64,000 nt of DNA from Polytrichum commune (taxonomy: Eukaryota > Streptophyta > Polytrichopsida > Polytrichales > Polytrichaceae): assembly GCA_950295325.1 (NCBI GenBank), contig OX485807.1, positions 52,360,440 through 52,424,439 of the forward strand, given 5' to 3'. A program made the position numbers and the translations under genes. Positions 1 to 64,000 of the stretch are shown here, piece after piece. The stretch's first letter is position 1. Every line of letters starts with the position of its first letter. The notes below the pieces were generated by a model. That model saw nothing but the letters and a program-made list of their open reading frames with translations, searched no databases and was not told the DNA's origin.

Positions 1-292
1 TGGTAGAGCCCGGAGTCGAAGTCTTGCGCCTCCCGACAGCTTCAGGAGGTAGAGTTGCAAAACGGTTCTGGAAACCCTCGGTAGCATCGTACACATACTC
101 AGGTCGAGCATTGGCAGCAGTGCTGACGGTTTTCGTGGCATCGTATACGTAATTGGGCTGTGCAGCATTGTACTTCTTACCCTCGGTTGCAGACGAGTCG
201 GGCGGGATCCAAGTGGCGAAGCTGTTCGTTTGAAGCTGCGTAGCGTCGTAGACGTAGCTATCCTCCCGGTACTTTGAATCCTCCACGCTCAT
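1..292 (-). CDS. N-terminus of an unknown YVYDAT-repeat protein, cut by the window edge
   Basis: An open frame runs on the minus strand from an ATG whose first base is at 292 to the left edge (97 codons) with no stop. It begins MSVEDSKYRED and contains the hexapeptide YVYDAT three times, at about residues 13, 48 and 66, separated by Ser/Ala/Thr-rich segments. The spacing is irregular, so this is a repeated short motif rather than a folded repeat domain. Base composition is GC-richer than the flanking DNA and the upstream leader is C/A-rich, consistent with a real gene start. I do not recognise the family and assign no function. The start is chosen because it is the first in-frame ATG after the low-complexity leader. 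The rest of the gene lies outside the window. Confidence 0.55.
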   Translation of the reverse strand, partial: MSVEDSKYREDSYVYDATQLQTNSFATWIPPDSSATEGKKYNAAQPNYVYDATKTVSTAANARPEYVYDATEGFQNRFATLPPEAVGRRKTSTPGST

Positions 293-1060
293 GTGTGGCT
301 TCACCTCCGCTGTCCTCCTCGCTGTTTCACGTTGGACCTCAAACCTGGGCTGGATCTCTTCCGCCTTCACGCCAAGCGCAAGAAACAACACCATCACCAC
401 CACCACAAGCTGAGACATCGCATGCACCATCACCACAATATTCTGGCCGCACAAACTCCTCACCTTCTCTAGCTCCTTCACAACGCTGACCAATCTCCAG
501 CTCCCAACTACCAGCACGCTACACTAGAAGCTGAGAAACTTAGCCCAATCCTGATTCTTGCTTGCGCAAACTCCTCACCTTGCGCAGCTCCTTCACAACC
601 CCGACCAAACTCCCCTACAACCAAACCTCCCCAACTACCAACAATCCTCCAAGTAAGCCTTCGCCGAAACCACCACCAAGCTCCCCCGCGACCAAGCCTC
701 CGCAGAAACCACCACAAGCTCCAACTACCAGCACACTAGCTTTAAAAGCCCAGAAGATTACCACAATCCTGCCTGCCTGCACAAACTCCTCACCTTGTCC
801 AGCTCCTTCACAACCCTGACCAAGGCTCCGTGGACACCACCACCAGCTCCAACTACCAGCACACTAAGCTAACTTGGAAGCTCAGAAATTTTGCAGCTAA
901 CTTTCGCCCAGAGCAGAGCAGAGCAGACCAGACCAGAAAGCTCTGCACTGGACCTCATGATCTGCAACCTCTGCACATCGCAGACTAGCAGCACTGACAC
1001 GCGAAGCACACACAAAGTACTAGAATTGTAGCTGACTTGTGAACTCGGAGACTAACTTCT
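293..1060 (-). promoter_or_regulatory. Leader and presumed promoter of the left-edge gene
   Basis: This stretch upstream of the minus-strand ATG is C/A/T-rich on the plus strand and contains no convincing reading frame; the proline-rich plus-strand frames come from repeats. A TTATAAG-like sequence on the minus strand near 1058-1064 could be a TATA element. The role is inferred only from position. Confidence 0.3.
446..835. repeat. Diverged direct repeats in the leader
   Basis: A unit of about 60 bp, beginning near CACAAACTCCTCACCTT and including AGCTCCTTCACAAC and CTGACCAA, occurs near 449, 563 and 779. A second motif, CTACCAGCACACTA, recurs near 507, 724 and 854. The copies are imperfect and unevenly spaced, as expected from local duplications in a non-coding leader. 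Confidence 0.6.
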
Positions 1061-4000
1061 TATAACAGTATTGCTCGATTGCCACAGACCTCCTCTGTAT
1101 GTAAGTGTGCAGGAGTTGACAATGTGGGTAAGTGGTAATATGCAGCTGGAGAGTGGGGTGATGGGACGATGGAGGTGACGATGGCGATGGCGATAGAGAT
1201 GGCGGTGGTGGGCTGGGGGAGTGAAGGAGCGGCGCAGCCGTGATAGATTAAAGGGGCTCTTTAGATGGGGTTCCACATGTCCTATTTCTAGGGACCAATT
1301 TGAGGCAAATTGAGCTCTTGAACCAGACCTTTTCTTGGACCCTACCTTTCAAAAATGGTTCTTTAAAACATGAGTTTTTTTTTTTTTTTTTTTAAGTTTC
1401 ATTTTTTTCCTGGTTCAGATCATTAGTGTTCCCCTCCAAAATGATGTTTTTAGATGACACCTCACTTTATTTTTTGTTGGTTTCTGACCCAGGTTTGGAC
1501 CCGTGTCTAAACCTTTGGTCCAAGTTACACAATACTCTTGATCAATGGGATCGTTCAATTTTGTTGGACCCCTCCCCCTTGCAGCCCCATTTTAAAACGC
1601 CCCAAGTCTGATTTGGTTGCTTATATGAATCATGCACCTAGGTACATGGTTTCGCGTGTGGCTCCAAGAACGGACACTAAATAGACACGTGTTTATAACA
1701 AGAGTCGACAATGTGTGCGTAAATTACGGTAGTTGTTCAAGTACGCTCTATCGTGAACATAAATTGGGAGGCACCTCTACGACCATTTACCGAACGCGAG
1801 AATCTCTTCGGTTGCGAAGAATGAGTGAGGTATTATTCGTAAGTAAGAGCCCCAAGAATTCCAAGGAAAAGTGGCCTCAATCTCGTTCGTACTCATGTCG
1901 CGTGTTTATTATGGTGGAGTGGTTGGGGAAAGTAACCATTTAAGGCGCGTGTACCTGAACCTTATTAGCAGCCTACTCACCTTGGTTATTAGGCTTCCTA
2001 TTATTATGAAGTCGCTTCCCGGGTGGTGGGCAACAGGCAGAGTGATGACACCCTCTTGAATGCCACATCGCCATAAAGGCCCTCCTTTCACGACCTCTTT
2101 ATGGCAACTTCCCTTTCCCCACCCAGCTCTTCAAGAGCTCCACATAGCATTTTGTCGCAAGGGGAACACCCACTACGGATTTAGTTAGTGCGACCCACAC
2201 TAGGTGCATTGTCCTTACGCCACCCACACTAATCGGGGCCCACACCACATGGCCAATGAACGGGGAGAGCCGACCGCTAGTTACACGTGAAGTGGTTGAG
2301 TTTGACAAATGACCACCGGCTCACGGTCCGGACTTCGGGAAAATCGCCCGTCATTTTAGAGGAGTTTAGAGAATATACCTCAAATTAATAAACAATGGCC
2401 GTATGGCAACGACTTCATCAATGTTCTTTTTGGTTGAGTTTAGGTTTGGGGATTTCGTGTGGCGAAAGAGACAAATGACGTGGCAATGGAGTGGTAGTGC
2501 TACTTGCAAACTTCGGGCACTGCACTAAGTAGTCTTATTAGTAGTGGGTGGAAAATTAGCGTGGAGATAATTAGCATGGGCCACAATGATTCTCTGGTCA
2601 AGGCGGAACCATCGTGGGTCCAAGACTACATAAAAGAAAATAATTGTCTTACATGAAAAGTAGCACAAAAACAAATAATCGGCTACACGAACTTTTTACA
2701 AAAACAATTACTATGGCTTAGGCTAATTTCTACTTGAAATTTAGCGCGGGTTGAAAATTAATGCGACCCACATTCATTCTAGTATGAGAATTATTGTTTG
2801 CATCCGAGAATTTGCATTTGTTTAGTGTGAGTGGTAGAGGGGAATTAATTTTCTTGCGAAGAGAATTTACATATTCTAAGGAGAATGTAATCATCTAAAA
2901 ATTTAATCACGCATATGAAAATTGCAACGAATTTCAAAGCATAGATTTTAGGTTTACACATAGTCGATCTATAGGTTAACCCATAATTGCTCATCTCAAT
3001 GCTACTCCTTGGCTACGATAATTGTCAATACTCTTACAGGGGTAATCAATCACGAGCTGCCACCACATAAACTTTAACTTAGTTCTCCTACAAAATATAG
3101 ATCTCATCTATGTATGCATTACATGATCCTAGTGAGTGGGTAAATGGACTTGGTCGACTATGAATGTGACGACCTTATATGACACTTGATGCTACAAGAC
3201 GAGACATAAAGACCACTATGGTTGACCTGGCACACCGATTTCAATGCCACACTAAATTGGGTGTTTAGTATACTTAATCGCCACTTTGAGCAAGGTACTT
3301 AACTTCTTCCTTAATTTTGTTTTTTTCCTTTTCTTCTTGTGTGAACACATGTAACTTAGATTGATGTTAACATGCACTTATTACTAGCTTACCTTTATTG
3401 AAACTTACATCTAATAGAAAGTTTGCCTTCATCAACAGTGAATATACAAGGAAAAACATAGGTTCCCATTGAGTGCAAACTATGCCTTTGTAAGGCAAGT
3501 GGACTTAAAATGGATAATTCTTCCAATTAGCCCATTTCACATAGGATATTAAACATGCCATTTGTATACCCAATCTAAGAAGTGGCCGGAGCCATTTCCC
3601 TCACTGTGTCTTATACGAATATCTTATTCATCATCAAAGTCAAAAATGTATTCACATTTATGAAACGATTAAGTGGATCTCTCTAATGGCTTCTATCTCA
3701 CTGAGGCTATCACACTCTGCTACTCTAGAGAACTAGTTGGCTTGAAACCATCCTTATGGATGTTTAGTCTCAATCTTTTTGTCTTTGTGAACTTTAGAAC
3801 CAGTTTCATTTCATTGAGCCTATATTGTATAACAAATTTTGAGCATGTAGTCCAATGCCTTATAACCCCTTAATGTTTTGAGCCTCAAATGTACAAGAAA
3901 ACATATTGAAGTATACTTCTATATCAAGAGCATTTCAAATGAGAAATTTCCTTTTCATTTCAAATGTTAAGTGAATGGGACTCTTCAAGGACCAAGGTTA

Positions 4001-5676
4001 TCTACAAATTTGTAATAAGGTAACTTACATGAAAGTGTGCACAATGCAAAAGTATGTATGAGGTAGGTTGACAACATCTCTCACAACTAGAATACGATTT
4101 CTAGTCCATATGATACTAGGTGTGTGATGTAGATGCCAGGAAGATATATATTGTGTGTGATTGTCGGATTTTTGACAAAGTTTTTGACATTTGACATGCA
4201 AAAACTTGCACCACAACAAACTAAACCAAACAAATAATTGTTTTTTATTAAAAGAAGAAGAAGAAGAAGAAGTCAAATTGGCAAACACAATTTAGAATTT
4301 GAAATGTAGTATGACTTGTGAAGAAGAAAAAAACACTTGTTAATTGTCACATTACAAATTGAAATGCCACATACTGCTAAGCAACTTAAGTGTAACCCAA
4401 AATTGAGGTGACACTTTAGAATATAATGCACATGTCAATTGACATTCTTTTTTGTTTTTGAAAACATAGCATGACACTTTGGATTTGAACTTGAACGCCA
4501 AATGATATTTGCCAAACAAACACATTGGGGAGGCCCATTCAAGTCCCAAAAATTTGTCTAGTTTGAACACATGTTTTTTGGGTGTGCATTCTTAGATCTA
4601 CACCTAACCATATATCAATACAATGTTGGTGTCCGAATAATATGAGTGATTGGATCGGAAACATATATCCTTGTATAATTGATCATTTTTTCCAAGGAAT
4701 AACTAACTTGCATATTTCATGACAGATGTACATTCACTTACAAGGAATTTAGTTCATGACAAATATTATGGATGGTGCAATAAAAACCTTCATGTTCCAA
4801 ATTTGTTAGCAAATGCCCAATTTTTCTTTAAATCAACAATACCCAAGCTATACAATGTTTCTCTGCATTTTCACCCTCCCCGTGATAGGCATCACTCCCG
4901 CAATTTTGGTCTTAGTAAATTATGTGATCGCAGCTAATATACCTACAACTGACCTAAGTATGATGTTGGCTTTTGTGAGGACTTCGGAGGCCCACATTTT
5001 TACACACAATTTTTGAATTCTACATCATGCATGTAAAGTAAGTGGGCCTACTTCAGTTACTTATCTTAAGTTCACACCTACATTTGAGTACTTTGTGCTT
5101 AGGTAAGTTATAGGGCTAGAAAACAAACACCAAACAAACATGTGTTACTAGAGATTGGGCTACGTGCATAAAATGTTTCATTGTTCTAGACTCACAAAAA
5201 ATAGGCCAACAAAATTTAGGGGAACTATGTGATCATCCAATGAGAGAAAGAGAATCTTCACTTTGATGATGAATTAGATATTCATATGAGCTCCAAAAAT
5301 TATGAGGAAAATGGCTAGCAACACCATTTGGATCATCATGCACTACATTGAATTTTAGTGTCATATGGTAATTTATGTCATTGTGGTAACTTTTCTAATG
5401 ACACTTCTTATGAAAGAGTTTGCAATCATTGTCGTGTATGATTAAAATTTGAGTGAAACTCGCGCCAATTATTGAAACGAAGTTTGGTGCATTCTCCATC
5501 CTAAGAAATTTTATAACGAAATATTAAGATGGATGATTGAAATTTGGATGATAACTCCCTAAGTAAGTTACAGTTAATGCAACATTGTAAATCTATAATG
5601 CCCAAATATTTTTACAAGGAATGACAAATAGTGGTAGGTTTACATTCAGCTATGTTAACATTTAGCAAGACAAATG
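1061..5676. other. Long AT-rich intergenic stretch without a recognised gene
   Basis: No open frame here shows a domain or plausible splicing. It holds poly-T runs (about 1375-1394) and a GAA run (about 4253-4272). Sequence near 4560-4640 resembles 42.1-42.2 kb (GGTGTGCATTCTTAGATC versus GGTGTGCGTTCTTGCATC), so part of it is a dispersed repeat. I see no inverted termini that define an element. Confidence 0.5.
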
Positions 5677-6508
5677 TAATTGGCAACACTAAATAAAATA
5701 TTCAGTGTAGTTGTGTGTTCGTATCCTCCAAGAAGTGGGTGCTAAAAGTATTGTTTTCGAATCCCCTTACCTCAACTTAACTTTGGGAGAGACATGTCAC
5801 TCAAACACCATAATCTGAACCACTTCATCTTACCTTTGTGGATAATGTGGCTCTTGTCAACAACACTGCCAGATGTGAGCACCACTTCCCAATTTCTACA
5901 ATTTCAATCTGCACTCTCCAATCTCAAAATTAAAAACAGAAACGACCATCTACTCATTTGCCTCCAGAAACATTACATTACAAGATTCCCAACAATACTT
6001 CTGAAGTGCAAATATAGGGGTTACGTGGTGATCATATTTGAGTCCGAAAATTCATCATTTCTTTTGTGATGATGGATCGGAGAAGAGAGCTCTGTGCTTT
6101 AGAAATACCTCAACCACAACATATTGGCAGTATACTTGCAGTAAAGTCAGCAACTAGAAGCGACTTCAAAATCATCATTAACATCATCCGCAACTGAGTG
6201 GACCAGGTTGCAATAGCCTCTTACGTGCCTCTAGATATGCAGAAAACATCCAAGGCGTTTGTCTCTCTGCACTTATGCTGAACAAACATCTTATACCATT
6301 CCACAATCAGAGTCGCCATTAGTTGTGCAAATTGTGCAATTCCGTTTAACAGGCAGTGCAAGTGGTGCGGCTTTTGTGTATATGTAACTCATTGTTTTAC
6401 ATCCATCTGGCCAAGGACAGCAGCCCATGACTCCCATTACACTTGAAGCTAACTACAAAAGTGTATGCTGTACTCTAAAGCTCCTGAGAATCAGCAATAA
6501 CACAAAAT

Positions 6509-8804
6509 CTAAGATCTATCTGCTCTTGGAGTAGCCCACTCCACCCGCAAAATAAGGTTATCGTAACCATAACCATCCAATTTATTGATTGCTCGAATAG
6601 CATCCTCCCTGCACATTTACAAACGCCATTGTCAACCACAACACACCCACCCTAGTCACACAACGTGCTTGCAACTTGTCCTGTGTAACCAAAGCACAAG
6701 TTTTCATGCAACCTCCGGAAACTTGATAACTGTTATCCAAGGACATACATTACTGATGGGAGAGAACAGCAATTACCGCATTCATAACATCTCCTCAAGA
6801 TTCCCACCCAGCAATTAATCTACGAGAATGAGTACACAACCCTGATATGAACTGGACAATTCACAGCCTCCATTACAACAAAAATGTCCTGGCCATATAG
6901 CCGCTAGAATTGGACTCCCTGTCTGCAATGTTTCCAAGCCTCACTTAGCAATCATTTCAAATTCCCCACTTCAAACCATGGCATGTGAACAGAACCGTAC
7001 CGGTTAACAAAGTTGATGAAGGCAAACCCTCGGCTGAGTCCGGTTTCCCGGTCGAATGCCACATATATCCGAGATATCGCTCCAAACGGTCGGAACAACT
7101 CCTGTAGATCTTGTTCACGAGTGTCCTCTGACAAGTTTGTGACACGAATTGAGTTGTCATCTCTCCCTCTCCGCATACTCTCTCCTTCGTTGCCTTTGGC
7201 TCCTCCTCGCATGCTGGGTGGCACGTACGACCCTTTCCCACCAGGTCCTGATGACATCCCTGGGACTCCCATGTCGTCATCTGTTGGGGGCTTCTCACCT
7301 CCCACAGAGAAACCTTTTGCGATCGCCAAATCTTTGAATGGACACTTTGAGGTCCAGTGATCTCCCTTCTTTCCACAAGTCCTGCACACAATCAGGGATG
7401 CGTTCCCAAGACTTGCAAGATCTGCACCCTTCTCGGGCTCTGGTTTCGCCCCTGCCGGCCTTGTCCTCTCCAAGAAGATTTCCTCTGTGGAGACCACCGT
7501 CAGATTGTCCGATGCATTTTGACCTAGAGCATCCCCAAATTTCTTCAAAGACCGTCGCCTGATAGCAGCAGGGTTCAACTTCTTCACCTGTTCGCAAGGC
7601 AAGAAAGTCGTACAAGACGTGTCAATACACTGACAGATCCAACAAGCCTTGGACGTCTCTAAATCCTGGCTGTTTATGTGACAAACATGAGAGCCACTGC
7701 TGCACCCAAGGAGAGAAAATGGCTTCAATTCAACAAACTCCTCCTCTCTTTCATAACCCTGTTGGAACCTTGCCAACTCGGCAGTTGCTTTCAATGATAA
7801 AAACTATAGTACCATGAGTACATGTGACAAGAGGAGCTTTTGAGAAGCTGGTGCTTGCCACTCCGTGGCATTTAAGTTTCGCTCGTACTCATCGAGGTTC
7901 CCATTATTATGGTCCACCTATAATTCACCTCATGATGAAAACCCTTTCTTCAATTGAATCAATTTTGATGATTGCGTGGTGATGAAGTCTTGAGCTGCAT
8001 TACAGCATATTACACATCTCATAATACCGATGCTTCCTTTGCGTTCCCTTCAATCCATTCCGTGCAGCTAAAGAGAACGCAGCCAAACAACCATAATAAA
8101 AACTTATAGAGCCGTCCGCCATTCAAGGACAAATACAAAGCTCAGCAAACCCGGATCACGCTTACATTCCAGAAAAAGCACCGCTCGGGGTTCAAGAGAA
8201 ACTTAAAATCCCTGCCCACCGACTAAGTTTCAGGTTCATAATGTTCACATACAAACATAAGAAGACAGTATTCTTACTGGATCCATAGAATTTCACAATC
8301 AGGCCTCAGAACCTAAGAATCTAGAACTGTACAGCTCGAATTTCAAATTGACCACCACGCATCTCATGCTTCCATTGCATCTCCACAAGTCCCTCCTTGC
8401 CCAGATACACATTCCATTCTCAGCTAAGGCCAAACTGCCTGCTCTGCACGCAAAATGCTCTTATCCACTCGAGAATGGTCACCAATGCATCCCTATGTAC
8501 TATCCGAACCCATCTCTCATGCTCGCTCTCCGTCTGCCATGAAGACCACAAAACAATGTGCAATCCGAACCCTAAAACCAACCCGAGCAGGGAGAGAGAC
8601 ATGTGTTTCAAATGGTACCTGCTTCTTCACACGGACGGTCTTCGTAACCTTGGTGCGCACACCTTCCTCGTTCTTCCTCCACTCGATGATGATCTTCACG
8701 CCCTTCTCGTCGGGGCCGATGACTTGCGTGGGCGGCAACACGCCCTCCAAGCCGTCGTCTTCCTCCGCCGCATCTCCCCACCGGAAGTCCCGTCTTCCAC
8801 CCAT
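6509..8804 (-). CDS. EIF3G: Eukaryotic translation initiation factor 3 subunit G, copy A
   Basis: eIF3g is an RNA-binding subunit of the eIF3 complex, which helps recruit mRNA to the 40S ribosome in the cytosol. Three exons can be joined: 8804-8619 (62 codons, starting MGGRRDFRWG), 7587-7001 and 6608-6509, each bounded by GT and AG and with matching phases, giving about 290 residues, the usual plant length. Exon 2 has a CCHC zinc knuckle (CRTCGKKGDHWTSKC) preceded by the family segment VSTEEIFLER, then the start of the RRM: RNP2 IRVTNL and RNP1 RGFAFINF. Exon 3 completes the RRM (REDAIRAINKLDGYGYDNL, then LRVEWATP) and ends at a TAG. A longer open frame at 6952-7794 merely runs through both introns. 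The copy looks functional. The first intron is about 1 kb. Copy B is the same gene 14.7 kb away. Confidence 0.93.
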
Positions 8805-8965
8805 GGCTGAATGTGCAACTGCACAGCACGTCTACCTCTGTTTCCGATGGTCTAGCAATGCGAGCGATTCGAGTGCGTAGACTGTAGCGAAGGGACAAAT
8901 CGATGGCGATGGAACCCTAGTGTCGCTCCTCTGTGCGAGGAAGACGACTTCGCAACAAAAAACGT

Positions 8966-8974
8966 AACCCTAAC
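8966..8974 (-). promoter_or_regulatory. Telo-box-like motif upstream of eIF3g copy A
   Basis: AACCCTAAC lies about 165 bases upstream of the eIF3g start codon. Telo boxes (AAACCCTAA type) are common near the transcription start of plant genes for translation components, which fits this gene. It is a short motif, so support is modest. The same motif is at 23685-23693 in copy B. Confidence 0.4.
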
Positions 8975-9488
8975 TGAGTGAAACGGAGTCTAGCAACTCT
9001 CTGATGCCACCTCAGCTCCTTAACAGAGTGTTATGTGACGTGGAAGCCACCTCAGTGGCCATGGTGGATGAGGCGGCTGCTCAAGGTATGTAGATGTGCC
9101 TCATTCGGTGTCTCATCTTAATCGGACACCTATTTTTGAGCGATGCAGGGAAATTTGGCTGTGGATCTAAGAATGGCCACCAAGAAGACATGTGCTTGAA
9201 AAAAATTTGAATTATGTGTTTAGCATGTGTTAATCATTCTAGACGCAACAGTCAACATGAGGGGCGACGTAAATGATGATTTGATAATCAACATAACCTT
9301 ATTGTAGTTTAAAGTTACAACTACATACATCAAGGAATTTGCAATCATGTAGTCTATCTTGCATATAGATACATGAGTACATGATACACATGTGTTTTTA
9401 GTATAGCCCATTGGCATTTCTTTCCCACTGCGGCATAAGTTGTAAATGTTCTACTCTGTCATCTGTTCCTATGTTGTGCAATACGTAC

Positions 9489-10289
9489 TGTTACACACCT
9501 CTCGCCGGTTGGCAATTGTTTTCACGACAACAATCTCTCAGAGTAAGGAATTGAAGAAAATATAATTTTGTTCTTTGTGAGACCACTAAGTACAATCCAA
9601 GACCAAATAAGGTTTGGTCAAAGAAGCTCTACCACCCGACCATAGGAGAGAGAGCTAACAACAAAAAAGCCCCTCTCTCCTCCCCGAGCTTCCTCTTATG
9701 CCAAAGGCACTACTTTTACTCTCTATCTTTACATATAGTAAAAGTATTCTATTCATAGCTCTATCTTCTAGTTCTACTATGAATCTTCTATCTTTGGTTC
9801 TTCTCAAACCTTCTTCAAGTTGGAACCGTCCAACTCCAACTTAGTTTATCCATTCCATCTTCTAGTCGGAACTATCTAATTCCAACTAGTTCATCCATTC
9901 ATTCTTTTAGTTGGAGTTGTCTAATTCCAACTAATTCATTCATTCAATCTTGTAGTTGGAACTGTCTATTTCCAACTAGCTTTATCTATTCATTGAGAGT
10001 TGTTTAACTCCAATGAATAACATTCATCTTTCCAAATATGGAGTGGTCTAACTCCGTGCACCTCATCGAGAGTTGTCTAACTCACGTGCACATGTTCTCA
10101 ATTGGAATAGTCTAATTCCAATGCACTAAATGCGGAGTTGTCTAACTCCAGTGCACATGTTGTCAATCCGGAATTGTCTTACTCCTATCCATTCATCTTC
10201 AACTGAGAGTTGTCTAGCTCTCATCTTTCTCTGCTTACACACTGGCACATGTAGTTAGAATATTCCTTAATAATTCTAGTTACATTACA
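9489..10289 (-). mobile_element. Solo LTR, family 1, minus orientation, with TSD CGTAC
   Basis: This 801-base unit starts TGTTACACACC and ends TTACATTACA on the plus strand (TG...CA on both strands). It is flanked by the 5-bp direct repeat CGTAC at 9484-9488 and 10290-10294. It matches 16437-17243 in reverse orientation over its whole length. No gag or pol lies beside it, so it is a solo LTR left by recombination of a full LTR retrotransposon. It contains many imperfect repeats of GAGTTGTCTAACTCCA-like sequence. Confidence 0.88.
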
Positions 10290-10294
10290 CGTAC

Positions 10295-11013
10295 ATTTGA
10301 ATTGTGCATTGTAATTGGAAACCAACATCTTTTAGATTAGATATCTCATCCCAAGGTTTACTTACAATTTAAATACCTCATCCCCAATTTACTTTTGTTT
10401 TTAGATTTGAGAAAGAGGTTTTAATGGTTTTTCTCATCCATGTCATGTAGCTCGTGAGATTTTGATCATTCAATATGCCTCATTGAAGCTAGGGAAATGA
10501 TAGAATCTAAATTCACCAACAAGTAAATGTTTAAGGCATAAAGTAAGTACAAACACTATCATTTTCTTTTTAATTTTAGGATTATGATTGCACATCTACC
10601 TCTACATTAGAATTCTGAAAATCCAATTTATTTATAGACAACAATAAATTATAGTAACAATAACTCCCCCTTACATATAATATAAACATCAATGCTTCCG
10701 AAAATCCCCTCCTAAACATTTATGTTATTTAATTTGTGGTGTCCAAAGAACATACTTACCTCTCCAAAAGAAAAATTCATAGCACTCTATTGATTTGTAA
10801 GAAACTAGGTGGAACAATATCCCTGCCATATGCATACTTTGTAAGATCAACCTTCTTTCAAATCAAGATTTTTAATTCCTTTATATCGTTTGTAATCTAT
10901 GCCTTTAGTTTGACCTACTTTGATATCCGATGATGTGAAATTTGAATAAAATTTCGTTCATGAATACAAAGTTGGGAGTGTAGTTTTTTTATGTTTCATT
11001 TAGAAACAATCAT
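10295..11013. other. AT-rich spacer between the solo LTR and the decayed methyltransferase-like gene
   Basis: No supported gene or repeat terminus is visible. If the element carrying the decayed gene once had a left Mutator-type terminus, it should lie here or further left, but I found no GTGAGCG-type terminus. Confidence 0.4.
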
Positions 11014-14000
11014 ATGGAGACCCAAGATGTCACTTCTGAGCTCTTTGATTCTTGGATTGTTCATTGGGAAAAAATCCAGTGAACAATTTGATGAGTTTGG
11101 AAACATGATCAACATCTAAAATGCTTCGTTGGCAAGATGTTATGAGTTTGGGATGGAAATGACCGCTTACAGGCTTGGAAATCGGTTATTAATAAGGTCC
11201 ACTCTAACGAGTCTGATTGGCATATTTCTGTAGACTCGATCTAGCTGACGCCATCTATAGATATTGTTGTGCTTCTCGCTGCTATGCACGACCTTAATAG
11301 GTAATTTTTATCATTTTGATTTTATTTTTTGATTTTGATTTTTTTTCTATATTCAATTTTTCACTTCATGTATATTAGTTTATATATTTTAGTTATGTTG
11401 AATATTCGCATGTGAAGACAAATCTTGTTCATTAACTGTATCAAGAACAAACTATTGGAAATTTGCCAATCGACAGTTTTAAAATTTTACTGACAAAAGA
11501 TCAATACAAAAAATGTGTGACCAAAACTATCACAACGTGGTATTCACTTACTAGGGATTTTTTCTTGGATTATTTGTACAATGTAAGTTCTTTTTCATAT
11601 TTTCATTTCTTTTATTTATGAAATTCTTACATGTTAACATTTATATCATATTATTGTGGTTGTTTAATGATTCTTGTTATTTTTCAACGTGAGATTGCCG
11701 AGGCTAGAGATCTCGCCAAAATTAAATAAAATTTCAGCTCACACCAAAGCTGAAGCCGTCCTCTAAAAGTGTATATGAGGTTATGAATGCAACAATGAAC
11801 GTTGATTGTATTAAATTGGATTCTAGTCTTGCAAAACATTTGCCTATTGCAAATTCTTCTTTACGTATCAAATTCTTAGCTCAAGTTAAAAAATACCATG
11901 ACGTGTGCTCTGACGAGTCGCAAATGAATCAAGAATAACTTCAACATCTAGTGACATTGGAAGTGGATTTCCAACAAAAAATAAAGTGATTGGAGCTTTG
12001 GAATTCCACTCTCATTTTTTGGATGGCTTTGAAGTTTCCGAAGATGCCTCTTTCCGATAAGGCTTTTGATATTTGGTTATTTTGGTCAAAATACTACTTA
12101 AATACATCAAGTTCAACTCAACATAACAACGACTTTGGAATTTGAAACACTAAAAGACATACTATCTTGCAACAAAACCAAACAACAAGTTGATATTAGC
12201 ATAGTTCTTAGGACCTATACCCTAATCTCAAATTGCCGTTTCTATGATTTCATCCTCTTGTTATTTACTTTAAACATCTTCTTTTCTCAACACATAGTGA
12301 TTCCCAAACACAACTGTGATTTTGACTTGATTTGATTACATTTTTTGAAGCAATATGGTGAGAATGAAATATATTGACCCTCGTCGCCGCCGTGCGCAAC
12401 CTGCACAAAATGTAGTACCAATGGATATAGAGGTTATTGAGCTTTCTGACGATTCTTTGCACGATGGGGAGGGTGTAGAGGCTATAGAATTATTACATGA
12501 TACCGCTCATAGTGTAGATGTTACAGAGGGGATTGAAGTGTCTGACGAAACCATAGCTCATGTAGAAGAATTAGAGGTTTTTGAACAACCAGATGATATC
12601 ATGCACGATAAAGAGGGCTTAGGGGTTGTTGGACTAGCAGTGGACATGCCATCTGAATCAGATGAATCCTTGGGGTTTAGAGATAGGTTGTCACCCAATA
12701 AAGAAGCCAACGTGAGGGCGATGGCAATTGTTATTGCAGGAGGAACAACGGAAGTTCAAAATCAAGATTTAGGTGTGGATGATTCTTGGTTTAATGAAGT
12801 TCATACCCAACCTCAATCCCCTTCTTTGCCTTTAGGGTTTAGGGTTGAACAACATGAACATGCTCTACTTCATGCAAACATGTTAGATGAGGAAAATGAA
12901 AAAGAAGAAGAAGAAATACCACTGCCTTATCAAATGGAGGAGGAGGGAGACTTAGCAGCACCTCTAGATTTGGCTTTATTCAATGAAAAAACAATGATTA
13001 TAGGTAATTTTGTGGATAATTGGATTAATAACACATGTGATGAAGTCATTGCTGGAAGAGAAGAGCATGAACTACGAGGAGAAGCTCTAGCTACAGAAGA
13101 AGAAATGTTAGATGAAGAACTAGCCGCAGAGTCTGCACTAGATGAAGAGCTAACTAGGGAGAGACAAGCAGCAAGCGAGGTACTAGCAACATAAATAATT
13201 GCTCCAAGTGAAACAATAATAGCTTAAGAAGATGTTCCAGCGTTAGAGCCAATGCTAGAAAAAACTGCACTTGTGCTAGAGCCAATTGTAGAAGTACCTC
13301 CTCTGATATTAGAGCCACCAATTCAAGAACCAACACATTTGTCAGAGCCGACTGCTGATGAACCCCTAAACCCTCAGCTTTTTGGCCAACGACGCGATAC
13401 ATTACGATATTTATATCAGACCTTAAGTCCTCTCTCTTCCAGACCTTGTGACCATATCCAATCATTTCGCCCAACTGTGGGGCCATTTGCAAATGATAGG
13501 GAATTGGAAGATATAAATAATCCTCAACATATGGATGTTGATACTACATGTTTTTTCATGTTAAGTCAAGATTTGCCTTTATTGTTAGGAGCCATAATAC
13601 GGCCAGACAATCGTAAAGTGAGGCTTAGATATTTTGAGGGTTTTAGAGATTGGTTACATGTTATTTCTGATCCCGTTGTAGTAAAGATCTATGTAGGCGA
13701 CATTGATGTCGAGAAGGAGTTAACAAAGATGAAAATTTTAGAAGTCCTAAAAATTAGTTTTGGCATCACTTTGACTAGAAATTCAAGTAGCTTGATATTG
13801 TCTAAAAATCAAATGAATGTTTCTACCATTGGCATGGCAGAAACTCTATATATCAGTGGGGCTAGAATATGTAGAGTGGGGTTTTTTGGCATGAAGATGT
13901 CAATAGGTATAGCTGAATCCCTTATAGATAATTTAGTGCAACAATACTTAGATTTTTTAGCGCCAGAATTAGAGTCGCGAATTTTGCATAATAAGAGCGT

Positions 14001-17000
14001 ATTCGATATTGGGATTGTCACTCCCACAGAGTGTGTAGAGTTTTTTTCATTTGGTGATGATCAAAGGCGCGCAAAAAAATTTAGAGAGGGAAGAGTGCAC
14101 TTAATGTGCAACCAATCCAAATTCGGCTCATTATCTTTCAGGCCAACAAAATCATAGCAGATCAAACAAATAAAAATATATCAAAAATTGATACATGTAG
14201 TACTGTCTGTCATTGCAAGAGATCGGCATCTTGATGACATGCCAGTAACCATGAGGACAATTCGCACTCGAGCTCATCAATTACGAGCTTTGCTGCAGAG
14301 ATTAGAATTGATGCAAGTTATGGAATATGACAGGGAAATCAGAGGAACTAGAATGGAGGTGACTGTGCAACAAGTAGACACAGTGCAAGCAACTCGTTGC
14401 ATGTGCAACGAATTAGATATTTTACGTGTCCAAGATTTAGAGAATATGCTAGAAGGAAATTTTGATAGATTTTTTATATCAGTGTCAGATTTAATTCAAG
14501 ATTTTAGGGTTAGGATAGAAAATTTGGAAGTTGCAATGCGATGCATTGCGTATGTTGTTGTGTCTCCTATTCGTGTTCGTACTGCGTTGACATTGGCTCG
14601 ACATACAATTGGTTGGAGTGGGAAGAATTTACAACGTCAACTTCGAGAAGCAAAGGCTTGGGAGGAGGGAGATAAAACAAGGCGAAATAAAAGACAAGAT
14701 GTAGACCATGTATATGACAGCTGCGAGTTAGATGATGTGAAAACGCGTGTCAAAGTGGCTGGGTTTTTGGATCGCGCAATGTGGTGCCATCAAAAGCCAT
14801 ATTTTGGAGTTAGGTAAGCATATGATTTTGTTTTTGTTTTTGTTTTCTATTTTGTACTTGTGCGTGTGTGTGTGTGTGTTCCCTTCCGCCTATTGGCTAA
14901 AGAAGCTTTTGCGCTATACAATTCTATAATTTTTGAGTTGAACATTGTTAATAATGTGGACCCAAATGCAACTGATATTTTGCCAACTTTTGTTGATTAT
15001 ATTGAGTCTTGGAGGGTGACGGGCTAGGAACGATTTTTTTTTTACATGTTCAAAGCCGCTGATGTCATTATGAAAATGAAGACCTTTGAAAAACAATTTG
15101 GTGGTTTTCAAGGCATCAAACAAGTTGTTTATAGGCTCCCTCATATATATTGTATTTTTTATTTTTATGTTTTATGTTTTATTTTTTATTTTTTATTTTT
15201 GTTTTCATAAATAATTTAAGCGCGTCTTGCTTCCTCTTAATGCTTTAGCCAAGCCACCACCTTTCTTTGATAGTTTCAAGGATGCTCAGTCAGAGAATTT
15301 CATGTTCACTTCAAAATATATGCAAACAATAAAATGAGGTAATATGGTATGAATGTGGATTGTATCTGGACTGTCCACCTAATAAAATTCCACATTCCAA
15401 ATTGGAATTGCGTGACTGTTTTGAACCTATATGTGTTCCTTCCATTGTGGACCAAGATCTATCATATACAGAGACCACAAGAGGAAAGAGAAAAAATAAT
15501 AATTTAAGTCTCTACCCACTCTAAGGTTAATGACATTATGAGTGGTGAACCTTCTGCCAAGAAGCATAAGGTGTTTCAACTCGCTACTTCATCTTATACC
15601 AATCATATCAATCCTTCCGTGTTAAAGCATTTCTCCTCTTTAAGGATCAAGACTAAAGCTTCTAAACTTACCCACGTAGTTCTAATCAGAACTCATTTGA
15701 GCTTATTTTGAATGACTCGTTCTTGAATATTTTGAACGTCAAAGAACAAACCAAGACTTGGCCTCAAACTTTTCACGACATCAATACATTTTTCAAATAG
15801 GTTTTTTTTTGGTTTATTCTTTCAAGCTGTATCTTGAATTTTTTTCTTTTTTTTTAGTCACTCAACAATCATTTCACCTAACATAGCTGGTATTTTTGTT
15901 GCTTAGGTTGATGCAAATCACGTTTTCTACTTTCAAGGAGTTCAAAAACAACATTGGTTGTTGATTTGGTTATCGCATATATCCCAGAGGGGCTTCCTGT
16001 GCTTGGACTTTCAATACCATCTTATTCTATACCCCCTTAGAATGCAAAATCTAATAAATTTTTTCTTATTCTATTTTCATTTTGCATGCAATATCTTCAT
16101 GACGATGATGCTTTATTGGTATTTTATCTTGATGATGCGAAATGAACAAAAGAATTGTCTTCTTATTTCTTCAATCATAATTTTAAAGTTAGCCATGAAC
16201 CTTGAACTTGTGTGAATCCACTTCGTTTGGCCAATCCTCACAATTCCAACAAAACGGTACGTCTCTCAATTTTTCTTTCACGTTTTCTTTCAATTTTATA
16301 AGTACTTTTGATTTGTTACATTATATTATCATTGATTTATCATTTTATTTTAATTTCATTACTTTTGTACACAGTCAAATTCACGGCACTCTTGCTGCTC
16401 GTTCTATTCATAATACTTATGGATGGAAACGTCTGCTGTAATGTAACTATAATTATTAAGGAATATTCTAACTATATGTGCTAGTGTGTAAGCAGAGAAA
16501 GATGAGAGCTAGACAACTCTCAGTTGAAGATGTATGGATAGGAGTAAGACAACTCCAGATTGACAACATGTGCACTGGAGTTAGACAACTCCGCATTTAG
16601 TGCATTGGAATTAGACTATTCCAATTGAGAACATGTGCACGTGAGTTAGACAACTCTCGATGAGGTGCACGGAGTTAGACCACTCCATGTTTGGAAAGAT
16701 GAATGTTATTCATTGGAGTTAAACAACTCTCAATGAATAGATAAAGCTAGTTGGAAATAGACAGTTCCAACTACAAGATTGAATGAATGAATTAGTTGGA
16801 ATTAGAAAACTCCAACTAAAAGAATGAATGGATGAACTAGTTGGAATTAGACAGTTCCGACTAGAAGATGGAATGGATAAACTAAGTTGGAGTTAGACAG
16901 TTTCAACTTGAAGAAGATTTTAGAAGAGCCAAAAATAGAATATAGATTCATAGTAAAACTACCAAATAGAGCTATGAATAGAATACTTTTACTATATGTA

Positions 17001-17830
17001 AAGATAGAAAGTAAAAGTAGTGTCTTTGGCATAAGAGGAAGCTCAGGGGAGGAGAGAGGGGCTTTTTGGGTTGTTAGCTCTCTTTCCTATGGTCAGGTGG
17101 TAGAGCTTCTTTGACCAAACCTTATTTGGTCTTGGATTGTACTTAGTAGTCTCACAAAGAAATAAATTATATTTTCTTCAATTCCTTACTCTGAGAGATT
17201 GTTGTCATGAATCCAATTGCCAACCGGTGAGAGGTGTGTAACATCTGCCTTTGCCTTTTCAAATGAATATTGATAATGATATGAATAATTTTGATATGAA
17301 TAATATTGATAATATTGACATTAACAATAATTTTCAGATAATGGTATGGATTTGGATGATAATGTTTTATACAACTTTACGGATGCTACTTCTCAACTTA
17401 TGAAAGATGATGGTATTACACCTTGGAGGGGTTTACGAGGAAAACATCTATTGTTCTTTCAAGTTTTGATCGACGTTTTTCAAAACCCGAAGGTATTATT
17501 GCGGACCTCACTGCATCAACATGTATAAATTCATTTATTTTTTCTTTTATGTTATTTTTTCATATATTTGCAATATCAACTACTATGTGTCATTAATTGT
17601 TCTCTTCATAATTATGTTTTATTATGTCTTTCATAAGACCCTCCATACATGCTTGCCGTATTTTGAAGCGTCACCTCTTGGTATTGGAAGGCGACAAAGA
17701 TGTTTTTGATTCCATCTTGAAGCCTTTGATTATGCAATCCCCTTTACTTATCGACAAAGACATCAATTATGAAGACTCGGATGATTCTCCAATTGTTAAT
17801 TACGAGGCTGCTAATCTATTTTGTGAGTAA
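11014..17830 (+). pseudogene. Decayed multi-exon transposon-associated gene with a C-terminal methyltransferase-like domain
   Basis: Coding fragments run in one direction: about 11014-11300 (METQDVTSELFDSWIVHWEK; later a DRLQAWKSVINKVHSNES segment), 11440-11580, 11730-12150 (KPSSKSVYEVMNATMNVDC and FDIWLFWSKYYLNTS), 12355-14817, 14890-15145, 15240-15360 and 15370-17830. The block 12355-14817 is one frame broken only by two TAA and one TAG (near 13192, 13225 and 14155). It is acidic first, then of no recognised fold. The 3' part matches the methyltransferase-like gene at 51.9-53.7 kb: DLVIAYIPEGLPVLGLS near 15964, ADLTAST near 17500, SIHACRILKRHLLVLEGDKD near 17644. The predicted catalytic tetrapeptide is YIPE rather than a DPPY-type motif. 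A solo LTR interrupts it at 16437-17243. Treating all fragments as one gene is an inference from order, strand and frame. Confidence 0.6.
16437..17243 (+). mobile_element. Solo LTR, family 1, plus orientation, with TSD TCTGC
   Basis: This 807-base LTR begins TGTAATGTAACTA and ends GAGGTGTGTAACA, with the 5-bp target duplication TCTGC at 16432-16436 and 17244-17248. It is the inverted counterpart of 9489-10289. Removing it and one TSD copy rejoins a reading frame of the decayed methyltransferase-like gene (GGATGGAAACG TCTGC CTTTGCC), so it inserted into an exon. Confidence 0.88.
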
Positions 17831-18689
17831 GTTTGTTTTTTTTCATTTTTAAATGTTTTATATGGTTGGTTGGTTGGTTGTTGTTGTTGTTGTTTTCTTT
17901 TTTTCTTTTTTTCCTTCTTGTAGCATATTGCATATATATTTCCCTAAACTCATATGAAGTAAGAAATAATTATTAATATATTTATGTGGTCATCTTCTAG
18001 CAATGTGATACCACAATGTCGCCGACGTTGGTGATCATTTTTGAAGATCCGAGATTTTTATCAAGTCCTTCTCCCCCTTGAGGCCTCCTTATCTATGTTG
18101 AGAATATGGCTTCTTTTCTTGTTGCTTAACCTTCCCTTTCAGTGCGTGGAAACACTAAATATTATGATCGGCGGGTTTCGGATTTCATAAATTTAGAGGC
18201 CGATTCATGTTCAGGATCCATCACAACAAGTTCTAATGATAGTTAGTTCTTTGGTGGCACTTGTTCAAGTACCATAACTAAGGCTTTATTTTTTTTTATC
18301 ATGTTTCTTTAATATACTTTCATTTATATCTCAGAATTACACATGTTTTCTATCCACTTTTATCTTTCTTGCATATTCTATGTTTGTATTGTATTATTGA
18401 CTTATTGCAATATTAAGTATATCTTGTAATATGTTGTATTTCATTTTTTAAGTTGGTCTTGCTATGAATGTCAATGATAATTATTATTATTATGTCATAA
18501 GGGATGCAATACAACTATTAAAATTTCTATATGATACATATATATGCCCATTGTCGTTTTCACTTCTCAATGTTCATTTCTCACTACTCATAATCAAGAA
18601 TTTTGTTGTTTATTCTCCCCACCCTTCTTATTTTTTAACCCTACAACTGTGCCAAAATACCAGGGTTATAGGATACCAATGGGCCTATT

Positions 18690-18769
18690 ACCAAATATTT
18701 TTCCTTCCTCACCGCTCATGTGTTACTGCTCGCCGCTCATTGCTCACCACTCACAAGATAGCACTCCCC
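18690..18769. mobile_element. Right terminus of a second Mutator-like element
   Basis: Read on the minus strand from 18769, the sequence begins GGGGAGTGCTATCTTGTGAG and continues with GTGAGC/GAGCGGCGAGC subrepeats. It closely matches the left end of the element at 51330 (GGGGAGTGCTATCATGTGAG). Similarity continues inward (GGTATTTTGGCA in both). In both cases the 3' end of a methyltransferase-like gene faces this terminus at about 0.6-0.9 kb. No left terminus or matching target duplication (expected TGCTCAAAA) was found, so the element is probably truncated. Confidence 0.65.
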
Positions 18770-20394
18770 TGCTCAAAAGCAAATGGTTGAGTCTAGTTTT
18801 GGATGTAGATTTCATGACCTTAACTTATTTGAAGTTCGATTTGGAAAAAAATAAAATATAGTTTTAATTCCTTGAATTCATTACTTACTTGAGGGCATCA
18901 TCACAAAACTTTGTAGAAAACCATCAATTTAATGTATTTTAATAATATTTAAAACAAGTTTTAGACAATCATTTGTTCAATATCACCTACTTGCACACCA
19001 CTTGCACCGTCTTCTAAATTATGTAGACTTTTCTTGGAATTTTTTCCTTCATCATAAATTGCTTTTCTTTGTAGATCAATATGTTTTAAAAATGTCAATG
19101 ATTTTTTTTAAAACAAATTTACCACAAAACTCAAAGTTAGTACATAAAATTGAAAAACTTTCACTTAACACTAGGCATGGATGAGGAGCTATCCACTTTA
19201 CTCTACTCGCACCCAATAAAATGCTAGTACAAGTTGATGGTTTATCACTCAAATCCAATATAATGCAAATTATGAGTAACCATGTATTTCTAAAGACCTC
19301 ATTAATTGCTTGTCAATGATTTATTGGAAGTTTTTATTTTTTATTTTTTTATTTTTCTTGTCAATTGTTCTTGAATCCATACAAAGTGAAATAGGTTCTT
19401 AGGCAATTTGGATGCTACTTGTACATTTTTTGGACAATTGAAGGTGTAAGGTAGAGCATCTTAAACAAATTCAACATCCAAAACCAACACATTTGAATTG
19501 CATAAGAAGTGCACGTTGACTTTGAGAATATTCACCATGTGAACATCAAACCCTCCTAAGGGTTTTGGGTGCCAACACAAATTTCACTTCAAAAGTTTGT
19601 ATTTGTTCCTATATGGGAGGGGGAGGGGGGAACTTGTAATCACTTTAATTAATTAATCCCACTTGAGAATAATGTTTTTTCGTTTTGGTTCATATGGCTG
19701 CCACATGTATGCCAACTACCTTAACTACTTGGTTTGAGGTGCTCCTACCTCAGGAGGAATGGGGCGAGTGGAGGGTACGTAATGTACACTATAAAGTCTT
19801 CGCAATTCTTAATAGAGGTGTTGACTAAATTGGGATCATTTATTGATGCTAATGCATCTACATATGAATTTAAAAAAAATGCAACTGCAGATTTCAAACA
19901 TGAAATATAATCTCTATATCTATGTGGATTGCACATGCATTTATTCATATTTGTTTGTGTAGTAAAGCTACTTCATCGCATTTGAGCGAGACTATGCCGT
20001 ATTCGATGTCATCTTGGCACCATCATACAATACTCTATCCTCACCTCATAATGGTGGCTAAATGGCAAAGGTGTTCTCCTTCGATGATTATGAGGAACCC
20101 ATTTGGAAAGTTTTCATGAAATCCCGATGGAGTAAGTAAGTTCAATATTTGTTATATGTTTGTTCAATTTCAAAATTATTCAACATGCTATCATCCAATA
20201 ATGTATGTTGATCATGTGAGTTTTATTTTTTAATATGAAAGAGATGATGTCCCCTCCCACTTGCATAATTATCCCATTACATGCAAAGGCAGTCACAAAG
20301 GTTGTGGATCCAACCTCAACACAATCATATTGTAGGTTGTCAGGTTATGATCAGCGCACTACACCATTCATAGATATCGAGGCAAAGGAGTGTA
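18770..20394. other. AT-rich spacer with no recognised feature
   Basis: Low-complexity A/T DNA with a G-rich run near 19615-19630. No open frame here has a domain or splice support. Confidence 0.5.
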
Positions 20395-23300
20395 TAATTG
20401 GCGACACTAAATATAATATTTAGTGTAGCTGTGTGTTCGTATCCTCCAAGAAGTGGGTGCTAAAAGTATTGTTTTCGAATCCCCTTACCTCAACTTAACT
20501 TTGGGAGAGACATGTCACTCAAACACCATAATCTGAACCACTTCAACTTACTTCTGTTGGAAAATGTAGCTCTTGTCAACAACACTGCCAGATGTGAGCA
20601 CCACTTCCCAATTTCTACAATTTCAATCTGCACTCTCCAATCTCAAAATTAAAAACAGAAACGACCATCTACTCATTTGCCTCCAGAAACATTACATTAC
20701 AAGATTCCCAACAATACTTCTGAAGTGCAAATATAGGGGTTACGTGGTGATCATATTTGAGTCCGAAAATTCATCATTTCTTTTGTGATGATGGATCGGA
20801 GAAGAGAGCTCTGTGCTTTAGAAATACCTCAACCACAACATATTGGCAGTATACTTGCAGTAAAGTCAGCAACTAGAAGCGACTTCAAAATCATCATTAA
20901 CATCATCCGCAACTGAGTGGACCAGGTTGCAATAGCCTCTTACGTGCCTCTAGATATGCAGAAAACATCCAAGGCGTTTGTCTCTCTGCACTTATGCTGA
21001 ACAAACATCTTATACCATTCCACAATCAGAGTCGCCATTAGTTGTGCAAATTGTGCAATTCCGTTTAACAGGCAGTGCAAGTGGTGCGGCTTTTGTGTAT
21101 ATGTAACTCATTGTTTTACATCCATCTGGCCAAGGACAGCAGCCCATGACTCCCATTACACTTGAAGCTAACTACAAAAGTGTATGCTGTACTCTAAAGC
21201 TCCTGAGAATCAGCAATAACACAAAATCTAAGATCTATCTGCTCTTGGAGTAGCCCACTCCACCCGCAAAATAAGGTTATCGTAACCATAACCATCCAAT
21301 TTATTGATTGCTCGAATAGCATCCTCCCTGCACATTTACAAACGCCATTGTCAACCACAACACACCCACCCTAGTCACACAACGTGCTTGCAACTTGTCC
21401 TGTGTAACCAAAGCACAAGTTTTCATGCAACCTCCGGAAACTTGATAACTGTTATCCAAGGACATACATTACTGATGGGAGAGAACAGCAATTACCGCAT
21501 TCATAACATCTCCTCAAGATTCCCACCCAGCAATTAATCTACGAGAATGAGTACACAACCCTGATATGAACTGGACAATTCACAGCCTCCATTACAACAA
21601 AAATGTCCTGGCCATATAGCCGCTAGAATTGGACTCCCTGTCTGCAATGTTTCCAAGCCTCACTTAGCAATCATTTCAAATTCCCCACTTCAAACCATGG
21701 CATGTGAACAGAACCGTACCGGTTAACAAAGTTGATGAAGGCAAACCCTCGGCTGAGTCCGGTTTCCCGGTCGAATGCCACATATATCCGAGATATCGCT
21801 CCAAACGGTCGGAACAACTCCTGTAGATCTTGTTCACGAGTGTCCTCTGACAAGTTTGTGACACGAATTGAGTTGTCATCTCTCCCTCTCCGCATACTCT
21901 CTCCTTCGTTGCCTTTGGCTCCTCCTCGCATGCTGGGTGGCACGTACGACCCTTTCCCACCAGGTCCTGATGACATCCCTGGGACTCCCATGTCGTCATC
22001 TGTTGGGGGCTTCTCACCTCCCACAGAGAAACCTTTTGCGATCGCCAAATCTTTGAATGGACACTTTGAGGTCCAGTGATCTCCCTTCTTTCCACAAGTC
22101 CTGCACACAATCAGGGATGCGTTCCCAAGACTTGCAAGATCTGCACCCTTCTCGGGCTCTGGTTTCGCCCCTGCCGGCCTTGTCCTCTCCAAGAAGATTT
22201 CCTCTGTGGAGACCACCGTCAGATTGTCCGATGCATTTTGACCTAGAGCATCCCCAAATTTCTTCAAAGACCGTCGCCTGATAGCAGCAGGGTTCAACTT
22301 CTTCACCTGTTCGCAAGGCAAGAAAGTCGTACAAGACGTGTCAATACACTGACAGATCCAACAAGCCTTGGACGTCTCTAAATCCTGGCTGTTTATGTGA
22401 CAAACATGAGAGCCACTGCTGCACCCAAGGAGAGAAAATGGCTTCAATTCAACAAACTCCTCCTCTCTTTCATAACCCTGTTGGAACCTTGCCAACTCGG
22501 CAGTTGCTTTCAATGATAAAAACTATAGTACCATGAGTACATGTGACAAGAGGAGCTTTTGAGAAGCTGGTGCTTGCCACTCCGTGGCATTTAAGTTTCG
22601 CTCGTACTCATCGAGGTTCCCATTATTATGGTCCACCTATAATTCACCTCATGATGAAAACCCTTTCTTCAATTGAATCAATTTTGATGATTGCGTGGTG
22701 ATGAAGTCTTGAGCTGCATTACAGCATATTACACATCTCATAATACCGATGCTTCCTTTGCGTTCCCTTCAATCCATTCCGTGCAGCTAAAGAGAACGCA
22801 GCCAAACAACCATAATAAAAACTTATAGAGCCGTCCGCCATTCAAGGACAAATACAAAGCTCAGCAAACCCGGATCACGCTTACATTCCAGAAAAAGCAC
22901 CGCTCGGGGTTCAAGAGAAACTTAAAATCCCTGCCCACCGACTAAGTTTCAGGTTCATAATGTTCACATACAAACATAAGAAGACAGTATTCTTACTGGA
23001 TCCATAGAATTTCACAATCAGGCCTCAGAACCTAAGAATCTAGAACTGTACAGCTCGAATTTCAAATTGACCACCACGCATCTCATGCTTCCATTGCATC
23101 TCCACAAGTCCCTCCTTGCCCAGATACACATTCCATTCTCAGCTAAGGCCAAACTGCCTGCTCTGCACGCAAAATGCTCTTATCCACTCGAGAATGGTCA
23201 CCAATGCATCCCTATGTACTATCCGAACCCATCTCTCATGCTCGCTCTCCGTCTGCCATGAAGACCACAAAACAATGTGCAATCCGAACCCTAAAACCAA

Positions 23301-24007
23301 CCCGAGCAGGGAGAGAGACATGTGTTTCAAATGGTACCTGCTTCTTCACACGGACGGTCTTCGTAACCTTGGTGCGCACACCTTCCTCGTTCTTCCTCCA
23401 CTCGATGATGATCTTCACGCCCTTCTCGTCGGGGCCGATGACTTGCGTGGGCGGCAACACGCCCTCCAAGCCGTCGTCTTCCTCCGCCGCATCTCCCCAC
23501 CGGAAGTCCCGTCTTCCACCCATGGCTGAATGTGCAACTGCACAGCACGTCTACCTCTGTTTCCGATGGTCTAGCAATGCGAGCGATTCGAGTGCGTAGA
23601 CTGTAGCGAAGGGACAAATCGATGGCGATGGAACCCTAGTGTCGCTCCTCTGTGCGAGGAAGACGACTTCGCAACAAAAAACGTAACCCTAACTGAGTGA
23701 AACGGAGTCTAGCAACTCTCTGATGCCACCTCAGCTCCTTAACAGAGTGTTATGTGACGTGGAAGCCACCTCAGTGGCCATGGTGGATGAGGCGGCTGCT
23801 CAAGGTATGTAGATGTGCCTCATTCGGTGTCTCATCTTAATCGGACACCTATTTTTGAGCGATGCAGGGAAATTTGGCTGTGGATCTAAGAATGGCCACC
23901 AAGAAGACATGTGCTTGAAAAAAATTTGAATTATGTGTTTAGCATGTGTTAATCATTCTAGACGCAACAGTCAACATGAGGGGCGACGTAAATGATGATT
24001 TGATAAT
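20395..24007. repeat. Copy B of the 3.6-kb eIF3g segmental duplication
   Basis: Direct repeat of 5677-9288. From about 20575 to 24007 I saw no difference in the stretches compared, including all long translations. The leftmost 170 bases are diverged. The two copies enclose 11.1 kb of transposon-rich DNA. Confidence 0.9.
21228..23523 (-). CDS. EIF3G: Eukaryotic translation initiation factor 3 subunit G, copy B
   Basis: Exons at 23523-23338, 22306-21720 and 21327-21228 encode the same protein as copy A: N-terminal eIF3g segment, CCHC zinc knuckle (CRTCGKKGDHWTSKC) and a C-terminal RRM with RNP2 IRVTNL and RNP1 RGFAFINF. Splice sites, stop codon and the upstream telo-box-like motif (23685-23693) are all kept, so both copies could be expressed and would give the same protein. 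Perfect identity that includes introns implies a very recent duplication, ongoing gene conversion or an assembly duplication. Confidence 0.92.
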
Positions 24008-25599
24008 TAAGAGAATTTTCATTTTGACAATCAATAAGATAGTCATACGCCTTCCACAAATTATGAGTCGTTTTCCTAGTCATGTTGCACTAATTGCATG
24101 TTACATATCTTACGAGAAGTGGGTGTAGAGAGAAAAGTGTGTGTCTAAGCATCTTATCTATGTGGACCGCTGCCACCATGGACCTGCAACGAATCTAAAC
24201 AACACCCTCCCCTAGCCAATCCGAGTGTGGCACCCAACATCCACCCAACCTAGCAAACCTCCCCCCCCCCCCCCCCCCAACTAATGCACTTGAACATGGC
24301 CCATATATTCTTTGAGGATGTTGAGTTGTGTTTGTGATTTCGGAGGAGGAAGGTTATGATGTTCATGGTAGGGATATCTATGTCCAAGGGGTTTGTGAGG
24401 TGGATCCTTATGATTTTGTGGGTGCTATAGTGATTTATTTAAAATTTTGTTCCGTTGTTTAGTTATTATTTTAGGAAACCTCAATCGTTGTTTGATGGAT
24501 TGCCTAGTTCAGGGGTGGTGTTTTTATGGGCACATGTTTTATCAATGCATGTGGACATGGTTTTGGTAATTTGTTATAGTATTTTGTATAAGAACTCCCA
24601 TTGGTTTTCCTAGAAGCCAAAAAGGGGATGTTGCATGGTCTTTTTTGGGGTGGGTGTGTTATTTTAAGTGAAAAGAATAATTGAGTTGGCATAGGGAAGA
24701 GTGAAGTTAGGGCATGAGCATGAGCAAGCCCTATAACCAGTTTTTTCGGACCTACCCATGATTTTGAACACCGAAATTTGCATCTGTAAATATTTTTGTT
24801 TAGTGTTGCTAAATTTTGTTGGTGGGCACCTCTGCCCGTGAATCCTTGGGCCCCTATAACCGAGGGTCAAAACCCTATAACCCTTATAATTGAGAGGTTT
24901 GACATGAGCATGCGCATGTCAAGGCGCTCGTGAAATACCAACCCCCGCAAAGATAAGAGCACGGGTATTGGGAGTGGCATGCGCATTAGCAGTGTTGGTG
25001 GGGGTGTGATTGGTGTAGGGGAGTAGGTTTAGTATGATGGGGAAGTGGTCGGAATTATGGGCATGTTGTGTGTTGGTGTAGTTGGTGAGTAGGGTGGGGT
25101 CTACATTTCTAGTGTATAAGCCATCGGTGAGGCTATGGACGCATAATTTTCGTCACCTTGCCTTAAGAAGGTGGTGTTAGTCTCATTATATTATATGAAT
25201 GGGGGTTATATATGTGGTTTATGAGGTGTGTGAGTTGGGACCATGATGTGTTTTGGCATCATTGGTGGGTATTGGGTGACAAATTGGTGGATTCTTTGGT
25301 TCATGTAATAGCACTAGCGTGGACCACATGATGTTCATGCCCATTGCACCCATGCATATGAACTAATATTCCAAGTCAACCCAACCCCATACACCCATGC
25401 AATCACATGCCCCATGCATGAGTGTATCCACCATATCCATGTATGCCCATGCTCATAAGTCCTTCGTGACCCACCACTATCCCCCCTCCCCCCGCAAGCC
25501 CATGTTATATTGTCACCTTGGCACATGCCTGCTACTTCCCTAGGGTTTCCCCCACTGTAACCACCTTTTCGCATTTGTAGTCCCTTCACCTTCCTACAT
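24008..25599. other. Spacer with an 18-base C run
   Basis: No gene is recognised. A homopolymer of 18 C lies at 24261-24278. The rest is G/T-rich on the plus strand (about 24950-25300) with no inverted or direct termini that define an element. Confidence 0.45.
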
Positions 25600-25623
25600 T
25601 TGTTCCAGATGATACTTATAACT

Positions 25624-26555
25624 AACAAATAAAGGGGTTCCATGGTTTTCATATGGAGTCGGAAAATTTATACATTCTTGTGTGATGATGGATAGTTGCA
25701 GAAAGATTCGTGCTATGAAGATACATGACTCGCAACACGTTGACAATATGTTTGCAGTGAAGTCAACAACTAGAAGTGACTTTGATCATCAACATTAACA
25801 TCATCAGTGACTAAGGAGTGGACCATGTTGCAATAGTCTCATACATGCCTCCCGATATGTAGAAAACATCCAAGGCGTTTGTCTCTTTGCAGTTATTTTG
25901 AACAAATATCTTATAGCATTCAACAATTAACAAATAAAGGGGTTCCATGGTGATCATATTGAGTCGGAAAAATTCATAGTTTTTTGTGTGATGATGGGTA
26001 GTTGCAGAAAGATTTGTACTCCAAAGATACATGACTCGCAACATGTTGACAATATGTTTGTAGTGAAGTCAACAAGTAGAAGTGACTTCGAACATCAACA
26101 TTAACATCATCAGTGACTTAGGAGTGCACCATGTTGCAGTAGCCTCATACATGCCTCCAAATATGCAGAAAACATCCAAGGCGTTTGTCTCTCTCTACAG
26201 TTGTGTTGAACAAACATCTTATAACATTCAACAATCAAGAGATAAAGGGGCTCCATGGTGATCATATTGAGTCGGAAAAATTCATAGTTTCTTGTGTGAT
26301 GATGGATAGTTGCTGAAAGATTTGTGCTCCAAAGATACACTACTCGCAACACGTTGACAATATGTTTGCAGTAAAGTCAGCAACTACAAGTGACTTCAAA
26401 CATCAACATTAACATCACCGGTGATTGAGGAGTGGACCATGTTGTGCACTATCCTCATACATGCCTCCCGATATGCAGAAAACATCCGAGACATTTGTCT
26501 CTCTCTGCAGTTATGTTGAACAAACATCTTATAGCATTCAACAATCAGATTTGCT
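25624..26555. repeat. Three tandem units of about 310 bases from the eIF3g 3' flank
   Basis: Units begin near 25624, 25928 and 26231, each starting with AAATAAAGGGG(T/C)TCCATGG or a close variant (AGATAAAGGGGCTCC in the third), and each resembles 6010-6310 in copy A. All contain GATGATGGATAGTTG or a close variant and ATGCAGAAAACATCC or a close variant. The single-copy state in copies A and B is presumably ancestral. Confidence 0.75.
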
Positions 26556-26624
26556 ATTAGTTGTGCAATTTGCAAGCCCATTTAACACGGAATGGGCTAG
26601 TGATGTGACTGGTGTGAATATATA

Positions 26625-27557
26625 CCGTAGGTTCATAGCTGGTTCGACACATGTTAGCCGAATAATTAATTAAATTCAAAAAGTAGTTTTGGCACCTAAA
26701 AATATTATATTCGTATTTTTGGCAATTTTCTCTTTTAATTTTAAAATTTCAGCTTAAATTCATTTTTTATTTAAGCTTATATCTTGTACATCTCTCTTGC
26801 ATTGAATGACAAGTAAGATGTGAGTGAAGAGTTGAGAATGCTCTGTGCTTTATGCAAGTAGAGTGGAGTTGTGTTCAACAATGCATATGGGATATGTAAA
26901 CTTTGAGGTGAAGCACCGAGTTAGACTTCATTTTTATAACACGCATAACTTTTGCATAGAGTCTTCAAATGACATAAAATTTGTTGGAGGTGAAAGATTA
27001 CTTGATTTCTAAAATTTTCTTAGACTAACAAAATTCCAAAAAAGTTGATCTTCTATGCACAAATGAGCTCCGAAAAATTGTTATGAACGCATTTTAATTT
27101 TTTGATCTTTACACGGCTGCAATGTTTTGTCCATATCTTTTGCATAAAGACTTATTTTGACACAAAACTTGTTGGAGGTGGAAGAAGGATTGATTTCTCA
27201 ACTTTTGTTAGTTGGACAAAATTCTATAAAACTTCATCGTCTATGCTCAATTGGACTCAAAAAATTTGTGTACAACACATTTGAAAAGCCTCACCTAGAG
27301 TCTTGCTACTTCTTAACCCATATTCTTTGTGGACTAATGTAAGTGAGCTTGATTACAAAAGGAGCACCTTCTGAATTTCAAAATTCACATATGCTTTCAC
27401 TGTAAGTAAACTCTAGTGAGAAGTAAAAATTTCTTACTTTTTGGCAATTTTGAAAAATAATTAATTTTATATTCGGCAAAAAATGCCAATAATATTCCAA
27501 AATTTTCGGCATCTATTTTTAGAATTATTTTGTGTCGAACCAGCTATGAACCTACGG
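26625..27557. mobile_element. Non-autonomous DNA transposon with perfect terminal inverted repeats, TA target site
   Basis: The left end CCGTAGGTTCATAGC (26625) and the right end GCTATGAACCTACGG (to 27557) are perfect inverted complements over 27 bases, followed by weaker subterminal inverted similarity. TA flanks both ends, so the target duplication is TA (mariner/Stowaway-like), unless TA belongs to the inverted repeat. It has no coding capacity. It interrupts the eIF3g 3' fragment, whose two halves align on either side. Two internal segments near 26930-27080 and 27110-27260 resemble each other. Confidence 0.8.
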
Positions 27558-27790
27558 TAACTGATTTTAATTGCATCGGTCTGGTCAAGGACAACAACCC
27601 ACGACTCCAATCACACTTGAAGCTAAATACAAAAGTGTATACCGTATTCTAAAGCTCGTCGGAATCAACAATAACACAAAATCTATGGTCTATTTGCTCG
27701 TGGAGTAGCCCACTCCAAACTGCAAAGTAAGGTTAATCGTAACCATGACCACCCAATTTATTGATTGCTCGAATAGCATCCTCCCTGCAC

Positions 27791-29835
27791 CCAACGCACA
27801 GATGTGTTGTATTTGAACTCCAACGCAGAAGTTTTGAAGGTGTGTTGGAAGTGTGGTTGGTAGCTGACAAAAAAATCAACACGAAAACATGATGTTAAGG
27901 TGGTGGGCGTTTCCATGATCGTAATGTACTTCTTGTGCAAGATTTTAAGGAGGCAGTTATGGGTAGGGTTTGGTTTTAGTATGCTTCTACTTGTTGTCCC
28001 CACAAGTACTAGACTCACACAATTGTTACTTTTTCATCTCAACATGGATGAATTTGCATGGTCAGAGGCTTGGGGTGGCAACTAGTGCAAAATAATTTGT
28101 AACAGATTATCCATCCATACTATCCTTGTACATTCATATCAAAGAACAATTTTACAAAACTTATAATGGAGTGATGTAGTGCACATTGAGACCGTCCATA
28201 ATACATAATGATTCTTTGATGTGAACATGTCTATGTATTATAATACATGAATAATTTGATAAAATCGTGGACTTTCTCTTGGACAGGGGGCTAGTCCATA
28301 ATCTAGTCTCCATCATACCTAATTATAATTTATATAATCTACACAAATATGAAGATAATATAGATTATTTCGGCTTGTAAGCCCTAACCCTAACTCTCTT
28401 CCCGACTTCTCTCGGTGGCTTCTCTCCTGCTTCTCTTTTGAAACTCCTCAACCCCTCTTCAATACTTGAAAGTTGTAGATTATTTGAAGCATAATCTATA
28501 TCATATGTACGATTATGTGTACATAATCTATGCCTTTGTGAAATTTTTGGACGAGTCCCTTGTAATTATTTGTTTGAGTTGCCACCCCGGGGGTCAAAGG
28601 AACCTCTAGCCTTTCACATTCACGATTGAAACAAAATAGTTCAACATAATATACATAACAAACCTATTGAAAAAAGGATCACTCATGTTTAGACACCATG
28701 ATAGACTTGTGTACGACTAACGAGAAAGTGATGAATATCAAAAGATCGCCATATCCAAGTGAGGAAAATAAGATTACACCGAGTGTGGGATTGATACCAC
28801 CTACGTTGGATATCATCTGGGTCTATAAATCTCCATTCAAAACCTTGATAGGTACCACGGTGCAATCACATCATTGTTAATATGCTCTTAACCGACCCAA
28901 ATAATGATTTCTTTATGCAAAATATTTGTCTTATGACACATGTTGGATATTATATTACAAGGTATGCCTATTTTATCGGCATGGGTACAAATCAAAAGTG
29001 ATGCTTGAATTTGTAATCCATTTTGTTGACATACTTGGTATATACTCTAAATCTCATAAATTGTGTTGCCCTTCACAAAGATTGGTAACCATTTGCATGT
29101 TCAAGATAGCTATCAATGTTTCACGTTGACCAATCATTGTAGCTCTACCTTGTTTAATATAGATAGTAACTATGAATAAAGGCATAGCTTGGTCAATACA
29201 CTCAATAATGTTATGCACCATGTATCAATATTTACATGGGGTTGGTTTTATTATTGTTAATTGGGTTGGTTCTTTGATTAACGAGTGATACAATTGATGC
29301 ATGTATTTATATATTGGCGAAACATTGGATTGCACCTCACATTCCCCTCACACTCTTCTTATGACAAATCAATTGTCAAATGCTAGTTTGTGTAGAAGGA
29401 TGAACCTCTTGCATTGCACGTGCATGTACAATTGGGCACATCTTTGTCTAAAATTGATTTCCATTCCATCTTTGAAGAGATAGCAAGAGAGACGATGCCA
29501 ACCATTGGTGTTGGCATGAATGAGGAATGCTTCACCTACATTACAGTTGTGAGTTCGTGTGTGAACATGGACCATCTTTTCAAGATATTCCAACTACCCA
29601 GATCGCAAGGTAGGTAGTAAACTCCACCATGCATCAAGGGGATTCTTGAGCAGGGTAGGGCCAACGGGCTCAAATTCACGTTGGATTGCTTGATGTTGAT
29701 TTTTATTTTCTTTCTTTCTTTGAACACCGTGATCAATATAAGGCTAACGGGCTCACATTCATGCCGGTACCAAGATACGGGCGTTATTTTTTCTTTTTTT
29801 TCTTTCTGTCCAACCATCCAAATGATGACACATAA

Positions 29836-29871
<36 letters not shown>

Positions 29872-30053
29872 AATTATAATTATAATTATATTTCCTTACC
29901 CCATAACTAATCAATCTACTCTTAACTTGACCCCATAACATTATTAAGCACTAGGTGTGGCATCCCATGGATATATTATGGGGGTCCACATGAATGAACG
30001 CGAGCTGCTTAATAATGTTATGCAACGTGTAGGTACCTGAAAATGATGAGAGT
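27791..30053. other. Intergenic stretch with simple repeats
   Basis: No gene is supported. It contains CCTAACCCTAAC (near 28385), a C/T-rich tract (28390-28460) and a TTG/TTA microsatellite from about 29838 to 29890. The frames near 28698-29129 have no recognisable domain on either strand. Confidence 0.45.
29838..29890. repeat. TTG then AATTAT microsatellite
   Basis: About eleven GTT units are followed by several ATTATA-type units. Confidence 0.85.
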
Positions 30054-30062
30054 ATGGACTAC

Positions 30063-32851
30063 GGTAGACGTTGAAGGGACCCCAACGAGCTCTGTCCGGC
30101 GTGACAGACGCTGGTGGGGCCCACTATTGTCTCTGCCCCCGAAACTTTTCGCATCCCTACCCACGCGATTCGGGCAACGTTGCCCGACATCTCTTCCCAA
30201 ATGCCTCTCTTCCTTGATGTCTGCCACTTCAATAAAATAGCAATTGCCTTTTAGCAAAAATTCTTCAATACCATGGTGTTGTCCTTCACTACGATTGTCC
30301 TTCAAGACCCAATTTTTTCCTTCATGCCTATTGTCCTTCAGTAGGATTGAAGGCCGCTTCTCCATATAACCCATATTGAGTGTACTTCATCTTCAAGGTC
30401 CAAAATCCAATATATGTGTTCAATTTCATTGAATAAATAAGTAATTGATTAGGATTCCATTTTCAAGGTGAAACCGACAATAAAACATGGAATTAACTTG
30501 GAAGCCAAAAACATCACAAAAGCCTCATTCACATTTAGGCAATATCTATTGAGACTTACCATTGAAAATGACATTGTCATTCTAAAATGAAACTAAAATT
30601 AACGTCTCTATTTTTAGCATGACTATTTTATAATAATTTAGTTAATGCCTCTTATTTCCACAAGTATTTATACACATTGTCCTTAAAGACCGCAATTGTT
30701 TTTCATGACTCAGCCTTGTCATGCACTGCGATTGTTCTTCATCACTCTTGTCTTTCACTGCGATTATCCTTCAGGACTCAGTTTTGTCCTTCATGTGTGT
30801 GGTCATTCACAGTAGGGTTCAAGGTTGCTTCTCCACATAACCCATATTGAGTGCACTTCATCTTCAAGGTCCAAAATCCAATATATATATTCACTTCCAT
30901 TGAGTAATTAAACAATTAATTGGGACTTCCTTTTGCGAAGTTAAACCGTCAATAAAACATGTAATTAACTTGGAAGTTAAAGACATTTCAAAAGTCTCAT
31001 TAGCACCAAAGTTGTGTTTATTGTGATTTATCATTGAAAAATGTTTTGTCATTCTAAAATGAAACTAAAATTAATGTTTATTTTTTAATGTGTTTAATTC
31101 TATAACAATCTAGTTAATGCCTTCTATTTTCACAAGTATTTATACACATTCAATTTGATAAAGTGTGATTGAATGTTACTAAGCTTAATTAATCCTACTT
31201 AAGCTCAAACTAAATAAATGACATATTATTAATGAAACTAAGTGAAGAACAAATTTTTAATAAAATTAATTGAAGGACAAACTTTAATTAAACTAATTTA
31301 AGAAAATAAACTTATAATGAAACTAACTAAAGGAGAAACTTCTAATGAAACTAAATGAAGAACAAATCATTAATGAAACTAACTGAAAGACAACCTTTCA
31401 ATGAAACTAACTAAAAGACAAACATTTAATGAAAACTACTTAAATGACAAACTTCTAATAAAATCAACTAATGAACAAACTTTTAATGAAACTAACTGAA
31501 GGACAACCTTTCAATGAAACTAACTAAAAGACAAACATTTAATGAAAACTACTTAAATGACAAACTTCTAAAAAAATCAACTAATGAACAAACTTTTAAT
31601 GAAACTAATTGAAGGACAAACTCCTATGAAACTAACGGAAGGACAAACTTGCTTAAAACAATTGAAAAAAAAAATCAAAACTAATGAAAAAAAAATCCTA
31701 TCATTAAAATCAATTCAAATATAAACTGTGTAATTAATTAGGATACATAAAAATATTCATACATATTGATAGTACGATATGCATACTTGTGTGAAAGTAA
31801 AAAAAATATTAACTAAATTAAACACACGAAAAATAAACATTAATTTTAGTTTCATTTTAGAATGACAAAACATTTTTCAATGATAAATCACAATAAACAC
31901 AACTTTGGTGCTAATGAGACTTTTGAAATGTCTTTAACTTCCAAGTTAATTACATGTTTTATTGACGGTTTAACTTCGCAAAAGGAAGTCCCAATTAATT
32001 GTTTAATTACTCAATGGAAGTGAATATATATATTGGATTTTGGACCTTGAAGATGAAGTGCACTCAATATGGGTTATGTGGAGAAGCAACCTTGAACCCT
32101 ACTGTGAATGACCACACACATGAAGGACAAAACTGAGTCCTGAAGGATAATCGCAGTGAAAGACAAGAGTGATGAAGAACAATCGCAGTGCATGACAAGG
32201 CTGAGTCATGAAAAACAATTGCGGTCTTTAAGGACAATGTGTATAAATACTTGTGGAAATAAGAGGCATTAACTAAATTATTATAAAATAGTCATGCTAA
32301 AAATAGAGACGTTAATTTTAGTTTCATTTTAGAATGACAATGTCATTTTCAATGGTAAGTCTCAATAGATATTGCCTAAATGTGAATGAGGCTTTTGTGA
32401 TGTTTTTGGCTTCCAAGTTAATTCCATGTTTTATTGTCGGTTTCACCTTGAAAATGGAATCCTAATCAATTACTTATTTATTCAATGAAATTGAACACAT
32501 ATATTGGATTTTGGACCTTGAAGATGAAGTACACTCAATATGGGTTATATGGAGAAGCGGCCTTCAATCCTACTGAAGGACAATAGGCATGAAGGAAAAA
32601 ATTGGGTCTTGAAGGACAATCGTAGTGAAGGACAACACCATGGTATTGAAGAATTTTTGCTAAAAGGCAATTGCTATTTTATTGAAGTGGCAGACATCAA
32701 GGAAGAGAGGCATTTGGGAAGAGATGTCGGGCAACGTTGCCCGAATCGCGTGGGTAGGGATGCGAAAAGTTTCGGGGGCAGAGACAATAGTGGGCCCCAC
32801 CAGCGTCTGTCACGCCGGACAGAGCTCGTTGGGGTCCCTTCAACGTCTGTC
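30063..32851. mobile_element. Foldback Mutator-like element with arms of about 1.07 kb and a 9-bp TSD
   Basis: The arms 30063 to about 31140 and about 31780 to 32851 are inverted complements with high identity. The 9-base direct repeat ATGGACTAC flanks the element exactly at 30054-30062 and 32852-32860, the duplication size typical of Mutator-like elements. Ends are GGTAGACGTTGAAGGG and, read inward from the right, GACAGACGTTGAAGGG. Each arm has an internal direct duplication of about 340 bases (30331-30660 resembles 30790-31140). The same open frame in both arms (30018-30374 minus, 32540-32875 plus) reflects the inversion, not a gene. No transposase is present, so movement would need one supplied in trans. 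A diverged relative of the arm flanks 51330-57870. Confidence 0.88.
31200..31640. repeat. Tandem repeats in the foldback loop
   Basis: A short unit around AATGAAACTAACTGAAGGAC recurs about every 28-30 bases. A higher-order unit of about 114 bases is duplicated head to tail (from about 31382 and from about 31496). This AT-rich array separates the two arms. Confidence 0.75.
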
Positions 32852-33705
32852 ATGGACTACCCTCTTTCTCAATAGCATCTCCGTTTTTGGTAGATTGGGA
32901 CCCCAAGTTAGTGAAAGGATGTAAGAGGGTTCTAGATTTCTAGGTGTTTACGCTGAAATATGCCGGCAAGAAGGACCTCCAGAGTGGACCAATCCCTTAA
33001 TAAATCTAGCTCCAAATGGAGATTGGGGTCAGAATATATCCGTGATATAGATATGGGGCGAAGAATGTACGTATTTGGAGATACACAGCGATGGGGGGGG
33101 AGGTGAAGTCTAATTCCGCAAATGGGGAAAGGGTATCCAGCGTGTATCTTCCTATCCAGAAGAGGCTCGCCCGTATCTCGTAGATTTTGTCTCAGAAAGG
33201 ATAAAAATGTAGAGAAAACGTAGATCTATACTAGGATCAAAATAATAGGATAAGGGGCTCCAGACTGTAACCTCCTTCCCTCGACTGCGTCCGACCCTTG
33301 GGTCATAGATTTTCAGTGGTGAAGGAAGCAGCAGATGTCGCTGATAAGTAGATTTACTGCTGAAAAGGGGTGGAGTATGTATGTGCTGGGTAGATGTGAG
33401 GGCGAGCGAGGGAGGAAGGATCCGGTGGCAGGCATAGCCGCGAGGCTTGGAGCATTCCGGTGTTGCAGCAGGGAAGCCGCATTGCACACCTGGCTCGTGA
33501 GTCTGATGCGCGGCTCGCTCAATTCGGTCCCCATGCTTGTATGCTTGAGTGCTCGTGCGCTGCCGCAGGTGCCAACGCCATTTTTACCGTATGAGAAACG
33601 GTGCAATGTGGCATCGGATAAGATGATCGTCCGGTTTGATCGTCAGACTAGGGTTTGACGGTTGCATAGGGGAGGGGATGTGGCTTTGGAGGAGCAATGT
33701 AGCGG

Positions 33706-34310
33706 AAACCATGCGTCGAGGAGGTTATTGCATACTCGGGGATTTATTCTATGCTGCGGGGACAGGTTAATGTGGCATCAAGAAAGTATGCCCCTAAGCG
33801 AAGGTTGTCAATTCGTCCGCAATTCGTCGGGCTGCACATCCCGTTCCTCAGGTGAGAGTAGTTGCTCATTTGAGTATCTGTAATGTAGTAGCATGCAGAT
33901 GCTAGTAATTTGTGTCAGAAAACTACGGATTTCTTTTTCGAGAATTGTCGAGAATGTAGTTGGCGGTGGCTGTAAGCATTATCAAACTGCTAGGATCATA
34001 TTTATGTATCGAAAGCCATGCCCTGAGGAGGTTTTTGCATATTCTTAAATTTTAATTAGGCTGCGGAAGAGGTTAACGTGGAATCAAGAAAGTATGCTCC
34101 TAGATGAAGGTTGTCTTTGCGTCCGCAATGCGTCGGGTTGTATGTCCTGTTCCTCAGGTGATAGTAGTTGGTCATTCGAATATCTGTAATGTAGTAGCAT
34201 CCAGATGCTAGTACTTTGCGTCAGCCAACTACGGACTTCTCCATCGAGGATTTTACTTTCCTTCTATGGATGTATAGAGTAGTGCCGGTGGCCGTAAAGA
34301 TCATTAAACT
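33706..34310. repeat. Tandem duplication of about 304 bases
   Basis: 33706-34000 and 34010-34310 align throughout. Shared landmarks are GAGGAGGTT, TCAAGAAAGTATGC, CCGTTCCTCAGGTGA or CTGTTCCTCAGGTGA, TATCTGTAATGTAGTAGCAT and CAGATGCTAGTA. The copies are about 80 percent alike. The duplicated unit includes a possible splice donor. Confidence 0.7.
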
Positions 34311-35847
34311 GCCAGGATTATGTTCCATAGGATGCAGAATGGACGCATCCAATGGCCTCCTGTCTTTCTTGCTCGTGCCACGACCACGTTGATAGATTCC
34401 ATGATATCTCTCTAAGTGCAAAATGTGTCTTATTTCTATTTCACGTAGACCGATACAGCTGAGAAGTAGAGTTGTTATTCCTGTTATCGATCATGAAGTG
34501 TTGTACTACTATATTCCTTCACTTTATGCCATACCTGCCATGTCAGGTCATAGCAGATGCTCATTCCCATTTCTGCAAATGCAATCTCTTCTTAGTTCCA
34601 CATAATCTGTGTCTTGTATCATACACACAGAACATGGTTGGATCTTGTCTAACCGGCGCACAGTTAGTCTTGATTTGTAAACTTAACACCAAAGGAAGCA
34701 ATACAGTTCTATTGCGAAAATTCATATAATATAAGTTTGTGACCAGCTCTGCCAGATATGGCCTCAAACGCTTCAGCCATGTTCTTATTGAATAATTAAC
34801 ATGAGTCATTTGGAAGTTATAAATACAATTGAATTGCTTCTCAATGGTCAGTACCACACAGGAAACGAATTCCAACATAGGGTGTCATGTGTGGCAGGAT
34901 TGGAGGTCATTATACATTTATTCCTGTGGGTGTATTGATCTTTAATAATAGGATTGTAAGAAGGACAAAGCTTTCGATGCTTGTTTTTTACTACATATTT
35001 CATTCCGATTAGTGTTTACAACACTAAATCAGGAGCGTTCACATTTTTGAAATCGGTGTGTTCCCCTCTAAATTGAAGTCAACATCAATTCCGTTATTAA
35101 GATAAATATGTGCATGGAAGTTCACCACACCAATTAGACACATCTATTTTTTTTTTGGTATTCAAAATGATGAGTATTGAGAAGTAATGTGATATCACAT
35201 ATTTTTTGACTATCCATATTTATATATTTCTACACAATCAAAAACTAGTGGCTGAAGGAGAGTTTCAACTTCATGCATGAGTGACTTGCGGGGGTTGAGT
35301 TTGAAAGGTAGCCCATTGACTTGGGGTGGTCAGTTGTTGATGGTAACTGTGTCTAGTGACAAGTGGCCAGACTATTTGGTGCTACTCAGTTGCTAGTGCA
35401 CGCTGATAAATTGTCCACACTACTTGAAGTAAGTAGTGTAGCATGTTAAGAGGGCCCATAAGGCACTTGAAGGTAAAGCTGCTGAGTATCTCTTTGTTTT
35501 GGCCACTTCAATAATGAAGTTTTTCCTTTTTCAGTAGCAGGACTATAGAAAGGGGATTTGTTAAACAGCTGCTTATTTTGCATGTTCTTAAGTGCAAAGT
35601 GATGCTAGTGTAATTTCATAGTGACTAGAGATTTTAATTATGTTTCTGGTCATAAGACTCCTGGTCATGTTCTTGTCTCCAGTTCAAAAATGGAGGATAG
35701 TATATTGAAAGGGATTTCAACTTGAGGTTTTCGGTCACCTGTATTTGTGTGGAACACTTCACTATAAGAAATATTGTTACTTGAGTCCTTTCCTGGTAAG
35801 GTAGGAGGAGGTGTGCTATGTCCATGGACTTACTAACCCCAGCATTT

Positions 35848-36218
35848 TTTTATCCTTAATTCTAGGATAAAACTATTTTGAGAGGTTTGACCTGCGGTTT
35901 TTTTTATCCTAGACCGATGGGATGACATAAGGATTCTAGGATAAAAACATTGGAAGTGTTAAGCACAGTTTGGGCCACACTTTTACAAAATTTAGAAGGC
36001 CTGGGCGGGGTTGATTATTGTAGGCAGAGATAGTGTTTGGCTTCAGTCTGCCGGCTATAAAACAAGACAATCGCTCTTAGACTGTACATGAACTCATCCA
36101 TTATCAACCATAATCAGACTATCCTAGAATCTAGGATAAAATGAAGCCCAGGGTCGGTCTGACCCCTGGAAACTCGCTGGGACATCCATTAAATTTTATT
36201 CTTAATTCTAGGATAAAC
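35848..36218. repeat. Cluster of TTCTAGGATAAA motifs
   Basis: TTCTAGGATAAA or its complement occurs near 35860, 35905 (partial complement), 35933, 36124 (palindromic TATCCTAGAATCTAGGATA) and 36207. Such repeated near-palindromes suggest ends of small inserted elements, but I cannot define an element with a target duplication. Confidence 0.4.
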
Positions 36219-38027
36219 TGTTTTTCTCCGTGGCCGTGTTTAGTGCGACTTTCGGGAAGACTTAATTTTGAAACAAGAGGTTCTCGAAAGTGCGCCTTTC
36301 ATGGCGATGTAGATCTGCTCAAGTACTTCAAGTCCACCTAACATAGTTATGCCCCTACAGGCGCCGTTTCGAAGCTGCTTAGTGTAAACTTCTGATCCAT
36401 TTTTTTAATCCTCAACTCCGTGGATGCTGGGGCTAAGTAGAAGCGATTGGGAGGAATTATTCAGATTGATGGTTGCAGTGAATGGAGTGACCACAACAGA
36501 TTTGAGTGTGTGCTGGCTTTGGCACCTCATTTCATTCAATAGCTTTAGCTGCATGGAACTACATGGCATTGGTCTGGGTAATATATTTCAATTCTACTAA
36601 GCAGTCAAGCAGATGGAACCATTTGTTCTCTGCAACATACTTGTGCACTCCCTTTTTATTCTGATCAAGCTGGAGAGAAAAATTGTCATGTTAAAGAGTT
36701 TAACAATTGTTTGGGCAGGTTGAGACTGCAGCATGCTACTTTGGTGGAGTAGATGCAGGCTTATCGGTTGGTGGAAGGAGGTTTCTGCCAGGCCAAACTT
36801 CCAGATGTCAAATCTATGATCACCCTTTGCAAGAACAAAGCGAAAGCCAAAAGATGTATTCCCACTGAACTTCTACTAGGCCTTCCCAACGACCTTGCTA
36901 TTGCTTTTTCTAATTCATTTACCGACATTTCATCATCAGAAGCTTTGAGTTTTTTTGCAAAGGATGGGACCACCTTCTTGCTGGCATTTTCTTCTATCCT
37001 CTTTGGTGAAGGCTGGTTATAGCAAAATAGTGGGTCTATGTCATTAAACAAGATCAGGATGGGCGGATTTCATGGCATGCATCTGATGCTAGGTATGTTA
37101 TTCTAAAGATTCAATTTGTTTCCTGTACTATACGTGATCCGGAGTCTGATTGTTGAACTTTGAACACATAAGTGATGAGATCAAATTGCAGGCTTGTAAT
37201 CTGGTGAGGCTCGTTATCATGTTCTTTCTACAATATATGTGCTTGTAGCTATGGATTCTTGAAGGACAAGTAACTTTTAAACAAAAACAATCTGGCTGAC
37301 AGAAGCAGCTGCGGAGTGAAATAGTATAGGATTAGGAAGGTTTTCAATGTTATTGAGCATTGGCCCTAGGGTGTAAATGTCATGGTCCATCTGTTATCCC
37401 AATTGGCTTTTATGAAATAGGTGGACATTTTTGAACCATGTTACCTGGCCATTTCTGAAGGACATCAATGTCATGTCTGGTTGATTGCTACATGTGGTGA
37501 TTGATTTGTTCTGGGCTGTCTGTGGAGTGCATGCAATTTGACCATATTCAGAAATTTATAAGCTACTATAGTCAGTAAAGCTGCATTATAATGTTATGCA
37601 CTTCTCCAAGCCTAAGGGGATAATCAAACTGCAGGGTGAACAGTTTGTAATTTGATGACAGTAGCTTCTTGGTCAATCCTTGTCTGTTATATTGTGAGAC
37701 ATATAGTATAAGCAACGTTTGTTCACAAGTTTGATTGATTTTTCTCCAGGTCAGCATTGCTCAAGGAGATAGGTTCAAGTTAGGGAGAAGAGGAACATTC
37801 GACTTGGCTAAAGATTGTGAAATCACAACAAGAAAGAAGTATATACAGAGGCAAGCAGGTGGTCACATAACCTGCAGGAGTCCTAAAGGAACTGGCAAGA
37901 AGTTTCAAGACTATTTCTGGATCGTTAGCCTTAGCAGCATCTTGTCATCGAAGTTGCAAAGCTGCTCTTCAGCTCAATGCCTTTAAGAATGGTTTTTGGG
38001 TAAGATAGTAAATGAAAGTGGCCCACA

Positions 38028-40400
38028 ATGGAGCCTGTAGGCTCTGAACCTGCCAAAATGTGGGATTACCTGGAATCTGGAAGGTGGATCTACACGAAGA
38101 CCGTGAAGGTTGCAAGTTTCATGTGGCAGACATGGAAGCAAGGGGTGTTGTGTTTGCTTCTTTTGGCATCACTACCAATACTACTTCCAGTGCTATTAAT
38201 GGCATTTGGCGTAGGTTTTATGTTCTTAGTTCCATTTCTTCCTGCCATAGCTGCTTATTTCTTTCTCTTCCGGAGGTTTCCTGCCTTGAGAATATCGGGT
38301 TGGTACAGGTATCTCAAGTCCTACATGTCAGGTGTAAGATCTGCAGATACTGGGGTTCTCGAGGTGGCCAGAGAATTGTCAGGGACTTTCAACATTGCTA
38401 GTCAAACTATTGAGAAAAAAACAGTACGTGATACATGGAGCAAGCCACAAGGAGGGGGTGGTCCTGATGAGGGCAATGCATTTCTGTCGGTTTCTGAACC
38501 GAGTACAGAACCTACTTTGAGACTTGGCTGTTTTGAGGGCTCTTCCACCTTAGTGCAAGAGGTTCAAGAGCAATTTTTTTCTCCCGAGCAACAGGAAAGG
38601 CTAGAAGAAGGCACACATGAAGAAAGCACAACAGCTGATCAATGTGAAGTCCACTTTAAGGAGAGCAATCCAGAAGGAGAGAATGTACCATCCTTACAAG
38701 GATCACATGTAGCAGGAGATATGGAAATGTTGAGTGATGATGAATATGAGGAAAGTAACCCAATTTGGAAACCTACCTTGCAACCTCAATGGGAGCTCAG
38801 TTTCAGTGAGGTAGGAGGTGTAGTGGGGGCAACAAACTCAAGAGTCCCATTTTCAGAACAACACAACAAGGATCGTCAGTCTGATAATGAAGAAGTGTTT
38901 GTTAACACTTTGGAGTCTATCAACACATCTATAGTTTATGAGGATGAATATAGACAATCTGGAGAATTGCAAGAGACTTCTTATGTTGCCAGTCAAACTA
39001 TTGAGGAAAAAACATTGTCCGATGCATGGAGTGTTCTTAATGACACTGGTCCAGGAAAGGACAAAGTATTTCATGAGGTTCCACCTGCTTTGAGACCTGG
39101 CTGTGTTCAGGGCTTTTTTGATTTAATGCAAGAGGGTCAGGAGGGATCATTTTATCTTGAGCAACAGGGAAGGCTAAAAGAAGCCACAGGTGAAGAAATC
39201 CATTTATCTTCTGATCAACGTGAAGTCCGTGTTAAGGAGAACAATATAGAAGCAGAAAAAATGCCATCATTAAAGGGATGGAATGAAGCAGAAGATATGG
39301 AAGTGTTGAGTGATGATGGAAACGAGGAAAGTAACCCAGTCTGGAAACCTACCTTGTTTCCTCAAAGGCGGCTCACTTTCAGTGAGGCAGGAGATGAAAT
39401 GGAGGTGGCAAACTCAGGAGTCTCATTTTCAGAACACATCAAGGATCGTCAACCTGATCACGAAGAATTGTCCATCAACACCTCAGAGTATGGTTGGCCA
39501 TCGGAAGCTGAAGAACATGGCTTCAATAGCACTCCTCGGGGAGAGACTGATGATGAGGAATCTATTACAGATAATTCTCAAAGGACAACACGGTGGGAGG
39601 AACAGACACCTGCACAAGCAGGTGGCCTTTTTGATCCAGCTTCTGAATATGTGACCCTGTTACCAAACACTTTGGATCATACAGAAGATTGGCAAACTTG
39701 CAGGCAGAGATGGGAGGACGGATCAAGACCAGGTGGACTATCACCTACCACACCAAGTCTAGAACCACCTTCTTCTGAAGCACGCACTATGTGCAATCCA
39801 CTGTTTGAGTTCTTCACACCCTCCCCAGCCCAGCAAAAATCAAGGGCAGGAGGCAACAAGCTTTCACTCTCAAAACATAGCCGTTCCATGAACCGACACT
39901 CTGCTCCGGGGCTTCTACAAACTCAGACTTGGGCAGCAGGCTCAGCTACCTCGCCACCCCATGACATATTACGGGAGTTTAAGAAAGCCAAATATTCAAA
40001 TTGGTCAGATGTTAAAGAACCTACTGCTCGATCATACTCAGCTTCACAATCACAGAGCGCGGATCCTTATGTGGGTGAGTTTGAAACTCTTTTGCATTAT
40101 TGGAGGGAGAGAGATATAGCTGCCAAGTCCCCAGCCGTGTCACTGACACGCACTCCAACTACAATACCACCTGCAGAGGTTGCACGCCAGATTCGTGAGG
40201 AAATTGGTACTATCAAAAGGATAATTGGTCAAGACATTCCTGCGCATTACTCTTTGTGGAAAGATGTAGAGACTCTTTCTCAGATTTTAGGCATACAACT
40301 TCCATACATGGGAGATATTTCAGACTTGAGTAAGGCGAAGCAAGGGTTGGATCTTGTGAAGGTTATTGTGGGCATTAGATGGGACGGACATGTAATATAG
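38028..40400 (+). CDS. Uncharacterised membrane-anchored protein with an internal tandem duplication
   Basis: A 790-codon open frame starts at an ATG in good context (CACAATGGAG) and ends at a TAG. Residues of about 39-85 form one or two hydrophobic segments (GVLCLLLLASLPILLPVLLM, then FLVPFLPAIAAYFFLF) followed by Arg-rich RRFPALR, so the protein is probably membrane-anchored near the N-terminus with a long soluble tail. Residues of about 122-298 and 319-488 are homologous: both start ASQTIE(K/E)KT, both contain E(D/E)SNP-type and (I/V)WKPTL segments and both end near FSE...KDRQ. They are acidic and probably disordered. The last 100 residues (from about 690, YVGEFETLLHYWRERD) look helical and may be the conserved domain. 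An upstream acceptor at 37749 implies a spliced 5' leader. I do not recognise the family. Confidence 0.85.
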   Translation: MEPVGSEPAKMWDYLESGRWIYTKTVKVASFMWQTWKQGVLCLLLLASLPILLPVLLMAFGVGFMFLVPFLPAIAAYFFLFRRFPALRISGWYRYLKSYMSGVRSADTGVLEVARELSGTFNIASQTIEKKTVRDTWSKPQGGGGPDEGNAFLSVSEPSTEPTLRLGCFEGSSTLVQEVQEQFFSPEQQERLEEGTHEESTTADQCEVHFKESNPEGENVPSLQGSHVAGDMEMLSDDEYEESNPIWKPTLQPQWELSFSEVGGVVGATNSRVPFSEQHNKDRQSDNEEVFVNTLESINTSIVYEDEYRQSGELQETSYVASQTIEEKTLSDAWSVLNDTGPGKDKVFHEVPPALRPGCVQGFFDLMQEGQEGSFYLEQQGRLKEATGEEIHLSSDQREVRVKENNIEAEKMPSLKGWNEAEDMEVLSDDGNEESNPVWKPTLFPQRRLTFSEAGDEMEVANSGVSFSEHIKDRQPDHEELSINTSEYGWPSEAEEHGFNSTPRGETDDEESITDNSQRTTRWEEQTPAQAGGLFDPASEYVTLLPNTLDHTEDWQTCRQRWEDGSRPGGLSPTTPSLEPPSSEARTMCNPLFEFFTPSPAQQKSRAGGNKLSLSKHSRSMNRHSAPGLLQTQTWAAGSATSPPHDILREFKKAKYSNWSDVKEPTARSYSASQSQSADPYVGEFETLLHYWRERDIAAKSPAVSLTRTPTTIPPAEVARQIREEIGTIKRIIGQDIPAHYSLWKDVETLSQILGIQLPYMGDISDLSKAKQGLDLVKVIVGIRWDGHVI

Positions 40401-40422
40401 GAGGAGGAACATAGTGGTCATT

Positions 40423-40560
40423 GCTTGAGTGTAGATTATACCATGAAAAGTGTAGCAGGGAGTACACTAGTTGCTCAAAAGTGTAGATCAACTTATAGCA
40501 TGAAAAACAAGGAAGAGCACAATAGTTACTCAAATGTAGATTATAGTGTGACCAACGATT
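40423..40560. repeat. Three imperfect repeats in the 3' region of the 790-residue gene
   Basis: A unit around GCTTGAGTGTAGATTATACC / GCTCAAAAGTGTAGATCAAC / ACTCAAATGTAGATTATAGT recurs near 40423, 40472 and 40530. It follows the stop codon and probably lies in the 3' UTR. Confidence 0.55.
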
Positions 40561-42045
40561 TGTGTCCATCTCGGTGGCTTTTGAACTGTACAGTGCCTTT
40601 AGTATAATAGATAACTGCGACCTGTAGGAAAGCAGTGGACAGGGTTGAAGCCCCCATTGATTTGAGCATAAAATTTCCTAACCTAATTTTAGAGCAACCA
40701 GACTTTGAGATTGTCTAGACAATGCAGAACTTCATTTTTTTGATCAATAAAGACTTCTTTGTCTGCTCGTTTGGTCCAATTGCTACAAGCTTGCCTTGCT
40801 GGGGGTGGACTTTCAAGTACTTGAGGAGGTGATGTCTAAGATCTAACTTGCTGGGATCGGTTCTTTAAATCTTACAAATGCAGGGGTTTATCTACAGAGC
40901 AAGTTCTGTGTGCAACTTTGCACTGATAATGATGATCATGCATGCTTGAAATGTGTATCTGGTGAACTGTTTTGGGATTTTGTCAAGCGCTTGCTCTGTC
41001 TGATGAATTACTTTGTTGCTTGGAGCATGCGTTTTCTGCTATCAAACCCTAAACGGTCCATAGGGTTATAAGTGTTGCCCACTTTGAGTGCGCTAATTGT
41101 GCAAAAGTTTGTTCTCTGTGAGAGTAAAAGACAACCTGAAAGGGTCAAAGGCTGTTAACTTTGAAATTGAAATGGCTTAAGATGAAAGACTTCCAATGCT
41201 CAAATGATGTTTTAGGAGGGAAGCTCTTCAAATCATTCAAAATAGCATATCCGTCCTTCAAAGATTACATCCAAACAATGAAATCTATATTTAACATCTT
41301 GACACATCAAGGAATTGTGTATAAGACTTTGTTGGAAAAAAACCCACAATTTTTTTGGAAAAGTTTAAAGGACAACTCAACCCCTCCCATCTACGCCACA
41401 AGAAGCAGTATACTATTGCACAAAAATGTACACTTTTGGAGAGATTGTTTGTGGATACTTTGTCCCAAATAGTGGAGGGGAAGTATGGGCCACTTTGAAG
41501 AATTGAGCAAATCACAAAGCATGATATTCATGGGTTGCAACTTGAGTCTCTAAGATGAGCAATGAATGACCCATGTCAACCAATTCAAAAAGTCACTTTG
41601 CATTGTAGCAAGAGAGTGATTTCCATCCTCGTGGCCCACCAACATTATTCAAATGATCTTTAAATTCAGAGAAAAAAACACTTTCAAACTATAAGTCCTA
41701 TAAGTCCATTATTCACGCCGGCTTTGCAAAAAGTCCAGAGTATCTAGTTATTTATCTATCTAAGAGGTTGTATTGCTAGATACGGAAAGCGGTACGAGTG
41801 GTACTCGTGAACAATGCTACGTTACTTTTGCTAAAGATATTATTTTCAACATGTCGATAGGCATGAAGAGTCACATTCACCGGCATCAATGTTTTGTCGA
41901 ATCGAGTCATTGAGACATTTAACTACCGTTCTCCACCACTTGAATATTTAAAATTTTCAAGATTTCATTCTAACAAATAAAACATTCCTCGAGGTCAAGA
42001 TAGTTTTGATGCCACGATTCATCCACAACAAGTAAGCTGATTGGA
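40561..42045. other. 3' flank and spacer, no gene seen
   Basis: Downstream of the 790-residue gene the DNA loses coding character. The frame at 41161-41472 has no recognised domain. An AATAAA-type signal (ATCAATAAAGAC near 40743) could serve polyadenylation. Confidence 0.4.
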
Positions 42046-42490
42046 CAATATTTGGTGGACCGTGAAACGTTATTGTATGTTGACTATTGAGCCTAGAATG
42101 GATCCAATATTCTGAACGCATAGTCCAACCTCTTCCAAATACATATATTTTTGGTGTGCGTTCTTGCATCCACACCTACTAGTCACAAACCACTCAAATA
42201 TAGTTGTCTGATTTAGGATTATAACCATGAAAAAGCCTACTCACCAAACACCATTTTCCTAAGTGAAGTTTGTGGTTTAATATCCATGCTTGGGCGATTT
42301 ATGTTCATTTATTTAGTGTGAATGGGCATTTGTTTACATGACGTATCATTTCAAGGCCCTTTAGAAGGCGACGAATCGGATAAAGCACATTAGCAACTTA
42401 GCGCCAATTATTGAGAATGCACTACTTTAAGTGCTTGAAATCCTTTTGAGTTCAACAAATAGATAACGTTTCACGGTCCACCAAATATTG
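42046..42490. mobile_element. 445-base inverted-repeat element
   Basis: The ends are perfect inverted complements over 28 bases, starting CAATATTTGGTGGACC at 42046 and ending GGTCCACCAAATATTG at 42490. There is no coding capacity and no clear target duplication. It is probably a MITE-type element, and part of the interior resembles 4.5-4.6 kb. Confidence 0.65.
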
Positions 42491-42666
42491 TGTTGAGGAC
42501 ATCAAAGAGTGGGTTTAAAATATGCCCATAAGTGGGGCATATTTAAAAAGTGGGGCATGGTTGGTTTGGAGTGTAACAACTACCAAAAATGGTAAATAGA
42601 TCCACAATGTTTCTTGTAATGGACCATGGCCATGGACAAGCAAGCTTGCTTCCAGCCTCAAGTCTC

Positions 42667-43170
42667 AGGGCCACTTCACACACAAGCCAAGAGCCGTGAC
42701 CGTGAAATTGTGAGAGCCCAAAAGAAAGTGTCCAAAGGCCGTCCCAACACACCTCCAACATCATGTAGTATAGACATGGACCCTCAAGTGTAATGTGAAG
42801 TCATATGTGATCGGGTTCTCAATCAAATGCTATTTCAATGAATTTTTATTCATGCGGGTCCTCACGCTTGATAAATTAGAAAAAATCAACGGTTGTGAGC
42901 ATTCGGAGTGCCACGATCTCCTGATTTTGTGTTAGGCCTACCTCCAAGAGGTGGTTTTTGAAAATAATCCAAGTGACCATGAAACATGATCCATTCGATG
43001 CCATGTAGGAATCCATGTAGACTTTACATCCATCTTGCATTCACATACTCCGTTGGTCCCTCAAGCGTAGTGTGAAGTAGCGAACTTGGACCGGCTCCGC
43101 CTTTTCCACCAATGAGAGTGCTTGAAGTGTACTGGTCACGGGCTCTCAGTCTCATGTGTGAAGTGGCCCT
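42667..43170. mobile_element. MITE-like element, family AGGGCCACTTCACAC, copy 1
   Basis: The left end AGGGCCACTTCACACACAAG and, read inward, the right end AGGGCCACTTCACACATGAG are imperfect inverted repeats for about 40 bases, including a shared GAGCC(C)GTGACC. A sister copy is at 44919-45510. No target duplication is evident, so the superfamily is unresolved. Confidence 0.65.
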
Positions 43171-44918
43171 CAGTGACACCCTATTAACTCCAACAACACA
43201 TTGGAAGATCATTATCTTTTTTATTCAAAGTAAAAAACACATAAATTTTTCATGAATCTATTGGAGAAACCCAAAGGAATCAATATTACAAAGAGGCCAT
43301 GAGTTGGATATTCCCAGGAAAAGGAGGCCTTTGGGTACCCTGTAAAGGGGGAAGAGTTAAGCATGATTTGAAGTGTGTGTGAGATTCAAGAAAAAATTCA
43401 TGATCATAGTTTCCATGATTTTGGCTTTAATTGTAATTTGAGGCCAAGTGATGAAAATGGGGAAACAAATGAAAGCCTCATCCTTTGTTTGCATAAGAAA
43501 ATGGATTCAATGTTGAAATTCAACTCTCAATACCTTAGCCATCAGCTCTATTACATCATTATCTATTCAATAACTCCTCCAAGTCTTGATCTTCATTAAT
43601 ATCTTCACATGTATAGTCTTTCCTTGTACATAGACGGCTTGGCATTTTTGCATGGACTAAGTTCCTATGAACCTCATTTCTGCTATCCTTCAACCCCTAT
43701 GCGCCATCGGGGCGGGTGCCAACAATGTTTTTGGAGTTTTTCCAAGGGTTATGGTTTTGAGCTTTTCGTGACCTAAATGGCTCCTCCAACATAATCCAAC
43801 CATGGGACCTATTCCAAGCTTCTTGTTCTTGTTCTACTTAGTTTTTTTGGGGTAGAGCAATAAAGGTATTATGTGTTCATGTTGTTTCTTTTGTTAACAT
43901 CCAAATCATGTTGATTAAATCATTTTGGATATGCTTGACTTGGGTAGAGTTGTTACGGGGCCGAAAAATATGCATGTCATCACATTATCATGGTGTGCGT
44001 GTCCTTCATTTATTATCTACATAATGTGAAGAATATATTCACCAAATTTTAGGCCTCGCCCCCCTTATCATGACAATTATTGGGGCTTGCAATAGCACAT
44101 CCCCAATTTAAACTTATTTATAAATATATAATTTAATGGCTTGTTCTATAAAGCGTGCTCACCAAGGTATACAAAACACAACAAGGGCAACTATCATGGC
44201 ACCCCCCCAAATATATCATGATAGCCTCCTCCTTAAGTCATTCTTGACAAGGTACTAACAAACTTCTATGGGGCCTAAGTGGCGGGCCCCACACCCTCAA
44301 CTGGTTTGAAAATCAACCCTGAAAATGCATTTCCCGTAACCCCTACAACCAAACTTGGCACTGAGGGCCCGATCACACCAAACAAAAAGTGCATTTTTTG
44401 TAGGTGAATAAGTCTCCCACATTGACGTTCATGGTGGGCCATCACCGTCCAACCTGTATGACAACGCTGGAGATGGCCACCACCTACAATATGACGTTCA
44501 CGCTTGGACGTGGGGGATGTGTGGGGCCCACCACCACAAAACGGCAACCCCCTCCAAGATTAGCTTTTGTTGGTCACTCTCTTCCAATTGCCACACATTG
44601 AAAAGTTCCTTACAAGACACTTGCTCATTGTGTTGTGCATCTCTAGATTCAACACAACTTCAAGTCAGTTTCTTCAACTCTTTAGCTTTGAGCAATTATT
44701 GCTTAAACTCTACCCGTTCATCTGTAACTAGCAATCGGTTCTTCACGTTCATTCTTCACGTACATACAAGAGGATCAAAAAAACATTCTTGCAACTTAGT
44801 TGTTAATACGAACAAATTTTATATAGTTCTAGAATATGAGTGAGCTAGATTCTTCGTCCATAAAGCGGAGGCTGGAAAAACTCCAAGTTACTTCTCCAGA
44901 TCACCACTTGCCCATATC
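43171..44918. other. Spacer between two MITE-like copies
   Basis: No gene is supported. 44270-44600 is GC-richer and contains GGGCCCCAC-type segments near both ends (44284 and 44523), which hints at another small inserted element. Confidence 0.4.
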
Positions 44919-45510
44919 AGGGCCACTTCACACGTGAGCCAAGAGCCGTGACCTTGTAATGGTGAGGACCCTTGACTCTCATCCAAAGGCCGTACCATGG
45001 GGTGTTGGGAAAGCCATTTTATGTAGTCTTTGGCCCTCAAGCATAGTGTGAAGTGAGAATGAACCATGTTGCGGGACCATTGCATATTTTGTTGGCGGAA
45101 AAGAGGGGAGGATTTGGTTTAATATAATATTTCTCCAAGTTTATCAATTTAAGATAATTACTTGGTGGTGTTTGTCTGTCCTGGAATATGTTCTGGAATC
45201 TGCCATGCAGTCTATCCTGAAATCTGTCTTGTTGGAAAAAATATTAAAAAAGTCATGGTCTCCCGGAATTTGCGTCAAGCCCACCTCTTGGAGGTGGGTC
45301 TGACGCAAATTCCGGTAGACCATGCACCCTTATCCACAACCAACCATATAGGACTCCATGTAGACTTTTCATCCACGAACTTTTCTTTGGGCCTTTAGGC
45401 CTTCACCTCCTAGTGTGAAGTGAACTTGGACGGTCTCTGCCTTTTCGACCAATGAGAGCTCTGACATTGCCATGGTCAAGGGCCTTCAGCCTTGTGTGTG
45501 AAGTGGCCCT
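44919..45510. mobile_element. MITE-like element, family AGGGCCACTTCACAC, copy 2
   Basis: Ends match copy 1 (left AGGGCCACTTCACACGTGAG; right, inward, AGGGCCACTTCACACACAAG). Shared internal landmarks are CATCCAAAGGCCGT-type sequence near the left end and CAATGAGAG near the right. It contains a strong central hairpin at 45254-45324. Confidence 0.68.
45254..45324. repeat. Perfect-register hairpin, 34-base arms and 3-base loop
   Basis: 45254-45287 and 45291-45324 are inverted complements with three mismatches, starting CATGGTCT and ending AGACCATG, with loop TTG. It lies inside the second MITE-like copy. Copy 1 has a degenerate equivalent near 42930-42960. Confidence 0.85.
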
Positions 45511-46689
45511 CGGATCATTTCAATCTTTAGAACAAATTACCATACATAGCTTTAGAGAGATCAACCACATACATAATGTCTACAATAGATTACCACATGT
45601 TTAGAACAGAACATGAAGAAAGATGTTGTAAATACTTTGGCAAGATGGCATTCTGAAACTTGTAAATACATGTCCTTTGTGAGAGTAAAATGATGTCAAC
45701 ATGTTGCATGCCATGCTTACTTGAAGCAAGTTTAGGCTAAATGGTTCAGTCAGTTCTTCTGTTTATACTTGCAACTTGGTTTGACTTATTGCCACCATCC
45801 ACAAGGCCCCTGCAGCTCTAGATTATAGTTGTTAAGGTGTGCGGGTGTTATTTGGTTTGTTTTTCATGTTCTCCAACTTCTACCAATTCATTTACACAAC
45901 AAACGTGTGGTGCATAAGCAAATCTACGATGAGATTTTTTCCAAAACCGGATTGAAAATTGGACCTTCCCTAATTTAGGTGTAACTATTGGAAGTGCGTG
46001 TTCGTTGATTCTTAATGGGATACATATGTTTGCCCAATTGTAAGTACTATTGAGTTTAGAGTAGTTATTGATATCTGAAGACATAGTCCAATTTGTTTTG
46101 ATTATCATGTGCCTTTATGGTGTTTGCTTTGTGATCCTCCTCGAAGCCCATATCAATCAAATCTAGGGGGATTGATTAAATAGACAAGCCACTTAAGACC
46201 CATTTGCCTTAGAAGTTATAAAGCAACGTACTATAGTCATGCACAAAACAAATTTGTGACTTATTATAATTTTGCAAGATGGCACCACCAAATTTAGATG
46301 CAACCGAGTCAAGTTCTAAGGGACCTGCCACCCATTGGTTAGATGTGTGAATTATGATTTTATTATCTCTTTTCCGGGACCAATATTTTCATTTAAGACA
46401 AGGCAATGCAAGAGATCATCATTAGAATAAACTAACCACTTTGTTTAATGAATAAGCGGAGAATCAATTCACAAAACAAACACTCAAAAATAAAATTGAT
46501 AGTTTAGAAAAGAAGTACAAAAAAGAACGTGCAGAGGTTGTCAAAATTTCAGACATGACACCTTCAACTTGAATTTGGTGTGAGGAATGCAATCAAATAT
46601 AGGCGGCTACAGTGAAATGCTATGGTCTACCAACATCTCAAGATTGAAGTAAAGTATTTTATACAAGTACACATATTGAAATTGATCAA
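45511..46689. other. Spacer leading into a retroelement relic
   Basis: No gene is supported in 45511-46400. From about 46490 a plus-strand coding relic begins (IDSLEKKYKKERAEVVKISD and WCEECNQI with possible zinc ligands), broken by stops. Confidence 0.35.
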
Positions 46690-47890
46690 TATAAAACATT
46701 GAATTTGAACCAAAAGACTTCTACAAGTCTAGTGCACATAACGCCAACAAATCGCGAAGTAGAGGATACTATATCTTCTGTGATAATTGCAAAATATTCA
46801 TGGGAGAAAACTTGCAAATTATACAATGTGAAAGATAAATTGTATTCTAAGCGTAACGATACTCCTAATAAACATATTGCAGATTATTTAAATAAATTAG
46901 CAAATTTTTATAACTCTTTACAGAAAATAAAAATATCAATAGCCAAAAAATACTTAGCATTAGCTCTCCAAATACATTATGAGAATAAAACATTTTAGCT
47001 ATGTGAATGATGAAGTTAGAGTCTGAAACTTCAGTTCATGGAACAAACATCGATCATATTTGCCGTTTGGACAGACATGCAAATGGAGGACTTACCGTGG
47101 AATGAACTTTAAAAATGAACAATCAAGCTTTAGAGAGAACTGCATCAACACCAACTCGATATGTCTTCGTTGGAAACAATAAAATGCATGTTGTACCAAA
47201 AAATTCTCGAGGTACACCGAGGAATAAAAATAAAAATACCGCCAATGCAATTGCGAGATGAATTCGTAACTAAATATGATGGACTTTTGTTTTTCGCGAA
47301 TCTTGATGAGACGATTGAACGTAAAATGTGGGGAAAAAATTCTCTCTATCACGATGATAAACATCCTTGATAATTTTATTGGTTTAAGAGATAGATGAGA
47401 GTTAGGTTGTCAGGAAACGCCAAGTACGAAGAGGCGTTTTGAGCTAAATTTCAATCGCTGCAAATCCAAATTCTATAAACAAAAATTTAAAGTAAATGAA
47501 AAAACAGATGGTGGACTAAAGGATTTAAATGAGCCAAACGTGTCGATGCCAAGGAGATAACAAAGAATTTTTTTGTTTCAAATGTAGGATGCCAGGGCAT
47601 ATAACGCAAAATGCCATGAAAATTCGAAAAGCTGTATTAAAGTAGAATTGAACTCTACCTCGATTGCGCCAAAACAAAGACAAGCTAAAATACTTAGCGT
47701 AAATTTTGACTTGGAAAGACAGCTACCTTTGAAAAGTGGACACAAAGTACTTGAAAATTTGAGTCGGAGGACTTTAGTTCTCAAGGGTGGTTTTGAAAGC
47801 CATACTCTCAATGATCAGTTTGGAAAGAAAGGAGTTTGTTTACTTCAAAGTGTAAGTCAACAGTTCAAATGTGATTATATTGATTGATAT
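46690..47890 (+). pseudogene. Retroelement gag-like relic with a zinc knuckle
   Basis: Broken plus-strand frames include 46699-46998 (SWEKTCKLYNVKDKLYSKRN, a gag-like helical segment), 47161-47370 (LETIKCMLYQKILEVHRGIK) and, near 47570-47620, CFKCRMPGHITQ followed in a shifted frame by KC, which gives CX2CX4HX4C as in Copia gag proteins. After it an open frame continues to 47887. Several stops and at least one frameshift make it non-functional. No protease, integrase or reverse transcriptase could be recognised next to it, so the superfamily call is an inference from gag features. Confidence 0.45.
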
Positions 47891-50800
47891 AAAAACTATG
47901 AACTCTTTCAGCACGTCAGAATACGCAGAAATGTTGGAATTTGAAGGTGGAAAAGACTGCCTTGCCGGTGAAGGTAAATAAATTATAGTTTGATCTTTGT
48001 TTTTCTTTTTTTTAATTAAAAATAAATCTCCAATCCAATGTTCTTATAGGCATAACATCTCAAATTTTATTTTAATAAAATACAACGGATTCTATCTACA
48101 AAGTTACATAGCAATGGTCAGTAATTGAAATTTGACTACCCATATATAAATTTAAATTCCGTCCTAGAGATGTATCCTCATCACCGCGAGCCAAATTCTT
48201 GGGGAAATATTGGTGTGGTTGTGTGTTTTAGCCTACCATATAAAGAAAACAAAAACTTTAGGGATAAGAGTATAAGATGATGATTATGTCACAACCCTCG
48301 CTAGCGCCCCTTAACTATATTGACCATTCTCATTTATAGCAAGGGTAACGAGTGCTAACCCTTCGCAATCCATCACGCTAATGATCAGCTCCCCATAGTG
48401 CGGACCTTATAGTTCATAAGAGGGGAACCAACCCTCTTATTTTACTTTCGGGACTCACCTTTTAATCGGTAACCAATTCTTAGATGTGGACTTCCATCTA
48501 TGGAAGTCTAATCTTATGTTGATCATCGCGTTGCCGGAGCAATACTACAACAACCGGAACCATCTTACGCAATTATGCATTCACATTGGGCCAATGCCCA
48601 TGAAGGCCGTGCCGTTCGGCCTCGTGTGGGTTCGGCCACACTAAGGTAGAGGGGCACATTCCCGCTCGAATTTCAGATTGGCATGTTCATTGGGGAGTTA
48701 TTAAGGGGGAATCAATCTTGGAAGATGTGCAAAGTACATTGGAAATTGGACCAATTGGAATAATTAATTTTGGATTAATATTGAATTAGTTATGAATTTT
48801 GGAAGGAGAACTCATAGGGGTACCCAAAACCACTCACCCCAAAAATGTACACCATGATTACATAGAAATTTGAAGTACGAAGCTATAATGTACCTCTTGT
48901 TTGGATAGGTCTAGTGAGCGGTTTAAGGACCCGAGCGGGAATGTGCCCCTCACACTTACCTTGCCCAAATAAGCCTTTAGCACTTTTGGTAGGGCCCTTA
49001 CCCCACCGTGAAGAAACCTTTTATCTCTCTACCAAGAGTTGGGGCCAAGTACACATTTTCCCTTAGGCGCTTGGGCTAGAAGCCCCTAGCAGCTTCAGAA
49101 CACCATAACTTCCTTGTATGATATTTGATGCTAACAAGCGATCACTCCATCGTCATCTACGCTTCACGTAGGTGCCAATGGACTCCTCATGTGCCCCATT
49201 CAGGCAAGTATTGAGGAAGTTATGCCTGTTCAAACCTTGGCAGTCTCGGGAGCCACTCCCAGGCCACTGCTGTGTCAGGGCGCGGTCCTGGGACAACGCC
49301 CCACTCAAATTGCCATATCTCCTAGCTCACACCTCCGATTGAGGTGCCCTTGAGCATTCTAGAATCCGCACACCATATGCTACGCATATCTCATGGTCTT
49401 ACCCTCGTGCCTCCTTGTCTGTGTGGGTGGGAGGCGTTCTCAATGCCCCAGGCCCTCACCCACACTAGGATCACTTGGGCCCTCTCACCAATGGCGCCAC
49501 AAGTCCCGGGTGTCACTCCGGGGTCCCCCTTGTGACCATGATGTTTCGGGCACTCATCATGGAGAGGTGCGTGACTGACTATTTCTCACAATCATTTCGT
49601 TATACTTTTTGCCCTTATTTAAAATTCTATTGACCATATTCTCTTGAACGTCAAGGGGTAGAGTTAAAAGCAAATCTTTGAACTATCTAGGAATATTGAT
49701 TCTATTTGGGGTTATGTAAAGACCATTATCCCAATAACCGGATCAAAAGAGTTGGTGTAAAATAACAAAGAAATAACCATTTGAGTACAATGCCTCTTCA
49801 AGGGTACTTGTAACTTGCCAACACCATGTCATTATTTCATAAGAAAATTAACTAGAACAATAGGGACATTGAGTCATGTCTATTTTTCTAAGTAAACTAG
49901 GTATCTTTGTATGGAATTTCTTATGAAACTCCCTATGATTATTAGATTAGATTCTAATTTGGTCGTACGAATTTCTATTAGATCCCTCTCTACACTCCTC
50001 AGCTTCATCTTACTTAATTTGTTTGCAATTGGGAGCTTGTTTCCCCGGTATCGGTCTCTCTTTGATCTTTTAGACATATCATATATGTAATGTTTTGGCC
50101 TAATTAGTTCATCTATGAAGATGGTTAGAAGTTCATAAACTCTAGTGTCAATTCTTACAATGGGTTCGGGTACTAGATGAATCCTATAAGGTCTAGGAGG
50201 AAGAGTAGGGTTAGGGATAGGTATGTGTAATTAGTGTTGGGATTGACTTCCACAACTTTTATATCTATTTCTACGTCCTCTAAACCTCCTACTATTTTGA
50301 ACATTCATTGTAGCAAATTTTGACGCTGACCTTTTTATTATTATTATTAATTCGTTTCCAATTTAACCTTAAAGGACGACCACAACCATCTCCGACAACA
50401 ACGCCAAATTGTAGTTAGCTTCTTGTTATCACTTGAATACTCAAACAAAAACAACCTTGGGAACTAGATAATAAGGAAGATTGAGCTAGTGTCTATAAAG
50501 GTTAATGTCACGTTGAACTAAAGATTTAATAGCATTCTAGGTCTTTGACTCCCTCAACCTTTCTTCATTAAGCTTAATTCACATTTTTTATGATTCATTG
50601 TGCTACTTCCGTCGTGTGTGATTCCGTCCTACATGTGTGTGGACTTTTATCATTCCAATTCCATCTTGTAAATTAGTTGTGAAGCTCAAAAGCTTAGCAA
50701 ATCATCAATGACTAATAGTGAGGACAAAGTCCAAGGTAATGTCTTTTGAGTATCGCATCGTCTTTAAGTGTCATGAATTATGCTTTGCGATAATCTCAAA

Positions 50801-51234
50801 TTTAATTCCTCTTAACTTAATTTAGAATCATTCGGCCATTCTTCCAAGACTGTATTCACCCTCTTCATCTTCAGTTTATTTGGTAACTTCTCACAACAAT
50901 TATCCACAAGATTATGTAAAATAATGCATCAACAACTAGGCTACATCCATTAACTACATCCCTTAGTCCAATTTAGTCTCAAATTCAATTGCCTTTAGTA
51001 AAGTTTTACTCCAATCAAATAATTTCTCTTTCTCGAGGTGATATTGTCTTTTGCAGCTTATAGCCTGCTACTAAGCATGTCCATCGCCTGCATTCATACC
51101 ATTAGCCTTGTATTGGGTAAAGTCAAGTTACTACTCCTAGGCTATATTCTCTCAGAGTTGCCTCTCTGCATTCTTTCTCATGTGGAGACAATTGTTAAGC
51201 CTACGTGTTCAAATAAAATAAACATGCTCAAAAT
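47891..51234. other. Spacer with GC-richer non-coding block
   Basis: 48.28-49.56 kb is GC-richer and non-coding, of the kind seen in plant LTRs, but I could not find paired LTR ends. 50.0-51.2 kb is AT-rich with no gene. Confidence 0.4.
48649..48951. repeat. 20-base inverted repeat 263 bases apart
   Basis: GAGGGGCACATTCCCGCTCG at 48649-48668 recurs as its exact complement at 48932-48951. A GTGCCGTTCGGC / GGTTCGGCCAC hairpin lies just to the left. The meaning is unknown; possibly the termini of a small element. Confidence 0.7.
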
Positions 51235-51329
51235 AAAACACTACTTTTAGTTCCATTTTAGAATGACAAAGACCCTTTCAATGATAAGTCAAAAAAGTTA
51301 TAATCTGAATGTTAATGAGGGTTTTGTAA
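51235..51329. repeat. Left remnant of an older foldback-type arm
   Basis: TTTTAGTTCCATTTTAGAATGACAAAG-type sequence here matches 31850-31910 in the foldback element. The match resumes at 57871 on the other side of the Mutator-like element, showing that the element inserted into this older repeat. Ends with GGTTTTGTAA, the target sequence. Confidence 0.75.
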
Positions 51330-51881
51330 GGGGAGTGCTATCATGTGAGCGGTGAGCGATGAGCAGTAACTGGTGAACGGTGAGTGAGGAAAGATTTTGG
51401 GAAATACACGCACTAGTACCCTATATCCGTGGTATTTTGGCATAAATAATAATACATTTTTTCCAAAATAAAATTATTGAAGAGTTAAAAAAATGTAATT
51501 ATCCTCATGAATGCCTAACTTTATTTTTAAATTCAACAACTGCAAGCTTGGCTTGAGGGTTTGAAAAAGAATTTTAATATTGTTGTTGGATTCAACATCC
51601 AATTGTAATATCAATGCAAGCACCTTCCAAGTATTGCTTTGAACTGTATTTCTAAAATTCATGTAAGTTTGAGATATGAATTGATGGAGGTAATTAAGTT
51701 TTAGGATATAGGGTTTAGGAATAAGAGGAAATTGTTCACACAATTCAATGTTCACTAATGGTGGTAATTTAAAATGATGAATCCAAACATTGTCACACAT
51801 CCAACCAAATAATATCCAATCCAATCAAATACATAGTGGATGGTATTGACAACTACCTAAATGTCCCTAAACTAATTTAGC

Positions 51882-53690
51882 TTAATCATTTAGATCATCG
51901 CATTGAATCGCCTCATCATCTACGTACGGGTTACGGGCAATTCCTACAGATTTACGGCGAGGTGTTGGCGTCACTGATCTTGCCATGATTTGAGCAACAT
52001 TTTTAGTATATATTGGCAAACCCATATTCGGAGATGAAGTCATGTTGTTCTTTTTTCTGCGAAATAAAATTATAAGTGTTAGACTTCTAGTGCACACATA
52101 CCAGACATTGGAGGCCAAGTTAGCAAACAATATGGAGAAATTAAAAACTTACGTTTTCAATCGATTTTTTCTCGCAACCTTCTTAACAAGCTCTTCATCG
52201 GAATCGATGGAGGCATTATGTGGCATAAATCCACCTACACTAGTAGTTGGTAGTGGATCACTTAATGGGGATAGAATAGCATCAAACAATGCAGAATCTT
52301 CCTCGTATGCAACTAGATAGCGGCCACTATTTCTGCAAGCATGAATAGATGCACCTGCCAATGAAATGTTGCAATGTCAGTTAATTTGCAAAAACCACTG
52401 ACAACACTATAGTGATTTCATTAAAACACATTGAGAGATAATATAATAGGTCCTTGACTAAGAGATAAACCGACCTGTAGATGCTTAAGCATCGAGGACA
52501 ACCGATGCGGGGGTTGTTAAAGCCTCTATTAAGATTTGCATAGATTCCGAGTCCTTCTCCCTACGACCTCTCCATGACACTTTTTCATTCATGAGTTGAG
52601 TGCTCGCCAATGTGAGATTGAAGAACACATCCAAGGCCTCCACATCCACCTCAGTATTTGCGTTTCTTTTTTTAAAAATAAACTCCGATTTGGGAGTAGA
52701 ACGAAGAAACAACATGATGCGGAAACGACGAGTCTATAAACCACAAGAAAATCTTTAGCAGGGGATTCAATTGCAAAATTGAGGTGAACATTGCAATATA
52801 ATGAAAAAGTAGAAATCGAAGTAATAAATAATAGAGTTTAATATATACCGTCAATGATGTGTCAAGTGGATAACACAAAGGCAACTCGTTGAAGCCCCAC
52901 TAATCTTTTCGCAATACAAAATCATAGAAGGTTGCGAATGTCCTTATATCGTCTTTGACATCTTTCTTCTCAGGGACAAACAAAAGCAAGGGGCCATCAT
53001 CGGTGAGATATGCACATGCAAATTCAAATAGAGCCTCAATGTTCTTTCTCTTGTGGTCGTTCCAAGCTGGGATTATATGTGGAGGAGACGAAACGTTAGG
53101 TACAGGTAAACCTTTTGGCAAATCTGCAATAATAAGATCAAAACCTCCAAAATTACAATCCTCTAAAGAAACCCTCTTCTTGTGTCCGGAACCCACCTAT
53201 CAAAAGAACCAAAAAATAATAATTACACTCAAGTCCAAAGCATGTTGCAAAATCAACACCATATTTTATAAAATAAAAATAAGTTCAATGTTCAGTATAC
53301 TAACCTTAGTCACAAATTCGAATGTTTTCAACATTAACAAATTCTCATGACAACCATTCTCCATCAATGTTTGTATTGAAATCTTCTTCAACATCACTAA
53401 AGAAATTGGCCCAAAAGATGAGGCACCATTGACAATGGTTTTTGACACATCTTGAGATTGTTGTGATCTCGAAATAGGAGAAAACTTAGGTCCATCATTG
53501 CCTTGAGTGCTAGGTGTAGATGTTGAAGGATTAGGATTGCGTGCCATAATACAAATTTGAGATGAAGGTGTTGGATTACCCTCATCCACTTTTAAGCCAT
53601 GCTTACGTTTAGTTTTTCCCTCCGGTTTGACTACTTTTACCACACACACATCCTCATTGTTTATTATGTCAATATCATCAGGAGGCAAGT
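51882..53690 (-). pseudogene. Methyltransferase-like accessory gene of the Mutator-like element
   Basis: Five exons with good GT-AG sites and matching phases: 53690-53305, 53196-52849, 52733-52475, 52354-52153 and 52056-51882 (stop at 51882), about 455 codons. Exon 1 is low complexity with a KTKRKHGLK nuclear-signal-like run. Exon 2 has FDLIIADLPKGLP then AYLTDDGPLLLFVP, resembling motif IV and the following strand of SAM-dependent DNA methyltransferases, but DLPK replaces DPPY. Exons 3-4 have VVLDA-stop-ASTGASIHACRNSGRYLVAYEED, resembling motif I (DPFxGSGTT...AGR...G.E), in the beta-class order (IV before I). An in-frame TAA at 52487-52485 falls inside motif I, and a TAG lies upstream of exon 1. 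Role inferred: DNA modification or interference with silencing of the element; a catalytically dead binding protein is possible. Confidence 0.62.
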
Positions 53691-53828
53691 CTATTGGATA
53701 TGACTATTTTCTAAGCTCCTCCTCCTCACTTGAACAAAATATAAGATGACACTTAATAAATCATGGACAAGACTGCAAAGTGGCATAATCCCACTTTAAT
53801 GTGGCATAATTCCACTTTAATGGTTTTT

Positions 53829-54412
53829 TTTTGCTTCTTCATTTCTTGTTTTTGTGGACATTAATGTCTCATTTTCAGCACCTTATAAAAACAAGGGCTA
53901 GATGAACGTCATGAAATCCGTGCCCTCAACCTTTTAGAACTCCTAGAAGCTTCAATTTCAACCTTGAAGTTTTTTTATTGATATTTTTTGATGCAGTACA
54001 AACCCATCAAGCAATCCATACAACAACTCCCAAGCATACATATCAAGGCAAGATACAAGTAATGAAGATAAACAAGTGTAACAAGAAGAACAAAAACATG
54101 ACATGAAGAGGTAAGAAGAAAAACCCTAAAATTCCTAAAAACCTAGTCTCGGAACCAGAACTCACTTTGTTGAAATTTTGATATTTTTTCTTGCTTCTTC
54201 ATTTGTTGTTTTTGTGGACATTAATGTCTCATTTTCAGCACCTTATGAAAGCAAGGGCTAGGTGAAGGTGATGAAATCCGTACCCTCAACCTTTGAGAAA
54301 TCCTTGAAGCTTCAATTTCAACCTTGAAGCTACTTCATTGAAATTCTTTGATGCACTAAAATCCCATCAAGCAAACCACACAACAACTTCTAAGCATACA
54401 TATCAAGGCAAC
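53829..54412. repeat. Direct repeat between the two divergent element genes
   Basis: 53829-54049 and 54193-54412 align at high identity with a period of about 363 bases. Both start CTTCTTCATTT, contain TTTTGTGGACATTAATGTCT and end CATACATATCAAGGCAA. The pair fills the gap between the divergent 5' ends and therefore probably forms a duplicated bidirectional promoter or leader. Confidence 0.8.
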
Positions 54413-54423
54413 CTCATGTTCAT

Positions 54424-57400
54424 CCTACGTCATCCATATCTGATGTCCATGTATTAGATTCCCTCAAAATCACCAAATATCTCAGAAGATCCAAATCCGA
54501 TCTCACAAATATTGACTTCGATAATATTGCTATAGAGGATGTGAAGTATCTGCCGTCTTCTTTCAATGTGGATGTCCTTTTCATTTTGTCACCGGTCAAG
54601 ACTGGAATTCCAGATGCTTATGACAAGACAATGGATGACATGGATAAGATTTACGATGGACATGCCTGGTGCAGAACCAAAACAACAAACATTCAAAATG
54701 AATTTGGTTTGACTTTTCGGAGGTCTTCATGCGTTGGTCACCTCCAATGTCCTTACGACTTATGTGAGTATTTTTCACGAAATGGTGGAATTCGCAACTG
54801 TACTGAATGGATCGGTATTACATCCACTCCTTTCATGATTGGTACAGACCCACCAGAGAAATCTAAGGTTCAATGCAAGGTTTGTCATGCCGCTTCCATA
54901 TGTCTTGATGTTTGTTATGCAAAAATTATATACGTGCATTCACAATCGTCAAACATGTCCCGTGTTTGTATTCATTTGGGTGTTCACAACCACCCTATGT
55001 CTAGTGGAGTGTGTCGTAAGTCACTAGACATGGCTTACCAGTGTGTGGCAAATGAGGTGGCTAAAACTCCAACTGCAAAGAACTCGGCTATTATTATGGC
55101 TGCCAATAAATAATTTTTGGCTGATTACATCATCAAATTCCTACTCCTAGGAGAAAAAACCATCTTCATGGAGCATCCTTGTAGGTGGTAATGGATAAAT
55201 TCTCCACTTTGGCTTCCCTTAACTGTAGGAACTTTGTGGCGGGTTCCAAATGTTCCATTCGTAGTGGAATGGGTTCCCTGGATAGCATCATGGCGCTAAA
55301 AAACCACTATGGGTTCAAATATGTGCATGATAGTCGATTTCCAGGGCAATCCAAAGATAAGGTCTTTGTGTTCAAGATGTCTGTGGATCTTGCTGGAAGC
55401 GGAGTCAATTTGGTGAAGCGCATGCAGTATGGAGGAGACATGGAAAATTTGTGGATCATGTTTGACCATGTGAAGCGATTACGAGACTGGACTACAATGA
55501 CGTGTCATATCTACGATAGCAAACATTGCAAGGTTCTCACAATAACATGTTGTGATATGCAATCGGAGGATGCTCGGGCCCAAACCATTTTTTGGAAAAA
55601 TTTAAATGTTGTCATGTTGGAGAATGGTGTTCCCAATGTCAATTTCAAAGGATTCATGGCATACAATGCCCAAGCAAATTGGATTGATGTGAGGAAGATC
55701 TACGGGGATGGTGACCTATATGTTCCCCTCGAGGGTCGCGAACGTACATGTTTTTTTCATTGGTCTGCCAATTTGGATAAAATAACACAAAAACACATCC
55801 AACCGTCATTGCAACATGAACACAAACAATTTTGTAAAGACTACAAGGATGCCAAGAGTTTGGAGGACGCCAACATCAAATACCATGTAATACGGGCATG
55901 GTGGTTGTCATCAGGGGCAACCACCGAGGAGGGCATATACAGCTTGTCGGAATGGTTGGGGTTTTGGCATTATCGATATAGACAATGGGGAGGTCACATG
56001 CTCATTGTAAGTTTCTCCTATACACAAGTGCCCCTCCTCTATTATTGATAAAATTGTTGTGTCATCTCAATATTTAAAACTAAAAATATTCCCAATATGT
56101 ACTACTGGATCTGGCTTTGGATCAGCGTGCTAAGATGCCAACTTGCAACCTAGCAGAAACAGTACATAACAAGTGGCTACAACAATCAGGGAACAAAATG
56201 ACATACTTGTACGAGGCAACCGTGAATGACATGATCCGCGCATTCATGCAGATCGCAAATTATCGTTCTTGGCTTAAAGGGGGTTCTTCAGGGAAAAGGC
56301 CATATCAAACATCATTGAAGCTCAAAGCTGCAACACACACTGGTGATCCCAAGCTTCTTGCAGAGGCGATGAGGTCATACCCTGGGGCAGAGGATCTTAA
56401 TACAAGGAATTGTGCACTTGAGGGCTCTGAGTTGTTTGGATCAACCAAGAGAAAACTAGACTTACCACCTGGATCTGAGTATGATTCTCATCGTCCCGAC
56501 AAAGTGAACTACTCCATCCCTCACCCTAATACAAGGTCAACGAGGGCACGCATAGATGAATCCTTCAAGCGTGATGAGAATATGGTGTCTCACACCACTA
56601 ATGTGTTGGAGTTAGAGTGTCCTGAATCCCAATGGTATATTTCACGATTGCCTTATCCGTCCAAAAAAGAGTGTCAGGCATTGTAGGCCGATACTGGACA
56701 TCCATGTAGGGCTAAAGTTGGGAAAAATACACATGGCACACCTGCGCCAACGTACACAGGCATGAAAAAAAAATACCGTTCCAACAACCATGTTCCAACA
56801 AATTTTTGGTTTTGTGCAAATGACATTAATCGATGTATGAAGGGGAGCAAGAAGAAATGGGTGTTTGATTGGCCAAATCTCCCTAAGGTGTGGCCAGTGA
56901 AGGTTGGTACAAACCTTACACGGGAGGAGGTGTTTGCATTGGAAGATGTTGGGTTTCAACTGCAACAGAAAGAGGCACTGTCACCACGTCGTCAATTGAG
57001 AACAATGACAAACCTCCCCATCCCTCGTTCACATTTTTGTGTTCCTCCAAACCCAAATGCGCATCCAAACACACGGTTTTCTAAGGCAGTTCGACGGAAC
57101 ATGGCAGCACCATTATTAGAGTACAGGAATAAATGGGAGAGCACATTACACATGGATGGGTATTATGTGGTTGGTGTGACTCCCATTCCATACCCTGGAT
57201 ACGGATGCATCATAACCATAGTTTCCAAAGAAGAGAAGACATACCTTGTCTTCATTGCAGATATTCCACAATGCACTTGCCCGAACTTTGCGAAAATGTT
57301 GTCTTTGGCAGTTGGAAAAAGGGGTCAGTGGGTTTCATGCAAGCACTTGTATTACGTGTTCAGGTATTTGTGCAAGGTTGACTACGCCACTGACAAGTTC

Positions 57401-57439
57401 ATTCATGCACCGACATTCAGCTACAATGAGGTGATGTGA
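54424..57439 (+). pseudogene. Mutator-like transposase with zinc-binding N-terminus and SWIM finger
   Basis: The coding blocks are 54424-55113, about 55143-56006 and about 56111-57439. Block 1 has a Cys/His-rich WRKY/GCM-like DNA-binding region (GHLQCPYDLCEYF, VQCKVCHAASICLDVCYAK, RVCIHLGVHNHP). Block 2 is the DDE-type core (NLWIMFDHVKRLRDW, CDMQSEDARAQ, FKGFMAYNAQANW, ERTCFFHWSANLDK). The second catalytic Asp is expected where FMAY has Tyr. Block 3 ends with a SWIM zinc finger (CTCPNFAKM...WVSCKHLYYV). Defects are a TAA at 55111, a frameshift near 55140, a TAG at 55182 and a TAG at 56684; the reading resumes in frame after the last. An intron donor GTAAGT is at 56007; its acceptor is unclear. 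The gene lies divergent to the methyltransferase-like gene. Confidence 0.8.
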
Positions 57440-57870
57440 CTTCTTGAGCTCGCGGGTGTTGCAGAAGAGGCATAGTGGCATAGGGGTGAAGGGCATGGAC
57501 GCAATTATTCATCATTTTTACATATATAGAAATAGTTGTGTATATCCATATGAAATTTATGTAGTACAAACTGATGGTACAACTAAATAGTTGTTTGTCA
57601 CAATAAAGTGCTCGACATTTCAATGCCGTACTTGACATGTCAATAAAATGCCTATCACCGTGGATCAACAAACTTCCTGAAATCCATGGTAATAGGGCCG
57701 AGTTCAATACATTTTTTTTCCCACAATTTTGTTTTCATAATATATAATCCAACTATATTGGAATGTTTTCTTTTAAAATCCTATTATTGGTCATTTTTTT
57801 GTTGACTGCTCACATGTTACCGCTCACTGCGCACTGCTCACCGCTCAACGCTCACATGCTAGCTTCCCTC

Positions 57871-58540
57871 GGTTTTGTAATGTCTTTAACTTTCCAAGTA
57901 AACTTTATGTCTCATTGATGGCTTCACTTCGAAAATGTAATCTCTCGGGGGGGGGGGGGGGTAGTCATTGGTTGGAGTAGCAATATACGTGCGAACAAAT
58001 GATAGGGTATTTAAAAAACATGGGGGCAAAAAATTATAATTGGACTTAAGAGTAATATAGGGTATCAAAAATGGCACTGGACATCTTTAAAGTACTATAG
58101 GGTATGGAATAATAGGTAATTTGGAATTATAAGTAATGCAAACCATTTTTATATTAACCCAAAGTAGAAATTTACATAATGATAGCATGTGAAAAAAAAA
58201 ATTGAAAGTAATACCCCCCTATATAATAGTGGTTGTTCGCATCTATATCCTTAACTTTTTAACACAGTGCCCCCCCCCCCCCGAGTGTAATCTCAATAAA
58301 TAGCTTATTACTCAACGGAAGTGAACACATATATTGGATTCTGGACCTTGAATATGAAGTGCACTTAATATGGGTTACATGAACAAGTGGTCTTCAAGAA
58401 TGCAAGGGCAATTATATTTTTTGAAGTCGGGTAGAGTGGACAACAATTTCGGTCGGGATATGAAAATTTTGGATTTGTTTTGTGAGGGTTGCCTGGAGGT
58501 GCCGGATCACGGGCCTCAGCCCCTATCCACTTCCTTTTTG
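57871..58540. repeat. Right remnant of the older foldback-type arm
   Basis: After the target duplication the sequence TGTCTTTAACTTTCCAAGT continues the arm (compare 31930 onward), is interrupted by the G-run element, then resumes at 58286 with ATATTGGATT(C/T)TGGACCTTGAA (compare 32030 and 32505). It includes the short frame at 58370-58597, which is a non-coding remnant of the arm. Confidence 0.75.
57944..58285. mobile_element. 342-base element with homopolymer G/C terminal inverted repeats
   Basis: It begins CTCGGGGGGGGGGGG and ends CCCCCCCCCCCGAG, so the inverted repeats are CTC plus a run of about 14 G. The target duplication is TGTAATCT(C) at 57936-57944 and 58286-58294 (8 bases if the first C belongs to the element, 9 otherwise). 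The interior is AT-rich without coding capacity. It interrupts the older foldback arm, whose halves align on either side. Confidence 0.82.
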
Positions 58541-59523
58541 AAAATTCGTAGGGGAGGTATATTGCTAAATTTCATATTAAGAAATCCATTTCATTGAATG
58601 ATTGTTGACTCCGACATTGTGCATTTATCATTGTGTTGTTTTGGGTTCAGGGTTGATAATGTATACAAATAGTTGCGGATGCGTCTTCTACACCACACCT
58701 TGTTTATGATAAACTCTTTGTTTATGGTGACAACTACCTAAAGGTTATAAGATATCTCTCCCAAGTTTGAACAAGGGAGATGAGAATTGCGTGTGCCAAA
58801 AGACTATTATCTAAGGGTCCTAAAGAACCCCCCTTAGGATTTTCCGATCACGGGGATTTCAATTCCAAATGTTTTGAGGTATTGGTTTCGGTCCCATTAT
58901 CCCACTACATAATATTGTTTTTCTTTTCCAAATGCCAATGCAATAATACAAATTCGTTATAACAAGATTTTTCATTATAATATATATATATATATATGTA
59001 TAATATATCAATGTATTGAATTAAAGAACAAATATCAAGCTTACTTCATTATTATATTAAGTTAGTTCATGATAACAAGTTAAGTTGATTTTGGATTTAT
59101 GCCAATAGACATTTTGTCGCACACCTCTCCAAACACTATATTCGGTATTTGGAGACTTTTTGTTGATTATGAGACTATATAAGGATGCACATTTCAAAAT
59201 TGGACCAGTAATGACGACTAAAAATCCCATATGTATAATGGTATGCTACTATTATTATACATAAAGGCATGGAAGTGAACAAAAATGTGAGGCATACATG
59301 AGAATAGTTGCGTATGAAATGACAACTCGTTATGAATGGAAGGGAAGATGCGAAGAATGAATGGAAGTTGAATGAATTAATTGGGATTGAAATACAATTA
59401 TAATGGAAATACCATCAATGTCTTGAGTAACTTGGAATAGCATAGAAAGTAAGCACTTAAATATGTTCTACACCTAAGCCCATTTAGGGAGTCCGTCCCA
59501 CTAGTACGCTTCTAGACATCACA
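58541..59523. other. Spacer before the GC-rich island
   Basis: AT-rich, with a TA microsatellite at about 58976-58997. No gene is seen. Base composition changes sharply near 59500. Confidence 0.5.
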
Positions 59524-61404
59524 CTAGTCCGACCCACTATTTTTTTTTGCGGCTAAGTCCTTTTTTTTGGCGGCTTCCATGGCTCTAAAAATCTCAGGCC
59601 CACGACTGTATCCTTGTGTGTTGCCTGGACAGGAATATGTGTCGTTCTTGCATGTTTCAGGACGCGCTCCCGAATTGTAAGAGGTGGTATTATAAGTAGA
59701 ATGCGAGGGCGTTTGCGAAAGGGAACGTCTTGCGCTTCTCCGGAGGGCCAGACAATGATCGGACTCGGAAGATGCGGCCTTGAGGGCGTGCCTATCCAAG
59801 GAGGACGTGGAGGAGGGCCGGGCACCAAGCGAGCGGGTAGCCACCTGCGAAACAACGTCATAGGAAGATAAGAATAGGAATGGAGTGGGGAAAATAATGA
59901 GGGCGGTTTGGGATGGGCGCTCGTAAAGAGAACGGCACGCAAACGGAAGACAAGGGAAGCAAAAGCGGGAAAGGGGTTTAGGGTTGAGGAAGGCACCTTG
60001 GCTTTGGGGACGTCCATGCGGGGAACGGTGGGAACGAGGGGGGCGTCGACGGGAGCATCCGGAGCCGATGGAACTATTGTATTGGTGAGTGGCGGGGGGG
60101 AGTCGAGGCGTGGAGGGCCCATGATCGCGGAGGACGTTGCGGGGGGAGGAACGGAGTCGGCGGGGGAGGTGTGGCAACGGGGGCCTTCCATGCGGAGACG
60201 CCGGCTCGGCCCGCGACGAGCGACGCCGTCGTCCTTAGAGGGCGAGAGGTGCCCCAAACGAACGAGCGTCCGTTTCTCCTTGGAGAGGGGGGAGGGCGAC
60301 GGGGCGTAGGCGCGGGCGACAAGTGCGGGGGGCGGGCTGTTGACGACGCCGTCGTCGATGCCGATGTCGCGGGAGTAATCCACGGCCGAGGCCGCGTCCA
60401 CTGCCGAGAACTGGTAGAGGGATGGCATTTGGAAGTCCGTGACGTCGCGGGAAGGGGAGGCAGGGGGCGAGAGGGGACGGGCCGGAAGGGCCGTCGACCA
60501 CAGGGGCGTCGCATATGGGGGCAAACTATGGGCAAGAACAAGAACAACAACAATCACAACAACAAAAGACATCCAAAAACGAAGCAAGCATTAGTAAATG
60601 TGAACCACATGATACAAGCAAAGACATGGAGGCATTTCAAATCAATTTATTGAGTTTGGCGAGCCTCATGATGCTCTTGAATACATTATCGCGGGGGCTT
60701 AGCGCCGCATTGCCGAAGGGGTTGGACCTAACAAAAAATGGGATGCTACCGGCGTGGAGCACGAGCCTTCTAAGGTAGGGGGCTAGCCTATCGACCAAAA
60801 ATGTGTCTTGCCTATCGCCGGTCCAAGTGTCCGGGAAGATGACGTTTCCCGGGGGGTTCAAGACGCTCTTGGTGGGGCTATCGTCGATGAGGACGGTGTT
60901 CTCTGGAGTCGGCCACCACCTGTGCGGCGTCCCTTGCAGACGGGGGACGCCTCGCCAGAGTCTCGAGCGGAGGACCTTGAGGAACTGCTATCCTCCGCCC
61001 CGACCGCCAAACTTGGGCACCGGTTGACCTTTCTCGTCGAGCAGCTCGTCGCAGTCCTCTTGGCCGAGGACGAGGCACGGGCTCGGGAGATCGCGGAACA
61101 AAAAGTGGACGATGGGCTCCGTGTTCTCCATGACCATGGAGCTCCACACAATGACGTGAGCGAACTCGACCACCTCGCGAAGGAAGTCACGCAAGCCGGG
61201 ACGGGCGCGGACAGCCTTGCGGTTAATGAGGGTGTCGAGCTTGCCGTCGTAGTCCCTTTCGTCGGGGTGACGAAAGGGACGCGTGGGGATCCTTGGGATG
61301 TGTTGGGTGTGACACAACACCCCGTTGAGGTCAAAAACGATGAAAGGTTTGTGCCGGGTGGGAGGTCTACTGGTCGAGGGGTTGCGACCTATCTCCGGGG
61401 GGTC
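59524..61404 (-). pseudogene. FCP1/HAD phosphatase-like domain and disordered C-terminus, probably the 3' half of the gene at the right edge
   Basis: The exon 61404-60637 follows a good acceptor (TTCATCACAG) and encodes an FCP1-homology domain: KPFIVFDLNGVLCHT (HAD motif I, DLN in place of DxD), RPGLRDFLREVVEFAHVIVW then SS (motif II Ser), KFGGRGGG, and, after an in-frame TAG at 60990, NTVLIDDSPTKSVLNPPGNV (motif IV Asp pair), DTFLVDRLAPYLRRL and SNPFG. Then come exon 60525-59997 after a branch-point/pyrimidine/CATAG acceptor (DFQMPSLYQFSAVDAASAVD, Ser/Pro-rich) and exon 59844-59524 (Lys/Ser-rich, stop at 59524). FCP1-type enzymes remove phosphate from the RNA polymerase II tail or other proteins; the Asn in motif I may abolish phosphatase activity. 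How the FCP1 exon joins the next exon is unclear. The in-frame TAG suggests a pseudogene or a missed intron. Confidence 0.55.
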
Positions 61405-61539
61405 CTGTGATGAACAACTCGACTAGTTTAATTCTATGATCCAATAATGAAATTTTGCGTAGAAAATGAAGATGGTGCATTATGGGGAAAGACGAGGAAG
61501 TGAGGAGAGTGCAAGGAAAATGTGCTCAAGGGCACACTT

Positions 61540-63576
61540 GCGAACGAGCGTTCGTGAATGAAGGCTGCGGGGGCGGTGCGCATCATTTACGAGCGCTCGT
61601 TCGTGAGCGCGGCTACACGTACATTTACGAGCGGTCGTTTGCGAATGAGGTGGACAGTGGGTCGCACCCTTTCACGAACGAGCGTTCATGAATGAGGTGG
61701 GTATGCAAGAATGAACATAATCTCATCAACATATACAATATACGAGAAGGGGTCGAGGGCAGAGAATTTGAAGCAACGCGATGCAGATAACATAGGCTCA
61801 TATATTAATCCGTTGAATATTTACATTTCTCACGTGATAGTCTATCACATTTTCCTAAGGCAAAATGATGCCGTGTCCTACAAAACTGTTTGGCCCTAAG
61901 GGGAACCGCTGAAGAGGGCTCTCGCAAGGCCACTGGACGTCGATGAAGAGAAAAACATCGCGATGTTAGAGAGGTTACGAACGCGCGTTCGTAAAAAAAT
62001 GGTATTCTCAGAGGAGAGTTACCTCGTCATCGGGGGGAGGGGCAGCGGCGCTGGACCGAGCAGCAGGTCCCTCCTCAACGATTAACGAACGCGCGTTCGT
62101 AACCTCCACAGCTGCAGCCGCCTCTGTCTCCATGGCCTCTGCCTCACGCTCCGGTTGAGATGCCTGTGTCGCCTGGATGCGCAACGCGTCTTCTTCCTCG
62201 GCGCCCAGGTCGAGCGCGTCCATCCTGACATCCTCCATCCACGCCGCATGGGTTTCTTCCACGTCCATCCCATGCACCCCTGGTGCGTCATTGGGGCTCC
62301 CCTGCGTGTCCTCCACAATGACCATGTCAGTGTGTCGCGTAGAGTCATCGCCATGTCTGTCTACTACCCTGGGGACGACGGTGAAAGACGACGCATCGGT
62401 GTATGATGGCAGTCCTACCCTTGAAGGGGGAGGGGTGAGGACTGGAGGACCTGAAGATTCACGAACGTGCGTTCGTAAATCCTCGTCCTCCTGGATGGCC
62501 GCTGCCACAGCATCGTGGGAGGTGGTCGAGGGAACCTCTGGGGGCGGAGGCGTGCCAACAGGCGTAGGGTGGGGCGCCTGCTGGCGGGAAGGCCCTCCGG
62601 TGAACATGCCTGGTGGAGGGGATTGGGAGGGGTATCCTCCAGGGAAGGGGTAGGCCGGCTGGGGGGGCGCCGCGAAGCTCTGCATACGCTGGAGCATGGC
62701 GAGGATGGCGTCCGTCTTCTCGTTGGACTGCCTCAGCTCCTCCTGAATTGCGAACATTTTCTTGGCATTCTCCTCTGCCGCCTTCGCCATGTCCTCCTTC
62801 ATCTTCTGCTCGAGCTTGGCGTTAAGCTCGGCGATGGAGAGGGCCTCCTCCTTGACCCGCTTGTTCTTGTCGAAGTCGACCCCCAGCTCGACCATTATCT
62901 CCATATCTCCCTCGTCCTCGTCGGAGACCTCGATGATTGCCCCCGGAGGCAGCTCCACGTAGGGGGTCTTCTTCATCTTCCGCCTAGTGTTGCGGAAGTG
63001 GTCCAACGACGGGCGGGAGCGTTGGTCCAGAAGGTCGAGGTTCTCCATCTTGGGAACCACGACTGGCCTGGGCGACACCGATGTCGAGCATCCCCCGAGA
63101 GTGCCGAATGCCTCCGCCCCAGACGTTCGCGCGGGGAGGACATCTTGGGTTGTCCCCGCGGACGACCCCGTGTATCCACCCGGAGTCCCCTGCACGTCGG
63201 ATGGGTTTCCCGACGGCCCCAAAATTTGCAGAGGCGTGACGTCCAAGGATCGGAGGATCGCCTCGACGGTGTAGGAGGGCGCGGACTCGTCGTCGTCCAT
63301 CTCCATGGTGGGCATGCCCTCGTCGACGGGCATGTTGATGTCCGTCCTCGGGAGGGACATGTCCTCCAGGTCCATCGTGGAGGCCTTCGCCCTGTGCACG
63401 TGGAAGTCCTCCTCGTCGATGGCTTCAATGAAGCTATTGACGACCAGCCCCAGCATCTCAGATCCAAGTAAATATGTTAGAATATACAAACGTGCGTTCG
63501 TAAACATCAACGACGAGAAACAATGTCATCAAAACCCAAGACAAGTTGAGGTGAACTTTACGAACGAGCGTTCGTA
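61540..63576. repeat. Nine copies of a 16-base palindrome, ACGAACGNGCGTTCGT
   Basis: Copies lie near 61540, 61589, 61626, 61673, 61979, 62084, 62460, 63489 and 63560. Several extend to TTTACGAACG-N-GCGTTCGTAAA-type sequence. Copies near 61979 and 62084 are perfect palindromes (ACGAACGCGCGTTCGT); others carry one to three changes. By the gene model five are in the 618-base intron 62022-61405, two in the 141-base intron 63597-63457, and two in frame inside the exon 63456-62023 (encoding TNARS and RTHVRE). I found none elsewhere in the window. Confidence 0.85.
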
Positions 63577-64000
63577 AATATTAGTTGGAGAGCTTACCAT
63601 CGCAGCGTACATGAACTTGCTGCCTCCACAAACGTTGTACACGGTCTCTCCGCTTATTGCCACGCTCTGCAAAACGGAGACGTAGAACTCCAACCTGAGT
63701 TCCATCGCCGGGAAGACAGTGTACAAGGTTTCCTGCAGCAGATCCTTGGGAGGGGGATGGGGGATGCTGTAGATCTTCTTGAACGTAGTATTCGCCCTGA
63801 CAGGGGCTCGCCCATTCCGAAGCGTGTTGTACGTCAAGAAGACGAGGCTGACCGCCCCCACCTGTTTGATTCCCCTGGCCTCGTTGATGGCCACGATCCC
63901 TTCCGTCTTGGCGGGCACGTAAGTGCTGTGGAAGATGCTGTACTCGAATTTGATCGTCTTCTCGTACAGGTCGGTGACGACAAACAGCTTCGCCTGCTCG
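62023..64000 (-). CDS. 5' part of a GC-rich gene: possible SAM-binding motif and long disordered linker, cut by the window edge
   Basis: The exon from the right edge to 63598 reads through VVTDLYEKTIKFEYSIFHST and FLTYNTLRNGRAPVRANTT to LQSVAISGETVYNVCGGSKF then MYAAM, which resembles motif I of a beta-class SAM methyltransferase (hydrophobic strand, GG, small residues, helix). Donor ATG|GTAAGC and acceptor GATCTGAG|ATG bound a 141-base intron. The next exon (63456-62023) starts MLGLVVNSFIEAIDEEDFHV, then is acidic, Pro/Ser-rich with a coiled-coil (AELNAKLEQKMKEDMAKAAE), and ends PPPDDE|GT. Its phase matches the FCP1-like exon at 61404, so the two are probably one protein. No ATG start is in the window. 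The methyltransferase-like reading is weak; the coding call is stronger. Confidence 0.55.

Follow-up and report, generated by a model that had tools for sequence, protein, structure and literature searches.

In the brown-algal transposon Sola1-1_Ec32, an accessory protein unites a ParB-like domain with an N4C/N6A methyltransferase domain, and excerpts of the source also mention green and red algal transposons (PMC12477816). The accessory gene lies on the strand opposite the transposase, and the same excerpts carry the proposal that its product binds and modifies its own element. In Arabidopsis, VANDAL21/Hiun keeps the accessory gene VANC beside its transposase and bears short family-specific motifs within tandemly repeated stretches of its introns and other noncoding regions; the anti-silencing action of VANC has been demonstrated experimentally, as stated in excerpts of PMC5735166. 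Genes for DNA modification are also carried by fungal DNA transposons with TET/JBP dioxygenases (PMC12730594) and by retrotransposons bearing DNMT or Dam (PMC5890265). Judged by excerpts of these sources, the enzyme classes and the element types differ from those considered here.

The element described below lies in a window of 64,000 nucleotides from Polytrichum commune. Its family resembles Sola1-1_Ec32 in consisting of DNA transposons whose accessory gene, here called the partner gene, lies opposite the transposase strand and, in longer copies, would bring together a putative ParB-like and an amino-methyltransferase domain, in this case as ordered exons of what is presumably one transcript. 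The likeness is one of description. Unlike the algal element as excerpted, the element belongs to a land plant, has a transposase with a SWIM-like end and 10-bp target duplications, and is neither Sola1 nor EnSpm; its family has hundreds of ends in several subfamilies, a lost catalytic motif and palindromic arrays. A preliminary description regarded a DNA methyltransferase relative inside a eukaryotic DNA transposon as an unusual system, which needs correction, because ParB and N4C/N6A methyltransferase accessory genes have already been reported from algal DNA transposons (PMC12477816). The parallel with VANDAL21/Hiun, namely a retained accessory gene and short motifs in noncoding repeats, is an analogy only: here the motifs are palindromes, and anti-silencing is inferred, whereas for VANC it was shown.

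Anatomy and state of the element

Positions 51330-57870 of the window hold a real transposon copy with asymmetric terminal inverted repeats and an exact 10-bp target duplication, GGTTTTGTAA, at 51320-51329 and 57871-57880. The repeat on the partner-gene side is a heptamer array on the plus strand (51330-51385), and that on the transposase side is on the minus strand (57804-57870). The ends begin with GGGGAGTGCTATCATGTGAGC and, as reverse complement, with GAGGGAAGCTAGCATGTGAGC; both lead into GGTGAGC-like heptamers, and their pairing is 80% over 45 nt. Between the two genes, a remnant of 360-bp tandem units occupies 53824-54411. Such units number 6.3 in copy L011 and 2.6 in each of L012 and L015.

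The partner gene is found on the minus strand as five stretches of exon homology. Exon 1, which encodes a domain before the methyltransferase part, lies at 53305-53793, and exon 2 at 52849-53196, with the motif IV DLPKG at 53110-53124. Exon 3 (52473-52733) contains the motif I region at 52473-52493, exon 4 (52158-52355) the motif II-like YLVAYEED, and exon 5 (51885-52055) the C-terminal tail. In most copies read, the gene is split by introns. The preliminary description had given these element boundaries, inverted repeats with a duplication of 9-10 bp, a plus-strand transposase diverging from a multi-exon minus-strand gene, and within the latter DLPKG followed by DxxASTG. All of this is borne out, the boundaries exactly.

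The copy in the window is dead and has suffered internal deletion. In-frame stops interrupt its partner gene at 53761-53763 and 53704-53706 in exon 1, at 52900-52902 in exon 2 and at 52485-52487 in exon 3, the last within the motif read as DxxASTG. Its transposase has in-frame stops at 55111 and 56684 and a frame change between 55113 and 55185. These stops and the frame change rule out a working element. The first about 185 aa of the transposase of full copies were not found in the element, nor was a ParB-like exon. The breakage of both genes had previously gone unnoticed.

Transposase

The N-terminal part of the transposase, with a Cys/His region seen by eye, lies at 54394-55110 on the plus strand and is followed by the DDE-like part at 55185-56006, the part after the intron at 56090-56683 and the C-terminal part at 56687-57436. 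The catalytic residues and the D...D...CxxH pattern are assigned by eye, and the window copy has another residue in place of the presumed second catalytic Asp (codon at 55662). With regard to the SWIM finger claimed earlier, a SWIM-like CxC...CxH end is visible by eye at 57272-57346, but the PF04434 matches fall below the Pfam cut-off (E 0.21 and 0.039, bits 11.6 and 14.0, cut-off 19.6). No Pfam name above the cut-off was obtained for the transposase pieces, and the Pfam MULE domain gave no match in them. Of the 150 scored PF10551 places, none lies within 3 kb of any listed transposase place. Comparison by hhalign with canonical MULEs of the same genome gave no match, the profiles being only of effective depth 1.1-1.7. 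Two MULE traits are present: terminal inverted repeats and a target duplication within the range of 8-11 bp, which is exactly 10 bp in the window copy, L015, E7 and L052 and was not found in E1 and E5.

Copies of the family in the genome

A 21-base pattern from the partner-gene end has 264 exact occurrences in the genome, and the corresponding pattern from the transposase end has 242. A plastid-like contig, C8, encodes an RbcL of 475 aa that reads as a land-plant protein. L015, E7 and L052 are elements with the ends of the window copy, each flanked by its own exact duplication, and this recurrence with independent target duplications rules out chance or artefact. Several subfamilies exist, of which the window copy represents subfamily A. 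In one 13.6-kb copy, the transposase frames and the six partner-gene frames found are all open.

Inner genes of 58 end-paired elements were taken from the C1 and C2 rows; 11 ends of the transposase side that fell outside the span of the opposite list were not used. A listed transposase is present in 34 of them, and a listed partner exon in 25 of these 34; two of the other nine were inspected, and both contain a partner exon. Most transposase-holding end pairs span 11-13 kb. Seventeen elements are shorter than 8 kb, and 15 of these have neither a listed transposase nor a listed partner exon. Copies with the same ends and no minus-strand gene had been named in the preliminary description as evidence against its reading. 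The short elements bear this out in part; the one inspected, L052, has lost the methyltransferase part, but it also has a broken transposase and still carries the ParB-like exon. Whole-genome protein counts here and below are lower bounds from a scored subset of candidates.

Methyltransferase part of the partner

The predicted structure of the L023 frame matches 102 chains in Foldseek at E<=0.001 (best 1.4e-11) and aligns with CcrM at Z 20.2 (rmsd 3.1 over 223 residues) and with M.BceJIV at Z 20.1. According to this model, the C-terminal part of the partner has a beta-class amino-methyltransferase fold with motif order IV-I. The Rossmann-type fold suggested as a check is accordingly seen in this copy, a relative of the window copy. 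Positions 163-216 of PF01555 score above the cut-off in the 577-aa frame of L023, as do positions 1-216 at C1:9662150, and the spliced partner reading of the window has no Pfam match above the cut-off. Fold and motif order are shared with the beta-class N6-adenine methyltransferases CcrM and M.BceJIV, from which the partner differs in its motif IV, which is not DPPY, in its introns and in its setting in a eukaryotic transposon. No relatives of the domain were found in viral contigs with close-match patterns or in phages by tblastn.

The catalytic (D/N/S)PP(Y/F/W) is absent from all 18 aligned rows that cover motif IV, some of which are close copies of one another. None of the rows has Pro at position 2, L026 alone has an aromatic residue at position 4, and in 4 rows the motif opens with E, Q or N. 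Most aligned rows show a D...TG resembling motif I, together with an acidic motif II. These residues, the similarity to CcrM, the PF01555 match in the 577-aa frame and the marking role published as a proposal for the algal proteins (PMC12477816, in excerpt) would fit an active N6-adenine or N4-cytosine methyltransferase that has an unusual motif IV and marks its own ends or promoter. Such an enzyme is unlikely, given the uniform loss of the tetrapeptide and the observation, taken from excerpts of PMC8885841, that changing SPPY to APPA abolishes the activity of bdelloid N4CMT. The self-marking of DNA proposed in the preliminary description is unsupported as worded. The loss of the usual chemistry motif suggests that the partner works by gripping the DNA of its own element.

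ParB/sulfiredoxin-like domain

Longer copies additionally encode a putative ParB/sulfiredoxin-like domain, which the window copy lacks and which had escaped the preliminary description. In E5, E1 and E7, the strand opposite the transposase carries first the ParB-like and then the methyltransferase exons. Kinase frames are also present in E1 and E5. In the GxxR motif, read as [DE]GNHRxxAW, the G, N and H are invariant in 8 of 8 rows, and the R is kept in 6. All six VIA entries for the predicted structure (pLDDT 65.9) are ParB/Srx proteins, with Noc at Z 6.5, sulfiredoxins at 4.6-5.3 and every Z below 8. Foldseek gave no match for the model at E<=0.001, Pfam none for the exon, and a comparison with phages a single 45-aa match (E 0.7). 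No other convincing fold appears in the VIA and Foldseek lists, which does not amount to its absence. The assignment, based on this model, a Z of 6.5 at best and one motif, is not certain. The partner would begin with the ParB/sulfiredoxin-like domain, continue through a linker into a small conserved domain and end with the beta-class amino-methyltransferase fold, its exons presumably forming one protein.

Palindromic repeats

Noncoding regions of several subfamilies contain palindromic repeats. These lie in the interior, within introns and the promoter region, and not at the ends. Observed against shuffled numbers are 20 and 1.2 in E7, 7 and 0.7 in L016, 8 and 1.0 in L020, and 8 and 0.7 in L021. 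Few or none occur in L012, L013, L015, L018, L019 and E5. Subfamily A shows no excess and has an imperfect palindrome only, AGTCTCGG-NN-CCAGAACT, at 54145-54162 within the intergenic tandem remnant of the window copy. Two palindromes accompany the family. Of the first 50 listed sites of the P2 palindrome, 44 lie inside end-paired elements, where 0.3 would be expected by length. The B palindrome forms 16 clusters, 8 of which have a listed exon-2 place no more than 10 kb away; the other 8 have no listed partner exon nearby. P1, with 9231 sites, also precedes genes matching none of the family's queries; this rules it out as a family-specific operator, and it may belong to the host or be shared.

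The position of these arrays bears on an alternative in which the partner would act as a cofactor of transposition in the manner of mudrB or VANB, binding or bridging the heptamer ends, and would have no epigenetic role. Transposase and partner are kept together, and the same difference between the two ends recurs in the window copy, L015 and E7 (GGGGAGTGCT versus GAGGGAAGCT), so that each end may be read by a different protein. However, the arrays are internal, and L052 has an exact duplication without a methyltransferase part, although it possibly moved in trans. Such a pure cofactor role is unlikely.

Linkage and selection

Exon 2 has at least 150 scored matches in its own genome (1106 candidates), ranging down to about 42-45% identity. 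Linkage was counted for all 150 exon-2 and all 80 PF01555 rows except 3 on contigs C10 and C12, against 141 scored transposase places of 2013 candidates. A scored transposase lies within 30 kb of 30 exon-2 places out of the 150 listed, where shifted controls average 1.8 and reach 6 at most; 26 of the 30 pairs are divergent and 4 not, and in the first 60 listed exon-2 rows 22 of 22 near pairs are divergent. For PF01555, 13 of the 80 rows are near a scored transposase (control 1.0, most 4), 11 divergently and 2 not. Exon-2 dN/dS is 0.13 between subfamilies A and B (L011 and L016) and 0.16 for the diverged pair L018/L019. Within subfamilies it ranges from 0.24 to 2.4; therefore, copies drift there.

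The partner gene is under purifying selection between subfamilies and, being also linked to the transposase, is not a passenger; the same two observations rule out a host gene beside the transposon. The methyltransferase-related partner gene recognized earlier in this transposon is thereby upheld as a long-kept component, and longer copies hold both genes. That the partner region is Pack-MULE-like captured cargo or an unrelated neighbour, functionless for the element, would accord with known gene capture by elements (excerpts of PMC6446971) and with the broken window copy, but it is largely refuted by selection and by linkage and is very improbable; the partner also persists in copies of about 42-45% identity, and most near pairs are divergent.

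Proposed role of the partner protein

Read from sequence, the partner is likely a sequence-specific DNA-binding regulator of the copies of its own family and not an active methyltransferase. The transposon in the window is a dead copy, shortened by internal deletion, from a high-copy family of land-plant DNA transposons that have heptamer-array ends and 10-bp duplications and whose longer copies carry two divergent genes. This anatomy, the copy number, the linkage, the fold of the methyltransferase part, the missing catalytic motif and the purifying selection between subfamilies are established; the explanation built on them is advanced tentatively, at somewhat less than an even chance. The partner exons would make one protein, which would act on copies of its own family by binding probably at the palindromic repeats of the introns and shared promoter region, possibly also at the heptamer ends. 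Its methyltransferase fold would contribute SAM binding or the reading of DNA. Binding would preserve the element's expression or its visibility to the transposase, in a mode like that of VANC of VANDAL elements, through different proteins.

A more specific form of this DNA-binding regulator is a ParB/parS-like system in a plant nuclear transposon family, which is distinctly doubtful. The ParB-type domain would load at family-specific palindromes of the shared promoter region, the methyltransferase fold, its catalysis lost, would read or hold DNA, and the protein would cover the element against silencing; palindromes and protein would change together by subfamily.

If the partner is indeed a DNA-binding regulator, bacterial partition and methyltransferase folds would have been recast as a land-plant transposon's own regulator, beside the VANC solution of Arabidopsis. 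With hundreds of ends and several palindrome-protein pairs in one genome, recognition of its own copies by a transposon protein becomes directly testable, as does the usefulness of a methyltransferase fold that does not methylate.

Structure and State of the Element

The transposon at 51330-57870 of the window (G000:C5:52360440-52424439; genome size 407.8 Mb) is flanked on both sides by an exact 10-bp target duplication, GGTTTTGTAA. Its ends are asymmetric, with GGGGAGTGCTATCATGTGAGC on the partner side and GAGGGAAGCTAGCATGTGAGC on the transposase side, and GGTGAGC-like heptamers continue inward from both. Homology places the remains of the transposase at 54394-57436 on the plus strand and those of the multi-exon partner gene at 51885-53793 on the minus strand. 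The window copy is dead, as translation gives four in-frame stops in the partner gene and two in the transposase, together with one frame change in the latter. Membership of the Mutator superfamily is likely from the duplication length, the ends, and the SWIM-like end of the transposase, which was not confirmed by any profile in the profile searches. At 57944-58285, just outside the element, a long G run and a long C run stand inverted to each other with a spacing of 310 nt (CTCGGGGGGGGGGGGG / CCCCCCCCCCCCCGAG); a second small element may end here.

The window element arose by deletion from a larger one. Its 6.9-kb sister copy on contig C4 (L015) has both ends, remnants of both genes, and its own target duplication, GTGGCCAACT. 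L011 belongs to the same subfamily but is longer: it has an additional ParB-like exon upstream of the methyltransferase (METHYLTRANSFERASE) part, and its 360-bp tandem repeat runs to 6.3 units, of which the window keeps fewer than 2. Searches of the window element gave no ParB-like match (best E 9.7) and none to the N-terminal 185 aa of the transposase of E7 (best E 1.4). E7 is the most complete copy seen (C5:18461972-18475557, 13586 bp, duplication GTTACAATGT); its transposase frames (741 and 455 aa) are open, as are six consecutive frames on the partner strand, whose exon borders and start are provisional. The 6.46-kb element L052 (C1:77676860-77683345, exact duplication ACGTGTGTGC) keeps the ParB-like and linker exons, its transposase is broken, and the methyltransferase part is absent. 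In another copy (L014), a divergent transposase relative at 3431-4855, 42-45% identical and oriented like the partner gene, is probably a nested element.

Copy Number and Linkage of the Two Genes

The 21-base end patterns occur exactly 264 and 242 times genome-wide, and never when read backwards. From the 100 and 89 end places listed on contigs C1 and C2, 58 elements were paired. At least 34 of them contain a listed transposase, and at least 25 of those 34 a listed partner exon; of the nine without one, the two fetched (L053, L054) contain ParB-like as well as methyltransferase exons. Lengths below 8 kb are found in 17 of the 58, 15 of these having no listed transposase or partner exon; the one fetched from this group is L052. 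In all, 14 listed end pairs without either, L052 included, span 5.6-7.1 kb.

A scored transposase lies within 30 kb of 30 of the 150 listed places of exon 2, the motif IV exon of the partner (shifted-place control: mean 1.8, maximum 6). The arrangement is divergent in 26 of the 30, namely 22/22 in the first 60 rows and 4/8 in the other 90. Among 80 rows matching PF01555, contigs C10 and C12 excluded, 13 are near a transposase, 11 divergently (shifted mean 1.0, maximum 4). The 120 exon-2 and 67 PF01555 places without a nearby scored transposase are to be read with 141 of 2013 transposase candidates scored. In the small contigs C10 and C12, open frames match N6_N4_Mtase strongly (98.5 and 68 bits); both contigs probably stem from bacterial contamination of the assembly. 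RuBisCO large subunit fragments in nuclear contigs (C3:14137891-14138196, C2:70106055-70106189) are probably plastid DNA insertions.

Fold, Motifs, and Conservation of the Partner Protein

N6_N4_Mtase (PF01555) matches the 577-aa frame of the family copy L023 above the cut-off (E 6.7e-7, profile positions 163-216) and spans positions 1-216 in a sister frame at C1:9662150; the spliced reading of the window partner reaches only E 0.0036. The L023 model (36 rows) has a mean pLDDT of 52.7, and within residues 311-520, 15 of 21 ten-residue blocks average at least 70, the others 50-69. At E<=0.001, Foldseek returned 102 chains, headed by 44 rows of DNA amino-methyltransferases. VIA placed CcrM (Z 20.2, rmsd 3.1, 223 residues) and M.BceJIV (Z 20.1) higher than MTA1 and METTL3 (Z 11.7-13.1). 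A predicted fold other than a Rossmann methyltransferase would have spoken against the preliminary description; the fold predicted for this relative of the window copy is of the methyltransferase kind.

The canonical (D/N/S)PP(Y/F/W) of motif IV occurs in 0 of 18 aligned rows, among which L031-L033 are mutually close copies, as are L023/L026/L027. The variants are DLPEG (5), DIPEN (3), DIPDG (2), and EYPDG (2), with DIPEG, DISEN, DIPYG, DVPED, QFPDG, and NLPGG once each. In the bdelloid N4CMT, changing SPPY to APPA abolishes activity (PMC8885841). On these grounds, methylation of the usual kind by the partner is improbable.

Upstream, at a distance of 2-6 kb, lies a conserved exon with the motifs CRxxPxPxVRP and [DE]GNHRxxAW. 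It has 150 scored matches among 1021 candidates in the genome. A search of 16 element copies found it in 12, sometimes with stops, and not in L012, L014, L015, and L019. Its model (pLDDT 65.9) gave no significant Foldseek match; sulfiredoxin accounts for 10 of the 25 chains listed, the first two among them, and VIA returned ParB/Srx entries only, with Noc best (Z 6.5). The exon is, with reserve, assigned as ParB/sulfiredoxin-like. In one subfamily (E1, stretch L025; E5, stretches L023/L024, 8109-9218), protein kinase frames lie on the partner strand between the transposase and the ParB-like exon; two E5 frames, concatenated over the stop that separates them, match PF00069 (E 1.5e-9). None were seen among the E7 frames.

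Nei-Gojobori dN/dS between L011 (subfamily A) and L016 (B) is 0.13 for exon 2 and 0.21 for exon 3, many other between-subfamily pairs being dS-saturated and hence uninformative; diverged C copies (L018, L019) give 0.16 for exon 2. Close copies, with few changes, give 0.24-2.4 (exon 2), 0.09-1.04 (exon 3), and 0.49-0.89 (577-aa frame). These low between-subfamily and higher close-copy values indicate that the protein was maintained as the subfamilies arose and that copies drift after insertion.

Noncoding Repeats and Palindromes

Of 15 sequences scanned, 11 have a tandem array that either separates the genes or precedes the ParB-like exon (E7, E5, E1, L011, L012, L013, L015, L016, L017, L018, and L022). 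The arrays of L020 are intronic, that of L019 is of ambiguous position, and the repeat program used found none in the window or L021. Units vary by subfamily and, in several subfamilies, are built on perfect palindromes: P1 (GTTTGGGTCG-NN-CGACCCAAAC; 13 copies, 3 in the transposase intron) and P2 (CCTGTGCGTTAACGCACAGG) in E7, GGTTTCGGTACCGAAACC in L016/L017, TTGTGCGC-NN-GCGCACAA in E1/E5, and GTGTCTCGG-NN-CCGAGACAC in L020. Observed against shuffled counts, which cover all palindromes in a stretch, flanking and unrepeated ones included, against a shuffle of two-base blocks only, are 20/1.2 (E7), 8/1.0 (L020), 8/0.7 (L021), 7/0.7 (L016), 7/1.1 (L022), 4/1.1 (E1), 3/1.1 (L017), 2/0.5 (window), 2/0.9 (L015), 2/1.1 (L018), 2/1.4 (E5), 1/1.1 (L012), 1/0.7 (L013), and 0/0.8 (L011 and L019).

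P2 has 490 sites, 44 of the first 50 inside end-paired elements. The B palindrome (GGGTTTCGG-NN-CCGAAACCC) has 35 sites, compared with 1 for the reversed control. They form 16 clusters, 8 of which lie no more than 10 kb from a listed place of exon 2. P1 occurs 9231 times genome-wide (reversed control 0), in arrays of differing spacing. At both non-family places fetched (L050:3089-7888, L051:4228-5266), it directly precedes related long frames, perhaps another mobile element, that match no family query; P1 is therefore no proof of a family-specific system, and it is possibly a host or shared operator site.

Relation to Known Systems and Proposed Role

The brown-algal Sola1-1_Ec32 is reported to have, on the strand opposite its transposase, an accessory gene whose domains are ParB-like and N4C/N6A methyltransferase; green and red algal transposons are also mentioned (PMC12477816). 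Compared with that description, the present family differs in its land-plant host, another transposase, the lost catalytic motif, and the palindromes. No earlier report of it was met in the literature searched, as far as the accessible texts go.

VANC binds short motifs arrayed in the noncoding regions and introns of VANDAL21 (PMC5735166); in the present family, too, short motifs recur in introns and in the promoter region that the two genes share. The VANC-like combination of a kept partner, two putative DNA-handling folds, a lost catalytic motif, and repeated short motifs suggests that the partner protein may bind its own family's copies and would counteract silencing or promote expression.
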